Assembly (NCBI GenBank): GCA_021234155.1
Contig: JAJEKV010000011.1
Location: 13,369,255 to 13,433,254 of the forward strand
Direction: 5' to 3'
DNA length: 64,000 nt
Source of the DNA: Isoetes taiwanensis
Lineage: Eukaryota > Streptophyta > Lycopodiopsida > Isoetales > Isoetaceae
Each line of letters begins with the position of its first letter. Positions within the stretch are counted from its first letter, which is position 1. Shown one piece after another: positions 1 to 64,000 of the stretch. Made by a program: the position numbers and the translations under genes. The notes beneath the pieces were generated by a model that was not told the DNA's origin, did not search any database, and saw only the letters and a list, made by a program, of their open reading frames with translations.

Positions 1-257
1 GCATATATGGGGCTAAAGGTGCTTTTCCTATCAATGCATTCCTCAATGACCTCCTTTCTTCGAGGTCGCCTACTTCCGTGGGACGTAAGTAGACTTTCTA
101 ATCTACCTTCCACTGCGCCAAGCGGAAACGGCCATGCCTACATTGACATTACACCACGCCCTAGAGATCACCGTAGTGGTCCCATCATCGGTAACAACGC
201 ATGCGACCCATACTAAGCGTAGGTTGCATGCGTAGATTAATCTTAACTACACAAGAA
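1..257. other. 3' non-coding part of element 1, no LTR reached
   Basis: Nothing here resembles the LTR at 9404-11085, and no coding stretch is convincing. By position it should be the untranslated sequence downstream of the integrase and chromodomain of element 1. Confidence 0.3.
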
Positions 258-480
258 TTAACCTACACAAATCGACATGCCCGGGCGATTTCTTCTGAGA
301 TGACCTTGCCGTCCCCATTGCTCCATAAACCGTGGATACCGCTTTACTAAATCTTTCTTAAGTACCCACGCCAGCCTTCCACGGTAAGTGTTTCCACTTG
401 ACCAAATACCGAGGAATTCTCGATCTCCTCGTTTTCTTGAAAGCTTTATCAAGAATCAATTCGAATTATTTCCAAATTTT
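258..480 (-). pseudogene. Integrase C-terminal chromodomain remnant of element 1
   Basis: On the minus strand around 430-360 one frame reads YLVKWKHLP, the typical core of a Ty3/gypsy integrase chromodomain (aromatic residue, then VKW). A stop follows after WKAGVGT. A neighbouring frame continues with KKDLVKRYPRF, which fits the second half of the same domain, so at least one frameshift has occurred. In chromoviruses this domain binds modified histone tails and directs integration. The tail of the histone-like protein encoded upstream in the same element retains a Lys9-type site. Confidence 0.65.
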
Positions 481-838
481 TCTCCGCCATTTCCAACAAC
501 GTTGGCATAATCCAAGACTTCGCCCGGATTTGGGGTATGCTTCTTCAAAGAAACTCACGTGGAAGACCTTATGAATCTTTAGGTGTGCTGGCAAGTCTAG
601 CTTGTAGGCTTGATTACCTACTTTCTCGACTATTCTGAAAGGTCCAGCCCACCTTGGAGCAAGCTTCTTGCAATTGCCGATCCCGAAGCTTCACCGCTTT
701 CACCTTGATCTTGAGCCAAACATCATCTCCAACTTTGAACTCTCTTTTTGTTGATGCTTTGTCGGCGATGCTCTTTTGTCGACTTCTTGCTGCTAGCGAT
801 ACCCTCTAATCTCTTCCACAAGCCGCCGCGCATATCCG

Positions 839-1490
839 TCAACATCTGGCTGCGAAACTTCCACTTTTGACACGGGGATTGTGCCAAGTGTCCGAGTTAG
901 GCAATCGATAGCCGTAATTGATCATAAACGGCGACATTTGGGATGATTCCTGCTTGGTGCTATTGTATGCAAACTCCACCAAGTGAATAAATTCTTCCCA
1001 CATACTTTGCTTATTCCAGACATAGTTTCGTAGCATGTCCTCTAAAATCCTCGTTGGTCCGCTCCGTCCGCCATCCGTCGAGGATGGTATGCCGTGCTCA
1101 TGGATAGCTTCGTCTGGATCGTCGCAAAGAGGTCTTGCCAAAAGGCGCTCATGAACTTCGGATCCCTGTCGGAGATGATCTCCCTTGGCATGCCATGAAG
1201 CCTGAAGATCTCTTTGGTGAAGAGCTTTGCTGTATCCATGGCTGTATCTGTGGTTCTGCAAGGCACAAAATGTGCCATCTTCGACAACTTGTCGACCACT
1301 ACCATCAAGGCATCCTTGCCTCTCCGCTCTTGGGAGTCCCAGTGATAAAATCTATGCTGATTACCTCCCACTTAGCGTTTGGCACCGCTAATGGCTCTAA
1401 TGCCCCCGAATTGAAGTCTGCTCCGCCCGTCTGCTGGCATAGCCGACATTCCTTGATGTAGCGAGCTATTTGCTTCTTCATTCCCGCCAA
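839..1490 (-). pseudogene. Integrase (zinc finger and catalytic core) of element 1, frameshifted
   Basis: Three overlapping frames together give an integrase. The 1490-1305 segment contains the CRLCQQ zinc-finger cysteine pair and the WEVISIDFITGTP start of the core with its first catalytic Asp. The 1371-1042 segment has VVVDKLSKMAHFVP and IISDRDPKFMS with the second catalytic Asp. The 1100-840 region gives WEEFIHLVEFAYN, typical of the C-terminal part of the core. At least two frameshifts separate these pieces. It would insert element cDNA into the genome, but this copy cannot encode a working enzyme. Confidence 0.85.
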
Positions 1491-1568
1491 TAATAATAGC
1501 TGCCGCGCAAGACTTTGAAATATGTTTTCATGAATCCCGCATGGCCAGCTATTGGGCTGTTGTGCGTG

Positions 1569-2017
1569 TCATGGAGGATCAACTTCCTTACACCGATGAT
1601 TCGCACGCGCACAACTTGTTCTTATGGTATAACAGTTGCCTTCCTTCTTATAATGCTTGAAGGCCTCCCGCTCTTTATCTGTTCTAGCCTCCTTGAAAGG
1701 CTTGCCCATACTTCCCTCGAAATCCACATCCGTTGGCAAGGACTCTTCAATCCTCTTACCAAAGTCGCCGAGAGCGTCGAAATTGCATTGCAATGCACTC
1801 TAGTTGTCAGGGGATGCGCTACCACATTGAGCTTCCCCGGCTTGTAGACTATATCAAAGTCATATTCTTCGAGGAACTCCATCCATCTCCGCTGCCTCAG
1901 ATTAAGGTGTGGTTGCGTGAATACATATTGGAGGCTCTGATGGTCGGTATCCAATTGGAACTTCCTTCCCAAGAGATAATGCCTCCATATTCTTAATGCC
2001 CTGACAACCGCAAGCAA
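1569..2017 (-). pseudogene. RNase H domain of element 1 pol
   Basis: The minus strand encodes LAVVRALRIWRHYLLGRKF, then DTDHQSLQYVF and RRWMEFLEEYDFDIVYKPGK. These are the hallmark segments of the Ty3/gypsy RNase H that follows the RT palm and connection, including the catalytic Asp in the D-H-x-S-L motif. The ADALSR-like end is altered (NVVAHPLTTR). The reading frame is interrupted between this piece and the RT at 2166. Confidence 0.8.
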
Positions 2018-2165
2018 CTCCTCGATCGTCGTCGGGTAGCGCGTCGGCGTCGTTCATCTTCCCGAATCATACGCTACCACACGCTCTTCTTGCATAAGCA
2101 CTTTTTGTAGCTATCTTACTGCGCATCTGTTGCTACAAGCTTATCTTTCTCGTCCCCCAGCGGGG

Positions 2166-2939
2166 TTAAGATCCCGGGGCTGTTGTTAAAGCTTCCTTCA
2201 ACAATTCAAACCCCTTTTGGGCTTTCTTGTGCCAATGCTCTACCCAATCTTTCACCTTCTCTGCCCTCGTCAGGTCTGTTAATGGGGCTGCTATCTTAGC
2301 AAAGTTCTTCACGAACTTCCTGTAGTACCCTGCTAGGCCGAGGAAACTTCTGACTTCATGCACATTCTTCGGCGCCGGCCACTGAATGACGGCTTCAATC
2401 TTGGCGGGGTCTGTTGAGATGCCTTCTGCTGAGATCACATGACCTAGATACTCCACCTTTTCTGTTGCGAAGTGGCACTTCGACAACTTGGCGTACAACT
2501 GGTGCCTCTTCAACTTCTCTAGCACTCTTCTCAAGTGTTGTACGTGCTCTTCAAGGGATCTGCTATACACCAAAATGTCGTCAAAGAAAACAATCACAAA
2601 GGTGTCCAGGAACTCCCTGAAGATATCGTTCATGAGCCTCATGAACGTTGCGGGGGCATTTGATAAGCCGAAAGGCATTACCGTGAACTCATAATGCCCA
2701 TACCGCGTTCTGAAGGCGGTCTTATGGATATCTTCTTCCTTTATCCTGATCTGATGATAACCTGACCTTAAGTCGATTTTGGAGAAGATCTTTGCACCTT
2801 GGAGCTGATCCATCAAGTCGTCTGATCTTGGAAGCGCATACTTGTTCTTAATGGTGTGCTTATTCAACTGTCTATAGTCTATGCACATCGTCAAAGATCC
2901 ATCCTTCTTCTTGACAAAAAGAATGGGCGCTCCAAACAC
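2166..2939 (-). pseudogene. Reverse transcriptase domain of element 1
   Basis: An open frame of 257 codons spans fingers, palm and part of the connection. Visible motifs are [39 protein letters not shown] with the first catalytic Asp, [20 protein letters not shown], and the catalytic FFDDILVYS box (commonly FxDD in this family), followed by EYLGHVIS and [15 protein letters not shown]. It is the best-preserved part of the element. A break at about 2942 separates it from the protease frame, where [10 protein letters not shown] continues in a different phase. Confidence 0.92.
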
Positions 2940-2944
2940 TAGGT

Positions 2945-3979
2945 CTAATGAAACCTAGGTCGAAAGCGACTCTGCGTGAATTGCTTCTTCAGCTCCGACA
3001 ACTCCTGCGTTGTCATTCTATATGGAGCCTTGCTTGTTGGCTTTGTTCCTGGTTCGAGTGCTATCTCGCACTCGACTCCCCTATAAGGAGGGAGCTGCTT
3101 GATCTCATCTGGGAAGAGATCGTGGAACTCCGTGATCAGCTTAGCAACTTGCTTCGGTAACTTGCTGAGCACCTTGTCTTCTTTGCTTCCTTCCGATTCC
3201 GGCTCACTAATCTCAAGCTTGAAGATGTATGCCACTTGCTCACTCTTGATGCACTTGAACAGCCGTTTAGAAGACATACACTGCATGATGGGAACAACTT
3301 CCTTACCTGTTATCTCAATGATCTTGCCGTCGGGCGTTGGGAAGGTCACCTTCCGCTTTCCACAGTCGATAATGGCCCCTGCTGGCCCAAGGTACTCCAT
3401 TCCTATGATCAAGTCATACTTTCCAATGCCCATTACTTCTGCCCCCATCTGGATATTAATCCCTGGCAAGTCGATGTCGAAGTTAATTCTCTTGCCCGCC
3501 GTCTGCCTTACGGCACCACTTGCTAAAACAACGGGTCTTGGCTTTGACTTTAGCGGCTTCAACTTCAATATTTGAACCATTCTGGGGGATGCAAAGTTAT
3601 GGCTACTTCCTGAGTCTATCAAGACTATGAAGGACTTAGCTTTAGCCTTCCCTACTGTGGAAATTACCTTATACTGGCTCTCTGCTTGCTCTGTATCTAT
3701 TGCGGCAAAGATGTGACACTCACCCCTCGGATGTAGTCGCGGGCCTCTTCGCCCCTCGTCGTCCGGACACAGGCGCCCCAATCTCCCAACTCCGCTAGAG
3801 CTGCACTCATGGCGTAAAGGGACGGTTTGCTGTCCTATGGCACAGGCCGAAGCACCAAGCCACTGCATTGCTTTTCTATGCACTCTTGCCTCTTTTTCCT
3901 TGGGCATCGCTTGCAAAAAGGGATTGCACCGCTTTGGAGTAGTTTGACCTCTCCCCGCTTGTCCTTGAAGGACACCCAC
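2945..3979 (-). pseudogene. Gag C-terminus, aspartic protease and RT leader of element 1
   Basis: The frame contains an aspartic protease: FIVLIDSGSSHNFAS is the active-site D-S-G triad, and YDLIIGMEYLGPAGA is the flap-distal I-G-M-x-x-L motif typical of Ty3/gypsy proteases. It runs on into the pre-RT segment with LITEFHDLFPDE, LPPYRGVECEIALEPGTKP and APYRMTTQELSELKKQ. The N-terminal part before residue 90 is poorly conserved, and I do not see a clean zinc knuckle. The frame breaks immediately before the RT. Confidence 0.85.
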
Positions 3980-5112
3980 TTCTTCTCCCCGCCGCTTCCC
4001 GGGTTCCCACCATATGGGGCTCTAGGCCGACCTGGATCACCACAGGGGCTATAGCTTCTGTCGCCTTGCCTTTATCCCCGAAGTACTTGCCGCTTGTGCC
4101 CGCTATTACGAGGTCCTGACCCTGCAAGCTTATAGCCTTGGATTCCGCTTCGATCTTGTCCTAGGGTTTATTGCCCTCACAAACTTGCGGATCTCTTCAT
4201 TCAGCCCCTCAATATAGCTTTCTCTTGCATGCTTCTCTCCCAACCCGGCACATCTGACCTTAGCCTCATGAATTCCTCGTATATTTCTGAACTGATTTGT
4301 TGCCTTCTTTGTAACACGTAAAATCTGCTTTGCATCATCTTTGGACTTATGTTCCCTCGGGCGTAATGGCGCTTTTGAAGGCTTTAGCAAACTTTCGAAC
4401 TTACAAGCATCCTGCTTAAGCCGTGTGCCTTTGCATAACCCTTCCACCAAATCCGGCGGCTCCTTTCAAGTTGGCTGTTGCAACTCTGCCTTTGTCCTTA
4501 TCCTTCATGCCATAAGCATTTCCGTACTAAACTCATTTAGTCCAGCCATGCCTCTGCTTCCAATCGACTGTTCTCCCCGAGAACTGTTCCGGTTCGGGCC
4601 TTCCATACATTGCCCAGTGCGGAATCTACCTTCTTCTGGTAGTCAGAGGCCCTGGTATCTCTTTGTCGTCCCTCTGGGGTGTTCCTCTGCCTTCCATCTG
4701 TTTCGTTTCTTCGAAGCATTTCTTCCTCTTCCTCAGAGTCGGAGTCTGAGTCTGAACTTGAGTCGGAAGATTCCGGACTGGGGGATCTCCTTCTCTTGCT
4801 CCTCTTCTTGTCCCTTCCTTCCCTCCGAGCTGATGCTTGCGGCAACTGAGCATTGCCCACCGAACCCACTCCTGCTTGCGCGGATAGTAATGCCTTTATC
4901 TGCTCCGGTGTCCGTCCTCATCCGGGCTATCTCCTCCTCCTCTGGGGTCATGGGTTCCCTATCTTCAAATAGGTTCCTTGCCGGGGGTGGTCTGGGCGGG
5001 GTTTGTTCTTCTATAAGGTCTCGCAGTTGTCGTTCCCCTGCGTTTAGGCCTCTGGCTGCATACACAAGCAATTCATGGCTATATGATTAGTTCCATTTGT
5101 TCTTCTTGCATT
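3980..5112 (-). pseudogene. gag of element 1, frameshifted
   Basis: The likely start is the ATG at 5112-5110, about 70 nt after a TATA box at 5190-5181. It gives MQEEQMELII and then hits a stop. The next frame continues ELLVYAARGLN and an Arg/Glu-rich stretch with DLIEEQTPPRPPP and MTPEEEEIARM. Another frame around 4800-4740 has a basic run (KKRSKRRRSPSPES) followed by an acidic Ser/Asp/Glu run. The segment at 4450-4130 resembles a retrotransposon capsid end (ARESYIEGLNEEIRKFVRAI). At least three frame breaks are needed, so the capsid protein of this copy is not made intact. Confidence 0.7.
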
Positions 5113-5180
5113 GTTTATGTTTGTTGGTATAATTGTGGGGCAAAATACATCAACAAAACATTTAAAGTGCAGCAGAATTG

Positions 5181-5190
5181 TATTTATATA
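5181..5190 (-). promoter_or_regulatory. TATA box upstream of gag
   Basis: The minus strand reads TATATAAATA about 70 nt before the gag ATG at 5112, in the 126-nt gap between the orfB stop and gag. Its existence suggests gag-pol may have an internal promoter as well as the LTR promoter. Confidence 0.4.
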
Positions 5191-5237
5191 TCATATAATA
5201 TTTTAGATACAAAAAGTCTCCGGGATCAAGAGTCTAA

Positions 5238-6745
5238 CTAGTCTTGAAATCGCCGGTAAGACGGGTTGTCTTCAAGAAACTTCTTAACTTGGGCCGTCCC
5301 TACCGAGTGACCCAAGTTCCTGATGATGCTTGCTGGCGAGCCTCCCTGGATGGCTCTCACCAGGTCTTCTACCCTGCGGTCGGATGTAAGGGCCGCAGTC
5401 ACTGCTAATCTCGCCTGACGTCGGTGGGGTATGGCGAAGTCGAAGAGGTCGAGTGCCATTGCCCTCTTGACTAAGACAGCATAGTCGACATTTGTTGCTA
5501 TTCGAGCATGCCTGCCGAAGCCTGAGAGTGCAATCAGCATAAACACTCCTTCTTCGCCTCTGGGACTGAACTTGCGGTGAATTACCGCTATTCTCCCATC
5601 CATCAGCAGCGGCAAGTAGTACCCGAGACACATGTCGTTGTGTGTCGCCGAAGCTTCTCCGCTTGTTTGGCCTCGGCTCAGTGCCGCCAGTGCTCGTCGA
5701 CCTCAACCCGGTGAGCTCCACAGTAGTCTTCAATTGTCTTGGTCGAGCCTCCCGAGGTCGATTCCTTCTCCTTTTGGCAGGGGTGATATCGAAGGACCCG
5801 GCATTAGGATGCTCGTGGTCTTCCCACGGATCCAGGGCGAGGAACTCCTCCTCTGTTGGCAGCTCCCGCTCGTCCATCAATTGCCCGATCTTTGCCAGAG
5901 GCACGGATATCGGAGGTCGTCTCCCCTGTGTAGGTGTCGGACTCCCTCACTTGAAGCGGGAAGTCTGAGGCTCCCCGGACGATGAAGTCGTCCATGTCGG
6001 TCTGCCGCAGCTGGTGGAGCAGTTCGTCCAACCTGAGCTCCCTCTCCCTGCATTCGGGAAGGTTCTGGATGTCGCTGAGGAGTAGATACTCCTCTCCGTC
6101 GATGATGATAGGGGCTAGGCTTGTGATGCCTAGCCCGAGTGGGGGAGCAACTCTGATGCCCTGCTGGCTCTGCTCGAAATTGATCAGCTCCTGCTCTCCT
6201 TGGCGCCGTTCTTCGTCTGAGTCGAGCTCCGTGTATCCTTCGTCGTCCGACTCCTCTTCATCCTCTCTTGCTTCCTGTTCCTGTTGATACTGCAACAGCA
6301 TCTGCTCTTCCTCTTGCACTGCTATGGGGTCTACCTCCATCGGAGGGATAGAGGTTGCCCCCATCGGGTTCTCGGCGCGGTGGGATAAGAAGATGGCTAG
6401 GGCGGCGGTGTAAGAGAAGTACTTGGTCCTGTTGGCTGTCAGGACCATGTAGTCAGGTAGTCTCTGCGCCTTGTTAGTCAAGTATTTGGCGATGTTGGGG
6501 ACATCGCCCAAGGCTGCTTGAAGGGATGGGCGGGGAACAAAGTATCCTATGCAAGGGGGAACTTGAACAAGGGAGGGTCCTACCCTAGCTTGAAATTCTG
6601 CTAGCACCTGCCTATAAGCTGGGGTTGCATTTAGCGTAGCTTGGATGTCGATTTCTTTCACAAAGACTTGGAAGATGTCGTTGACATCTGCCTCAGTAGC
6701 ATGGGCACTGGCGCTGTACCATCGCCCAAAATCAGCAGTAGCCAT
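5238..6745 (-). CDS. orfB, unknown ~500-residue accessory protein of element 1 (two frame breaks)
   Basis: I do not recognise this protein. It starts at the ATG at 6745, 115 nt after a TATA box, and ends at a TAG at 5238. Residues 1-125 look like a folded helical domain (MATADFGRWYSASAH through YFSYTAALAIFLSHRAEN). An acidic stretch follows (EDEEESDDEGYTELDSDEER, about residues 158-180), then a segment with REDGEEYLLL-like hydrophobic spacing. After a frame break near 5915 comes a basic patch (KRRRNRPREARPRQ) that could be a nuclear localisation signal. After a second break near 5640 comes a C-terminal domain (YYLPLLMDGRIAVIHRKF, GVFMLIALSGFGR). It lies between the H3-like gene and gag on the same strand. 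Acidic tracts are common in histone-binding proteins, but that is only a hint. Confidence 0.65.
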
Positions 6746-6858
6746 TGATCTAGCAAAGAAGGGAGTATCAAACGGATGCAGAAGCGCCTCAGGGAGCTGA
6801 AAGATCGCCTAAGCAGTGGGGAGCAAATTTGCAGGGTGCCAAATGAGAAATGGGGGAC

Positions 6859-6868
6859 TTATTTATAG
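6859..6868 (-). promoter_or_regulatory. TATA box of orfB
   Basis: The minus strand reads CTATAAATAA, 115 nt upstream of the orfB ATG. The H3-like gene has a matching CTATAAATAG at a similar distance (about 105 nt), so the two genes share one promoter layout. Confidence 0.6.
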
Positions 6869-7044
6869 AAAGGGGAAAACCCTAATTTTTGGATGACCTA
6901 GATTTTACTGAGATTAGGCAATTCTGATCTATTAAGGGATGCAATTGCAAGTTTGAAGACTATTTCTAGAGTTTGAGCATGCTAAGAACAGCTACGGAAC
7001 CTATTGTACAGTTGGAGATCATTTGGTGACGAATGAGTGCGGGG

Positions 7045-7113
7045 GTCTCACCGCGTTAAGCCCGGACCCGATTTCTAACATGTAGAAATCTGTCCTGGCG
7101 CGACGTATGAGAC
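7045..7113. repeat. Nested palindrome copy 1 (upstream of orfB)
   Basis: 69 bp. The outer arms begin GTCTCACCGCGT and end ACGTATGAGAC. The inner arms are GATTTCTA (7070-7077) and TAGAAATC (7083-7090) around a short loop. Copies 2-4 have the same architecture and orientation. It lies 177 bp upstream of the orfB TATA box. Confidence 0.85.
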
Positions 7114-7245
7114 ATAGGTCCTAATTGGGCTAGGATTACTCAATTTAGGTGATCTAAGGCTGTAATTCCACTAAACTCATCGAGTTAGGCAGAATTGACC
7201 CCTTACTTGGTCGATTTGGAGCTGTTTTGGGCATTTTTGGGCATT

Positions 7246-7312
7246 GTCTCACCGCGTTAAGCCCGGCCCGATTTCTAAAATGTAGAAATCATCTGGCGGC
7301 GACGTGTGAGAC
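7246..7312. repeat. Nested palindrome copy 2 (between H3-like gene and orfB)
   Basis: 67 bp with outer arms GTCTCAC and GTGAGAC and inner arms GATTTCTA and TAGAAATC. It begins 201 bp from copy 1. It also lies just beyond the polyadenylation signal of the H3-like gene, so it could serve either as a regulatory element for orfB or as a 3'-end structure of the H3-like transcript. Confidence 0.85.
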
Positions 7313-7399
7313 ATCGTCTCAATTTTGCTCAAAACTCCAATTTAATTAAAACGAAGGCTAGGGATCGATATCTTGACTTATTTAAACAGGGTTTGACAC

Positions 7400-7405
7400 T
7401 TTATT
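7400..7405 (-). terminator. Polyadenylation signal AATAAA of the H3-like gene
   Basis: The minus strand has AATAAA about 50 nt after the TGA stop of the H3-like gene at 7456. With the TATA box at 8860-8851 this makes the gene a self-contained transcription unit inside the retrotransposon. Confidence 0.5.
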
Positions 7406-7455
7406 TACACAAAATTTTCTTTATATTAACAAAATTTTTCAATTATTTACAAGGT

Positions 7456-8748
7456 TCAAGGGCGTTCTCCCTTGATGTGCCTGGCAAGATACATATCCTG
7501 CCTCATGAGGGTAACCCTCTTCGCGTGCACCGTGCAGGCCGTTGAATCTTCAAAATGCTTTACTATATGCGCTTCGGCCGCCTCCTGTAAACACAGCAGC
7601 ATCTCATCGGTCACGCGCATGTCTGTGTTGTATTCTTGGATGACTTCGCGGACCAAACGCTGGAACGGCGCCCGGGGAATCAGGAGTCCGTAACTCTTCT
7701 GAAAGTGGCGGATCTCCTTGAGTGCCCTGTCTTCCAGCTTCTTCTTCTTGTTCCGCTTCTTCCCTGGTGCTCGGGGAGGCTTGGGCTTTGGTGGAGGGGG
7801 CTTCAGTGCCTGGCTCTTCGTCGGGTGTCCGCCTTCAATCGTTCTCACCCGGTGCTCCTGGTAATAGGCATTGTAGGCCTCCCACTTTGCCATATACGCG
7901 TTGTGCTCCCTGATCCTCTTCTGATAGACCTTTAGGGGGTCTATCACATATGCTTCCCGTTGCGGCCGTGGGGCCTTGACCCTATCCCACGTCGGAAACG
8001 GTGGGGGCTTTGCTAACTGTCCAGTCTCCTCCCCTTCTTGGGCTGTCTGCTCCGGGACCTCTTCTTGTACGACCGGGGGCTTTGAAGAGCTTGCCCCGTC
8101 TGCGCCCGGCACGTAGTCTCCATCCGAGTCGTCGGTGGTGGGCGGGGTCTCCCCTCCCGATGGCTCGTTGATGACAGGACCTTCGGCTCGCTTCCCGACC
8201 TTTACCAGCTTCCTCTTGCCTGCCTTTACGGCTTTGGCCCTCCTCTTCTTGGGTCCGCTGGCTGTAGTCGGGTCGTCTTCCCGACTCTTTGTCCTCTGCT
8301 CCCGGCGGCTCGCCCAGCCGTACTTGTGGGCCAGGCGTCTTGGTCGGCCTCTTCTTCCGGGGTGAGTTCCGGCGGCTGCTCCTCTCTTCCCTGCTCCTCC
8401 TGCAGGTGGATCTCAGCCTGGGGTTGTTCTTGGGCTGTTGATGGGTCCGCCTGTTCCCTCTGCTCCTCCTGTGGGTTGGCGTCCCCCTGGTGTTGCTCCT
8501 GCTGCTGCCCAGCTTCACGCCTCTGCCGTGCAATTTTAAATTCGAGGATCGTTCATGGCGTCGGCGGTCGTCCTCCAAGAGTTACGTGTGGTGGCTCGGT
8601 CGACCCTGCTTCCTCACTTTCGGCGAAGATTACGTCGCCCGTGGAGAAAGCGTTCCCGAAAGAATCTGTGAAAGAGGCCTGAGCGGGCCGGCGAGGAGGA
8701 TCCGCTTCGGCTAGGCTTCCTTGCGATGCGCTTTGTGCGGGCCATCAT
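7456..8748 (-). CDS. Histone H3-like protein with long linker, encoded by an LTR retrotransposon (frameshifted in this copy)
   Basis: The product begins [16 protein letters not shown] from the ATG pair at 8748/8745, an H3-type tail with Lys4 and Lys9 in register and Ser10 replaced by Pro. The 87-residue C-terminus (7719-7459) aligns without gaps to canonical H3 residues 49-135, with about 47 identities counted by hand. It includes [24 protein letters not shown] and GER. Between tail and fold lies a linker of some 300 residues: a Gln/Glu-rich part, a basic part ([16 protein letters not shown]), an acidic part and Pro/Lys repeats. The tail and fold are in the same phase, but the linker from about 8685 to 8330 reads in another frame with a TGA at 8555-8553. 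This copy therefore has two frameshifts and one stop; the fold frame is open from 8412. A TATA box lies 105 nt upstream and AATAAA 50 nt downstream. Loop 1 lacks the insertion typical of plant CENH3. Confidence 0.88.
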
Positions 8749-8850
8749 CTTACTTGGGTTTGTTGATCGGAGCTAAAGCGCCCGGAAGATCGCCTTGACA
8801 ATCCTGGCGAAGTTCTAGGGAAGAACGGGGAAAAATGGGAGGGTCTGGTT

Positions 8851-8860
8851 CTATTTATAG
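8851..8860 (-). promoter_or_regulatory. TATA box of the H3-like gene
   Basis: The minus strand reads CTATAAATAG, 105 nt upstream of the first ATG of the H3-like gene and 74 bp downstream of palindrome copy 3. It is a near-perfect plant TATA box. Confidence 0.65.
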
Positions 8861-8933
8861 GGCCAATTTTAGGTCAATTTTTAAACTACCTTTTGGGTTG
8901 TCTAGAGCACCTAAAAACATCTAATTAAGCAAG

Positions 8934-9004
8934 GTCTCACGCGTTGCGCCCAGCCCCGATTCCTAGAATCTAGAAACCCTGTCTGGCGCGTGTACGTGTG
9001 AGAC
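8934..9004. repeat. Nested palindrome copy 3 (upstream of H3-like gene)
   Basis: 71 bp with outer arms GTCTCACGCGT and ACGTGTGAGAC. The inner arms are slightly diverged (GATTCCTA and TAGAAACC). It is the closer of the two copies ahead of the H3-like promoter. Confidence 0.85.
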
Positions 9005-9126
9005 ATGGTGGGGCCCACTATTAAATTAACATGTAACATGCTAAATCTACTAATTCTTAGCTTAAATTTAGAATTATCAAGGTATTTTCTTGTAATTTAC
9101 AACTTTTTGGTGTCAAAGGCTTTAAT

Positions 9127-9193
9127 GTCTCAAGACGTTATGCCCCGATTTCTAGAATGTAGAAATCATCTGGCCAGCGCTGACGTGTGAGAC
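9127..9193. repeat. Nested palindrome copy 4 (leader of element 1)
   Basis: 67 bp with outer arms GTCTCA and TGAGAC and inner arms GATTTCTA and TAGAAATC. It starts 193 bp from copy 3, close to the 201 bp between copies 1 and 2. Confidence 0.85.
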
Positions 9194-9390
9194 CCTACCT
9201 ACTTTTTGGATGTTGGCTCATCAATTTTAGTCTTTTTACGTTTTTATTCATTTTAACTGTTACTAGCTTAGCATAAATTACAAAAATGAGAAAAAAAAAA
9301 ATTCTCTCATTTTTCGAGGTTTGAGGATCCTATCAAGTTAGTGCTACTGGGAACATGGCCAGTGCTTTGCTCTTGGTCTCCAAGAACATA

Positions 9391-9402
9391 GCTCTGATAC
9401 CA
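9391..9402 (-). other. Primer binding site, initiator tRNA-Met type
   Basis: The minus strand reads TGGTATCAGAGC, complementary to the 3' end of plant initiator tRNA-Met, one base after the LTR. It primes minus-strand cDNA synthesis and fixes the direction of element 1. Confidence 0.92.
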
Positions 9403-10680
9403 CTGTGACGTCCCCTACTCGTATACGGTGCACTCACCGTATACAAACAGGAGTTCATCCCCCATACCAGCTCCATGCTAATACAGGGCCCTCCACATGA
9501 CACTGCAACCGTGACGGGTCCCAGTGGGAAGAGTGGAAGGGTCATTGCACCCCGTCTCCCTCAGGGCCTACCTAGCTGCGGAAGCGTAAACATACATGTC
9601 AGTAGCACATACATCAACATCATATGACCATCATGAAGGATGGTCCTCCACATATCTGCATAGACAAAGGTCAGCACATCACATAGGGAATCCTACCCAA
9701 GGCTCAGACTCAAAGGGATGACTGACGGGCTTGGGTCTCCAGAGTTCAGTGCAGACAGAATTCATGGCAATGGATTTGGCTGGCATAAGAACATGGCATA
9801 GGGTTGTCCACTCCATCCGCCCCTCCTGTGCACACTTTGCAGAGTAGGCTGAAAAGTGTTGGGACCTGACTGTAGCCCGCCGGATGCATAGCCAAGGGGG
9901 CTATATCCTGGGTTGCATCTCCCCAGTTCCGATGGGGCAGGTAGGGATCTCTCCCTCCAGAGATCTACATGCCGACTCAAGGTGACTAGAGGGCCACTGC
10001 CCGTATTCGACTTGAACTCAATGGAAGGTCATATTCACCACCTCACGAGTGTCGAGCCCATGCCTTGCCCACACGCAGTGGCAAGCCATTAGACCTAGTC
10101 ACAATGATCCCCGGCAGCACTAACACACCATAGGGATCGTTCAGGAGTCAGAACACGAACCTCCTTATAAGCCAGTCTGGCCCCTTCACCCACAACCAGG
10201 TGTAGCTCTTGTGCACAGGCCGCATCTACAGTGTGCTAGAGAGGCTACTCTAGGAGCATCAACTACAAAGCTTTAGGTCTCTACCCCCCTTCCCAATACA
10301 AGGAGTTCATAGAGATACATCATCTATATACATCACAGAAGAACTAAAGAATAAGATCTAATCTACAACATAGAGTTAGGTTCTTTAGTTAGAATCTGCT
10401 ATCTAGAGATCTAGAGGGCTGCTATGGCCAATCTAATAGGCTAAACCTCACGATACAATGACTAAAATAGGGTTTAGACTATCTAATTGGCCAAATACTG
10501 ATCCTTGAGAGGCTCCTCCCCGACTGAGCTCGACCATCCTCCTTGGCGCTCGAATCTAGAGAAACTAAGGATGCAATTCTCCCAGTCAGAGTCTGGGATG
10601 CGGTTTTGGCTGTTGAGGCAGCCAAAACAGAGTTCTGAAGCCCTAAAATCGAAAATTGGCCTAGTTAGGGTTTCCTACCC

Positions 10681-10686
10681 TATATA
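10681..10686 (-). promoter_or_regulatory. LTR promoter TATA box of element 1
   Basis: The minus strand reads GTCTATATAGGG here, roughly 400 bp into the LTR, which suits the U3/R boundary. Confidence 0.4.
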
Positions 10687-10791
10687 GACAAGGGGGTTGG
10701 TTAGGGTTTCCAATTATCCCCTTTTGGCATGTGGGATAATTGGAAATGGGCCCACTTGCCTTTAAGGGCTAGGTGGCCAAATGTGCACACA

Positions 10792-10934
10792 TGGAAATGT
10801 GTGCCCACATTAATGTGTACATTGGAAAATGTGCACATTAATTGCACCTATGGGTGTGGCCCACTTGGCATGAAGTGTCCACTTGGAAATGTGTGCCCAC
10901 ATTAATGTGTACATTGGAAAATGTGCACATTAAT
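10792..10934 (-). repeat. Duplicated 51-bp block in LTR U3
   Basis: The same 51-bp sequence, starting TGGAAATGTGTGCCCACATT, occurs at 10792-10842 and 10884-10934, period 92. The position upstream of the TATA box suggests enhancer-like repeats. Confidence 0.8.
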
Positions 10935-11085
10935 AGTTGCACATATTTCTGGCAAGTTGCCCCCTAGGGCTACTCACCTGGCTACACGCTTAGCGCATAC
11001 GCCACCGGAGTGGGTAAAATATATGCGGCGATTTGGGCAATCACGGTATACGCCCGGGGCGATCTTTCTTGGCCGAAACGTCACA

Positions 11086-11494
11086 ACTTAGCTTCCATTC
11101 AAAATTGTTTGACATCCCTTTTTGGCCCCCCTAGTTTGGTTTGAGAAATAGTAATATTTTCAAAAACTAAACAAAATAGACATTGAAAAAAACAGCAAGC
11201 ACACTAAAGTGCCAAAAAGGTATTTTATTCAAAGTTTTTCAAAATCAAGACAAAACTATGAACAAAACTGTAAAAAATGCAACACATTTTGACATTGCCT
11301 CATTGAAGCAAACATTTTCACATGAAAGTATGCCTCATTGAACAAACTTACACTTTGAAGTGCAAGTTGGAGTCGAAGACGCTCGCTCTTCGTCTTATAT
11401 ACTTGCTCTTATTTGCTCATCCGTCTTGCTATAGACTTATGTATACCGCGATGACAATGCGTGGACATAACGTCTTCAAAATAAATTTCTGGGT
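11086..11494. other. Intergenic flank of element 1
   Basis: AT-rich sequence without coding potential. The five bases after the LTR (ACTTA) should be one copy of the target duplication; the other lies outside the window. Confidence 0.3.
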
Positions 11495-11915
11495 GGTATA
11501 AATTTATACCACAATAGGTAGTGCTGTGCGGATATAACATGCCAGAGAGTTCGCATGGTATAAATTTATACCGCAAATGGACTCGAGCGGTATAAATTTA
11601 TACCGCAAGAGGACTCGAGCGGTATAAATTTATACCGCGAGAGCTCTCTTGATTCACTGCGAGAGCTCCCACGGTATAAATTTATACCGTGAGAGCTCCT
11701 TCATTATACCGCGAGAGCTCTCTCGGTATAAATTTATACCGCGACAGCTCTCTCGGTATAAATTTATACCGCAGACAACCTTCAGACAATCAATTTATAC
11801 ACATATATGTGTATATATATATAATAATATATATACATACTTACATATATATATCCGAAGAAAAGAGAACTCTTGCGGTATAAATCTATACGGAGAAACG
11901 GTATAAATTTATACC
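11495..11915. repeat. Array of a 16-bp palindrome GGTATAAATTTATACC
   Basis: Exact or near-exact copies start at 11495, 11557, 11589, 11621, 11673, 11725, 11755, 11877 (degenerate) and 11900. Intervals often carry a second palindrome, GAGAGCTCTC or GACTCGAGC. A partial copy lies near 12598. Spacing is irregular (30-120 bp). Apparent reading frames across it simply follow the repeat. Confidence 0.9.
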
Positions 11916-13182
11916 GAATTGCATATATATATAAAACTTTTATGTATGTATGTATATATATGCAGTCCAGAGGTAAAGTATATATCGTGTAAAATCTTTT
12001 GGGGTCTTTCTTACTCGCCAAAGGGTTTGGCAACTGAAAACTACTAAAGTAACACACATAAGGGATAATTTTACACACTTTTCTTAGTTTTTTAGTCTAA
12101 AAAGTTCTAAGTTCTAAAATTTCTGAGCTTGTAATGCAATGTTAGAGCATAAAGTAGTCGAATCATGTTGTTATTTCTACTTTTTTTTCTCTACGTACAT
12201 GCGAACTTCACTTCAGGCAGCTAAAAAATTGCTACTAAAGGCAAAGAACTCCAAAATATTATGGTGACACAGGTGTTTGACTAGAAAGAAACCACGTGGT
12301 TTATCCAGAGGGGAGCGAGGAGTAGCAACCCCTCAGAAGTTTACCTATTTATTTACAAAATATTTAGGAAAGGGTAAAAATGCGCATCTAATACTTCAAT
12401 CGCCAGAGAAATGTGCATGGTGCCCACCGCTGAGATGACGTAATTGTGATGAATATGCTCAACATTGCTAAGGAGATTGACTATCTCACGAGCATCACCA
12501 TGTTGTAGATTGGTATGTGCGCTCAAAAATACATCTCCGAGAATAAAAAGGAGGGCATGTAATCACATGGCTTCATTACTTCAACTTTTGTATCCTCGGT
12601 ATAAATTTATAATTTGCATCATCAACTAAAACTTCAAATTAACTACAAAATATCGTGGATGTATTGGTAATTGTAATACTATGTGATGCAAAAACAATGG
12701 TTTATCATTCAAGAAGTTTGTTCAACTGCCTCCCAATGTGTTTTAAGGTCCATTAGGATGTTCAGCCAAAATGGTTGTGAAATAACAAATTTCATGTCTT
12801 CTAAAACAACTAATATAAAAATTTTCAGGGACAAGGTACAAAAGCATCTAATTTCTTCATACGAATTTGCCCCATAGTAAATCTTTGAATTTCATTGTAG
12901 TTCTTTCCCCCTCTACAATGGGATTTTTTGTGTGTGTGTGTTTTTCCTTAATACTAAGTCTTCTTAAAATGTCTGTTTTCACGAGCAGTTTTATAAATCT
13001 TTGGACTAAAGGTAATAAAAAGGCCCTTTTTAGAGGGATTTCAGAATTTTATAAATTTTCAGAAGGAATCTTTCAAACGCACTTCTTAAATAAGTGCGTT
13101 TCATTTTAAACCTTGTTGGGTTTGAAAAATTAAATTATGATGGCAACTTAAGTATAGATTTAAAGACAAGGAAAACTGGTGC
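11916..13182. other. AT-rich intergenic region
   Basis: No convincing gene. Contains short AT microsatellites and one partial copy of the preceding palindrome. The right end joins the truncated copia element abruptly. Confidence 0.3.
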
Positions 13183-14196
13183 ATAATTGGACTTTATGTG
13201 GATGACAATATTATGGTTGCTAATGGAACAAAGATCTTAAGTCAGTGCAAAAGTATTCTGAACAAAAGATTTCAAATGACAGATCTTGGTGAATTGAAAA
13301 GATTCTTAGGAATAGAGGTGCATAGGGACAGGAAAAATAAAAGGTTGTTGCTGAATCAAAGGTTGCATGTTGAGAATATGATTGTAAGATTTGGTATGAA
13401 GGAATGCAACATTGCAAATTCTCCCATAGCCCCTGGACATAAGATATCAGGCCTGATGTCTCCTCAGGATGCTAATGAAAGAAAACACATGGAAAATGTA
13501 CCCTACTGATCTCTGATTGGCTGTTTACTATATGTTGCAAACTGTACCAGACCTGATATTTGCTTTGCTGTAAATCTACTTAGCATGTACAATAATGGTC
13601 CAGGTAAGGCTCATTGGGTTGCAGCAAAAAGAATCTTGAGGTATCTCAAAGGCACCATGGATCTTGGCATAATGTATAATTCAGATGATTTGAAATTAAA
13701 GGCTTATTGTGACTCTGATTGGGGTGGAGATCTCGACAAAAGGAGATCAACTTCAGGATATTTAGTATTACTAGGTGGAGCCCCTGTGGCTTGGAAGTCC
13801 AAAAAACAAACTAGTGTTGCTCTTTCAACTGCTGAAGCTGAGTATAACTCAGCAACCTTAGTTGCTAAAGAAATTGTCTGGCAACGAAGATTGATAACTG
13901 AGTTAAATGTAATTCAGACTGAGCCTACAGTGGTGTTCTGTGACAGCACTAGTTGCATAGCCATGTCTAAAAATCCAGTGTTGCATGAACGTTCTAAACA
14001 TATAGATTTGGAGGTTCACTTCATAAGAGACATGGTGGAAAAGGGTTTAATACAGTTAACTTATGTTAAAACAGAAGAACAGGTAGCTGATATCATGACT
14101 AAAGCGCTGCCAGTATACAGGTTTCAACAGTTAAAAAATCTGATTCACTGTGACAATAAGGAAATATTACATGAAGGGGGGAATGTTGCAGAATGA
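13183..14196 (+). pseudogene. Ty1/copia RT C-terminus and RNase H, truncated
   Basis: Starts inside the RT palm with IIGLYVDDNIMV (catalytic YVDD at 13195-13206), then FQMTDLGELKRFLGIEV, all typical of copia RT. A TGA at 13507 interrupts it just before SLIGCLLYVANCTRPDI. RNase H follows with AYCDSDWGGDLDKRRSTSGY, VALSTAEAEYNSAT and CDSTSCIAM, ending with HIDLEVHFIRDMVEKG and ADIMTKALP. The 5' LTR, gag, protease and integrase are missing. It is a 5'-truncated element remnant with one visible stop. Confidence 0.93.
14173..14183 (+). other. Polypurine tract of the copia remnant
   Basis: GAAGGGGGGAA directly precedes the TGTTGCAG start of the LTR, the expected position for plus-strand priming. 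Confidence 0.8.
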
Positions 14197-14840
14197 TCAT
14201 GTAATATCTGATGTGGAGATCTTTGAGTAGCAGAAGAGCAGTAGGGTTAAGCATTCATGAGAAGCAGTGGCAGTGAATGCAAGCATTCATGAGAAGCAGT
14301 GGCAGTGAATGCAAATGAAATCACGAAAATATGAACATGGGGCGCTGCTTGCTTTTGGAGTGTTTTAAATCAAATTCTAAAGCAGTATTCCGCTAATAGC
14401 ACCCCTATAAATCCGCCGTATAAATTTCGCGTGAGAATTTATACATCTGGAAACCTAGTTAGGTTTCAATGTTTTGGTTACGCGGTTTACGTCTGTGGGA
14501 TATTGTTGTGACGTGAACAATATAGAAACACCTGAAAATCCGCCTTGCCGAGCTGATGCCACCGACTGAGAAATTATTTAATGAGTGGAGACCGAATGAT
14601 GGTTGTGTGCTTGAATGTTTGATCTGCAGGTGATTCTAAACGATCAAAGGGTGCTTGGGCTGGCCAAGGTTTTGGTCTCATTCCCGTGCTACAGTAATTG
14701 AATGACTGTAAATACTCAATGGTTAAACGTCTCAATTGAATACCATTGTGTGATTATTTTGCTTGAGGTTGACTTCACAAGTTGTTGTTGTTATTGTGTA
14801 ATTTCTGCTAATATCTCAAGTCTATCTTTCTTCATCAACA
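14184..14840 (+). repeat. 3' LTR of the copia remnant
   Basis: 657 bp from TGTTGCAGAATG to TCATCAACA, with TG..CA ends. Contains a TATA-like CCTATAAATCC near 14403 and a 32-bp tandem duplication (14251-14280 and 14283-14312) with internal palindromic ends GCATTCA/TGAATGC. Confidence 0.75.
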
Positions 14841-15534
14841 ACAATCTTGACAGCCAAAACTAAACCATCAATCCTTTATTACAGTCTTCCATTTTGTCCT
14901 TCAAATACTCTCATTTCCATCAACCATGCTCATCCTCATGATTTCCAGAAATCAACTTTTGAAGATCATGGTTGGTACTTTTGTTTGCCTTTACAGGAAT
15001 TCGAGGACATAGACTTGAAGACTTCTTACTGAAGATTTGTTTGCAAGAATCAGAACTCCACTACATAATCCACTTCGGATCTTCTGAGATACAATTCGAA
15101 TATTGTTGAAATATTATCACTACTGCTATCACTATCTTCATACTATTATGATTGTTTCTCTTTGATGCTCATTAAGAGTATCAAATTTTCTCCTTTGTTA
15201 TGCTTTTTCATAGTGTGGCAATAGGATTGTATGGCTTTATCTAATTAATGAAAAAATTTACCCTTACTCTAAAAAGAAAAAAGAAAAAAAAAAAGAGACT
15301 TGAGCTTGCTAGGTTCTCATGTAGTAACTATAGGATGTGTTAATATGGAGGAGCTTCCTATACCTGTATCTTCAACTAGAGCATCTCTTATCTACCTATG
15401 TTAGTATGGTATCACAACTATTGTAGTATGGGGATCATAACGGTAGGATGGAGATGTTTGCTAAACTTGCAGGTCCTAGCTCTTTGTTGTTCCAGCTTTA
15501 CGAACAAGTTTAAGTAGAATCTTCTTCATATTAT
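14841..15534. other. Intergenic region
   Basis: No coding stretch or repeat that I can assign. Confidence 0.3.
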
Positions 15535-15965
15535 TATGTCGTCACATTGTATGTTGTCTCATGAATGCCATGGCTGTGATTGAATAGGAAGCAATATATG
15601 CACCAAACTACATTCACAATGGGATAAGGTCATCTATGTTACGAGAGGCAATGCTACCTTGAAATTGTTTCCAACAATGGCAAGAGAGTTGTGGGATAGA
15701 GAATCCGGGAAGGCCAACTTGTTCTTGTTCCAAGAGGCTACCAGCACATTGAAGTAGCTGGAGATCAAGGATATGAAACTTTTGCAGCCATGAATACTCA
15801 TAGGTACACAACATAGATCACCTATAAATTGTAAAAACTTTTCTTTGTCAATTATCAACATAATGCTCTTGTTTTATTGATGATCGATTTCAGGCCTCGC
15901 AATTCTTGGCTGGAGGGAATGGGCTTCTGAACTGCCTACCAAGGGCCATAGTGTCTAGTGCATGA
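15535..15965 (+). pseudogene. 11S-globulin (legumin-type cupin) pseudogene copy 1, last two exons, truncated
   Basis: Homologous to 17689-18140. The penultimate exon (15588 to about 15802) encodes EAIYAPNYIHNG followed by the cupin strand VIYVTRGNA, but a base is missing in the GGGAT run and another further on, so the frame is lost. The next exon begins after TTTCAG at 15894 and breaks off at 15965, where an unrelated TTAACCAC-rich repeat begins. 11S globulins are vacuolar storage proteins. This copy is dead. Confidence 0.8.
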
Positions 15966-16142
15966 AGCCTGGTTTTTTGGCCACATTAACCACCTTTTTG
16001 GCCACATTAACCACCTGGCTGATATCGGATGGCCACATTAACCACTGCCCACATTAACCAGTGGTTAATGGGGCCTGGCCACATTAACCCAAAATGTTGT
16101 GGCCACATTAACCACATCTCGCTTGAGATATACGGAGTTCCG
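15966..16142. repeat. TTAACCAC-rich dispersed repeat, copy 1
   Basis: Several copies of GGCCACATTAACCAC with CTGGCTGATATCGGATG, ending GATATACGGAGTTCCG. A related block with GTCCGGATTAACCAC and the same ending lies at 61270-61425. The shared ends suggest one transposon or satellite family. Class unknown. Confidence 0.6.
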
Positions 16143-16808
16143 GTGCATACGTATGTTTTTGGGGGAGGGGGCTTGTTATTGAATGCTATGTTTTGTTTTT
16201 ATAGGGAAGGAGTTAAACACTGAAAACTTGATGAGTATTTTTATTGCAAGATGTTCATGTTGTTCCACGCGAAAATACATGAATGTCTTTCTTAAAATGC
16301 ATTATCACAACTTCTCATACTATTATTACGGTGCCCAGCATTGCTGGGGATAATTTGGCTCGTAATGCTGGAACATTTACTAGACATTGTTGGAATTTAG
16401 AAAGGGGATTTACTTCTTGGTGGTATTGGGAAGGTTGTTGCTTGATTATTCTAAATGCTTATAACAAGCCCAGCGTTGTTCGGAAAAAGGTTGGGAGTCT
16501 GTGGATATGCATGGTTTATTCTCTCCCACACAATCTTAATAATGATCTTGGTTGATTTTCTCCCACACCCAAACTTAATAATGATCTTGGAATGAAATTG
16601 GATCGTAAAGCACAAAACACATAACTAGGTGCATATATGTATGTTTTTGGGGGAGGGGGCTTGTTATTGGATGCTATGTTTTGTTTTGGTAGGAAAGGAG
16701 TTAAACGCTGAAAACTTGATGAGTATTTTTATTGCAAGATGTTCATGTTGTTCCACGCGAAAATACATGAATGTCTTTCTTAAAATGCATTATCACAACT
16801 TCTCATAC
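16143..16808. repeat. Direct duplication of a ~178-bp segment
   Basis: The segment 16143-16320 (GTATGTTTTTGGGGGAGGGG through CACAACTTCTCATAC) recurs at 16630-16808 with few changes. The sequence between the copies is non-coding. Confidence 0.85.
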
Positions 16809-17460
16809 ATTGAAAATATATCCTCCACGAAATAAAATCCTTCGGTTGTTGAAATAGGCCCTGCAAAAAGCAAAATCCTTTGGTTGTTATATTCTCCAGA
16901 AAAACAAAATCCTTCAGTTGTTAAAATATGTACTCCAAAAACAAAATGCTTTGATGTTATATTTGCTTCTAATACTATTGTGCTTTAACAGTCGAGATTT
17001 GTTGTAGACTGACATGGCTATCTGTTATGGAAAAGCTTAGGTTTTATTTTAGAATTTCTTATGAACACATTTCATGATAGAAACGTGGTATATGGAAGGT
17101 TGTGTGAACCTCACATAAACACAAAAGAGCATTGTCACAATTGGTACATTTTCTTCCAAAAATTCCTCACACATTATCTGAAGCAATTCATGATACAAAG
17201 AACATGGTGAATAATATATGGTGCTTTTTCAAGCATGTGTCAGCCTCACATAAACATCGGAGCACGTTATTTTAGAAATAGCTTGAGGATGGCACAAACT
17301 ACCTATATCACAATTGTTTTTCTTCCAAAATTTCATGAAAGACATGAATAAGCTGATGGGGCTCTGGCTCATCAGCTGAGGATTTAACCCTTTTACATTT
17401 TGGTTGACTCCACTTGATTTACTCTTCTTTGCGAATACTAAGTTAATAATATAATAATAC
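16809..17460. other. Intergenic region upstream of 11S pseudogene copy 2
   Basis: Contains short CAAAATCCTT repeats (16820-16950) and no coding exons, so the N-terminal cupin of the 11S gene is absent here. Confidence 0.4.
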
Positions 17461-17516
17461 TAAGTCATAGCATATGTAGAAAGGTCATGGCAATGATATG
17501 CTTCATTCATGTGCAG

Positions 17517-18248
17517 CAATTTCAACCATTTAGTGGCAGAACTGGTTTCAGTCCTCGTGTTCTTTCTCAAGCATGGGATGTATCTAAAGAAATTGTGAGA
17601 CGCATCTTAGACAGACAAGAAAAACAGCAAGGAATTATCAAGGTATCCAGGGAGTCCATGGAGCTTGAAGAAAGACATTATTATGATGTCACATTGTATG
17701 TTGTCTCATGAATGCTATGGCTGTGATTGAATAGGAAGCAATATATGCACCAAGCACATTCACAATGGGGATAAGGTCATCTATGTTACGAGAGGCAATG
17801 CTAACCTTGAAATTGTTTCCGACAATGGCAAGAGAGTTGTGGGACAGAGAATCCAGGAGGGCCAACTTGTTCTTGTTCCAAGAGGCTACCAGCATGTTGA
17901 AGTAGCTGGAGATCAAGGATATGAAACTTTTGCAGCCATGAATACTCATAGGTACACAACATAGATCACCTATAAATTGTTCAATCTTTTCTTTGTCAAT
18001 TGTCAAAATAATGCTCGTTATTTTATTGTTGATCATTGTTGATCGATTTCAGGCCTCGCAATTCGTATTTGGCTGGAGGGAATGGGCTTCTCAACCGCCT
18101 ACCAAGGGCCATAGTGTCTAGTGCATTAGGCTTGAGCAGAGATAATGTTGACAAGATAATCAGGCAATGCGAGCAAGATGAGGCTGTCATTTTACCTGCT
18201 GCAAACCAGAAGCAGCAGAGGGAACCGGAGAATATCTTGATGTGGTAG
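17517..18248 (+). pseudogene. 11S-globulin (legumin-type cupin) pseudogene copy 2, C-terminal exons
   Basis: Three exons can be read. Exon A (17517-17642, after a TGTGCAG acceptor) encodes GRTGFSPRVLSQAWDVSKEI, the legumin segment before the second cupin, with an AAG|GTATCC donor. Exon B (17735-17951) encodes the cupin strands VIYVTRGNANLEIV, EGQLVLVPRGYQHVEVAGDQ and ETFAAMNTH. Exon C (18053-18248) encodes RNSYLAGGNGLLNRLPRAIV and SALGLSRDNVDKI to a TAG. A one-base loss near 17752 breaks exon B; copy 1 retains that base but has other lesions. The first half of the gene is missing. Confidence 0.85.
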
Positions 18249-19079
18249 AGAAGGTTTAGTTTGTGTGCTCTTTTAATAAGGGCTCAAGAGCATGAGCTCT
18301 ATGCATATGGTATATCTATAGTTGTTTTGTTGTAAGGGCTCCAGAGTGTGGGCTCCTTATGGTAGTTTAACTATCTCCTTGTTTGGTTCTCTTTGTTTGT
18401 AATAAAGAGCACATTTTCTGGGATTACAACGCTAGACTCGAGGCTTCCACTTGTTTTTTGGCGCAATGGTTGTTTATGCTGGTGTAGTTGTCTCTTTGTT
18501 TGTTTGGTAATAATAAAGAGCACATTATCTTCCTTGTAATAAAGAGCACATGAATGTACTAGTAATGGTGCCTCGCGTTGCTGGCATAAGTTGGGCAACT
18601 GTTTGTTTGAATATTGTAGTACACAACTTACATGTAATGGATTAGAAATAAATATTACATAGCTTGTGATTTACACTTCATATGATGTTAATTCTGTTGC
18701 ATTCACTGGATAAAATACTCGAGCACTGGGGCCATTTGTGGACTCAAGATAATGGTAATGGTTTCGTCTCTTGGATTCAAGGTACATGTAATTTAGGGTT
18801 CCATTACTAAAAGAATTCTCTCGACTCTCGATGTGCCATCCGAGTTCATACATATTTGAGACCACAAAAAGAATGCTATCCAACTACATGATCTAATTGA
18901 AATAAAAACTCACAATCTCAAGATTGCTATGCATTAAGTGGATCATTCTAAACATAATGGCTACATGCAGTCAAAAGTCTGCATGCCCTAGAACATTCGT
19001 AAGATTATAAGTCCACCTTTGGTGTTATGCCATGTTGTTCTTGCAAAAATGACTGTGCAATAAAAAGGTTAACATGTTT

Positions 19080-19339
19080 ATGCAAAGAGAATAGACGGTG
19101 TCCAATTACCTATGGGACCCAATAGAGAGAGCGCAGCAAACATATTACTGCGCGGGTTAAAAAAACCCCGTCAACTTATTGCTGGGCATAATTTGCGAGC
19201 GCTGTAAATGTTTTGGCTGAAATAAGAAATGTGTGTGTGTTAATACTTTAAAAAACCCGTCAACTTATTGCTGGGCATAATTTGCGAGCGCTGTAAATGT
19301 TTTGGCTGAAATAAGAAATGTGTGTGTGTTAATACTTTA
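19080..19339. repeat. LINE-tail-like repeat with 89-bp tandem duplication
   Basis: 19090-19170 (CTATGGGACCCAATAGAG, then CGGGTTAAAAAAACCCCG) matches the tail of the reversed LINE at 22092-22200. The following block CCCGTCAACTTATTGCTGGG through TTAATACTTTA is present twice with a period of 89 bp (ending 19339). Confidence 0.75.
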
Positions 19340-19722
19340 GTCTTTTTGAGTTATGGCAACTTACAATCATGCCTATGTTGCATAGGAGCAGTTATTTATT
19401 TTTTTCTTTAAAAGCTAACAATAGAATATTGATTAGGCAAGTTCCCATTAACAATTGACTATAAGATGGACTTCCATTGTCTAAGAACAAAATGCCTTCA
19501 GACATATGCTTCAAATCCTAAAGGCAAATGCTTCAATTCCTAGAGGTAAATGTTCAAAGTTCTTGGTCAAAATGCCTTCAAATGTATGCCTCAATTCATA
19601 AAGGCAAATGCTTCAATTCCTAAAGATAAATGGTCAAAGTTATTTACTATTAAGATTATTAAAATTGTAATAGAACTATTGCTGACTTGTTTGTATTTTA
19701 TTGTTTGTATTTTATTGTTAAT

Positions 19723-19776
19723 GAATAGAATAGAATAGAATAGAATAGAATAGAATAGAATAGAATAGAATAGAAT
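19723..19776. repeat. (GAATA)n microsatellite
   Basis: About eleven uninterrupted pentamers. The reading frames seen across it are repeat artefacts. Confidence 0.95.
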
Positions 19777-19915
19777 AAAGAGCACATTTTCTATGATTAC
19801 AACACTAGACTCGAGGCCTTCTACTTGTTGTTCTTTGGCTCAGTGGTTGTTTATGTTGGTGTAGTTGTCTCTTTGTTTGTTTGGTAATAAAGAGTGCATT
19901 ATCTTCCTTGTGCAC

Positions 19916-20730
19916 ATTTTTGAATTGCCCCTAGGGGGGCAAACCCTTGCTTAAGTGGGTTCGTGGCATATCCTAGGTATATGCTGGAATATACCTAGGA
20001 TATGCTAGGATATGCTGGTGACTGCTCCAAACCTATTATTCCATGTAAACTGGCAGTCAGCTGCGGGAGTTAGGGCTTTTCTATGGGGATCTACGACAGT
20101 TTTAGGATCAAACACATACAAATGTGGTAACTAGGCCTGGATCTCTGGAGTAGATGCAATGTTTGAGATCTTAAAGGGATGATACAGATTATGCCATCGA
20201 TTTTGCCTTAAAGCTATATGTATTCAAACGGAGGCAGTGAGTTGGGAGCCTTCCTTGCCTTTCTATTTGCAAGCATAATGAAGAATTTCTAACAATTTGG
20301 TACATGAATGAGCATATGAAATCTGGCAAGACAACAATGGATCTGCTTCACAGGCCATGTTCGATGCATGCCATTACACGAGAGAATGGCTAAATCAAGG
20401 CACGCTAAGTCTGCCATGTCTACCGTTTTGGTCTTTTTCTCACATCCAGTGGAAAGTCCTTGGAAGGTACGAACTCTTACGTTTTTGCATTTATTTGGAA
20501 CACCTAATCAAAGCATTTCAAATGCCCAGACCATATGCGAGTATCAGTCTTGTGAAAGAGGTGGAAATGAAAAGAGGTACGGAATTTTTTCTTTTGGCAA
20601 TAAACATAAACATAACAATAAATAAATGCATGGTCATATGGGGAGATTGGTACATTGTCTGAAACTCACCAGCTTGGTGACACCCTTGGTGCTAAAATTA
20701 TTGTATACCATGAAAAATGTATGACCAGGG
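19916..20730. other. Region upstream of the PPR pseudogene
   Basis: Contains a short CTAGGATATGCTGGAATATAC repeat near 19973-20010. No gene is recognised, although the right part could hold decayed N-terminal PPR sequence. Confidence 0.3.
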
Positions 20731-21159
20731 ATGAAGTATACTGCCTTTTGCAAAGTCATGAGAAATAGAGAGACCTGGAGAGCTAGACAAGTGCAATATC
20801 TCTTAGCAAACAATGGGTTTGAATCAATTACTGTCTTAGGTGACTATCGCATTCAGTTGTTTGTACATTGTCAGCGTTTGTTTGAAGCAAATAAAAGTTT
20901 CAATAAAATTGCAGAACCAAATGCATTTGCGTGGCTGCAATTATTTCAGCCAATGCTAACCTTGACCAAGGAGATGCAGCTATTGAATTGTACCACAAAA
21001 TGCAATCTTCAGGTATGGAAAGTGATAGGTATGTTTATGTTGCAGTCCTCAAAGCATGTTCGATGACATCTAAGCTTCTACAGGGAAAATTCATCCATCA
21101 TCAGATTATTGAACGTGGGCTTCAATCAGACATTGTTCTAAGTAACACCTTGATCCATA

Positions 21160-21395
21160 CAAGGGGGATTCACTGTAAGTGCCATACAATGTGCCTGAGT
21201 GACTTGTAGGGGGGTTTTTTCGACCCATTTCTATACGTATACGTAAGAGGTAGGGGGGTTTTTTGCCACTACTTGGGGTAAACTTTGTACGGAAGGGGTC
21301 GAATTTGCCTTTCAAGAAATCGTATACGGGGGTGTTTTTGATCACCCTATGCACGCACATGGCATACCCCCCTTACTATAAGTGAACCCCCCGGG
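21160..21395. mobile_element. hAT-like MITE inserted in the PPR pseudogene
   Basis: 236 bp with inverted ends: CAAGGGGGATTCACT on the left and, reverse-complemented, CCCGGGGGGTTCACT on the right. It is flanked by GATCCATA at 21152-21159 and 21396-21403. The 8-bp duplication is the hAT superfamily size. Removing it restores the PPR order NTLI..MYAKCG. It has no coding capacity. Confidence 0.85.
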
Positions 21396-22091
21396 GATCC
21401 ATATGTATGCAAAGTGTGGAAATTTAGGTGGAGCACTTAACCTGTTTGAAAACTTGTCAAATTTGAATGTGGTGTCATGGAATGCAATGATTACAAGTAT
21501 GCCATTGAAAGGTCCACTTCTTGCTCTTGAATGTTTTGAGAAGATGCAAAAAAGTGGCATACAAAAGTGTCATGGGGTGCAGTTATTGCAGGATGTGCCC
21601 AGCATGATGAAGCATCTAGAGCCCTAGAATGTTTTGCACAAATGGTACATCTAGGCATAAAACCAGACAAAGAAGTATATTTTAGCACGTTGAAAGCGTG
21701 TGCCAGCTTGGGCGAGGTAGAACAGGGCAGGCTTCTCCATAAAAAGATTATCAATGATAATTTCCAATCAGATGTTGTTTTGAGTAATACACGTATTGAT
21801 ATGTATGTTAAGGGTGGATCGATCCAAGAGGCATATGAAGTGTTTGACAGCTTATCAGAAAAGAATGTGGTCTCATGGGATGCTATGATTGCTCTTCAGC
21901 ATGGCCAATTTTTCGTTGCACTAGAATGTTTAGAAAGGATGCACCAGGAAGGTATGGAGCCAAATAATTTTGTATTCTTAAGCATCCTAAAAGCATGTGC
22001 CTATATTGGGAAGGTAAGCCATGGCAGAATAGTGCACAAGTGTGTAATTAGAAGTGGTTTTTGTAAAGATGTATTCATAGGAATGAGAATG

Positions 22092-22758
22092 ATATTTTAT
22101 CGTCCACTGAGGCCAATCGGCCTATGGGACCCATAAGGAGCGCAGTAAACTTATTACTGTCCGGGTTAAAAAAAACCCCGCCCCGAAGGGTTTTCGAGGG
22201 AAAAACCGTGGCAGTAATAAGAATGCTGTCAAACTGTACAAGTATACATCAATGTATATATACATGTCAAGTGTGTGCCCGAGGACATAGCTGATCTCGC
22301 ATGTCCATAACCTCCTGAAGGTATGATCCCAAAGACCGCATGGGATCTTTGTGCTCAATGTCACATGTAACGGCTGGCGGGGCCCGACCAACTTCGGCAT
22401 TAGCATCCGGAATTTGATCATATCTTTGGGGCAACTTTGAAGGGTATGAGATTCATCCTCAATGACTCCCATTTGGCGGCATTGACAGAGCATCCCCGGC
22501 GTGGCTCACCAATCCATCCGCCTGCCTCAATTCAAGATGGTGCCCCCGATGCGAATGGAGGCAATGAGTCTGCGCCTTTTCATGGGCAAGTGGGTACGCA
22601 GGTAGCATTGCGGGCCTCGTTCCAATGTGGGGTTTATGTGGCGCTGGTAGTGTGCTGTCTTGACATGTTCAAGGGCATTGGCATCCCAAAGCTTGCTGAG
22701 GAAGCGAGCGTCAAGATATTGCCTCAAGCTATGGCGATCTGCCTCTGTTTGCACCTGT
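22092..22758 (-). mobile_element. 5'-truncated LINE fragment, reversed in the PPR pseudogene
   Basis: Minus-strand frames give RTHLPMKRRRLIASIRIGG and then CQCRQMGVIEDESHTLQSCP, a Cys/His arrangement like the zinc-binding region at the end of LINE RT proteins. The 3' tail (22200-22130) is a stem-loop with arms CTTATTACTG and CAGTAATAAG. The insertion splits the PPR reading between DVFIG and IDMYAKCG. No RT core is present. Confidence 0.7.
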
Positions 22759-24111
22759 ATGATTGATATGTACGCCAAATGTGGAAGTCTGTGAAGCAGC
22801 TAGAGTCTTTAGCAGTCTGCCATATCGAAATATGGTATCATGGGGTGCAATGATATCTAGGTATGTCCAACATGGTGAAATTTTATTTTCTTCAATTTGT
22901 TTCATGGAGATGCAACAAGAAGGCATCGAGCCAAATGTGGTGTGTTGGAATGCTGTAATAGCTGGATATCAGCATGGTGCCTGTCTTGTTGCTCTACATT
23001 GTTATAACGTTTTTAAGCCTTTTGAATGCATGTGCTAGCTTAACAACAGTTGAATAAGGATGCCTTATTCATGAGCAGTTCATTCGCTCCAAAGTTGAAT
23101 GCGGTATTGATTTGGGAAATGATCTTCTTGATATGTACTCTAAATGTGGAAATCTGGACGAGGCACAAAACATCTTTGACAAAATGCCAAGTTGGGATGT
23201 AGTACCATGGAATGAGATGGTTGTTGGGTACTTGCAGAGCGGTAATAGTCTTGTTGTTGCTCTAGAATGTTTTGAAATGATGCAACTTGAAGGCATAAAA
23301 CCAGATGTTGTTACATGGAACACAATGGTTGCAGGATATGTAAGCCATGGTGAAGGTCTGCTGGCTTTAGATTGCTTTGCAAAGATGCCGTATGAAAACA
23401 TTGAACCCTCCAAGGCCACATTTCTAGTTGCTTTGTCAGCATGTGCCACTATTGGAGCTATAGACTAGGGTAGATGTATCCATGATACGATTGCCAAAAT
23501 GAGCAAGCAACTTGACATAACATCGGGAAATTCTGTCCTTGATATGTATGCCAAATGTGGTAGCTTGAGCGAGGCCTGCATAGTGTTTGAGAATTTGCCA
23601 ATGCAAGACAAGGTGTCATGGAATGCAACGATTGGGAGATATGCACAGCATGGAAAATGTTCTCTTGTGTTACAATGCTTTGAGAATATGCAACAAGCTG
23701 ATATAATACCAGATGGGCTATCATTTACTAGCATTTTGACATTTTGATTGTGTGCAGCCGTGCAGGTCTGGTGGATGAAGGGTGCTGGTATTTCAAGTCC
23801 ATGATAGAGGACTATGGCATTGATGCCATTGGCTTTGCATTGTACTTGTATCATTGATGGGTCGTGCTGGAAATCTCACCGAGGCAGAACATCTACTGCA
23901 AGCCACAGATGAAACAAATATTTCTGGATGGAATGCCTTGCTTAGCTCTTGCAATATGCATGGTAATGTTCAGGTAGGATGCCGGTGCTTCAAGGAGATT
24001 GTCTATTTAAATACCCACTCAGCTGCAGGATATGTGCTCATCTCCAATATATTTGCATATGCTAGAAAAGATCGTCTTCAACAATGTGTGAAGAGACACC
24101 TTACAAAATAA

Positions 24112-24503
24112 ATTTTAGCCCCTCGTCTAAAGGATTAGGTGCCAAGTAGAAAATTTTGTTGTTGGAAGTTCCAGAACAAAAGTTCAATGCCAATTCTAAT
24201 AATTGTAATCGTGGCAACTTCTTCTTAATCATGAATCTAACTGGTGTTTTGGTTTCGCTGGCCGGTTTCTGAAATTGACGAGCCTAATACGTTTATACAC
24301 TCATCTCGTGGTTGATCCAATTTTCTGTTGACACTGATCGTTTTGGGGTAGTTTTAGGGTAACTATGTCTGTAACTTTTAGTATACCATTCATGTTCTTG
24401 CAACACTTTAAGTAGCATATATATATAATACTATATCATATGCATCTCGAATGATTATATGCTGAAATATATCAGACAATCATGTGCGTTGTGAGTACTT
24501 ATA
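24112..24503. other. 3' flank of the PPR pseudogene
   Basis: No feature recognised. Confidence 0.3.
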
Positions 24504-24611
24504 TCATAGCATATGTAGAAAGATCATGGCAATGATATGCTTCATTCATGTGCAGCAATTCCAACCATTTAGTGGCAGAGCTGGTTTCAGTCCTCGTGTT
24601 CTTTCTCAAGC
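24504..24611 (+). pseudogene. 11S-globulin fragment copy 3
   Basis: Near-identical to 17466-17571: intron end, TGTGCAG acceptor and the start of exon A (FQPFSGRAGFSPRVLSQ). It stops abruptly at 24611 with CCAGCGTGACC. Confidence 0.85.
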
Positions 24612-26272
24612 CAGCGTGACCCTGTCCAGAAGACCCCTCAACCAACAGTTAGATTAACTTTTTAGATTCTTTAGCAGATATTCCAAGAGTCGATTCTCTT
24701 CATCTCCAACATTTTTACTATTTTATGCCTAAGGCCATTGTACCAAGGAAAAAAATAGCGGCTAATATTAGCCAAATGACGATTTTTTGGACATTTTTGG
24801 AAAAAGTACAGCTAAACTATAAAGGAGGAAATTTTTGGAAAAAAAGAAAAAAATCGCCAAATATTTTCAAAGTTGACCTCCCTTACACCAAGGTTTAGCC
24901 AAACATAAGAAAGAAGAAGAGAAAAGATTCTTCCACTTTAGCCAAACGTTTGAAAGTTTTCCTATGCATTTAGGGATAGATTAGCCATACTTTTTAATAG
25001 CTAATGTAAAATATGAGATTATTCATGAGATTATGGAATAGAGGTTGCTAATACTATATCAGATGGACAGTTTTTTGTTCTCCAACTAGTAGATTTTTAT
25101 TATTAATACGTTCGTACAATAAAAAGTTTGGCATAGCATAAATGTTTGACTAAAGTTTATAAAAAGGTTCAAATAAAAAATAGCCAAACATTCAAAACTA
25201 GTAAAGGAAAATTATTCAACTTTAGCCAAACATTCAAAAGTTTTCCTATGTATTTTGGGTTAAATTAGCCAAAGTTGTTCTACCTAATCTAAAATATGAC
25301 TTTAGTAATTTTTTCCCTGCTATACAATATAAGATTAATATTCTCATATTATCAAGGGATCCTCATTTTGTCATTGATGAACAACACGTGTAGATGAACA
25401 GAGGATGTCTTATCCTCCTTTCGGAGTTGAAAAGGTCATGCTTCTCAGTAAAATCATAAGGAAAATAAGACGATTGATCATAAAAGCTAGACTCAGAATG
25501 TAGATATATGGTATTGGCTGGTCTTTAAACAAAGACAGGGTGATCTAAAACACTCGACTTTTTCTATCAAACCCTCTCAAGTAATCCGTTCCGTTGATTA
25601 TGCTGGAGAGGGAGAGAGGCTAGCATAAGCCTTCAACAGAATAAAGATCTAGTCCTCAAAAATGCATTCCAACTTCTATTCTGGCTGGTATCTTTCTCTG
25701 GTGCAACAAAGCCCCTTCATAAAACGGCAATACAAAGCTCATTGCCATTTTCTAGCTTAAGCGCAAAATAAGCAGCCTCCAGATTTGGGTTTGAAAAGAC
25801 ATTTGGATTCGAAAAAACGTGTAGCGTATTATGACCTAGCTAGCTATTTAGTAGAATACTACAACAATAGTTGCAGCAGAGTATGTCGGTGCAAGCCATC
25901 ACCTCGCTATCTAACGAATGGAAATGATGTGATGGTGTTAGTCATGTGCCCAAGAACATAGGACTATTTAGAAGCAGCATGACAAGCAGGTAGCTTGATT
26001 GTCTTCAAAGTCATCTTAAGTCCAAGAAAAGGCCAAGGGAGAGCTCAATGTGAGATGTCATGGCCCTCTCAGCCTGAGCCTTTTTGTCAAGCTATCATTG
26101 CCTTCACGGCATGATACATAAGACACGACCTCAAACACGTGACCATTTTGCCCGACAGGCTACGTCTTTATGTCGCGTCCATTTTTCTTAGATGGGTCAG
26201 GACTCTTCAGCGCGTGACCTTGTTTAGAGGACTGCTCAAATGCCACAGTTTTTTGACTACTCAGATTCTTTC
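24612..26272. other. AT-rich intergenic region with TTAGCCAAAC repeats
   Basis: Contains dispersed TTAGCCAAACATTC-type repeats (24890-25260) and a diverged copy of the 26273 repeat (24672-24740). No gene seen. Confidence 0.4.
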
Positions 26273-26880
26273 AACAAATATTCTAGGAGTCAGTTGCCGC
26301 TTCATCCCTAGCATTTTTGCTATTTTGGGCCCAAGGCCATGATTGTACCATATATACCATAAGATAATAAGGTTTAAGATTTTTCTCTTGTTTCAGATCT
26401 TTATGTTATATGAGATTCTTGTTGCTTTGTTCTCATATTATAAAGGGATCCTCATTTTGTCATTAATGTGTCTCTTGTTTTCTATTTAGTCCTCTGTTTT
26501 CTTTTGGTTCTTTCTGCAAAATCCCTCGTGACACTTTATACTCCAAATTTGTCTATTAGATTTAAGGGTTCTCATAGAGTGTTGTCTCGCAGGCCAGCAG
26601 ATATTCTAGGAGTCAGTTGCCGCTTCATCCCTAGCATTTTTGCTATTTTAGGCCCAAGGCCATGATTGTACCATATTTACAATAAGATTAAGGTTTAAGA
26701 TTTTTCTCTTGCTCCAAATCTTTGTGTTATATGAGATTCTTGTTGCTTTGTTCTCATATTATCAAGGGATCCCCATTTTGGCATTAATGTGTCTCTTGTT
26801 TTCTATTTAGTTCTTTCTCCAAAATCCCTTGTGACACTTTATACTCCAGATTTAGATTCGAGGGTTCTCATAGAGTGTTG
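26273..26880. repeat. Tandem-like duplication with ~324-bp period
   Basis: AGATATTCTAGGAGTCAGTTG through TCTTGTTTTCTATTTAG occurs at about 26273-26490 and 26597-26810. A further short overlap (CTCATAGAGTGTTGTCTCGC) occurs at 26571-26590 and 26866-26885. Confidence 0.8.
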
Positions 26881-27338
26881 TCTCGCAGGCTGTCTAGAAC
26901 ATGATCCAAACCACAAACAGGCGGCAAAGCAATGAATGGTTGAGATTGATGCCCTAGTGACTTGAATATTTGCATATATTCTTCTGAAAGTTGGAGGCAT
27001 TTTTGATAAATTTTCCTATGTTTTATTGCAACAAAGAACGGCGATACTCAAGCTCCATACAAATGTTAAATGGACAAGGACATGGACCTAGACCATCAAC
27101 AACGAAGGCCATAGGAAACATTGAACTAAGTTCATCACATCAACTTGGGCTGTTTGATTCTTATTTTTGGTCCATATTTTGCTGTAAAGAAATCATGGAA
27201 AGAACATTGTCCATGATATAGGCATACAATTTTCCAATAGTTCTTGTATTTTCCAGTAGTCGACATATTGATAGCTTGAAAGTCACAATATCTTCAAAGT
27301 CGGCATAGCCATGCCATTGAAAGTTCATGCTCCTGCCA
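26881..27338. other. Intergenic region
   Basis: No supported feature. Confidence 0.3.
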
Positions 27339-27466
27339 TAGCCTGGATCAGACCCAACAAACCGTGGATCAAGCTGGGAGCTACCATAAACGCACAAGAA
27401 CATATAGCCTGGATCAGACCCAACAAACCGTGGATCAAGCTGGGAGCTACCATAAACGCACTGCAC
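27339..27466 (-). repeat. 66-bp in-frame tandem duplication
   Basis: GCCTGGATCAGACCCAACAA and its continuation occur twice with a period of exactly 66 bp. On the minus strand each copy reads CVYGSSQLDPRFVGSDPGY without a stop. Whether it is coding is unclear. Confidence 0.7.
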
Positions 27467-28094
27467 ACAAAAATGATGAGGTAATTACAATAAAAAGGCT
27501 CTTTACGTTTCATAAAAAAACCTGATGGTTTTATGGTTTTTATGGGGGTGTAAGGATCTCGACGGCGGCGCCGCCAGGCTTGATGTTGAAAACGTGGCCT
27601 CCGATGCTGGCGTGGCGCCTCACTTGGCAGCGCCACCAAGGCCCTTATAAAACGTATATACAATAAGCAGATATAAATAACACGTATAGGATGCTGTTGT
27701 TTTGGCATTCTTTTTGTTTTGAAATTTCACCAAAGCCTCCATGTGCATTAACTAGAGTCTACCTGCAACACATAGAGACGTACGCAAGGCAAAGACCTTG
27801 TCTCATAAAAAGACAAGGATGAGAGACTTTCTAGAGCCTCAAATTCAGACTACTTACGAATCTTCCAAACATTTCAGTTCATGGGGTGCCTCAGACTTGG
27901 TCAGATTTCTTCTTCGCTACAGCATACCCTATCTCAGCCTTAAATACGATTTTCAAGCCGGCTTCTACAAGCAAGCAAACCCCCAAGAGGGCAGTGTCAA
28001 AGCTGAAATTGGGAGGCAAATTGGTTTTGACTAGGATCAAATTTTGTAGCAGGAATTGGGAAACTGAAATTGTAGCAGAAATTTTGTAGCAGGA
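27467..28094. other. Intergenic region
   Basis: Weak open frames only. Two imperfect TTTGTAGCAGGAAT motifs at 28043 and 28091. Confidence 0.25.
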
Positions 28095-28326
28095 ATGGGG
28101 AAGAAGCAATTGAAGGGTCTTTTCGATAAGGATCTTCGTGTTGATGCCAACCATTTTGCAGAACCTGAAAATTCATTTGGAAACCAGCCACAGATCAACC
28201 TCTGGGCCTCCGGCGCCGCCCGGTCTCGCCGCACCAGTGTTAGGCTTGAGGCCATAGCTGAGGATGACACTGCATTCAACAGACCTGGCTATGCTGAAAA
28301 AAAACGACAGGAAAAAGCAAGGGAGG
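28095..28326 (+). CDS. Unrecognised exon-like open frame
   Basis: Begins MGKKQLKGLFDKDLRVDANH and continues charged and low in Cys (NLWASGAARSRRTSVRLEAI, YAEKKRQEKARE). A GAG|GTATCA donor-like site follows at 28326, so it could be the first exon of a gene or a remnant. I do not recognise the family, and no matching downstream exon is convincing. Confidence 0.3.
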
Positions 28327-28412
28327 TATCAATTTGGAAAAAGATTCATCACTTTATTTCCTTGCCTTTTCACAGGCCTCAAAATGTTTCTAAAGATCAC
28401 TTCTATATTTAG

Positions 28413-30429
28413 AATGGTTTCTTACAGTTAGCTTCCTGGCCAGTCTTTGGAAATTCCTCTTTCTGCTCTTTACTTAGAGAAATCTGCAGATATGAAAAAA
28501 ATATATCAACAACACAAGAGTTTCTAGAATTAGTGCTCCAAGAGCTATTGCAGTTTTCAATTGTCCACATGTAATAGATCATGTTCTCAATATGCAAGTA
28601 GGCAGGGGCCAAATTCTACAGCTCATTAGTAAAAACATTTAACATTGTTGGACCTTGTAAAGCAAGACTTTGAATCACATGATCAAGCAATTAGAAGGAT
28701 CTTTGCATCATGATGTATGTATATTTATAAACATCATCTCTGTAAATACTGAACAACATAATGTATGGAAAAGGGCTTGTAAATTTCTTACTTCCCTATT
28801 TTTGGGTTCTTTAAGTTTCACAAAAATGTCGTGTGTGTTTTTTCTAAGGAACAATGGTTAGAGCGGGTTCACATGCAACAGTGGTCGGAGAGGGGCCCTA
28901 TTATACCCTTTGCAAATTGGTGATGGTCGGCGATGGCGGGCGTAAAAGGGCGTGGCATTTTACATACAGTGAAGGCCGCAATGATGCATGTGAATCCAGC
29001 CTTAACATGTGGCCAAAATATGCCACATATATACCTAGGGTTCTAACACGACGCTCATTTTGACATCCTATGTGGCAATGGCAATAACATTTATACTAGG
29101 AAATGGACCTATGTTTAAAGACTTACTGTAAAAGAAAGTAATAAAGAGCACTCATACATGTTTCTTCTAAATTTGTTTGATGGCCAATGGCAAAGGCTTG
29201 CAAATTATAAATCCCAACTTGCTTGTTAGCTTTTCTTACAGAATTGAAATAACGCATTTTATGATGATAATTATTGATCATTTCCATCATCTATGTATTG
29301 GCTTCAATTGAAGCTGTAAAAGAAGAACATATAGCATATAGTTTTTAGTGTTCTTTTTGTTTCTTTATTTTTTGGAAAGGTCTCGAACTAAGTCCTTCAG
29401 AAGTATATTCCAATGGAGACATGATGCAAAGGGCAACATGCATACATCCATAGACAAATTGGCTATGTTCTTATGTCTTCATTCTTGCAGACTGCGATCA
29501 TGATGGGTTGGTTGAAATTTAATGCATGTCCTATCATATAACATCAAGAAATGACCTTACAACCACAACTGAAAAATAGAAGCATTTGCAAATATCCTAG
29601 GCATTTGCCTCTTTTCCTTCTCGTCTACTTAACAAGAATTGATGTGTTAGTGTTGACTCGATTAGCTCAGGTGCAATAGTAGAGCTCACGAATTGAACAC
29701 TTACATACATAATTTTTTAACGCCAGTCTCTCAGATTGAAGTAACCTTAGGTAAGATTATTTGGTGACACCATTTCACACTCTAGAATCTGAAATTTTAA
29801 AATTTTAAATTATGATATGGAAACAATATTCACATATAGAGTGGTGTACAAAGCATGGGGCTTTTTATGTCTAGAATCTTTATTCCATATGACATGGTAT
29901 GGCTCAGATTAGGATAAACTTACCTTCGTATGAATATCCTGCAATATCCAAAAAAACATAAGGATGCCTTTCTTAAGCATGTCAATGTGAATGTTCTACG
30001 CATGTGTAGTGCAAAACATGTTGACCTTTTTCAATGCAATTCTCTAATATGTAGGAATCCAAATTTTAGTTCATTTTTAGGTAAAAAAAAATATATCACA
30101 TTAAACAATTTGAACTTAGACGTGCGAATGAAGCAAGAAGAGATCCTACATTTACACGTAAAATCGAGGAGGAGAGTCGGAGTATAATTTGTCAATTAGG
30201 AAGGAGGATTTTCCATATGGATCAAGATGATTTGCATACCATGGTTGTGTTATCATTTGATTTGAATATTGTACATCACATTTTACTTATATATTGTTAC
30301 AGCATATATTACGCACTCTAAAACAATATGCACGGTTGTTCTCCTTCATCACGCTGATATTTGGATGAAGTAGAAACACTGATAAACACTGAAGTAGATG
30401 ATGAAATATAGATGTCATTCCAATTTTTG
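28413..30429. other. AT-rich intergenic region
   Basis: No gene. A box-A-like TTAGCTCAGGTGCAATAG occurs at 29663, but no matching T-arm is present. Confidence 0.3.
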
Positions 30430-31450
30430 TGGGATTTGAACCCACATACACCTGTACCATATAAATAGACTCATTTTCCTATTCTATTCTATTCTATTCC
30501 TTGTATACACCACTATCATTTATCTAGATGATGATACCATCGGCCTGAAACATCGGCTCGAGATTCTCGGGATGAGTGAGTAGCATTGTTTGGCAAGCAT
30601 GGGTCTCTAGTTGATATATATGCGGACCTCAAGTTTGTTTTAGATTTCGTTTTTTATTGAAGTGTTTGGCATTGGTTTTTCTCAATTGGTGCTTCTTCCT
30701 CTCAGCAGTTTCTTTCCATCATTCTTTGAACCCATGCAGGGGAAGGGCTTCTTCTTGCATGGATTAACACTTATTGGTGTTCCTTGTCTCATCCCTCAGC
30801 TCTTCTATTTCAGCGTTGTTGATCCTCTTTGGGATCAATTTCCTTCATCATTTTCCTCTATGGTTTCTAGTTTAGGAAAATAGAAGTTCTATATGTCGAT
30901 AATTTTGTTGTTTTTGTGAGCCCATAACATAGCAAACGGGGGTCTTTGGTTCCTTGGCAGGTGTCTATCTGCAGAGTTCGCTATTATTGAAGAGGTTGGC
31001 ATTAGTTTTTCAATCGACGCTTCTTCCTTTCAATAGTCTCATCATCATTCTTTGAACTCTCCCTCCCTCCCTTTAACATTTGATGAACATATTTAATGTT
31101 AATACTTGTTGTCTATGCTTTATGTGTCGTGGCACACATGTCCAAAATTTTATATGGCACGTGTTATAAGCCCCCAAAAAAAAATTTTTGGAGGTTTTCT
31201 TTTTTTCTCATGCGGATGACAGTTTTGTATGTGCAAGTTTATTATTTTCTGCAAATTTTGATTCTATTCTTTATTCCTCGATTTGCATCTTCTTTGGCAG
31301 TTTATACTTTCTTTTTTGCATTCACCCCTGTTAAACGACAATTTGTAAGGGAGAGTGTGGGTTTAGGTATCAATGGGCATATTCAACAATTTTCGATGAC
31401 CTAACGGCCACAATTATTGATTATATTTCTGACGATGAAAAATATTTTAG
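30430..31450. repeat. Dispersed repeat, copy 1
   Basis: Collinear with 35190-35945 with indels: TGTGGGATTTGAACCCA, then TCTAGATGATGAT..CCATCGGCCTGAAACATCGG, later GAGCCCATAACATAGCAAAC and CTTTGGTTCCTTGGCAG. One plus frame near 30513 gives IIYLDDDTIGLKHRLEILGM, vaguely like an RT YxDD box. The start reads as a tRNA T-arm on the minus strand. Class unknown. Confidence 0.7.
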
Positions 31451-33600
31451 TATTTATTCATATAATATGACCTTAAGGTCTTTGGCTTTTTGGACGACAA
31501 AAAGATTCCATAGCTCATCAGAAAACTCATTTTGATCTAATTAGTTTTATTAAGACTTTATCCTTCCTTTTCCTTTTTTAGATTCCATCCCTGATATGAC
31601 TAGGTGATGAATCTCTCAAACCCTTTGAGGAGATGCAAGCTTCATATTTTGCAAGAAGGAATTTTCATCTTCTCCATGTGATTTCTCATATTCATTGTTT
31701 ACATATATGACCTCCCTTTTTAAGCTTCCAATTTCTTCCTCAATTGACATACCTGGTCCAGTAACTGTTTTTTGTTTGCATCTTCAACAACTTTCCTGGC
31801 ATCTTCGTCATTCCAACGAGTTTGAAAAAGAGCCGCAAAGCTCTCAGTTTTGTCCAACACGATCTTCTATGACATATCCACTGTTGTATTGTTGTATTCT
31901 GTCCGTTGAAAATAGCGCCAAGACCATCGCCTTGCCGATGTGTCCGAGCAATTAATTTTAATTATTTTTATATTTTTCACATCCTTTCTTTTTTCTTTTT
32001 GGCACAAAGGTATATATGACACAAGCCATGTAATAAGCAATGACTATATGACACCCCTGGGTGTCACATGCCCCCCACTTATATGTACAATATGACATGT
32101 TATATCTCTAGCTTCAGCCCATGGATGACGTGGATACCCACAGAGTGATAAGGGAAGGGAGCTTTGATCCCTGAGTCGTCAAGGTTAGCCCAAATGCACA
32201 CATGTATGTATAGATCACTTTATATAGTTTACCACTTTTACAAATAAAAGCCCTAATTTTACCCTTTATATACCCCTTTACTATGTATCTCACACTTTTG
32301 ACTCCTCCTGCTCCTCCGAACTAGGCTTCAACCCAAATGCCTACTCAAGCAACTCTAATGACCTTGTAATACTCACTCCTTGATCATGGGCACCTCCAGG
32401 CTAGTGCACCTCCCCCATTTGAGCTTTACTCACTTAGAGTCTATTTGTGGATCAATCGGACTGATGCTTTAAGTCGAGATGTGTTCTCTTTGGATGGATG
32501 CTCTAGATGTATGATCTTACTCTTACAGCTCTATTCATGCATCTCATGAAAAGGATCTCGTAGTTAGAGCCTTGATCGAAGGATTATGCATTTGTAGCAT
32601 GCTCCTAGTGTAGAGGCCTTGAACCTATTTCGGCCTCCAAGTTAAGGCCACATGTGATCTTCATGGATTTTCTAGGGGATTGCCATTAGTTGGGCAGCAA
32701 CATGGGGCGTGGTCCAATTTGAATGAGCATCGACATGACCAATACGCTAGTGAGAGATGTCATGAAGGGCAAGGGTGGGAGGTCTACCAAGTAGAAGGGT
32801 TAGTGAGTGCGGCTCCACATTGTTCCTTGGAAACTGTGTCTCGGCTTCTGCGCTAACGACATTGATCCCTAGAGTTGCTCGCATGCAGTTGAACCGTTGC
32901 GGCACTGGCTTGCCGAGGAGTATGCCTCAATAGGTCCTAGATTATTGGAGGTAGTACTATGGGCTCTTCTACGTGCGATGTGGTCCCCTGGCTCTAGATC
33001 CTGCCTTCGGCATTCATGGTTGATCCTCTCCTCGCATGGCTTAGAAGAGGGAAAGAAGAAGTGTAACCTTAGTCATTTGCATCTAACTAGCCAACTTGTC
33101 AATAATTCCCTTATCTTAGAAAAGGACCTGCAGTTTATTATCCAAACTCCTCTCATAGGTGGCATGTAACTGTAAGCTAGGGCACATATTCTCGTACTTT
33201 GAAGATAAGACGATCTAATCCTCTTCTTTCTAGATTATATGTGTTTCTCTTGGATATTTCAGAGCTCAGGCACATATACTTCTCTTACACATGGTTCATC
33301 CCGGTGTAGTATGCGGGGTGTGTTTCATTGGTATGATCAAAGTCATAAGGTCTTTTACCTTGGGCCCGTGTGCCTAGTGGAGATTCTAATGGATTTGTCT
33401 GACATTAATGTCATAAATATATCTTCTTAAGTCTAAAGTATAGTTGGTAAAGTTGCTAAATGGGGGCATTTGGACCAAAGTTTACCTTTATTGAACGTGC
33501 CACAGCCAGAAATTTTTCCCAGAATTTTTCTAAATGAGACCTTAGTTGGAATTAGCCAAAGATAGTCTGAACGAGATCCAAATTTGAACGTGACCAAAAT
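31451..33600. other. Intergenic region, possible old LTR material
   Basis: A short palindrome GACACCCCTGGGTGTC at 32050 and a TTTATATACC at 32265 recall LTR sequences, but no second copy or coding region supports this. No gene recognised. Confidence 0.25.
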
Positions 33601-34000
33601 AGCTATTTTCCTGCCAACCGATGAACTTCAAAGTTGGATTTTTTTAGGCAAAAGATAAAAATCTAGTTATTAAAATTTGTTGGCGTTGACAAAAATATCA
33701 TTCACGTTTCCCATCGACGAACTTCCCAACTTGGATTTTCTTTTAAAACATATAAAAAAACATCTATTAAAGTTCACCGATGAGAATGCAAACGGCCAGA
33801 ACTCATTACAGACATGCCATTCAATTTTTAAATCAAGTCAACAGTCAACTTCGAGCACAGGGAATCGAATGAGACCATAAATACCTTGAGACATGAAAAA
33901 GTCACTGAGATGTTTTAAATTGTGAACTTTTCAAGTTGGATATTTTTTTAGAAAAATATAAAATCCAGTCATTAAAGTTTGTTGTTGAGATTAAGCCATC
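33601..34000. repeat. Three diverged copies of a GAACTTC..AAGTTGGAT repeat
   Basis: Copies begin near 33620, 33715 and 33915. Each has GAACTT, (A)AGTTGGAT, a T-rich run, AAAATCTAGTT/ATTAAAGTT and GTTGAGA/GTTGAC. Confidence 0.5.
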
Positions 34001-34277
34001 TACAAATGGTTCAATATGAGCCTCCATGATGCGAGAAGATCATGATTGCAGAAATTAAGACCTAAGCTAACCTAAAAAAGGCAAACCTTCCTACCACGGA
34101 GCAATGGTAGCTGGACATTTTCTAATAATCCCAAATGGCGAAACTTGGTAAGATAAAATTTTACCTTGAAATTTCAAAAATAGAGATCTAGAAGTTCACG
34201 GAAGGTTTATTTAAGTCAATCAATTCCAATGTTTCACACCGCCCCAATGCCTCCACCAACGGTCGAGCACCATCACT

Positions 34278-34800
34278 ATGGACGCAGTGGAGCAAGTCCA
34301 GAACCTAGTGACCACCATGATCAAACTTCACCAAGCTCTAGAAGACGTCATTTACAAGTTCGTTCATGGTGCAGATTGCACAGACAACGTAATGTTGCAG
34401 TTGTTCAATCTCAACGACCAAATAAGAAGACATATCACGTTAAGAGATCAACCCTTCCATGTGGTCATCAAGGATGATGAGACCTGACTTGAATTGTCAA
34501 GTATATTGCCAAGAAGAAGATCAATGTTGACAAATTATTTGCAACACAAATGGCCATTTTGAAAAGGTACGACAATCTCGTCAATCAGCATGACGATTTG
34601 AAGACCATAGCCAATGCTTACCATTATTGGGGTGAGGGCTATTTTTGCCCCAAGAAGCAATGTGGAATGATGCCCAAATATACTTTGACAAACCATCCAA
34701 GACCTTCGTCATTGATATTGAATCCACTATGTCAGAGGAAACCATAGAGGCTATCGAAATCGATATGATTCCACTGAGATATAGAGATGGAAAAGAGAGG
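34278..34800 (+). pseudogene. Unrecognised degenerate gene fragment
   Basis: One frame opens MDAVEQVQNLVTTMIKLHQA and runs 69 codons to FHVVIKDDET. Another continues IAKKKINVDKLFATQMAILK and DDLKTIANAYHYWGEGYFCP, and a third gives FDKPSKTFVIDIESTMSEE. The frames follow one another like a decayed coding sequence, but I cannot name the family. Confidence 0.35.
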
Positions 34801-35189
34801 TAAGAGTATGGAAAAAGCGAAGAAAAATGCAAATGTAAAAGAAGAGCATGATGATGGACACTATTAGAGGATGGGCTATTAAACGATGTCGGTTTGTAAT
34901 GTATAGTCAACGTTGACGTCGCAAAATTATCGCGCGTTCTGATAACATTGCTAAGATTTTTTCATGACATCGCAAGTAAGACGTCTGACATTACCATAAA
35001 GACGTCTAAGCAGATGTCGCAATGGTCTACATTACAGCTGCAACATGCCACCTCGAATTTGTAATATACCATGTTGCAGCTACAATATACCATGTCCCAA
35101 ATGCAATGCAATGCAATGTCATGTTGCATGTTAAACGTTTGGCGTAGCACATGCGACGTCCCATTTAAGATGCGGCGTTCCACGTCTCT
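34801..35189. other. Intergenic region
   Basis: Contains imperfect CATGTTGCAGCTACAATA-type repeats near 35030-35130. No gene. Confidence 0.3.
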
Positions 35190-35945
35190 CATGTGGGATT
35201 TGAACCCATATACATCTGTATAGACTCGTTTTCCTTGCATCCACCATTGTTGTTTATCTAGATGATGATTCCATCGGCCTGAAACATCGGTTTGAGATTC
35301 TTGGGATGAGTCAGCAACATTGCTTGGCAAGCATGAGTCTCTAATTGATATATATGTGGACCTTTTTGAAGTCCTTTATGTCGATAATTTTGCTGTTTTT
35401 GCGAGCCCATAACATAGCAAACGTGGTCTTTGGTTCCTTGGCAGCTGTTTGTCTCCAGTTTGTTTTAGAGTTCGCTATTATTGAAGAGGTTGGCATTAGC
35501 TTTTCAATCGAGGCTTTCCTCTCAATAGTCTCTTCATCATTCTTTGAATCCACCATCCATCCCTTTAAAATTTTGATGAATATATTTAATGTTAATACTT
35601 TCTGTTTATGCTTTATGTGTTGTGGCACACATGCCAGCCCGTATGGCACGTGTTATAAGGCTCCCTCCCTATTTGGAGGTTGTCTTTTTTTTCTCATGTG
35701 GATGCCATTTTTGTATGTGCAGGTTTATTATTTTTTGTAAATGTCTATTCTATTCCATTTTATTCCTCATTTTGCATCTTCTTTGGCAGTTTTAGATTTC
35801 CTTTTTGCATTCACCCTTGTTGAAGGGCAATTTGTAAGGGAGAGTGTGGGTTTAGGTATCAAGGGGCATATTCAACAATTATCGATGATCTGATGGCCAC
35901 AATTATTGATTGTATTTCCGACGGTGAAAAATATTTTATTATTTA
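35190..35945. repeat. Dispersed repeat, copy 2
   Basis: Collinear with 30430-31450, including GATTTGAACCCATATACATC, the CATCGGCCTGAAACATCGG block, GAGCCCATAACATAGCAAAC and GCATTCACCCTTGTTGAAGG. Apparent long frames here are shared with copy 1 but full of hydrophobic low-information sequence. Confidence 0.7.
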
Positions 35946-36194
35946 TTGGGTTTGGATGAATCAAATTGGCCAATCAAAAAGCATGAGGTTCGATCTATGC
36001 CGGAAAAGCTAGACTGAACAAATTATGGGCTGATCCTGGGAAAAGAATGCTATAATATCAAGCCAACGTCAATCATATGACAACATATGAGAGTCATTTT
36101 TTAGCTTTCATTTTGAGTGGAACAAGACGATAGTGGAATTTCAATAATTTGGACGCTAGGTTCCGCGGCTCATGACCTATTTTCGTAAGGGGAG

Positions 36195-38350
36195 ATGCCC
36201 CCGAAGGCAAAAAAAAGCTATGGAGATCAGGTAGAATACGAAGGAGATACAGCCAACATACTGACATTGATGAACAAACTGAAACATGAGATTATAAGCC
36301 TAAGATCTGAGGTAAAAGGGATTCGGGGGGCTCTTGATGAATTGGTGGCTCAAAACACCAATTTGAAGACTCAAAACACCGAATTGCAATCAACAGATTT
36401 TAGGGCACAGATCATAGCACTTGAAAGCAAACTAGCTTCATGGTGGCTGAAACCACCAAAGAGCAAATGAAAATCCATCAGACAGAGGTCTCTTTAGAAC
36501 AATTGGATCAAGAAATACGGGCTCAAAATCTGAAGATATCCGGTCTCCATGAGATTGAATGAGAGGATATAACAGACACAGTGAGAAGATTTTTCTCAGA
36601 AACAATGCAGACTGGGAAAACTGGGTTCCCATACCCGCCCAATCTTAGTGAAATTTCAAACTAAAGATGCCAGAGACATAGTGCTCCACAACGGGAATGT
36701 TCTTAAGGGGGACAAAATATGGTTAGATCTAGACCTGACACCAAGCCAACAGGAAATTCAGAAGAAAGAATGGGCTAAAGTGAAAGAAGCAAGAGAAGGA
36801 GGATTGGTGGCTTATCTGGACCAGGGAGGAAGGCAATCATTACAAACAGGAAACACAAATAGGAAGCTGGGGCTTTGAGAGTCAGTCTATGGAATGCACA
36901 TGGACTAACTCAGACAAAGATGAATGCAACTTTGGAGTTCTGGGAACAACATGACATATTATGTTTCACAGAAACTTGGACTCACCAATTTTGTTTTCCT
37001 CCTAACTCACCTGGTTTTGTGTTATTAGGCCAAGTTTGGAATGAAAAAGTGACAAGAGCAGGACGTGGTTTTGGAGGAGTTACTGTGTATAAAAGAGCTA
37101 ACACAGCATATGAGATCAAATCATGAAACATGACTCAAACACAAACAGTACATATGGATGTGAATAAGTGGGAATAGGCAGCAATTATTTCTTGCTGCAT
37201 GCTACTTTACCCCTGAAAACTCCACCATTTGCAACAGACTAGAAATGGATAAGGAGAACCCTTTTGGAAACTTATGCTCAGATATTTTAGTTAGAATACT
37301 CCTCATAAGATGAGGTGTTTTTACAGGAGATTTCAATGGGCGTACAGGCAGCCAACAAGCCAAGGTCTTTGAAGATCTTACCAATATGAGTCTTGACGAG
37401 ATAGAAGATCCAACCTAAAGCAGAATCTCGGCTGATATAGCCTCAAACGAAATGGGTCAGAAAGTGCTTGAATTGAGCACAATCTGCCAGTTGAAAATCA
37501 TAAATGGGATAAGGCCTTTTGCACATTCTAGAAAACTTCCATACACAAATCATGTAGAATCCAGCACCATTTATTATCTCTTGGCAAGAAACAGAGATTT
37601 CGTTGTAGATTTCTATGTAGGAGACCATTTACTTGAATCAGATCATGCACCGTTACATATGGTATTCAAGGCACATATGAAAACTAAAATGCAGGTACCA
37701 CGGTTCCACCCTAGACTTAAAGTGAAGTATGAACATCACCTTGCCTACAAGAAATGTGTAGAGGAGCTTCTTGTTGAAGCTACATGGTCAAGGGAGTTAG
37801 AAGGGTTAAAGCATAAAGCTGGGGGGCATTTTTGCGCCAGCCAAGCACCCCATAAGCACCTAATGCTGAAAACTTTATTTATTTTTATCTTTTTTTTCTA
37901 TAACTCCGATGAAGCTGAAATTTTGTATTCCAAGGCGTAATATAAATGCGTTTCAGGGAAAAATATTAAAAGAATAAAAGAAAAATATTTTTCAAAAATA
38001 CAAAGAAAACAGCCCCAAAAAGCACCCACTAAGCACCATGTGTCGCTGACACAAAAAGTGTCCCCACCTCCATGCTTTGACCCAGAAGCAGATGTGCAAA
38101 AGTTCCAAGCGCTTATATTTGCTGCAGCAGAGAAAGTGTCTTTGGGCTCACAGAGAAACATGTGAAAGGTAAGCCATGTAATTCCTGGTGGGATTCTGAA
38201 TATCAAGAAGCAAGAAGCAAGAAGCCAGCTGCCACAGAATTGGTATAAACATCTTATCAGGAACAAAAAACGTGCATACTATGTACAAAGACAACTAATG
38301 CGATTAGATCAGCTAATGAAAAATCCCAAAAGCTTCTGAAGTACTTTGCA
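36195..38350 (+). mobile_element. LINE (L1-like) with ORF1 and endonuclease, RT missing
   Basis: ORF1 begins MPPKAKKSYGDQVEYEG, followed by a Leu/Glu-rich coiled coil (NILTLMNKLKHEIISLRSEV), then VKFQTKDARDIVLHNGNVLK and LDLTPSQQEIQKKEWAKVKE, the RNA-binding end typical of plant L1 ORF1. ORF2 starts MRVSLWNAHGLTQTKM and gives apurinic-type endonuclease motifs: CFTETW, GDFNGRTG and SDHAPL. WWDSEYQEA near 38190 belongs to the linker before the RT. Several stops and frameshifts occur, and the RT domain is lost after about 38350. Confidence 0.88.
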
Positions 38351-39164
38351 AAGCAGCCCTGCACATGATGGAGAACCACAGGAAATCCAAGCTAGAGTTT
38401 CATATATTATACTCTTCTTGAACAGACAAGGACCAACCAATGATCATCTTTGATCTTGAAGTTCTCAAGCATTTAGTTAAAAAGAGGCTGGGATCAAGCC
38501 AGCGTCGCTGCCAGTATGTATAACATTAGATGTCACCTCGTCTATTCTAATAGAAGTCGAAGAGTGATTGGTACTAGGAGAAGTATGTGACTAGGAGAAG
38601 TATGTGAAAGGACAGGCCAACTTTCGACATTCCTTTGGGCATGGCAATGTGGGCACATAAAGACTAGTAGGTAAATGATCTGCAAAGCCTTCTACCATCC
38701 ATTTATGCCGAATCGTACCTTGATGTTAAGAGAATTGACATTCATTATTTTATGGATGGAGAATAGGCGTACCTGCAAATCCAAGGTCACCAATATTGAA
38801 AGACGAAGAAAAAGAAAGTGGAGAAATAGAGGGAGACTCAGATAAGGAAGAATATATCGACACTACTGTCGCAGGCACTCAATGGAAATGAACAAGCATC
38901 AGGAAGATATGGCAAGGTATTTTGCCTCAATATTCAATCCTAAGGACGTCTACTTCGTCAACAAGGATCATTTGCCCAAAGGGCATCGCATGTGGGGCTT
39001 CAACCGCTCACAATTTTAGTAGGACTCAAGAGGATTAGGCGTAATGGTGCACCAGCCATTCCAGTAAAGCGGAACCTCATCCTAGCCTTCTACAAACCAC
39101 GAGAAGAGGCAAGGATGAACCTCAAGCTCCTCTTAGTAGCCGCATAGATAAGCAATGAACCGCT
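38351..39164. other. Intergenic region or decayed LINE material
   Basis: A short frame near 38890-38990 (YFASIFNPKDVYFVNKDHLP) looks protein-like but is unassigned. Confidence 0.25.
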
Positions 39165-39262
39165 GCTTGCCATAGAAAGAGAGCAGCAAGCGTATTACTA
39201 TCAGGATTAAAAAACCCCGCCCCAAAGGTTTTTCGAGGGAAAAACCTTAGTAGTAATAAGTA
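39165..39262. repeat. LINE-tail-like stem-loop repeat
   Basis: Related to 22110-22210 and 19090-19170: GTATTACTATCAGG, AAAAAACCCCGCCCC, TTTTTCGAGGGAAAAACC and TAGTAATAAG. The outer arms pair (TATTACTA with TAGTAATA). Confidence 0.7.
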
Positions 39263-39551
39263 TGATGGTACACTCTACAATGTAATTCATGAATTGTTTC
39301 AACCTTGGACATATCACTATTAAAACTGGCGAATGTTACATGAGGATCGTCTATCGCACTATGGGGGTAAATAAGAACATGGGCTTACTATTTGACATCC
39401 TCATAAATTGCCCTACAAAATATTACCAGAGCTACATCATGGAAGGCCACAAATGGCTACAAGATTGGACCACCTCTGCTACATAATATAGCATCACCAT
39501 AGACAGTGGCAACAATGATTGGGAAACAAACTGAATAGAAACGTAGCTTAA
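39263..39551 (+). other. Unassigned short open frame region
   Basis: The 39289-39486 frame (ITIKTGECYMRIVYRTMGV, LINCPTKYYQSYIMEGHKW) has protein-like composition but no family I recognise. It directly follows the stem-loop repeat. Confidence 0.25.
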
Positions 39552-40345
39552 ATGTTGGATTCCCCCTAGATTTCCTAAGATTCCATAAAGATCCCCCAGA
39601 TTCTTAAGGTTTTTACACAGATTCCTCTAGATTTTCAAAGATTATCTGAAGGTTCCTTTAGATTCCTCAAGATTCTATGCAGATTCTCCTAGATTCTCCT
39701 AGATTCCCTTAGATTCTATGAAGATTTCACTAGATACTCTAAGATTCCATCAAGATTCCTCTAGATTCTCAAAGATTTTTTGAAAATTCTCTTAGATTCC
39801 CCTATATTCTTTTGATATTCCCATAGATTTCGTAAGATTCTCTTGATAATTCCTTGATTTGCAAAGGTTATCCCAAGATTCCTCTAGATTCCCTTAGATT
39901 CCTTTAGATTCCTAAAGATTCTCTACGAAGATTGCCCTATAGAACACACCTATTGTCAAAGATTCCCCTAGATCCCTTTGGATTCTCCCTCAATTCCCTA
40001 AGATTCCATTAAGATCCCCATAGATTCCTAAGTTGTATATAAAGATTCCGCTAGATTTTCAAATATTATTTGAAGATTCATTTAGTAGATTCTCCTGGAA
40101 CCTTTAAGTTCTATGAAGATTTCCTTAGATTCTTAAAGATTCATCAAGATTTTCCTAGATTCTTAAACATTTTTTGAAGATTCTCTTAGATTCCCATAGA
40201 TTCATTTGAGATTCCCATAGATTCCTTAAGATTCTCTTGAGATTCCCTTGATTCCAAATATTATCCCAAGATTCCTCTAAATTCCCCAAGTTTGTACATA
40301 GATTCTCTTAGACTCCTTTAGGTTCTATGACGATTCCCTTAAATT
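39552..40345. repeat. GATTC-rich minisatellite array 1
   Basis: Irregular 11-13 bp units based on AGATTCCCCT/AGATTCTCAA repeated for nearly 800 bp. The same kind of array recurs at 62430-62785 and 63160-64000. Confidence 0.9.
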
Positions 40346-40589
40346 ATCCAAGGTTGCACGGAATGATGCCAAACCACTACTCATTAAAAAGCATTCGATG
40401 AAAGGAATCCAATGGCATGGATCCCACATTGATCCGGGATCTTCATCGCAAGATAAAGTCATTTGAAGGCAGCACAAAGGAAGGAAGCTTATAGGAAAGC
40501 TTCATAATTAATGGGGTGCTACCTCATTACTTTTTCATTAAATAAGCGTGCTTCCTCACCTGCTTTAATATAAAAAACTTTAGTTTAAT
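40346..40589. repeat. Core segment linked to the GATTC arrays, copy 1
   Basis: Shares with 62790-63060 the order GAATGATGCCAAACCACTACTCATT / GAATGCCAAAGCATCACTCATT, GAGGAATCC, AAAGGAAGCTTCC, CTACCTCATTAC and CTCCTTTAATATAAAAAA (short stretches, with many changes). In both places it abuts a GATTC array. Confidence 0.75.
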
Positions 40590-42090
40590 AAAAACCAAAA
40601 AAGCCTGAAATATACCAGCCTAAGACCAGATACTCAGACATTTAAGACTCAAGATTCCTTTTGGAATAAAAAGTCTTTAAACTTGCAACCCTAGATAAGC
40701 TTAGGTGTCATAACTTATCTAAGCCTTGATAAGGGTCAAGAAACAATAAATAGACTAAAGATACAATGGAAAATTAAAAAATTCAATACTCAAACAAAGG
40801 ACCTTATGTAATAAACAGACTGGAGATGAAGAGGAATAAAATGATTAATAATATAGGGACTGACAAAATCTTTCAGATTGTAAGACTAAAACATAATGTA
40901 TTACCCATATAACAGCAAATAAAGAAAATGATGCTTACTCATATAACAGCACATAAAGTAAATCATGCGGACAAAACGTACCGAAACATTTAAGATTAAC
41001 AAGTGTATACTATTAGGATGAAGTCTGAAATATGAGTTGGACATAAAGTAGTTGCACAAGAGGTGTGCAATACATAGTAAAATAGTAACCCACAATATGT
41101 AAACATGGTAATCATGGAGTATATGAAACCCATATAAGATTTCAAAAAGTATTTCAGCAACATATGTCTTTGAAGCATAAACTCAAAGTGTCTTTTAACT
41201 AACCACATAATTGGTCTGCAAAATAAAGCCAGAATACATCATAGTTTGGTAGAATATCACCATTTATGCAGAATCAGTAGAATTTGAGCAGTCACTATGC
41301 TCATAACGAAACCAAGATACCACATGGAGGGTTCAGTCCGGTTACAAAGCGTCTATTCAGGTAACCGGACTAAACCCTCCATGTGGTATCTTGGTTTCGT
41401 TATGAGCATAGTGACTGCTCAAATTCTATTGATTCTGCATAAATGGTGATATTCTACCAAACTATGATGTATTCTGGCTTTATTTTGCAGACCAATTATG
41501 TGGTTAGTTAAAAGACACTTTGAGTTTATGCTTCAAAGACATATGCTGCTTAAATACTTTTTGGAATCTTATATGGGTTTCATATACTCCATGATTACCA
41601 TGTTTACATATTGTGGGTTACTATTTTACTATGTATTGCACACCTCCTGTGCAACTACTTTATGTCCAACTCATATTTCAGACTTCATCCTAATAGTATA
41701 CACTTGTTAATCTTAAATTTTTCAGTACGTTTTGTCCGCATGATTTACTTTATGTGCTGTTATATGAGTAAGCATCATTTTCTTTATTTGCTGTTATATG
41801 GGTAATACATTATGTTTTAGCCTTACAATCTGAAAGATTTTGTCAGTCCCTATATTATTAATCATTTTATTCCTCTTCATCTCCAGTCTATTTATTACAT
41901 AAGGTCCTTTGTTTGAGTATTGAATTTTTTAATTTTCCATTGACCCTTCTCAAGGCTTAGATAACTTATGACACCTAAGCTTATCTAGGGTTGCAAGTTT
42001 AAAGACTTTTTATTCCAAAAGGAATCTTGAGTCTTAAATGTCTGAGTATCTGGTCTTAGGCTGGTATATTTCAGGCTTTTTTGGTTTTTT
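40590..42090. repeat. 1.5-kb near-perfect inverted repeat (fold-back)
   Basis: Left arm about 40590-41345 and right arm 41361 to about 42090, with a 15-bp spacer AAAGCGTCTATTCAG. Arms are almost identical apart from an indel of about 20 bp (near 40750 versus 41940) and scattered substitutions. The same 70-residue hydrophobic frame is read outwards on both arms, with one Lys/Glu difference. A transcript through it would form a long hairpin. It follows the GATTC core segment directly and ends in a T run. Confidence 0.95.
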
Positions 42091-42509
42091 TTTTTTTTTT
42101 TACTTAACCCCAGTATATAAAGTCAAGTAAGATATAAGATTAAGGACATGAGTGTAATGTAGATTAAGTCATGGCAGGGTTGGAAGAAATTTTATTATCA
42201 AGGCATCTACCAAAGGAAAAATATTATGTAAAGCTATAGGTCGAGGAATGTCGATAACTGGACATTATTATCGTCGCCTAAAGAATATTCAAGGTGATAG
42301 TGAACTTGGAAGTTTCTATCTTACTTCGAGGAATTCCCTTCCATCACTCAGCGTGAACGTTTGTCGATATGGTTGCGGAAACATTCCGCGGTGATAATAA
42401 TAACTCTTAAGTTATTCCTAGCTCACCATGGTTGCACAAGTCCGACGGAGTTGTTGCCACCACAGCGTTGGTTTAGGAAAGAGTGATGGTAGACATGAGT
42501 GTTTCTAGA
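42091..42509. other. Intergenic region
   Basis: No supported gene or repeat. Confidence 0.3.
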
Positions 42510-42740
42510 GAATTAGAGATATTATTGGTTAAGTATAAAAAGAGATTGTTGGGTGGTGGGAGGTCAAAGGTTCAAGTCCCCATAGTACACTTTTATATAA
42601 AAGTTGCTATGCAAAGAAAATACGGGACTACATATGTATAAGAAAATGTGAAACAAATATATCACACTAAAAAAAGCTTGGTGTGTTGGTTAGCGCCTAA
42701 GGTTGGAGTTGGAAGGTTGTGTGTTCAAATCTAGGTTAAG
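42510..42740 (+). repeat. Two tRNA-like SINE heads
   Basis: The first has a box A-like TTGGTTAAGTAT near 42527 and box B-like GGTTCAAGTCC near 42570. The second has TTGGTTAGCGCCTAAGG near 42687 and GTGTTCAAATC near 42721. Both show pol III A/B boxes in the right order and spacing, but neither folds into a full tRNA. Confidence 0.55.
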
Positions 42741-43170
42741 GGGCTAAAAAACATGTATACAAAGAAAAAATATATAAATTTTTATACAGCGTTCTTTTCA
42801 AATTCTAAGGCGCCCAAATTAGAGCGGCGCCCGAGTACGTTTTTGGGCCCTTTTGACGACATTCTGATGCTGGATGTTAATGTCCCTAGGGTAATTGGAT
42901 CGTGCTTGATGCGTTGGCGCAAAAATTGCCTCAATACGAGTTACCTAGAGAAAGTTGTGGCCCATGGGAACAAGGGACCTCTTTCTGCTGAAAAACTTGA
43001 CATACTTGATTCTAAGGACTCACACCTTAATTCCTAACTAGCTTAATCCTCCCATAATTAGGTCAACATACATACTAGCTACAGTTTATCCTAGATCAAA
43101 GTCCCGTACTACCTATCGACTAACGAGTTAGAATATGGCCAGTGCTATGATCTGGTCTACCAAAATCATG
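42741..43170 (+). other. Unassigned region between SINE heads and LTR 2
   Basis: A 94-codon frame (42753-43037, RPSTFLGPFDDILMLDVNVP, GSCLMRWRKNCLNTSYLEKV) looks protein-like but is unrecognised. The last 50 bp before the PBS (ATGGCCAGTGC) match the leader of element 1. Confidence 0.3.
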
Positions 43171-43182
43171 GCTCTGATACCA
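43171..43182 (-). other. Primer binding site next to LTR 2, initiator tRNA-Met type
   Basis: Reads TGGTATCAGAGC on the minus strand, one base from the LTR, exactly as in element 1. Confidence 0.9.
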
Positions 43183-43183
43183 C

Positions 43184-44663
43184 TGTTACGCTCCCCGAAT
43201 CCATACGATGCTCCCAACATATAAATACGAGAAATTCTCCTCCCATGGCGACACCACGGAAAGGCCATCCGTCTAACTCGGACCACTTGTGATAGCCAAG
43301 TGTCCGGGTGAAGGACACGGAGGTGTCATTCGTCCCACGCTTCTATGGGAATCCTATATAGCGGAAGCGTACATACATGTTAGCACCTGGCAACACTACC
43401 AATAAATAATATACCACCATGAAGGGTGATCCATCCATCATCAATACAATTAACAATAGAGTACCAATATAACAAAGGAAATGCACCATAAATAAGGGCT
43501 CTACCCACCCTGCGCTCAGACTCCATGGGGTCAACTAACGGTCAGGGCCTCAAGATAACAGCAGACAGAGGTATAACATGGCGTTGGCTGGCATAGAACA
43601 ATGGCTAGGGTAGTCCACTCCATCCGCCCCTCCTGTGCACACTTTGCAGATAGGCTGAATCATGCTATGACGTGCTTGTAGCCCTCCGGAGATGCAATCC
43701 CAAGGAATCACCCTATGGGACTACTCCGGGTTACATCTCCCTGGTTCGATGAGGCAAGTCAGAGAAGCTTCTCCTCCTGGATCATAACAGTTCTTTGGGT
43801 GTGCTAGAGGATACCCGTCACACCTGCAGCACCCGTATCCGTACCCGACTTACCCTCCTAAATCTACACAAAGTCAAGGACGTCCATAATGGCCATATCC
43901 AACGACCCAGGAGGTGTCAGACCCATACCTGACCCAGGCAAAGTGACCGACTATAGGCCTAGCACACTGTAGGAGCCCCAGTAGCCACGCTCAGCAAGCC
44001 TCCACCCCCGATTCCCCAGTTGTGTCCGTTGTCTGGTGCTGAACCATATCATAGCATCCTCAGCTAGGTTGGCGCTTATGCACAGGCCGCATTTACTGGG
44101 TTTTAAGGGTTCTATCTAGGAACATCTCTACTTCTAGATGGCCTTTAGATCTCTATCCCCTTTTTACCCATACAACACAGGAGGAACAGAAGGAAAGCTA
44201 TCCTTATACATCCATCCATCCATAGCTTCGAATAGCACATAAAATAGAGAGACTAATCATTTATCTAACAAACAAGGGTTAGTTCCTAACTAGAATCTCA
44301 AGCTAATTAAGCCTACTAACCGATATCTGAGCCAGATCTCCCATCTCTTAGGTTCTCCACGCCCTGCTGGTGGGATGAGCTCCTCCTCCTTCTCCAACTG
44401 CCCCCCAATTTGAATTGGGGCAAATGGGGGTATAAAACCCCAATTTGGGTCCCAAGTTAGCAACTCTCTCTTGCCCAATCGATTTGGGCCAGGTGGCAAC
44501 TCCAAATTGGTTAATATTAACTAATTTAATATTTTAACTCATTTTAATATTAGGTTAAGCCCTAAATTCGAATTAGGGTTTAGGGTTTAGGGGCCATTCA
44601 TTATTCATAGCGACGTGCAGGTATTTATACTCAAAAAGGCATATAAATACGTGGAACGTCACA
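43184..44663 (-). repeat. Second LTR of the element 1 family (5' LTR with PBS, body lost)
   Basis: 1480 bp from TGTTACG to CGTCACA. It shares the block CCACTCCATCCGCCCCTCCT, CACTTTGCAGA and the general layout with 9404-11085. The PBS and about 50 bp of leader remain on its left, but the H3-like gene, orfB, gag and pol are absent, so only the 5' end of a family member persists. A satellite begins at its outer edge. Confidence 0.85.
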
Positions 44664-45935
44664 TCCTAGATGCTCATATGTAAGCATCTCCAAATAGAAA
44701 GTTTTTTACGAAGTATTTCATGGAGATGTTCTACAATGTTCTAGATGCTCATGGGTAAGCACCCCATCTAAAAAAAAAAGTTAAAAAAAAAAGTTCCATA
44801 AACAGTGCTCTAGAATGTTCTAGATGCCCAAGAGTGTGCATCTCAATGAAAATGGAAAGTTATCAAAAATATTGCAAAGTTAGTACTTCAAGCAAAATAG
44901 AATGTTGTGGCGTGTTGTAGAATATTCTAGATGCTCATGGTAAGCACTTCAATCTAGAAATAAAAAGTTCTTAATTTTTTTGACAGAGTGCTCCAAATAA
45001 AATAAAATGTTTCAAAGTGTTCTAGAATGTTCTAGTTGCTCATCGATATCAAAAATAGAAGGTTTTTAAAAATATTGGAAAGAGGGTGCTCCAATCAAGA
45101 TAGATTATTGTAGATTGTTCTACATGCTCATGGATAAGCACCTTGAATCTAAAAGCAAAATGTTTTTAAAAATATTGCACAGAGTGGAGTGTTTTAGAAC
45201 ATTCTAGAACATTTCAAGTGCTGATGGGTAAGCACCTCAGTCTGAAAATAGACAATTTTTAAAAGTGTGGTCCAATCAAAATTAAATGTTGTGGAATGTT
45301 CTAAATGCTCATGTAAGCACCTCAATCATAGAGGGTTCTCCAAGTAAAATAGAATGTTGTAGAGCATCATAAAATGTTCTAAGCAATTTTCTAGATGCCA
45401 ATGAGTAAGCACCTCCACTAGAGAAACGAAAGTTTGGGATCTAACCAAGATAGAGTATTATAGAGTGATCTAGAACATTGCAGATGCTCATGAGTAAGCA
45501 TGTAACTTCAAGAATAATTTTTGAGAAATATTATAAACATCATTAATCCGAAATAGAATGCCGTAAAATACTCTAGATGCCCATGGGTAAACACCTCATT
45601 TCAATAATAGAAAGATTTCAGCACCGCAGTCTAAAATAGAAAGTTTTTAATACTGTTGCAAAGAGTGACTTTAATCAAGATAGACTATTGTAAATCATTC
45701 TACATGCTCATGGGTAAGCACCGCAATAAAAAAAATAGAAATCTTTTAAAAACGTTATAAAGGGGGTACTCCAGCTCAAAGCAAATCAAAATGTTGCGGA
45801 GCATTGGCTGATGGGTAACCACTCAGTCTAAGAATAACAAGTTCAAAAAAATATTGCAAGGAGTGTGCTTCAATTAAAATAGAATATTTGGAGTGTTTTG
45901 TAATGTTTTAAATGCTTTTGGGTAAGCACATCAAT
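44664..45935. repeat. Degenerate satellite array next to LTR 2
   Basis: About a dozen or more units of 75-125 bp built on TCTAGATGCTCATGGGTAAG, CACCTCAATCTA, AATAGAAAGTTTTTAAAAAT, ATTGCAAAGAGTG and CTCCAATCAAAATAGAATGT. It starts at the outer end of the LTR, with no gap. Confidence 0.88.
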
Positions 45936-47265
45936 TATCTTACGTGCATATAAGTAGAGTTCACCCAAGCATGAACGTTGTTGTGGGTCCTAGATTCTTG
46001 TTAACCTCTTCTTATTTAATAGATATTATGGTCCCACAAAAATAAATCACGAACATGAAAATTTAAAAATGGCCACTAACATAATGTTGACCTATGAATC
46101 TTCTCTTGTATAGCCCAGGTTTGAATTATAAGGTGCATTTGCGTGCCAGTTACGTTTTTTCTTTCTCGCCCATTGGTGTAACCCCAATTCTACAAGGGGG
46201 ATTCAAGTTCGTGGTATTTTGCTATTTGGCTATCTGTGTGGCAAATGATAGACGTGCTGCATCACGTTTTCTTCTTTAGCATAGTGGGGTGCATTGAATT
46301 CAGTATGTTTAACTTGAGGTCTTTCATTGCGATGTGGAAACAAAGGAAACAAAAGGAAATAAGAAATCTAGACGTTGAAGGCACGTGATACACCTCACCC
46401 GTCAATGGAATTGGTTTCTCTCTCATGTTAAGTCAATAAGTTTTGCTAAGCTATAATGTATATGGCCCATTGCCAAACCTTATAATTCGAGTCCCTTTCA
46501 TATTCATTCCCTTGTACTAGTGACTTGGAAGTATGATCACAAGAGTCTTCGTTGTAGTGTACCAAATACACCATGATAATTTTTGTTGTAGACATATGGC
46601 CAAGATAAAAATGGAAATGCAGGTGTGCCGATTCTTAGCAATTGACATCGCACTGTTAACTGTTCTTGAGTTAGAGTAGAATCAGACTGTTAGTTTCATC
46701 TGGTGTTTGCCTAATAAATAACGAAAGGATTTCATGGGCTTCTCAGATACTTGCACCGCCGTAACCATTATGAACTCAAATGGAAGCCATGAATTAAAAT
46801 CCAAATCCTTCTGAATCCAACAACAAAAGTTTTTGATTTAAACATTCTGCAATGCCATATTAGGATGAAATCAACAAAAAATAATGTGGCAAAAGTGATC
46901 TTAGCCCTCCATCTCGATCTTATCTGCTGACGTGGAATTTTTTCCCACTTTCGGGTCACATTTTTTGGGTCCGCGTCACCTTTTTTTTTATTTCTTAAAT
47001 TATGATAATGGATGGTGTGACATATTTTTATCATAGGAAGTGGTACAGATGCAATGGGTAAAACCAACCCATGGGCAACAAATGTGCCAATATTGACTTA
47101 GCATAACACTAAAACAAAACGGGTCTAACTTTAGAGGCACCTCCAGGAAGTAGAGAAATCACCAAATAGGGTTATTCCTCTATTTTTCTTTAAAGAAAAG
47201 TCACCTGCTTCGCCCCATTTCCTCTGCTTTCCGTCTTTGCTCCGGCGCCTTACTAATCCCTAGCT
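45936..47265. other. Upstream region of calmodulin
   Basis: No gene. No clear TATA box within 100 bp of the calmodulin ATG; the 47180-47265 stretch is CT-rich, which may be the 5' leader. Confidence 0.35.
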
Positions 47266-48386
<1,121 letters not shown>

Positions 48387-49430
48387 ATCTTTAACTCTCT
48401 AGCTCTATTGTATTTCTGGGTCTGATTTTGGAGTTGGGATAAGACTATTTAGGAGCTCCATTGCAATTGAAGGCACTTTGTTCAAGCCTTATTGGACAAT
48501 ATTGCAGGGAGACTGTTAGTAATATTACATGCTTCTGCTCTTCTTAGCATCTCCTACATGCTTGAGAGCATTCTGTAGCCTGCTCAGTTTATTGTATATC
48601 ATTTTTTTCTCTTGTTGCCTTTTATACTTTGGAGCGTGATATATTGACAGATGTAAGCTTGAAGTATTTGTGCAATAATAGATGAAGTCAATATATTTGT
48701 TTATCTCAAGTAGCTGTTAAAATTATGTACCAACGTCTGGGTGTAGGTATTAATTTGTGTCCTCGTGCGATAGAGTGGTTGGTTTGTTATGTTGTAATTG
48801 AGTTGTTAGTCTGCCTTTATTCCAATTCAACTGCGTAATTCATCTGGAAAATAATTGTGGTTTTAGAGATTGAATTAAGATTTGTTCTATTAGACAATCT
48901 GCTCTTTTCACACAGAAAACTAACATGAAAATCCTAAGAAGTTATTTGGTCTTCGTTCAAAGTGTGTTGACTTTCTGTCCAGTGCGATTCTTTTTCAGAT
49001 AACGGGCTGTAACAGGTCATTGTGAGAATGCTTAGCCATTTATCATTCTTGATTAGAATGGTTGCACATGGCGTCCGGTTCATTGGACGATAATCAAGAA
49101 TGTTAATCCACCTTCTTTGACCTAATGTAGAACGAATTTTGCAGGTCATGGGGCAGCAAGAATGGCTGACCCCATTTCGTTTTGCGATGTCAAGGTAAGC
49201 CTTACCTGATTTAGAGGTCTCATGCCATTCTAGATAAGAATGAACCGAGAAATCTGCTGGAACTCACAGGGACTTACCTTGATGAGTAGTCATATAAATG
49301 CAAACAACAATGCTCGACTCTCATTTAGTTTACTTGGCATTTTGATATTGTTGACACATTGGAATGCAAGATGTCGACAATGCCTATTGTTGACACGTAG
49401 AATGCTAGGTGTCAATAATGCCAAATGCCA
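48387..49430. other. Downstream region of calmodulin
   Basis: Probable 3' UTR for a few hundred bases, then non-coding. No perfect AATAAA is evident; AATAATAGATG near 48674 could serve. Confidence 0.3.
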
Positions 49431-49530
49431 GTTGACATTGTTGACACATCGAAATGCCACGTAAACTCATATTCTCTTAAGTTGACATTGTTGACACATC
49501 GAAATGCCACGTAAACTCATATTCTCTTAA
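49340..49530. repeat. GTTGACA-based tandem repeats
   Basis: A 50-bp unit (GTTGACATTGTTGACACATC..CTCTTAA) is perfectly duplicated at 49431-49480 and 49481-49530, preceded by diverged ATTGTTGACAC units from 49340. Confidence 0.9.
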
Positions 49531-52257
49531 CGTAAAAATAGGGTATCATTGATTCAGCCATCTCCGTCATTTATGGGATGTTTTGAAGTTTTGTTGCTAG
49601 CCCTAGATGGGAAGAATATTCCCCATATTATGCTAGGTCAAAGGCCCATGATTTTTTTTCACATGACCCTCATGAAAATCACAATGGTGCACATCAAACC
49701 CAAACAACCATTGGCCTCACAGGGCCTTTAAAAATTCAGCAAACCTCCCTGCCACTTCCAATGGTGCATAACAAACAATAAGGAACATCTTCGTCTCCAC
49801 CTTGCTCTGCATGCATAGGCCATCAGACAGATTCGATCACTGCGCATTTGCGACTATCATCACATCCCAGTCTGGCAAGGTCGGCATGAAAACCGAGTAA
49901 ATCTATCGAGTCTACATTCTTCACGTTCCCAAAACTAGCTAGAAATGTTTCTTTTTTGAACCACTGCAACAAATATCTAGCATAATAACATGGTTTTTTT
50001 TTTGTATTTTTATACGTTTTTTCCTATGGTTTTTATATGATTTGATGATGGTATTTGATGAGACATACTAATCGGTACATCTAGAGTGTGCATACTATCA
50101 AGTTATTTTTAGTGGCATTTTCCAATGGTTACAACTATGATTTCATTAAATATCTCAAATCGAGCATGCAAGCATCGAACAAGGTTTTTTTAGGGTTATT
50201 GAGTTTTGGTGGTTTTGGTGGTCTTGGTGGTCTTGGTGAGGCAAGGGCTTGGAGCGGCCTCGAGAGCAGGATACGGCAGCATCCTTTCAAGTCTTGCTGA
50301 GGGTTGGAGCGGCCGTTGGTTTTGTTGGTTTTGTTAGATATCCGTTAAGGCTGATTCGACTAACCATAGCGGCCCTTCTGCAGCCGACTCTATCTCTACC
50401 AGAGCTCTCTTCTGCTTTAATTCTTCTGGCAATAGGTGGAAACATAGAAGCTTCTTGGATCTGAGAGAGGTATCAGACAAACAATAATAAGCTGGTTCAT
50501 GGTTCATAGACAGAGGAGCCTCCAATAGAGTGGCCGGAAATGTCATTTCTTATTTGTGCCCTTGTATTGAAAGTTGAAGAAGGCATCCCATAATCTGATG
50601 TCAGGTTGCCCGCTATGCAAGAAAAAACTGTAAGTTAAATATATTTGATGCCTTGTTGAAAGTCTGAGATAACAAAGCATGCCTTGGCATAAACTTGTTC
50701 TTGTCATAGATCCTTACAAAACTGTCAGCTGACTGGGGCAATACCTTCTTTTCTGGGGAGTTTGTAGTCTCTCACTTACTTGTACGTTCCTTTTACCTAA
50801 AATGCCTTTTCCTTAATACAATTGAATAGCGATGCCAGCATGTTTCCAGGGATTTAAGCTTCAACAACTTAAACGATACGATACCAATGGATTTGGGCTC
50901 ATTAAGTTCATTAGACACTCTATAAGTGATGCATGCCACATTTATATTTTTTACTTGCTTACATAACTACTGTCAAAATTCTTTTGGTCTTCTCTTAGAC
51001 AATATGTACTAGTCTCTTCACTTTTCAGCTTCCATGATAAATTAATCTAAGTAAGAACAAAGGCATTGGTGCAAGCATGCCATCCTATGCTCAGTTTTAG
51101 GAACCTAACTTGTGATATCCCAATGTGCCCAAGACTCAAAAATGCTTAATAAGCATCAACATTCTGATAAACTCCTCAATATTTAACTCCAGCTGCTATG
51201 GAAACCAAGTTTGCTAAGACAAACCTACTTAAAAAGTCACAAATAAATACAGCTTTGACCAGTTTGTGCAGCAATGAAATAATTAATGTACGGAATAATT
51301 TCTCTTGGAATGTTGGTCTGGAATGCTGCTGCATACACACCATGAAGTGAGAAAAGAGCCTAACAAACCCGGGCCGGGCAGTGTAAAGTGGTCAGTCAAG
51401 AGAGCCAAATTTAGTTTCCATTCTTGCGATTAGGTGGAGTGAGGTTCGGATAACAATATTGATATTTGAGAGAAAATTGCAATATATGTGTAACATCCAT
51501 TGGAGCTTCCTGATATAAACCCCTTGGGTTAGTACAGACTACCAAGCCTGTTGACATCCTTCATACCTTCGTGACCATCGATGTGTCTGCATATGAATTA
51601 ATTTTACGTTACATTAGGTAGAAATGAGTGTGAGATTGAGACCAAGACATCAAAGTATGTTCGTTTTTTAGGTGTTTAAATTGATTTCAATGGCCAAAAC
51701 AGGCTTTGAATGAGAAAATGCCTGATTCGTAATGTGCCAAGTTATGTGTTTGAAGCAAAGAAGCGCATGTAATAAGGCAAAGGAATTGGCAGTAGAGAAT
51801 ATAAAGAAAGCACTGCTAATTTATCCATGTACACCAAGCTTTTAGTTAGAAAATATGGATAGATTTTAGAAGCAATTCTGAGTTGTGGCAGCAAGAGCCG
51901 TCTCCACTTTTAGAGCACATTTCTGACTGGCTGACATTACGTGGTTCATTTTGTTCCATTGCACAAAAGGAATAACATTGTCGGTTCTTGATCCTGCTTG
52001 GCTCTATCATTGTTGCCAACCTGCTTGATGTGCTTGGTGTGATTAAGCTCTCTAATATTTAACTCCATGTTTGCAGGTTCACATTCGAGCTTGTGATTAA
52101 CAAATGTGCAGACGAACCGTATTCATGGTGGTTTTTGGTCTATAAAGGTCCCATGTTTGTATAAGAAACACATAAGAAACGTCTAGAAGAAATTCTGAGT
52201 TGTGGCAGCAAGAGTCATCTACACTTTTACAGCACATTTCTGACTGATTGACATTAT
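49531..52257. other. Intergenic region
   Basis: No gene. Contains a GGTGGTCTT-rich patch at 50205-50240. A block at 51859-51943 (GAGTTGTGGCAGCAAGAG..CTGACATTACGTGG) recurs at 52183-52262. Confidence 0.4.
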
Positions 52258-52375
52258 GTGGAAGCACGAAATATATTCTCTTGGACAACAATTATCGCGG
52301 CTTATGTTCAACATAGCAAAGAAAGGGAAACTCTGATGTTCTTCTTAAAGGTGATGCACAAAAGCATCAAATCGT
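52258..52375 (+). pseudogene. PPR repeat fragment
   Basis: Reads EARNIFSWTTIIAAYVQHSK followed by ERETLMFFLKVM, a PPR repeat boundary like those in the pseudogene at 20731-24111. Only about one repeat remains. Confidence 0.55.
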
Positions 52376-53119
52376 GTCAGGATTTTGCCTTGGAAAGTGG
52401 CTCAGAGGCGAAAATGTTAATGTGAATGCATTTTTCTATTTGTAGATAATTTGGGGACCCAGATAATGCATGGCTCATATTTAATAAGCTCATTCAGCCT
52501 GTTGTAGTTCGATTAAATTATCTATCCTTACATTTCCACTGCTCTACCTCAAGCCTCTAATATTTTGTCCTCTATTCCAGATTTGTTTAATGTATTCCAG
52601 ATCCTCTGTGCACATTTAAATCCAAAGTCGTTTCAAGATTATATCTTCAAACTACAATACGATGGTTCCAAATCTCAATTCTTGTTGCTTCACATATTAA
52701 TTTATCTTTCTATAGTTATATTATGACATATTGTATCTGAGGCTATGATACATCATCCATCATTAGAATATTAGGTAATGTCTATATCTACACCCCTACA
52801 CCATCCTTAAGGCCTCGAAGGGGCCGAAATTTTTTTTAGTTAACATAAACCATTAACACACAACTACCATTAACATTATTAACACAAACCATTGCATTTA
52901 ACACATTTAAATTAAAATCCCCCTTAGACCCCCTTTGGTTTGGGTGCATATTCACACAGGGGGTTACGTAGGGCAGCGAGAGCCCTAAAAAATTTACAAT
53001 ACATGTACAAAATGAACACCATTAAGTACATTATCTCAAACCTTATAGTATTTTGCAAACCCTAATATACAGTATACAAAAACTTGTACATGCATACCCC
53101 ACAAACGAGGATCGTTATG
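52376..53119. other. Intergenic flank of element 2
   Basis: Contains CCATTAACA repeats near 52840-52900. No gene. Confidence 0.3.
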
Positions 53120-54478
53120 TGTTACCACACTTTCTGGCTCTATTGTGATAACTATTCTGCTTTGGTACAGAACCTCCAGAACTAGTCTTAAGGGCCTAGT
53201 TCCACCCTTCAAAACAAGGCTTTGGAAAATGTGCAAGCTTCCTTCTCTCTATTTCAAGAGAAAGAATTGCAAACGTGATGTAAAAGGTATTCAGATAGTG
53301 AAGCTTTTGTTTTCTTGTAGGGCACACACAAGATCCAAATTCTCCACCTCTGTTTCAAAGAAGAGAAATGAATCCGGAAAAACAGTGTACATCACCTGCT
53401 ATTTGCTGGCAAAAGGGAATGATTTAGTATGAAAGTCTTCTGATTCAAGTTCTCCACCTCTGTTTCAAAGAAGAGAAATGAATCTGGAAGAATAATGTAC
53501 TCCACCTACTTACTGGCTTAAAGGGAATGATCTAGTGGGCAAGTCTTTCTGTTCAAATATGGAATGTATCTTTTGCAAAATGCACAAAGATCAAAGATCC
53601 AAGTTATCTCCCTCTTTTTCAAAGGAGAGAAATGGTTCTAGGAGAACAATATTGCGATTTTGGGAAGAATCCCTTTGTAAAAAAAGAAGTGCAGTGGTAT
53701 GTGGAAAGTGATGAAAATTGAAAAAACTATTGGGACGAAATTATGATTTTTGCATTCCGTAAAAGGGCCAAAAGAAATCGAAATAGCCTCCTTGAATGAA
53801 TTCGAAGGAAACTCTAGACCAGCATGAACATATCAATTGCATACGAATCTAACACTGCTTGAATTGAATAGAATAGAAATGTAACAGTTCAAAACCCGAT
53901 TTTTGAAGAAAACATTGATGGAAACGAAGCTCTTCTTAAATCCTGTTCCCCCTGTAACTGAGTGCCCCTTTGTTCTTATGCTTCTTGAAAAATACTTGCA
54001 GACAAAACCATACCTGGCAACTCATGATTACAGGTGCCACTTCCCTCCACGAATGTAGCAGCAATAAATTCTGAGCACTCAACCACCTGTTCACGATTTG
54101 ATTAACCCTAATTGTCTTCTTGGTATTTTCGTTCCCTTTTTTTTCTCTTTTTTTTTTTTTTTTCAATAGTCTTCAACGTTTTAACAATACTGGATTACAG
54201 AATAGAAATGGCAAACCACTAGAAGCCTAGATTAACATACATTCTTTTCTTTTCCTTTTGATATCCTGCATTTATACTGCGCTGTAGTAACTCCCCCACA
54301 GCCATGAATATGCCCTGGGCAAATTTCATGAGGTGATCCAACTCACCAGGCCTTCAAAATACCCAGATGTGCACTCCAAACATCTCCAACATCTTAGCTC
54401 CAAATAACCTAGAAAAAAAAGCTACATGCCCAAAAAAATGTGAGTAAGGTGGAATTTGTTGCCTGAATCCAGGCAACA
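53120..54478 (-). repeat. 3' LTR of element 2
   Basis: 1359 bp, TGTTACCACA to AGGCAACA on the plus strand. A minus-strand TATAAAT lies at 54276-54270. The outer minus-strand start is itself a palindrome (TGTTGCCTG..CAGGCAACA). It carries a short insertion (GAGTAAGGTGGA) absent from the other LTR. Confidence 0.95.
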
Positions 54479-54527
54479 TGATGCCCAAAAAAAGACATCG
54501 GGCTGGTCCCCTCAGCCCTGAATGCTT

Positions 54528-55464
54528 CTAGATCCAGTATTTCTTCAAGAGGTAAGCATTAACGGGGTGAGGAAGTTGGTGCAGCTGCATATCTGCAAGA
54601 AAATAAGAGTTAGCACCAGCATGGTCTAGAATAAAAAAGGGTCCTTCCCACAAGTGCGCAAATTTGGGCGGCATTTTTTCTTGAGCTCGATTCCACTTAA
54701 GAACAAGTTCCCCTTTCTGAAACTGATTGTGTATCCTGTTGTTTCTTGCGAATGTGGCCTCTTCTTTCTTTTTTTGTACTGTGATTTGCTCAAGTGCTTG
54801 AGCCCTGTCTTCGTCTAATGCCTCTAACATCATCAATCGATCCTCCACTGCTTCTGTTGCTGATAAGGACTGCTGACATATTAGCTTGAGAGCTGGAATT
54901 TCAATATGGACTGGAAGAGTGGCTTCGATCCCATAAACTAATTCAAATGGAGTATGCCCTGTAGCTGTTTTTTGGGTAGTTCTAAATGCCCAAAGAGCAT
55001 TGGATAGTTGCAGATGCCAATCACGTTGGGATGCGTGGACTTTTTTTGAGGATGCCCTTCAAAACCTTATTGGACGATTCTGCCTGCCCATTACCCTGGG
55101 GGTAGTAAGACGAACTCTTGGTGTGCCTGATTTTGAGTTGCCTGGTCAATGCTTGCATGGTATCATTCATAAACTGGCTACCTCTATCTGATAGAAGCTT
55201 TTGAGGCACTCCAACCTGCAACAAATGTGAGTAAATATGAAGGAAGCGGTACTTACAGTAGTCGCTTCCCTTAATGGTACTGCTTCCACCCATTTGGTGA
55301 AGAGATCTGTTGCTGCAAGAATGTAAGCATGTTGCCCGGATGATAGTGGCTCTATCTTCCCTATGAAGTCCAATCCCCAACATTGAAACGGTCCAGGTGA
55401 GATGATCCCCTTCAGTAACTCTGGCTGTAAGATCCTTCTCCCATGCAATTGGCATTTCTGACAC
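54528..55464 (-). pseudogene. Integrase second half of element 2
   Basis: LLSDRGSQFMND holds the second catalytic Asp and QGNGQAESSNKVL the catalytic Glu. After a frame break, ARNNRIHNQFQKGELVLKWN and WEGPFFILDHAGANSYFL form the C-terminal domain, ending LPHPVNAYLLKKYW. No chromodomain is visible. Confidence 0.88.
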
Positions 55465-56747
55465 CGCTTAGTGTGTTCATGGCAGTCTCTAAATATGGTA
55501 GGCCAATAGTATCCTGCGCGCAGTATTTTCTTTGCTGTGGTATCTGCTGAAAAGTGCCCTCCGCAGATGCCTTCGTGACAATCCTGCATCACCAGCTCCT
55601 GTTCTTCTTCATCTAAGCATCTGAGATAAATCCCATTTCTATCTTTCTTGCATAAGACATCGCCCAACATGGCAAATCCTAGACATTTTTCCTTGAATCT
55701 CCTAACTGCACTCTTGGTCAAGCCCTCTGGTAGTGTTTGATGTTGCAAAAAATTCTGCAATGGTGTCATCCAAGTACTTTCTGCCACTATGATGTTTAAA
55801 TCTGTTTCATGGATATCCTCCTCTGCAGTGATGTCATGAGAAAAAAAAGCATAAGGCAGGTATAGGCTGGGACTTCGCTTACCATCAAAGATTTCCACTT
55901 GTAAGTCAAACCTTGATAGCTTGACTGCCCATCTGTAAAGCTTGTCCTTTTTCTCCCCTTTATTGAATAGGATTTTGACGGGATTGTGCTTCATGTAGAC
56001 AATAATTTTTTGATTGTAGAACAGATAACCATACTTATCCGCTACAAATACCAACCCTGCTGCATATTTTTCATACTTGGGGTACCTTTCCTCTGTGCTG
56101 GTCCATTGTTTTCCAGAGTAAGCGATTGCTCTCTTCCCTTCTGTTAAAGCAATACCTACAGCTCTACTGGTGACAGTGATATAGACATGGAATTCTTGCT
56201 CAATATTTGGGGACCCTAAGGCTGGTTCCCTATTAAGAACTGCAATCACACTTTCAAAAGCCTCTTGACATTCGCGGGTCCAGGTAATGGGGGCGTATTT
56301 GCTCTTGCCTTTCTCTACGTGACCTACCCGTGTGAGCCTTGATATGGGATTGATAATGTGAGCAAAATTAGGAACATGCAGCCTGAGGAAGCTCATCATA
56401 CCTATCAAGCGCTTCACTTCCTTCAAATTGCTTGGTGGTGGAAGCCTCTGAATAGCTGCTACTTTGTCGTCTGCCACTTGAATCCCTGCAGTTGAAACTT
56501 CATGGCCAAGCAACAGTCCCTTTTGGGTCGAAAAAATACACTTTTTAGGGTTAATACACACGTTGAAATCCCTGCACAAAAGGCACAGTTGCCTGATCAT
56601 ATAGAGATGGTCTTCTCTTGTGATAGCTAGGCACAAATCGTCAAGAAATATTCTGAAGTTCTTGGTAGGCATAGATCTGAACACTGTGTCCATCGTCCTT
56701 TGGAGTGTTGAAGGCGCATTCATAAGCCCAAAGGGCATCCTTTTCAT
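55167..56747 (-). pseudogene. RT palm, RNase H and integrase N-terminus of element 2
   Basis: A 526-codon open frame contains MPFGLMNAPSTLQRTMD, the catalytic IFLDDLCLA box, RLIGMMSFLRLHVPNFA, RNase H with FHVYITVTSRAVGIAL (catalytic Asp replaced), TSTEERYPKYEKYAAGLVF and VYMKHNPVKIL. The integrase zinc finger is HEGICGGH..CQKCQLHG, and GLDFIGKIEP carries the first catalytic Asp. The RNase H here looks degenerate at the acidic residues. The frame ends at a frameshift inside the integrase core. Confidence 0.92.
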
Positions 56748-57604
56748 CGCAAAGGTCCCCCATGGTGTAATAAATGCTCCACTTTCACACAGATTTGATT
56801 AAAGCCCGAAAACCCATCCAAAAAAGAATAATACTGATTACCTGCCACAGCGTGCAAGACTTCTTCGAGAAATGGTAACGGATAGAAATCCTTAAGAGTT
56901 GCCTTGTTAAGCTCCTGGTAATCTACACAAATTCGTATGCTCCCATTTTTCTTGCAGACCGGTACAATGCATGAAACCCAAATGGGGTTTATTATCTCTA
57001 CAATAAGACCAGCTTCCAACATCTTTTTTATTTCAGCTTGTATCAAGGGCAATAAGGCTGGGTTTATCCTTCTCAACTTCTGCACCACTGGTGTTACTCC
57101 GGGTTTTAGTTTAATTTCGAACTCACAAACATGAGTTGGTATTCCCTTCAACTCGTCATAATCCCAAGCAAATATGTCTGACATCTCTTGGAGTGTCTTT
57201 TGCAGAATTTGTAAGTCTCCTTGTTCAATGTTCGTTCCTACTGCCATCTGTCTTGCCTTCCCATTTTTTGTCACCAGAACTTGCTGCACACTTGTCTCCT
57301 TGCTAGTGTCTATCACCAAAACATGATGCATGTGTTTTAGAGCATCATCTGGAAGATCCTCTTCTGGTATGGACTGTTCCCTGAGGTAATTCAATAAGGT
57401 CTCTCTACACACCAAATCAGCCTCCATATTGTTTCCCCTAGGAATGTGTTGTATGCTCCCTTGCCCAAAATTTTTCAATATTTCCAATGCTAGATCTCTG
57501 TATCTGCACATATCCTCATGCTTGGCTTGAAATTCGCCTGTTAATTGCTTACAAACCAGCATAGAATCACCAAAAATATGCAATTGCTTGATCCCTAAAT
57601 CCAT
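56744..57604 (-). pseudogene. Extra RNase H (second half) and RT fingers of element 2
   Basis: The frame opens LGIKQLHIFGDSMLVCKQLT and SIQHIPRGNNMEADLV, which is the second half of an RNase H fold (F-G-D-S and N-x-x-A-D). It continues with the pre-RT leader (IFAWDYDELKGIP, EFEIKLKPGVTPV) and RT motifs SCIVPVCKKNGSIRICVDYQ, LNKATLKDFYPLP and SFLDGFSGFNQI with the first catalytic Asp. The RT continues at 56747 in another frame. Confidence 0.88.
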
Positions 57605-57607
57605 TGC

Positions 57608-58207
57608 TTAAATAAGGCCCATAAGGAGAGCCTCATATTCTGCTGCATTCGAAGTTGCTGCAGGAACTATCTTCCCTGATTGACCAACTATTCTTTTACA
57701 AGAGTCCTTAAGAACTGCCCCAGCAGCAGCTACTTGAGCTTCTTTTGATATGCCTCCATCAAACCATAGACTGGCAGTTGTGTTGCACTGGGCTGAAGTC
57801 ATCATGAGCACTGATCCTGCAACAGTGGTTCTGTTTTCACCCTCATCCCTAAACATCCTTGTATAGTCTTCTTGCTCATTTGTTGGGGCTGCATCAAATC
57901 TGTCTATTTCCCAAAGTCCCATGCCTTTAGATTGCAATAAGTCTTCTGCCTCCAGGAACATGAGCTCCTCTCCACATGACGGGCCAACTCCTGCTCCTTC
58001 TCTGTTGTATAGCACTGTCCTATTTGTGCCATCTGTTATGGAGCAAGTCCCCTGAGACCAAACTGGTCTAGCATCAATTGTACGCATCCATTTCCGTCCC
58101 AAAATCAGGTCATACAAATTACTGCAACTTTCTGAGCCAAAGGACACCACCACAAAGTCTGTGATGGCAAGTACTCCTCCCACATCAATATTTACATTGG
58201 TGATCAT
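57608..58207 (-). pseudogene. Protease C-terminus and extra RNase H (first half) of element 2
   Basis: YDLILGRKWMRTIDARP is the protease end. Then ASLWFDGGISKEAQVAAAGA, SGKIVPAATSNAAEYEALLM gives the first half of an RNase H with F-D-G-x and A-E-Y-x-A. A stop separates it from 57604, where the fold continues. The domain lies between protease and RT. Confidence 0.85.
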
Positions 58208-58230
58208 CCCTACGGGCTTAACTTTATGGT

Positions 58231-58977
58231 TTACATCAGCATGAGTGTGGTAGGAGCATCAATCTGCATCTTAAGTCTATGCATGATATGTAAGGGCATA
58301 ACATTCAACCCTGAACCCCTGTCTAAGAATACATTTTTGAGGGTCACATTATTGAGCACAGCTTCACACATGAAAATACCTGGGTCAACATCTGCTTTGG
58401 GTAATACGAGGTTCATGGCACAATATTCTTGATCTTCCTCCACGAGCTTGAAGAGTTGTTCCCTGTATTTTGGGGCTGCCTTGAGTAAGGTCACCAGGCC
58501 TATGTTGACCCTCGCATTCTTTAACAGCTGTGCTATTTCACAATTGTCTGATTGGTTCTGCTCTGCTTTGTGAGTTGGAGCTGTTACCCTCAGAGAGTCT
58601 TTTACCTGCTGTGCCCTGGTCTGAACTGCAAGGACCTGCTCTCCTTCTTCATGGACTTCTACTAGGCAGAAGGGTGTGCTGGCTTCCCCCTTTTTAGCAT
58701 TCTTATCTCGGTCTTGTTTAGAGAAGTACTCTTTCACCAAGCATCTGTCATCTAAATGCCCAACTTCTTTACAAAACGAACAGATTGGGCACTCTCGCCC
58801 AAAGTGCCCTCTTTTCCCGCATTTCTGACATGGTTTTGAAAAACATCTAGCCTCCAAATGTCCCATCCTATTGCAGTAAGCACATACTAACCCGGAGTTC
58901 GAGGAAGAGATCTGCTGCTGACCTTTAACTGCTTCTGCCAGCTGTTTGGAGACCTCCATAAGACTTTGCATACTCAA
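58231..58977 (-). pseudogene. Nucleocapsid with three zinc knuckles and protease start of element 2
   Basis: CAYCNRMGHLEARC, CQKCGKRGHFGREC and CSFCKEVGHLDDRC are three consecutive CX2CX4HX4C knuckles, which bind the RNA genome. The protease then starts; its active site reads FLDRGSGLNVM, with Arg in place of the Ser/Thr that normally follows the catalytic Asp. The frame breaks before 58207. Confidence 0.92.
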
Positions 58978-59057
58978 TTCCAGCTTACTTGTAGCCTTGG
59001 CAACTTCAGCCTTTATTTCTTCTTCAATTTTGATCTTCTTATCTTTAGCAAAGGCTG

Positions 59058-59768
59058 CTAAACACGGTTCGGCCTCCTGTTGTAGTCAGCTGCATACCCT
59101 GGTCCTTCCTCCTCAGGCAAAGGATGCTGCAATTTTGATAATTCTATGGCCTTAGAGAAGGCTTTATAGACTGAGTCCAATAGCCCCAAACTTTGCAGCT
59201 TGAACATCTTTCTGTATAGCTTAGAATGTGGTTTCAGACCAGCCACAAAAAAACACACCATATGATCCGTAGGTGTCTCTACTTTCTGCTCCTGGCATCT
59301 CAGAAGATAAGAGTTAAATCTTTCCACAAAAAGATGTATGCTCTCGCCCCTCCTAATGGTCATAGTGCAAATCTCTTGTACCAACCCATTCTTGGTGCTC
59401 ACGGTGCCAAATCTTTCCAAGAAATTGTGCACTAATACCTCCCATGTGGTTATCTGACAGCTCTTTTGATAAAGAAACCATCCCTTGGCATCTCCCTTCA
59501 TTGCAAGACCAAAGACTGAAATCTTGTCTCCTTTCTTCTTACCAAAATCTGCATAATATTCTTCAAAGTGGCTCAGAAACTCTGTAGGATTTTTGGATCC
59601 GTCGAATGTAGGTACTGGAGTAGGCAGGTTTACTTCAATTTTATAAGGGGGAGGCATCGAATGTACCTCTGCTACTGCTGTGCTACCTTCTCCTGCATCA
59701 GCTTCTCCTGTAGTTTTGCTTTTGGGTGGCATGCTTGTGCCTTTGTGCCAGACAATGCTCTCAGTCAA
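59058..59768 (-). pseudogene. gag capsid of element 2
   Basis: PTPVPTFDGSKNPTEFLSHF, FGLAMKGDAKGWFLYQK, FLERFGTVSTKNGLVQEI and RGESIHLFVERFNSYLLRC are the retrotransposon gag capsid signature. The frame ends at 59058, and the nucleocapsid continues in another frame at 58977. Confidence 0.92.
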
Positions 59769-59794
59769 AGAATCTCGGTAGAACCTCCAAAGAA

Positions 59795-61144
59795 TGTTAC
59801 CACAATTTCTGGCTCTATTGTGGTAACTATTCTGCTTTGGTACAGAACCTCCAGAACTAGTCTTAAGGGCCTAGTTCCACCCTTCAAAACAAGGCTTTGG
59901 AAAATGTGCAAGCTTCCTTCTCTCTATTTCAAGAGAAAGAATTGCAAACGTGATGTAAAAGGTATTCAGATAGGGAAGCTTTTGTTTTCTTGTAGGGCAC
60001 ACACAAGATCCAAATTCTCCACCTCTGTTTCAAAGAAGAGAAATGAATCTGGAAAAACAGTGTACATCACCTGCTATTTGCTGGCAAAAAGGAATGATTT
60101 AGTATGAAAGTCTTCTGATTCAAGTTCTCCACCTCTGTTTCAAAGAAGAGAAATGAATCTGGAAGAATAATGTATTCCACCTTCTTATTTACTGGCTTAA
60201 AGGGAATGATCTAGTGGGCAAGTCTTTCTGTTCAAATATGGAATGTATCTTTTGCAAAATGCACAAAGATCAAAGATCCAAGTTCTTTCCCTCTTTTTCA
60301 AAGGAGAGAAATGGTTCTAGGAGAACAATATTGCGATTTTGGGAAGAATCCCTTTGTAAGAAAAGAAGTGCAGTGGTATGTAGTCAAGAAAATTGAAAAA
60401 ACTATTGGGACGAAATTATGATTTTTGCATTCCGTAAAAGGGCCAAAAGAAATTGAAATAGCCTCCTTGAATGAATTCGAAGGAAACTCTAGACCAGCAT
60501 GAACATATCAATTGCATACGAATCTAACACTGCTTGAATTGAATAGAATAGAAATGTAACAGTTCAAAACCCGATTTTTGAAGAAAACATTGATGGAAAT
60601 GAAGCTCTTCTTGAATCCCGTTCCCCTTGTAACTGAGTGCCCCTTTGTTCTTATGCTTCTTGAAAAATACTTGCAGACAAAACCATACCTGGCAACTCAT
60701 GATTACAGGTGCCACTTCCCTCCACGAATGTAGCAGCAATAAATTCTGAGCATTCAACCACCTGTTCACGATTTGATTAACCCTAACTGTCTTCTTGGTA
60801 TTTTCATTCCCTTTTTTTTCTCTTTTTTTTTTTCTTTTTTCAATAGTCTTCAACGTTTTAACAATACTGGATTACAGAATAGAAATGGCAAACCACTAGA
60901 AGCCTAGATTAACATACATTCTTTTCTTTTCCTTTTGATATCCTGTATTTATACTGCGCTATAGTAACTCCCCCACAGCCATGAATATGCCCTGGGCAAA
61001 TTTCATGAGGTGATCCAACTCACCAGGCCTTCAAAATACCCAGATGCGCACTCCAAACATCTCCAACATCTTAGCTCCAAATAACCTAGAAAAAAAAGCT
61101 ACATGCCCAAAAAAATGTAATTTGTTGCCTGAATCCAGGCAACA
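59795..61144 (-). repeat. 5' LTR of element 2
   Basis: 1350 bp, closely matching 53120-54478. A minus-strand TATAAATA at 60953-60946 is a plausible promoter. Immediately inside, the minus strand reads TTCTTTGGAGGTTCTACCG; the TGGAGGTTCTACCG part should be the primer binding site, but I cannot assign its tRNA. Confidence 0.95.
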
Positions 61145-62429
61145 CTATGTAGGGCCCAAAGGGGTATACAAAGGGATTGGCATGCTTTTTAAAGCGGATC
61201 AAACCGCCCATGGAGCAGCAAGAGCGATCTGATCAAAATTTCTACCCCCACTGCGCAGTTCTACGCCTGGTTTTTTGACCGAATACCACTTTTTGTCCGG
61301 ATTAACCACTTGGCTGATATCGAATGTCCAGATTAACCACCCTGGCTGATACCGGATGTCCGGATTAACCATTCTGTTTTGTCCGGAAAAAACACTTCCC
61401 GGATGATATATACGGAGTTCCGCCACAGACACATTTCGACCTATAGACAAAGGGTGCCATCACTTCTCACTGCACGTTCATCCATACAAGTTTTAGCTTC
61501 CATCTAGATGTTGCAAGGCGCTTCTAAGCCAAGGCAGAGAATGCTTATGGCGGCCCGAACCCACTGAAGCTAAAACAAAAAACGTTGCATCATCTTAACC
61601 GTTGCAAGTTGTCGAAGTTAAGGCATGATGTACGACCCAGTCTATAATACCCAAATATAATTGGAGCATTGGAGCTCCCCTGGCATAGCTCGAGCTGTCG
61701 TATAAAAATGAACATCTGCAAAGCGGATGGTTTAAATACAATTTTGAGGCCACAGTCCGAGGGCCAAGATTGCACCACTTGGCACCTTTGGGGCCGTTGA
61801 TAGAGACCTACAGACACGATTTTTTATTATATAGGATTATGGAATATCTAGTAATATAGACATATGTAGAAATTTACACCTTGCAATTGCGATGTGGTTA
61901 CATCTATGAAATTCGTGCCAATAAGTTGTGACATGTAAATTGAAATATGTGCACATGTAAATTGACACATGCCTTATTTAATCATTTGGGTACGCAAATT
62001 ATGATGGTATATATGCACATTAAAATGTTGAACTGACACATGGGTTATTTGGTGTAAATTAGGATGGATTTGTATTGACATTGGCTTATTTCATTTATGA
62101 CATTGATTTTGAGTGATTATGTCCAAGAATGATGAATCATATTATTAATATTGCTTGTGGCTTAAACTGTAAACACTGGCGAGAAAAAAACATTGACGTG
62201 TTGATTATTTGGACTTTCACTTACATAATCTATAGAAATCTAGGGTGTAAATTAGGGTGGAATATCTGATGCTGTAAATGTTTTGAGAAAACTAGGCCTT
62301 GTAAATGCGATGTGGTTACATCTAAGGGATTCGTGCCAATTATTTGTGACATGTAAATTGAAATGTGCGGAATATATTTTGTACTATGTAGGGTCTGTAC
62401 GAGTTAGGGACTGTACAAATCCAGCTAGA
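61145..62429. repeat. Repeats right of element 2
   Basis: 61270-61425 is a TTAACCAC-rich block related to 15966-16142. Another pair is 61876-61955 and 62289-62368, sharing GCGATGTGGTTACATCTA, TTCGTGCCAAT and TGTGACATGTAAATTGAAAT. No gene seen. Confidence 0.65.
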
Positions 62430-62785
62430 AGCTAAATACAGAGATATATCTCTTAGATTGTATTGGATTCTCAAAGATTCTCTTGAGATTTCCATAAATT
62501 CCTTAAGATTCTCGTCAAATTTTTCCATTATTCCTTAAGATCTTGAGATCCCAAGGTTTCTCTAGATTCTTCAAGTTTCTATGTAGATCCTCCTATATTC
62601 TTCAAGATTCCATTAAGATTCCCCTAGATTCTCAAAGATTCTCTTGTGATTCCTATAGATTCTCCAAGATTTCTCTTGAGATTCTTCTAGAATCTCAAAG
62701 ATTCTATGAAGATTCCCCTAGATTCCCATAAATTACTGTAGATTCCATAAAATTCTAAGATTCCAAGAAGATTCTTAGAATTCGA
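62430..62785. repeat. GATTC-rich minisatellite array 2
   Basis: AGATTCTC/AGATTCCC units as in array 1, leading into the core segment copy 2. Confidence 0.9.
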
Positions 62786-63159
62786 TCACATTGACTCCAA
62801 CTACGACAGAATGCCAAAGCATCACTCATTGGAAAGCTCTCGACGAGAGGAATCCAAAGATGTGGGCCTCACCTTCTGCCGACCCTTTGCAGCAAGTTAC
62901 GGGCCTTTGAAGGCCGTTATGAAAAAGGAAGCTTCCTAGAAAGTGCACTTGTAAAATGTTTTTGCCACCTCATTACTTTTTTTTTATTTATGATGGTGCC
63001 ACCTCACCTCCTTTAATATAAAAAAATACAATTTAATTAACAGAATAATGGTAGGATTTTTCCTTCCCTTTTGGTCTAACGACTAAAGATTGGCAATACC
63101 AAATCCACCCTATGAAGGATTGTGTGAAGCCGACCCTGCAAAACACACCTTCGCATACA
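62786..63159. repeat. Core segment linked to the GATTC arrays, copy 2
   Basis: Diverged relative of 40346-40589 (GAGGAATCCAA, AAAAGGAAGCTTCC, GCCACCTCATTAC, CACCTCCTTTAATATAAAAA). Here it is flanked by arrays on both sides and has no inverted repeat after it. Confidence 0.75.
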
Positions 63160-64000
63160 TTCCTCAAGATTCTATGTAGATTCCCTAGATTCATTCAATT
63201 TTGATAAAGATTCACCTAGATTCCCCTATATTATCAAAGATTTTATGAAGATTCCCTTGGATTCACCTAAATTCTCAAAGATTTTTCTAAGATTCCCATA
63301 GATTCTATTGAGATTGCCATAGATTCCCAAAGATTGTCTCAAGGTTCACCTAGACTCCCCAGGATTCTATGTAGATTCTCTTGGATTCCTTTAGATTCTA
63401 TGAAGATTCTCTTAAGTTCTATAGGATTTCATCAAGATTCCCCTAGACATATAAAGATTCTCTCGAGATTCCCAAAGATGCCCCAAGATTCCCCATGATT
63501 CTATGTAGATTCTCTTGGATTCCCTTGGCTTATATAAAGATTCTTTTAGGTTCTCCATGATTTCATCAAGATTCCCCTACATTCTTAAAGATTCCTTTAG
63601 ATCATATAAACATTCCTTTAGATTCCATCAAGATTCCCCTAGATTCTTCTAGATTCTCCTAGATTCCCAAAGATTCTCCCAATATTCACATGGACTTCCC
63701 AAGATTCTATGTAGATTCTCTTAGATTCTCTAAGGTTCTATCAATATTCCCTGGATTCTCAAATATTCTATGAAGATTCCCTAGATTCCCATAAATTCTC
63801 TCTCGAGATTCCCAAAGATGCCCCAAGATTCTATGTAGAATCTCTTAGATTTCCTTGGCTTATATAAAGATTCCTTTAGGTTCTCCATGATTTCATCAAG
63901 ATTCCCCTAGATCCCTAAAGATTTTATGAAGATTCCTTCAAATTCCTTTAGATCATAGAAAGATTCCCTTAGGTTCTCCAAGATTCCATGAAGATTCTCC
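63160..64000. repeat. GATTC-rich minisatellite array 3, continues past the window
   Basis: Over 800 bp of AGATTCCCCTAGATTC-like units. A higher-order unit is visible: CCAAAGATGCCCCAAGATTC and TTGGCTTATATAAAGATTC recur about 350 bp apart (63472-63545 and 63807-63872). Confidence 0.9.

Follow-up and report, generated by a model that had tools for sequence, protein, structure and literature searches.

Histone H3 is a DNA-packaging protein, and core histone genes carried by mobile genomes are already known from fungal DNA transposons and from DNA viruses. In Pyrenophora tritici-repentis, hAT DNA transposons harbor an H3-like gene in 26 recent, near-identical copies with corresponding ESTs, and the question of whether such a passenger alters chromatin has already been raised (PMC3538342). 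Pseudocercospora fijiensis carries 784 H3-like copies that are RIP-inactivated and mostly truncated, and hAT-borne H3 genes also occur in other Dothideomycetes (PMC6710886). On the viral side, the histone H4 of a bracovirus, whose tail is extended, becomes part of host nucleosomes, and the main text of the review of single viral histones that describes it contains no use of ‘retrovir’ or ‘retroelement’ and two uses of ‘transpos’ (PMC9145170). Plant LTR retrotransposons, for their part, can carry additional forward-oriented ORFs in their 5′ region, most of which share no domain within a lineage while some contain lineage-typical modules such as the plant mobile domain; the main text of the same source, where ‘histone’ occurs once and refers to chromodomain binding, does not name an H3 gene under selection in a pair of families (PMC6317226). 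The word is absent from the main texts of the papers on Isoetes taiwanensis (PMC8566536) and Isoetes sinensis (PMC10541799), the latter of which describes that Gypsy elements have expanded in Isoetes. A search of the open-access literature without preprints, by title and abstract start, likewise retrieved no histone-encoding retroelement, a result that is not proof of absence.

The stretch of I. taiwanensis DNA analyzed here (64,000 nucleotides, referred to as the window) contains a Ty3/gypsy chromovirus that represents a single insertion of about 13.4 kb, with every part on the minus strand in the order primer binding site (PBS), ORF1 (the histone H3-like gene, hereafter retro-H3), ORF2, gag region, protease (PR), reverse transcriptase (RT), RNase H (RH), integrase (IN) and a chromodomain piece. 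The 5′ LTR (9404–11085, 1682 bp) ends in TGTGACG...CGTCACA, and its partner lies directly left of the window at about −608 to −2285, with 93.5% identity over the main BLAST piece of 1625 columns; the two differ by 72 transitions and 54 transversions over 1660 aligned places (K2P 0.080), and the 5-bp target-site duplication TAAGT abuts the outer end of each. The partner LTR and the flanking TAAGT place the LTR and gag-pol in one insertion and exclude their origin from separate insertions, which had been named as a refuting case. Paired LTRs with TG..CA ends, a target-site duplication, a PBS past the 5′ LTR and the PR-RT-RH-IN order are all present as in Ty3/gypsy elements, and the element has in common with chromoviruses the LTRs, PBS, domain order and a chromodomain at the integrase end.

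Past the PBS TGGTATCAGAGC (9391–9402) follow two hairpin repeats (9125–9197 and 8932–9007), an internal TATA motif belonging to ORF1 (8852–8859), ORF1 itself (7456–8745), an AATAAA (7400–7405) and two further hairpin repeats (7244–7316 and 7043–7116). ORF2 (5241–6745), which is frame-broken in the window, is open over about 528 codons in many other copies, and the pieces of it tried against Pfam gave no match. The gag region (4133–5090) consists of several broken frames; a piece of it also gave no Pfam match, and the corresponding place in a locus of a second element family (L062, see below) scores as Ty3_capsid and Retrotrans_gag. Downstream, Pfam identifies an aspartic protease region (RVP_2, 2948–3979), the reverse transcriptase (2169–2939, E 4.1e-40), RNase H (1625–2017), the integrase core (842–1371, with rve at E 2e-9 on the piece 1042–1371) and an integrase SH3-like tail with the chromodomain (361–690; SH3_Tf2-1 E 1.8e-18, Chromo E 1.1e-4). 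The predicted placement of the H3 gene between PBS and gag on the element’s strand therefore holds, except that an additional gene, ORF2, sits before gag.

Elsewhere in the window, a cluster of GGTATAAATTTATACC palindromes (11495–11786) adjoins the 5′ LTR, and a diverged LTR relative (43131–44175, minus strand; 78% identity over 200 bp) precedes an identical PBS string, beyond which the window shows no match to H3 or pol. A second Ty3-type element (55021–59768, minus strand) carries an extra RNase H-like domain (RVT_3) ahead of its reverse transcriptase; the position of the archaeal-type RNase H is reported to vary within the Tat lineage (PMC6317226). Positions 21567–22136 on the plus strand hold a piece of a pentatricopeptide repeat gene.

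The H3 assignment of ORF1 is well founded. The 218-residue frame that holds the fold (7459–7743) scores PF00125 with E 1.1e-27; the best PDB matches are histone H3 (E 4e-28), ungapped across 88 residues and with the alpha-N helix included, and 52 of 90 residues are identical to canonical host H3. These E-values and the recurrence of the fold in the genome exclude a chance origin. The tail-like start was located at 8745 (tail tip 8716–8745), and the gene’s own TATA motif (TATAAATA at 8859–8852) and AATAAA (7405–7400) are likewise in place, so that the predicted fold, start and control signals are all borne out. An open gene in the window is not: the frame from the ATG at 8745 closes after 43 codons, the fold frame is open over 7459–8412 only (318 aa), and frameshifts and stops lie between tail start and fold.

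Searches of the assembly (1,658,258,908 bp in 1110 contigs) reveal the H3-like gene in many copies. With a 93-residue query of the window-type fold, the best 150 of 9101 candidates were all at least 91% identical, and by hand count 41 of these 150 lie in an open frame of at least 400 aa and 6 have a stop inside the match. A canonical H3 query recovered 15 canonical genes (97–99%) and at least 135 loci at 71–87%, with open frames of up to 567 aa. Queries with ORF2 and RT scored at least 127 copies of 11,494 candidates, with the frame of about 528 codons recurring, and at least 148 copies of 33,467 candidates, respectively. From these two lists we drew samples blind to H3, taking every 7th row for ORF2 (18 rows, hand count) and every 12th row for RT (13 rows), so that copies of the window’s own family (family A) were picked by resemblance to its ORF2 or RT. 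The fold was found about 1 kb upstream of ORF2 in 14 of 18 loci, the much decayed L043 among them, and at the expected place in 10 of 13 RT-picked loci. In four misses (L048, L051, L055 and L056) homology to the window element stops short of the fold, and in three (L072, L073 and L076) the fetched stretch holds no match longer than 150 nt to the window element; in all seven, family sequence around the H3 place is itself absent. Loci picked by H3 similarity gave the converse picture, with the downstream spacer and ORF2 in 7/7 other loci and the upstream spacer in 6/7 (L007 being the exception), compared with neither spacers nor ORF2 at any of the 15 canonical H3 loci. The H3 gene is thus a standing gene of this chromovirus lineage, located between PBS and ORF2/gag, and, as in the fungal hAT elements, has been multiplied inside a mobile element. 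The blind samples and the selection data below rule out a chance insertion of a host histone copy.

A second element family, B, joins a domain of about 300 residues to an H3 fold. Its ORF1 spans about 408–421 aa in seven rows with a start, with the N-terminal ~300 residues conserved, and its fold is closer to the host protein (in L032, 79/90 residues identical to host H3 and 53/90 to the window fold). All 15 loci fetched from the 71–87% group of H3 matches (L024–L038) are family B, and a query with its N-terminal part scored at least 129 copies of 4591 candidates, with the fold present in 12 of 13 picked. In L059, ORF1 lies 0.75 kb past a PBS string identical to that of the window element and ahead of ORF2, with no gag-pol pieces within its 10 kb; among five B loci checked downstream, gag-pol pieces follow on the same strand in three (L061–L063), and the only gag-pol copy in L060 is on the opposite strand. 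L062 contains Ty3_capsid, gag, protease, RT, RNase H and integrase domains, with 78–79% (RT) and 80% (IN) identity to the window element. Family B does not start with ARTKQTARK: MA-x-T or MTNT stands at the beginning of all seven rows that have a start. Residues 86–91 are TFAILA in 7 B rows. Homology of the B N-terminal domain to ORF2, considered on a resemblance by eye, was not supported, with an hhalign probability of 0.1 from shallow alignments, and AlphaFold predictions of B ORF1 and ORF2 (pLDDT 43 and 35) carry no usable confidence. In L025, another ORF2-like frame lies upstream of the B H3 fold on the same strand, an arrangement that suggests recombination or nesting between families.

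Many family A copies start with MARTKQTARKP, which reproduces canonical H3 residues 1–9 and loses S10, and the remainder of the H3 tail is replaced by about 330 residues. Intact copies, which the original prediction had proposed to seek, do exist: MARTKQTARKP and the fold share a single uninterrupted frame in L041, L044, L046, L054 and L068, that is, in 5 of 24 blind loci with a script-read fold frame. At least 8 of the 11 positions of this start are matched in 19 of 32 located A copies, compared with a maximum of 6 in 200 shuffles. For the tail itself we examined 39 A loci, located it in 32 and used 23 rows that score at least 6 and are hence preselected for resemblance; in these, K4 is present in all 23 and K9 in 19, and at position 10 P occurs in 16 and R in 4, while no row has S. 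Within the fold, C110, K115, T118, D123, L126 and I130 are invariant in all 18 A rows, H113 and R116 are each kept in 17, and R72, R83 and R69 are found in 17 (with one stop), 17 and 16, respectively. Other positions are strongly unlike host H3: R63 is replaced by P, K64 by R and L65 by A or G, and residues 86–91, a patch that steers chaperone choice in H3 variants, mostly read DEMLLC. E77 occurs in the 15 host H3 genes, in 15/18 A rows and in 5/7 B rows, compared with just 7 of 185 matched places in 120 listed database matches, many of which are double histones.

Putative control signals recur together with the gene. Of the 21 A copies with a located fold (26 loci examined), 20 have a TATA motif upstream of ORF1, and where the start pattern was matched as well, in 14 copies, the motif precedes the start by 105–115 bp; the AATAAA is present in part of the copies only. 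At least one hairpin was found downstream of the fold in 22/22 A copies examined and upstream in 16/22, mostly 67 nt long and near perfect in copies other than that of the window. Rfam gave no match at gathering score for the hairpins of L049, L001 and L041, the weak miRNA-like match reaching 27.1 bits against 54, and we made no use of seeming covariation, which is partly alignment shift.

To estimate selection, we computed pooled pairwise NG86 ratios, a crude measure for which dS near saturation and row choice are further weak points. The A fold has a dN/dS of 0.060 (codon bootstrap 0.036–0.093) at a dS of 1.23 in 17 blind copies plus the window (n = 18), indicating strong purifying selection across copies, and 0.057 in RT-picked copies plus the window (n = 8). 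Broken or incomplete fold matches (L042, L043, L046 and L057) were omitted from the ORF2-picked sample, and these together with L064, L065 and L069 from the set of 18. The value is 0.152 for the A pre-fold part (n = 12) and 0.158 for ORF2 residues 1–200 (n = 16), the latter from ORF2-picked rows. For the B fold we obtained 0.099 (0.056–0.152) from 12 loci picked by the N-terminal part, with the decayed L095 (23/90) omitted and L088 and L089 kept despite shifted ends. Tail residues 1–9 give 0.072 in the 23 preselected rows and the next 20 codons 0.64 without gap correction. Still lower fold values of 0.013 and 0.017 came from loci picked by H3 similarity, which are biased, and are superseded by the blind samples. 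As judged from codon substitutions, the fold is under purifying selection, which in family A extends to the first nine tail residues; because decay after insertion raises dN/dS, the constraint on the active lineage likely exceeds the measured values. As with the bracovirus H4, a captured core histone is therefore under selection in a mobile genome.

The original prediction of a captured host H3 gene, expanded between tail and fold, stands as far as a selected H3 gene in an LTR retrotransposon lineage with an expanded tail-to-fold region is concerned; on its donor the phylogeny is more equivocal. In a tree of 35 rows and 90 columns, families A (100/100) and B (100/99) are each monophyletic. For groups defined after the first tree was seen, a clade of A and B is marginally rejected (p-AU 0.040), B with the host is compatible with a host H3 donor for family B (p-AU 0.41), and A, B and host together are not rejected (p-AU 0.133). 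The tree excludes folds with stops or not found by script and omits P0066, P0079 and P0087 (misaligned or double), with L046 trimmed. Two captures are possible, as is one capture followed by fast change in A. Family A groups with the metagenomic H3-like proteins P0094 and P0108 at 87/86 (not starred). Together with P0096, P0115 and P0120, these are H3-like proteins with novel N-termini, 59–87% identical to P0108, on ENA contigs of 10–117 kb, and have IRH-QK and LCLQEAAEA in common with the window fold; they may represent H3 genes that mobile elements or viruses carry in other hosts. A search of IMG/VR for family A and the P0094 group returned none, and five-residue-word searches of protein databases yielded no relatives at E ≤ 0.001, either among 199 candidates for the pre-fold part of A or among 3028 for the N-terminal part of B. 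We also considered an origin from CENH3/CENP-A, which like retro-H3 has diverged from H3 and bears a long N-terminus unlike that of H3, and which the LIP-APF and VTLMR stretches of retro-H3 presumably echo in its plant form. Plant CENH3, however, has one added residue in loop 1, whereas loop 1 of retro-H3 is not longer and its fold aligns to canonical H3 without gaps, and, unlike CENH3, many copies retain the first nine canonical tail residues; on this loop 1 comparison with canonical H3 we rejected the origin.

Taken together, we consider it probable that retro-H3 is a nucleosome-competent H3 variant. A short mRNA of its own would yield the protein, which would use its conserved fold and four-helix-bundle residues to pair with host H4 and could enter nucleosomes on element DNA and/or host chromatin, where its altered tail may change silencing. 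A nucleosome-entering variant with a simplified tail agrees with what selection has retained, the H4-pairing fold and residues 1–9, and with the replacement of all other tail sequence. In family A, K4 and K9 sit in their exact H3 context while everything from S10 onward, K27 included, is a long linker, such that the resulting nucleosomes could bear neither K27 methylation nor the usual tail acetylation and repression of new element copies could be blunted. The loss of the K27 context could help the element because H3K27me3 marks transposons in some plants, namely many of those of the liverwort Marchantia and those of the hornwort Anthoceros; in the moss Physcomitrium, H3K9me2 is the mark found on most transposons (PMC10952607). 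Since K9 is kept, K27 loss would be no help if Isoetes silences mainly via H3K9, as reported for Physcomitrium (PMC10952607), and, as family B lacks ARTKQTARK, the two families do not share a role of the tail. The specific anti-silencing role is a tentative proposal. The whole account, in which an H3 variant is built into nucleosomes and changes silencing, is nonetheless the best explanation and a reasonably probable one, even with the window copy and many others broken and AATAAA missing from part of the copies. It is rather doubtful, though conceivable, that the lineage makes its own H3 variant for privileged nucleosomes in a chromatin state of their own, with the K4/K9 tip kept, no S10 phosphorylation and no K27 mark, and that the sister family would do likewise via a different N-terminal domain, possibly after a second H3 capture into the same backbone.

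Other readings draw on part of the same evidence. Retro-H3 might associate with the cDNA while this is still unintegrated, or travel within the particle, in which case the new DNA would be packed into element-made instead of host-chosen nucleosomes ahead of integration; selection and fold residues would look the same, and unintegrated retroviral DNA is known to exist in nuclear forms that are silenced (PMC8621569), but a TATA motif beside ORF1 and the lack of a gag fusion speak against particle-level dosage, and we regard this as unlikely. A role outside nucleosomes, for example binding host H4 or histone chaperones to reach the nucleus, or acting as a decoy for proteins that write and read H3-tail marks, would account for the long novel N-terminal extensions of both families and for the changed 86–91 patch. 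It appears improbable, as the almost invariably kept four-helix-bundle residues are hard to explain without a tetramer or nucleosome.

The chromodomain raises the further prospect that retro-H3 marks target chromatin, its K9-methylated tail being read by the element’s own integrase chromodomain to guide integration. The kept ARTKQTARK context, with S10 in 0/23 rows, and the presence of a chromodomain favor such a loop: the window retains a 35-residue Chromo piece (22.5 bits, below the curated cut-off of 25.1), and chromodomain-like sequence was found in 8 of 10 regions fetched from other copies. In all eight chromodomains read, aligned by eye to HP1, the first and third cage aromatics are, however, replaced by I and L. 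By these residues they are of group II as described (PMC3350952), not of CHD group I with its three H3K9me-cage aromatics, and no binding partner is reported to have been found for group II domains (PMC3350952; PMC6317226). With two of three cage aromatics absent, and with no K9 tail in family B, we rank this reading low and hold it to be very improbable. Mere hitchhiking, in which a copy of host H3 landed in a single element and persisted there as a functionless passenger, would agree with the broken window copy, the many other broken copies and the fungal precedent, where most hAT-borne H3 of P. fijiensis is dead cargo (PMC6710886). A fold dN/dS of 0.060 at a dS of 1.2 does not fit neutral drift, however, and the H3 gene occupies the same place in two diverged families, which leaves this reading with a negligible probability.

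The nucleosome-entering variant we favor thus has partial counterparts among the known systems. Fungal hAT elements and the retro-H3 element both carry and multiply an H3 gene, but the former are DNA transposons with terminal inverted repeats and 8-bp target-site duplications, and the latter has LTRs, a 5-bp duplication, RT and integrase. Moreover, the retro-H3 fold is held at dS above 1 with the tail tip kept and the remaining tail rebuilt, whereas the passages on the fungal elements report no selection across diverged copies (PMC3538342; PMC6710886). The bracovirus H4 type matches retro-H3 in that a single core histone was captured, is nearly canonical and has a lengthened N-terminal tail, and differs in its carrier, a DNA virus or virus-derived genome rather than an RNA-copied element. 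The literature searched gave no report of a histone gene under selection in a retroelement. Counts of H3 genes, H3 antibodies and H3-tail ChIP can all be misled by the hundreds of near-H3 sequences that this genome contains. As natural H3 variants with a rebuilt tail and with residues 1–9 and the fold fixed, the retro-H3 proteins offer a test of which parts of H3 are needed. Finally, if retro-H3 enters nucleosomes, the element would set marks on its own chromatin and would provide a handle on escape from silencing in an early-diverging vascular plant.
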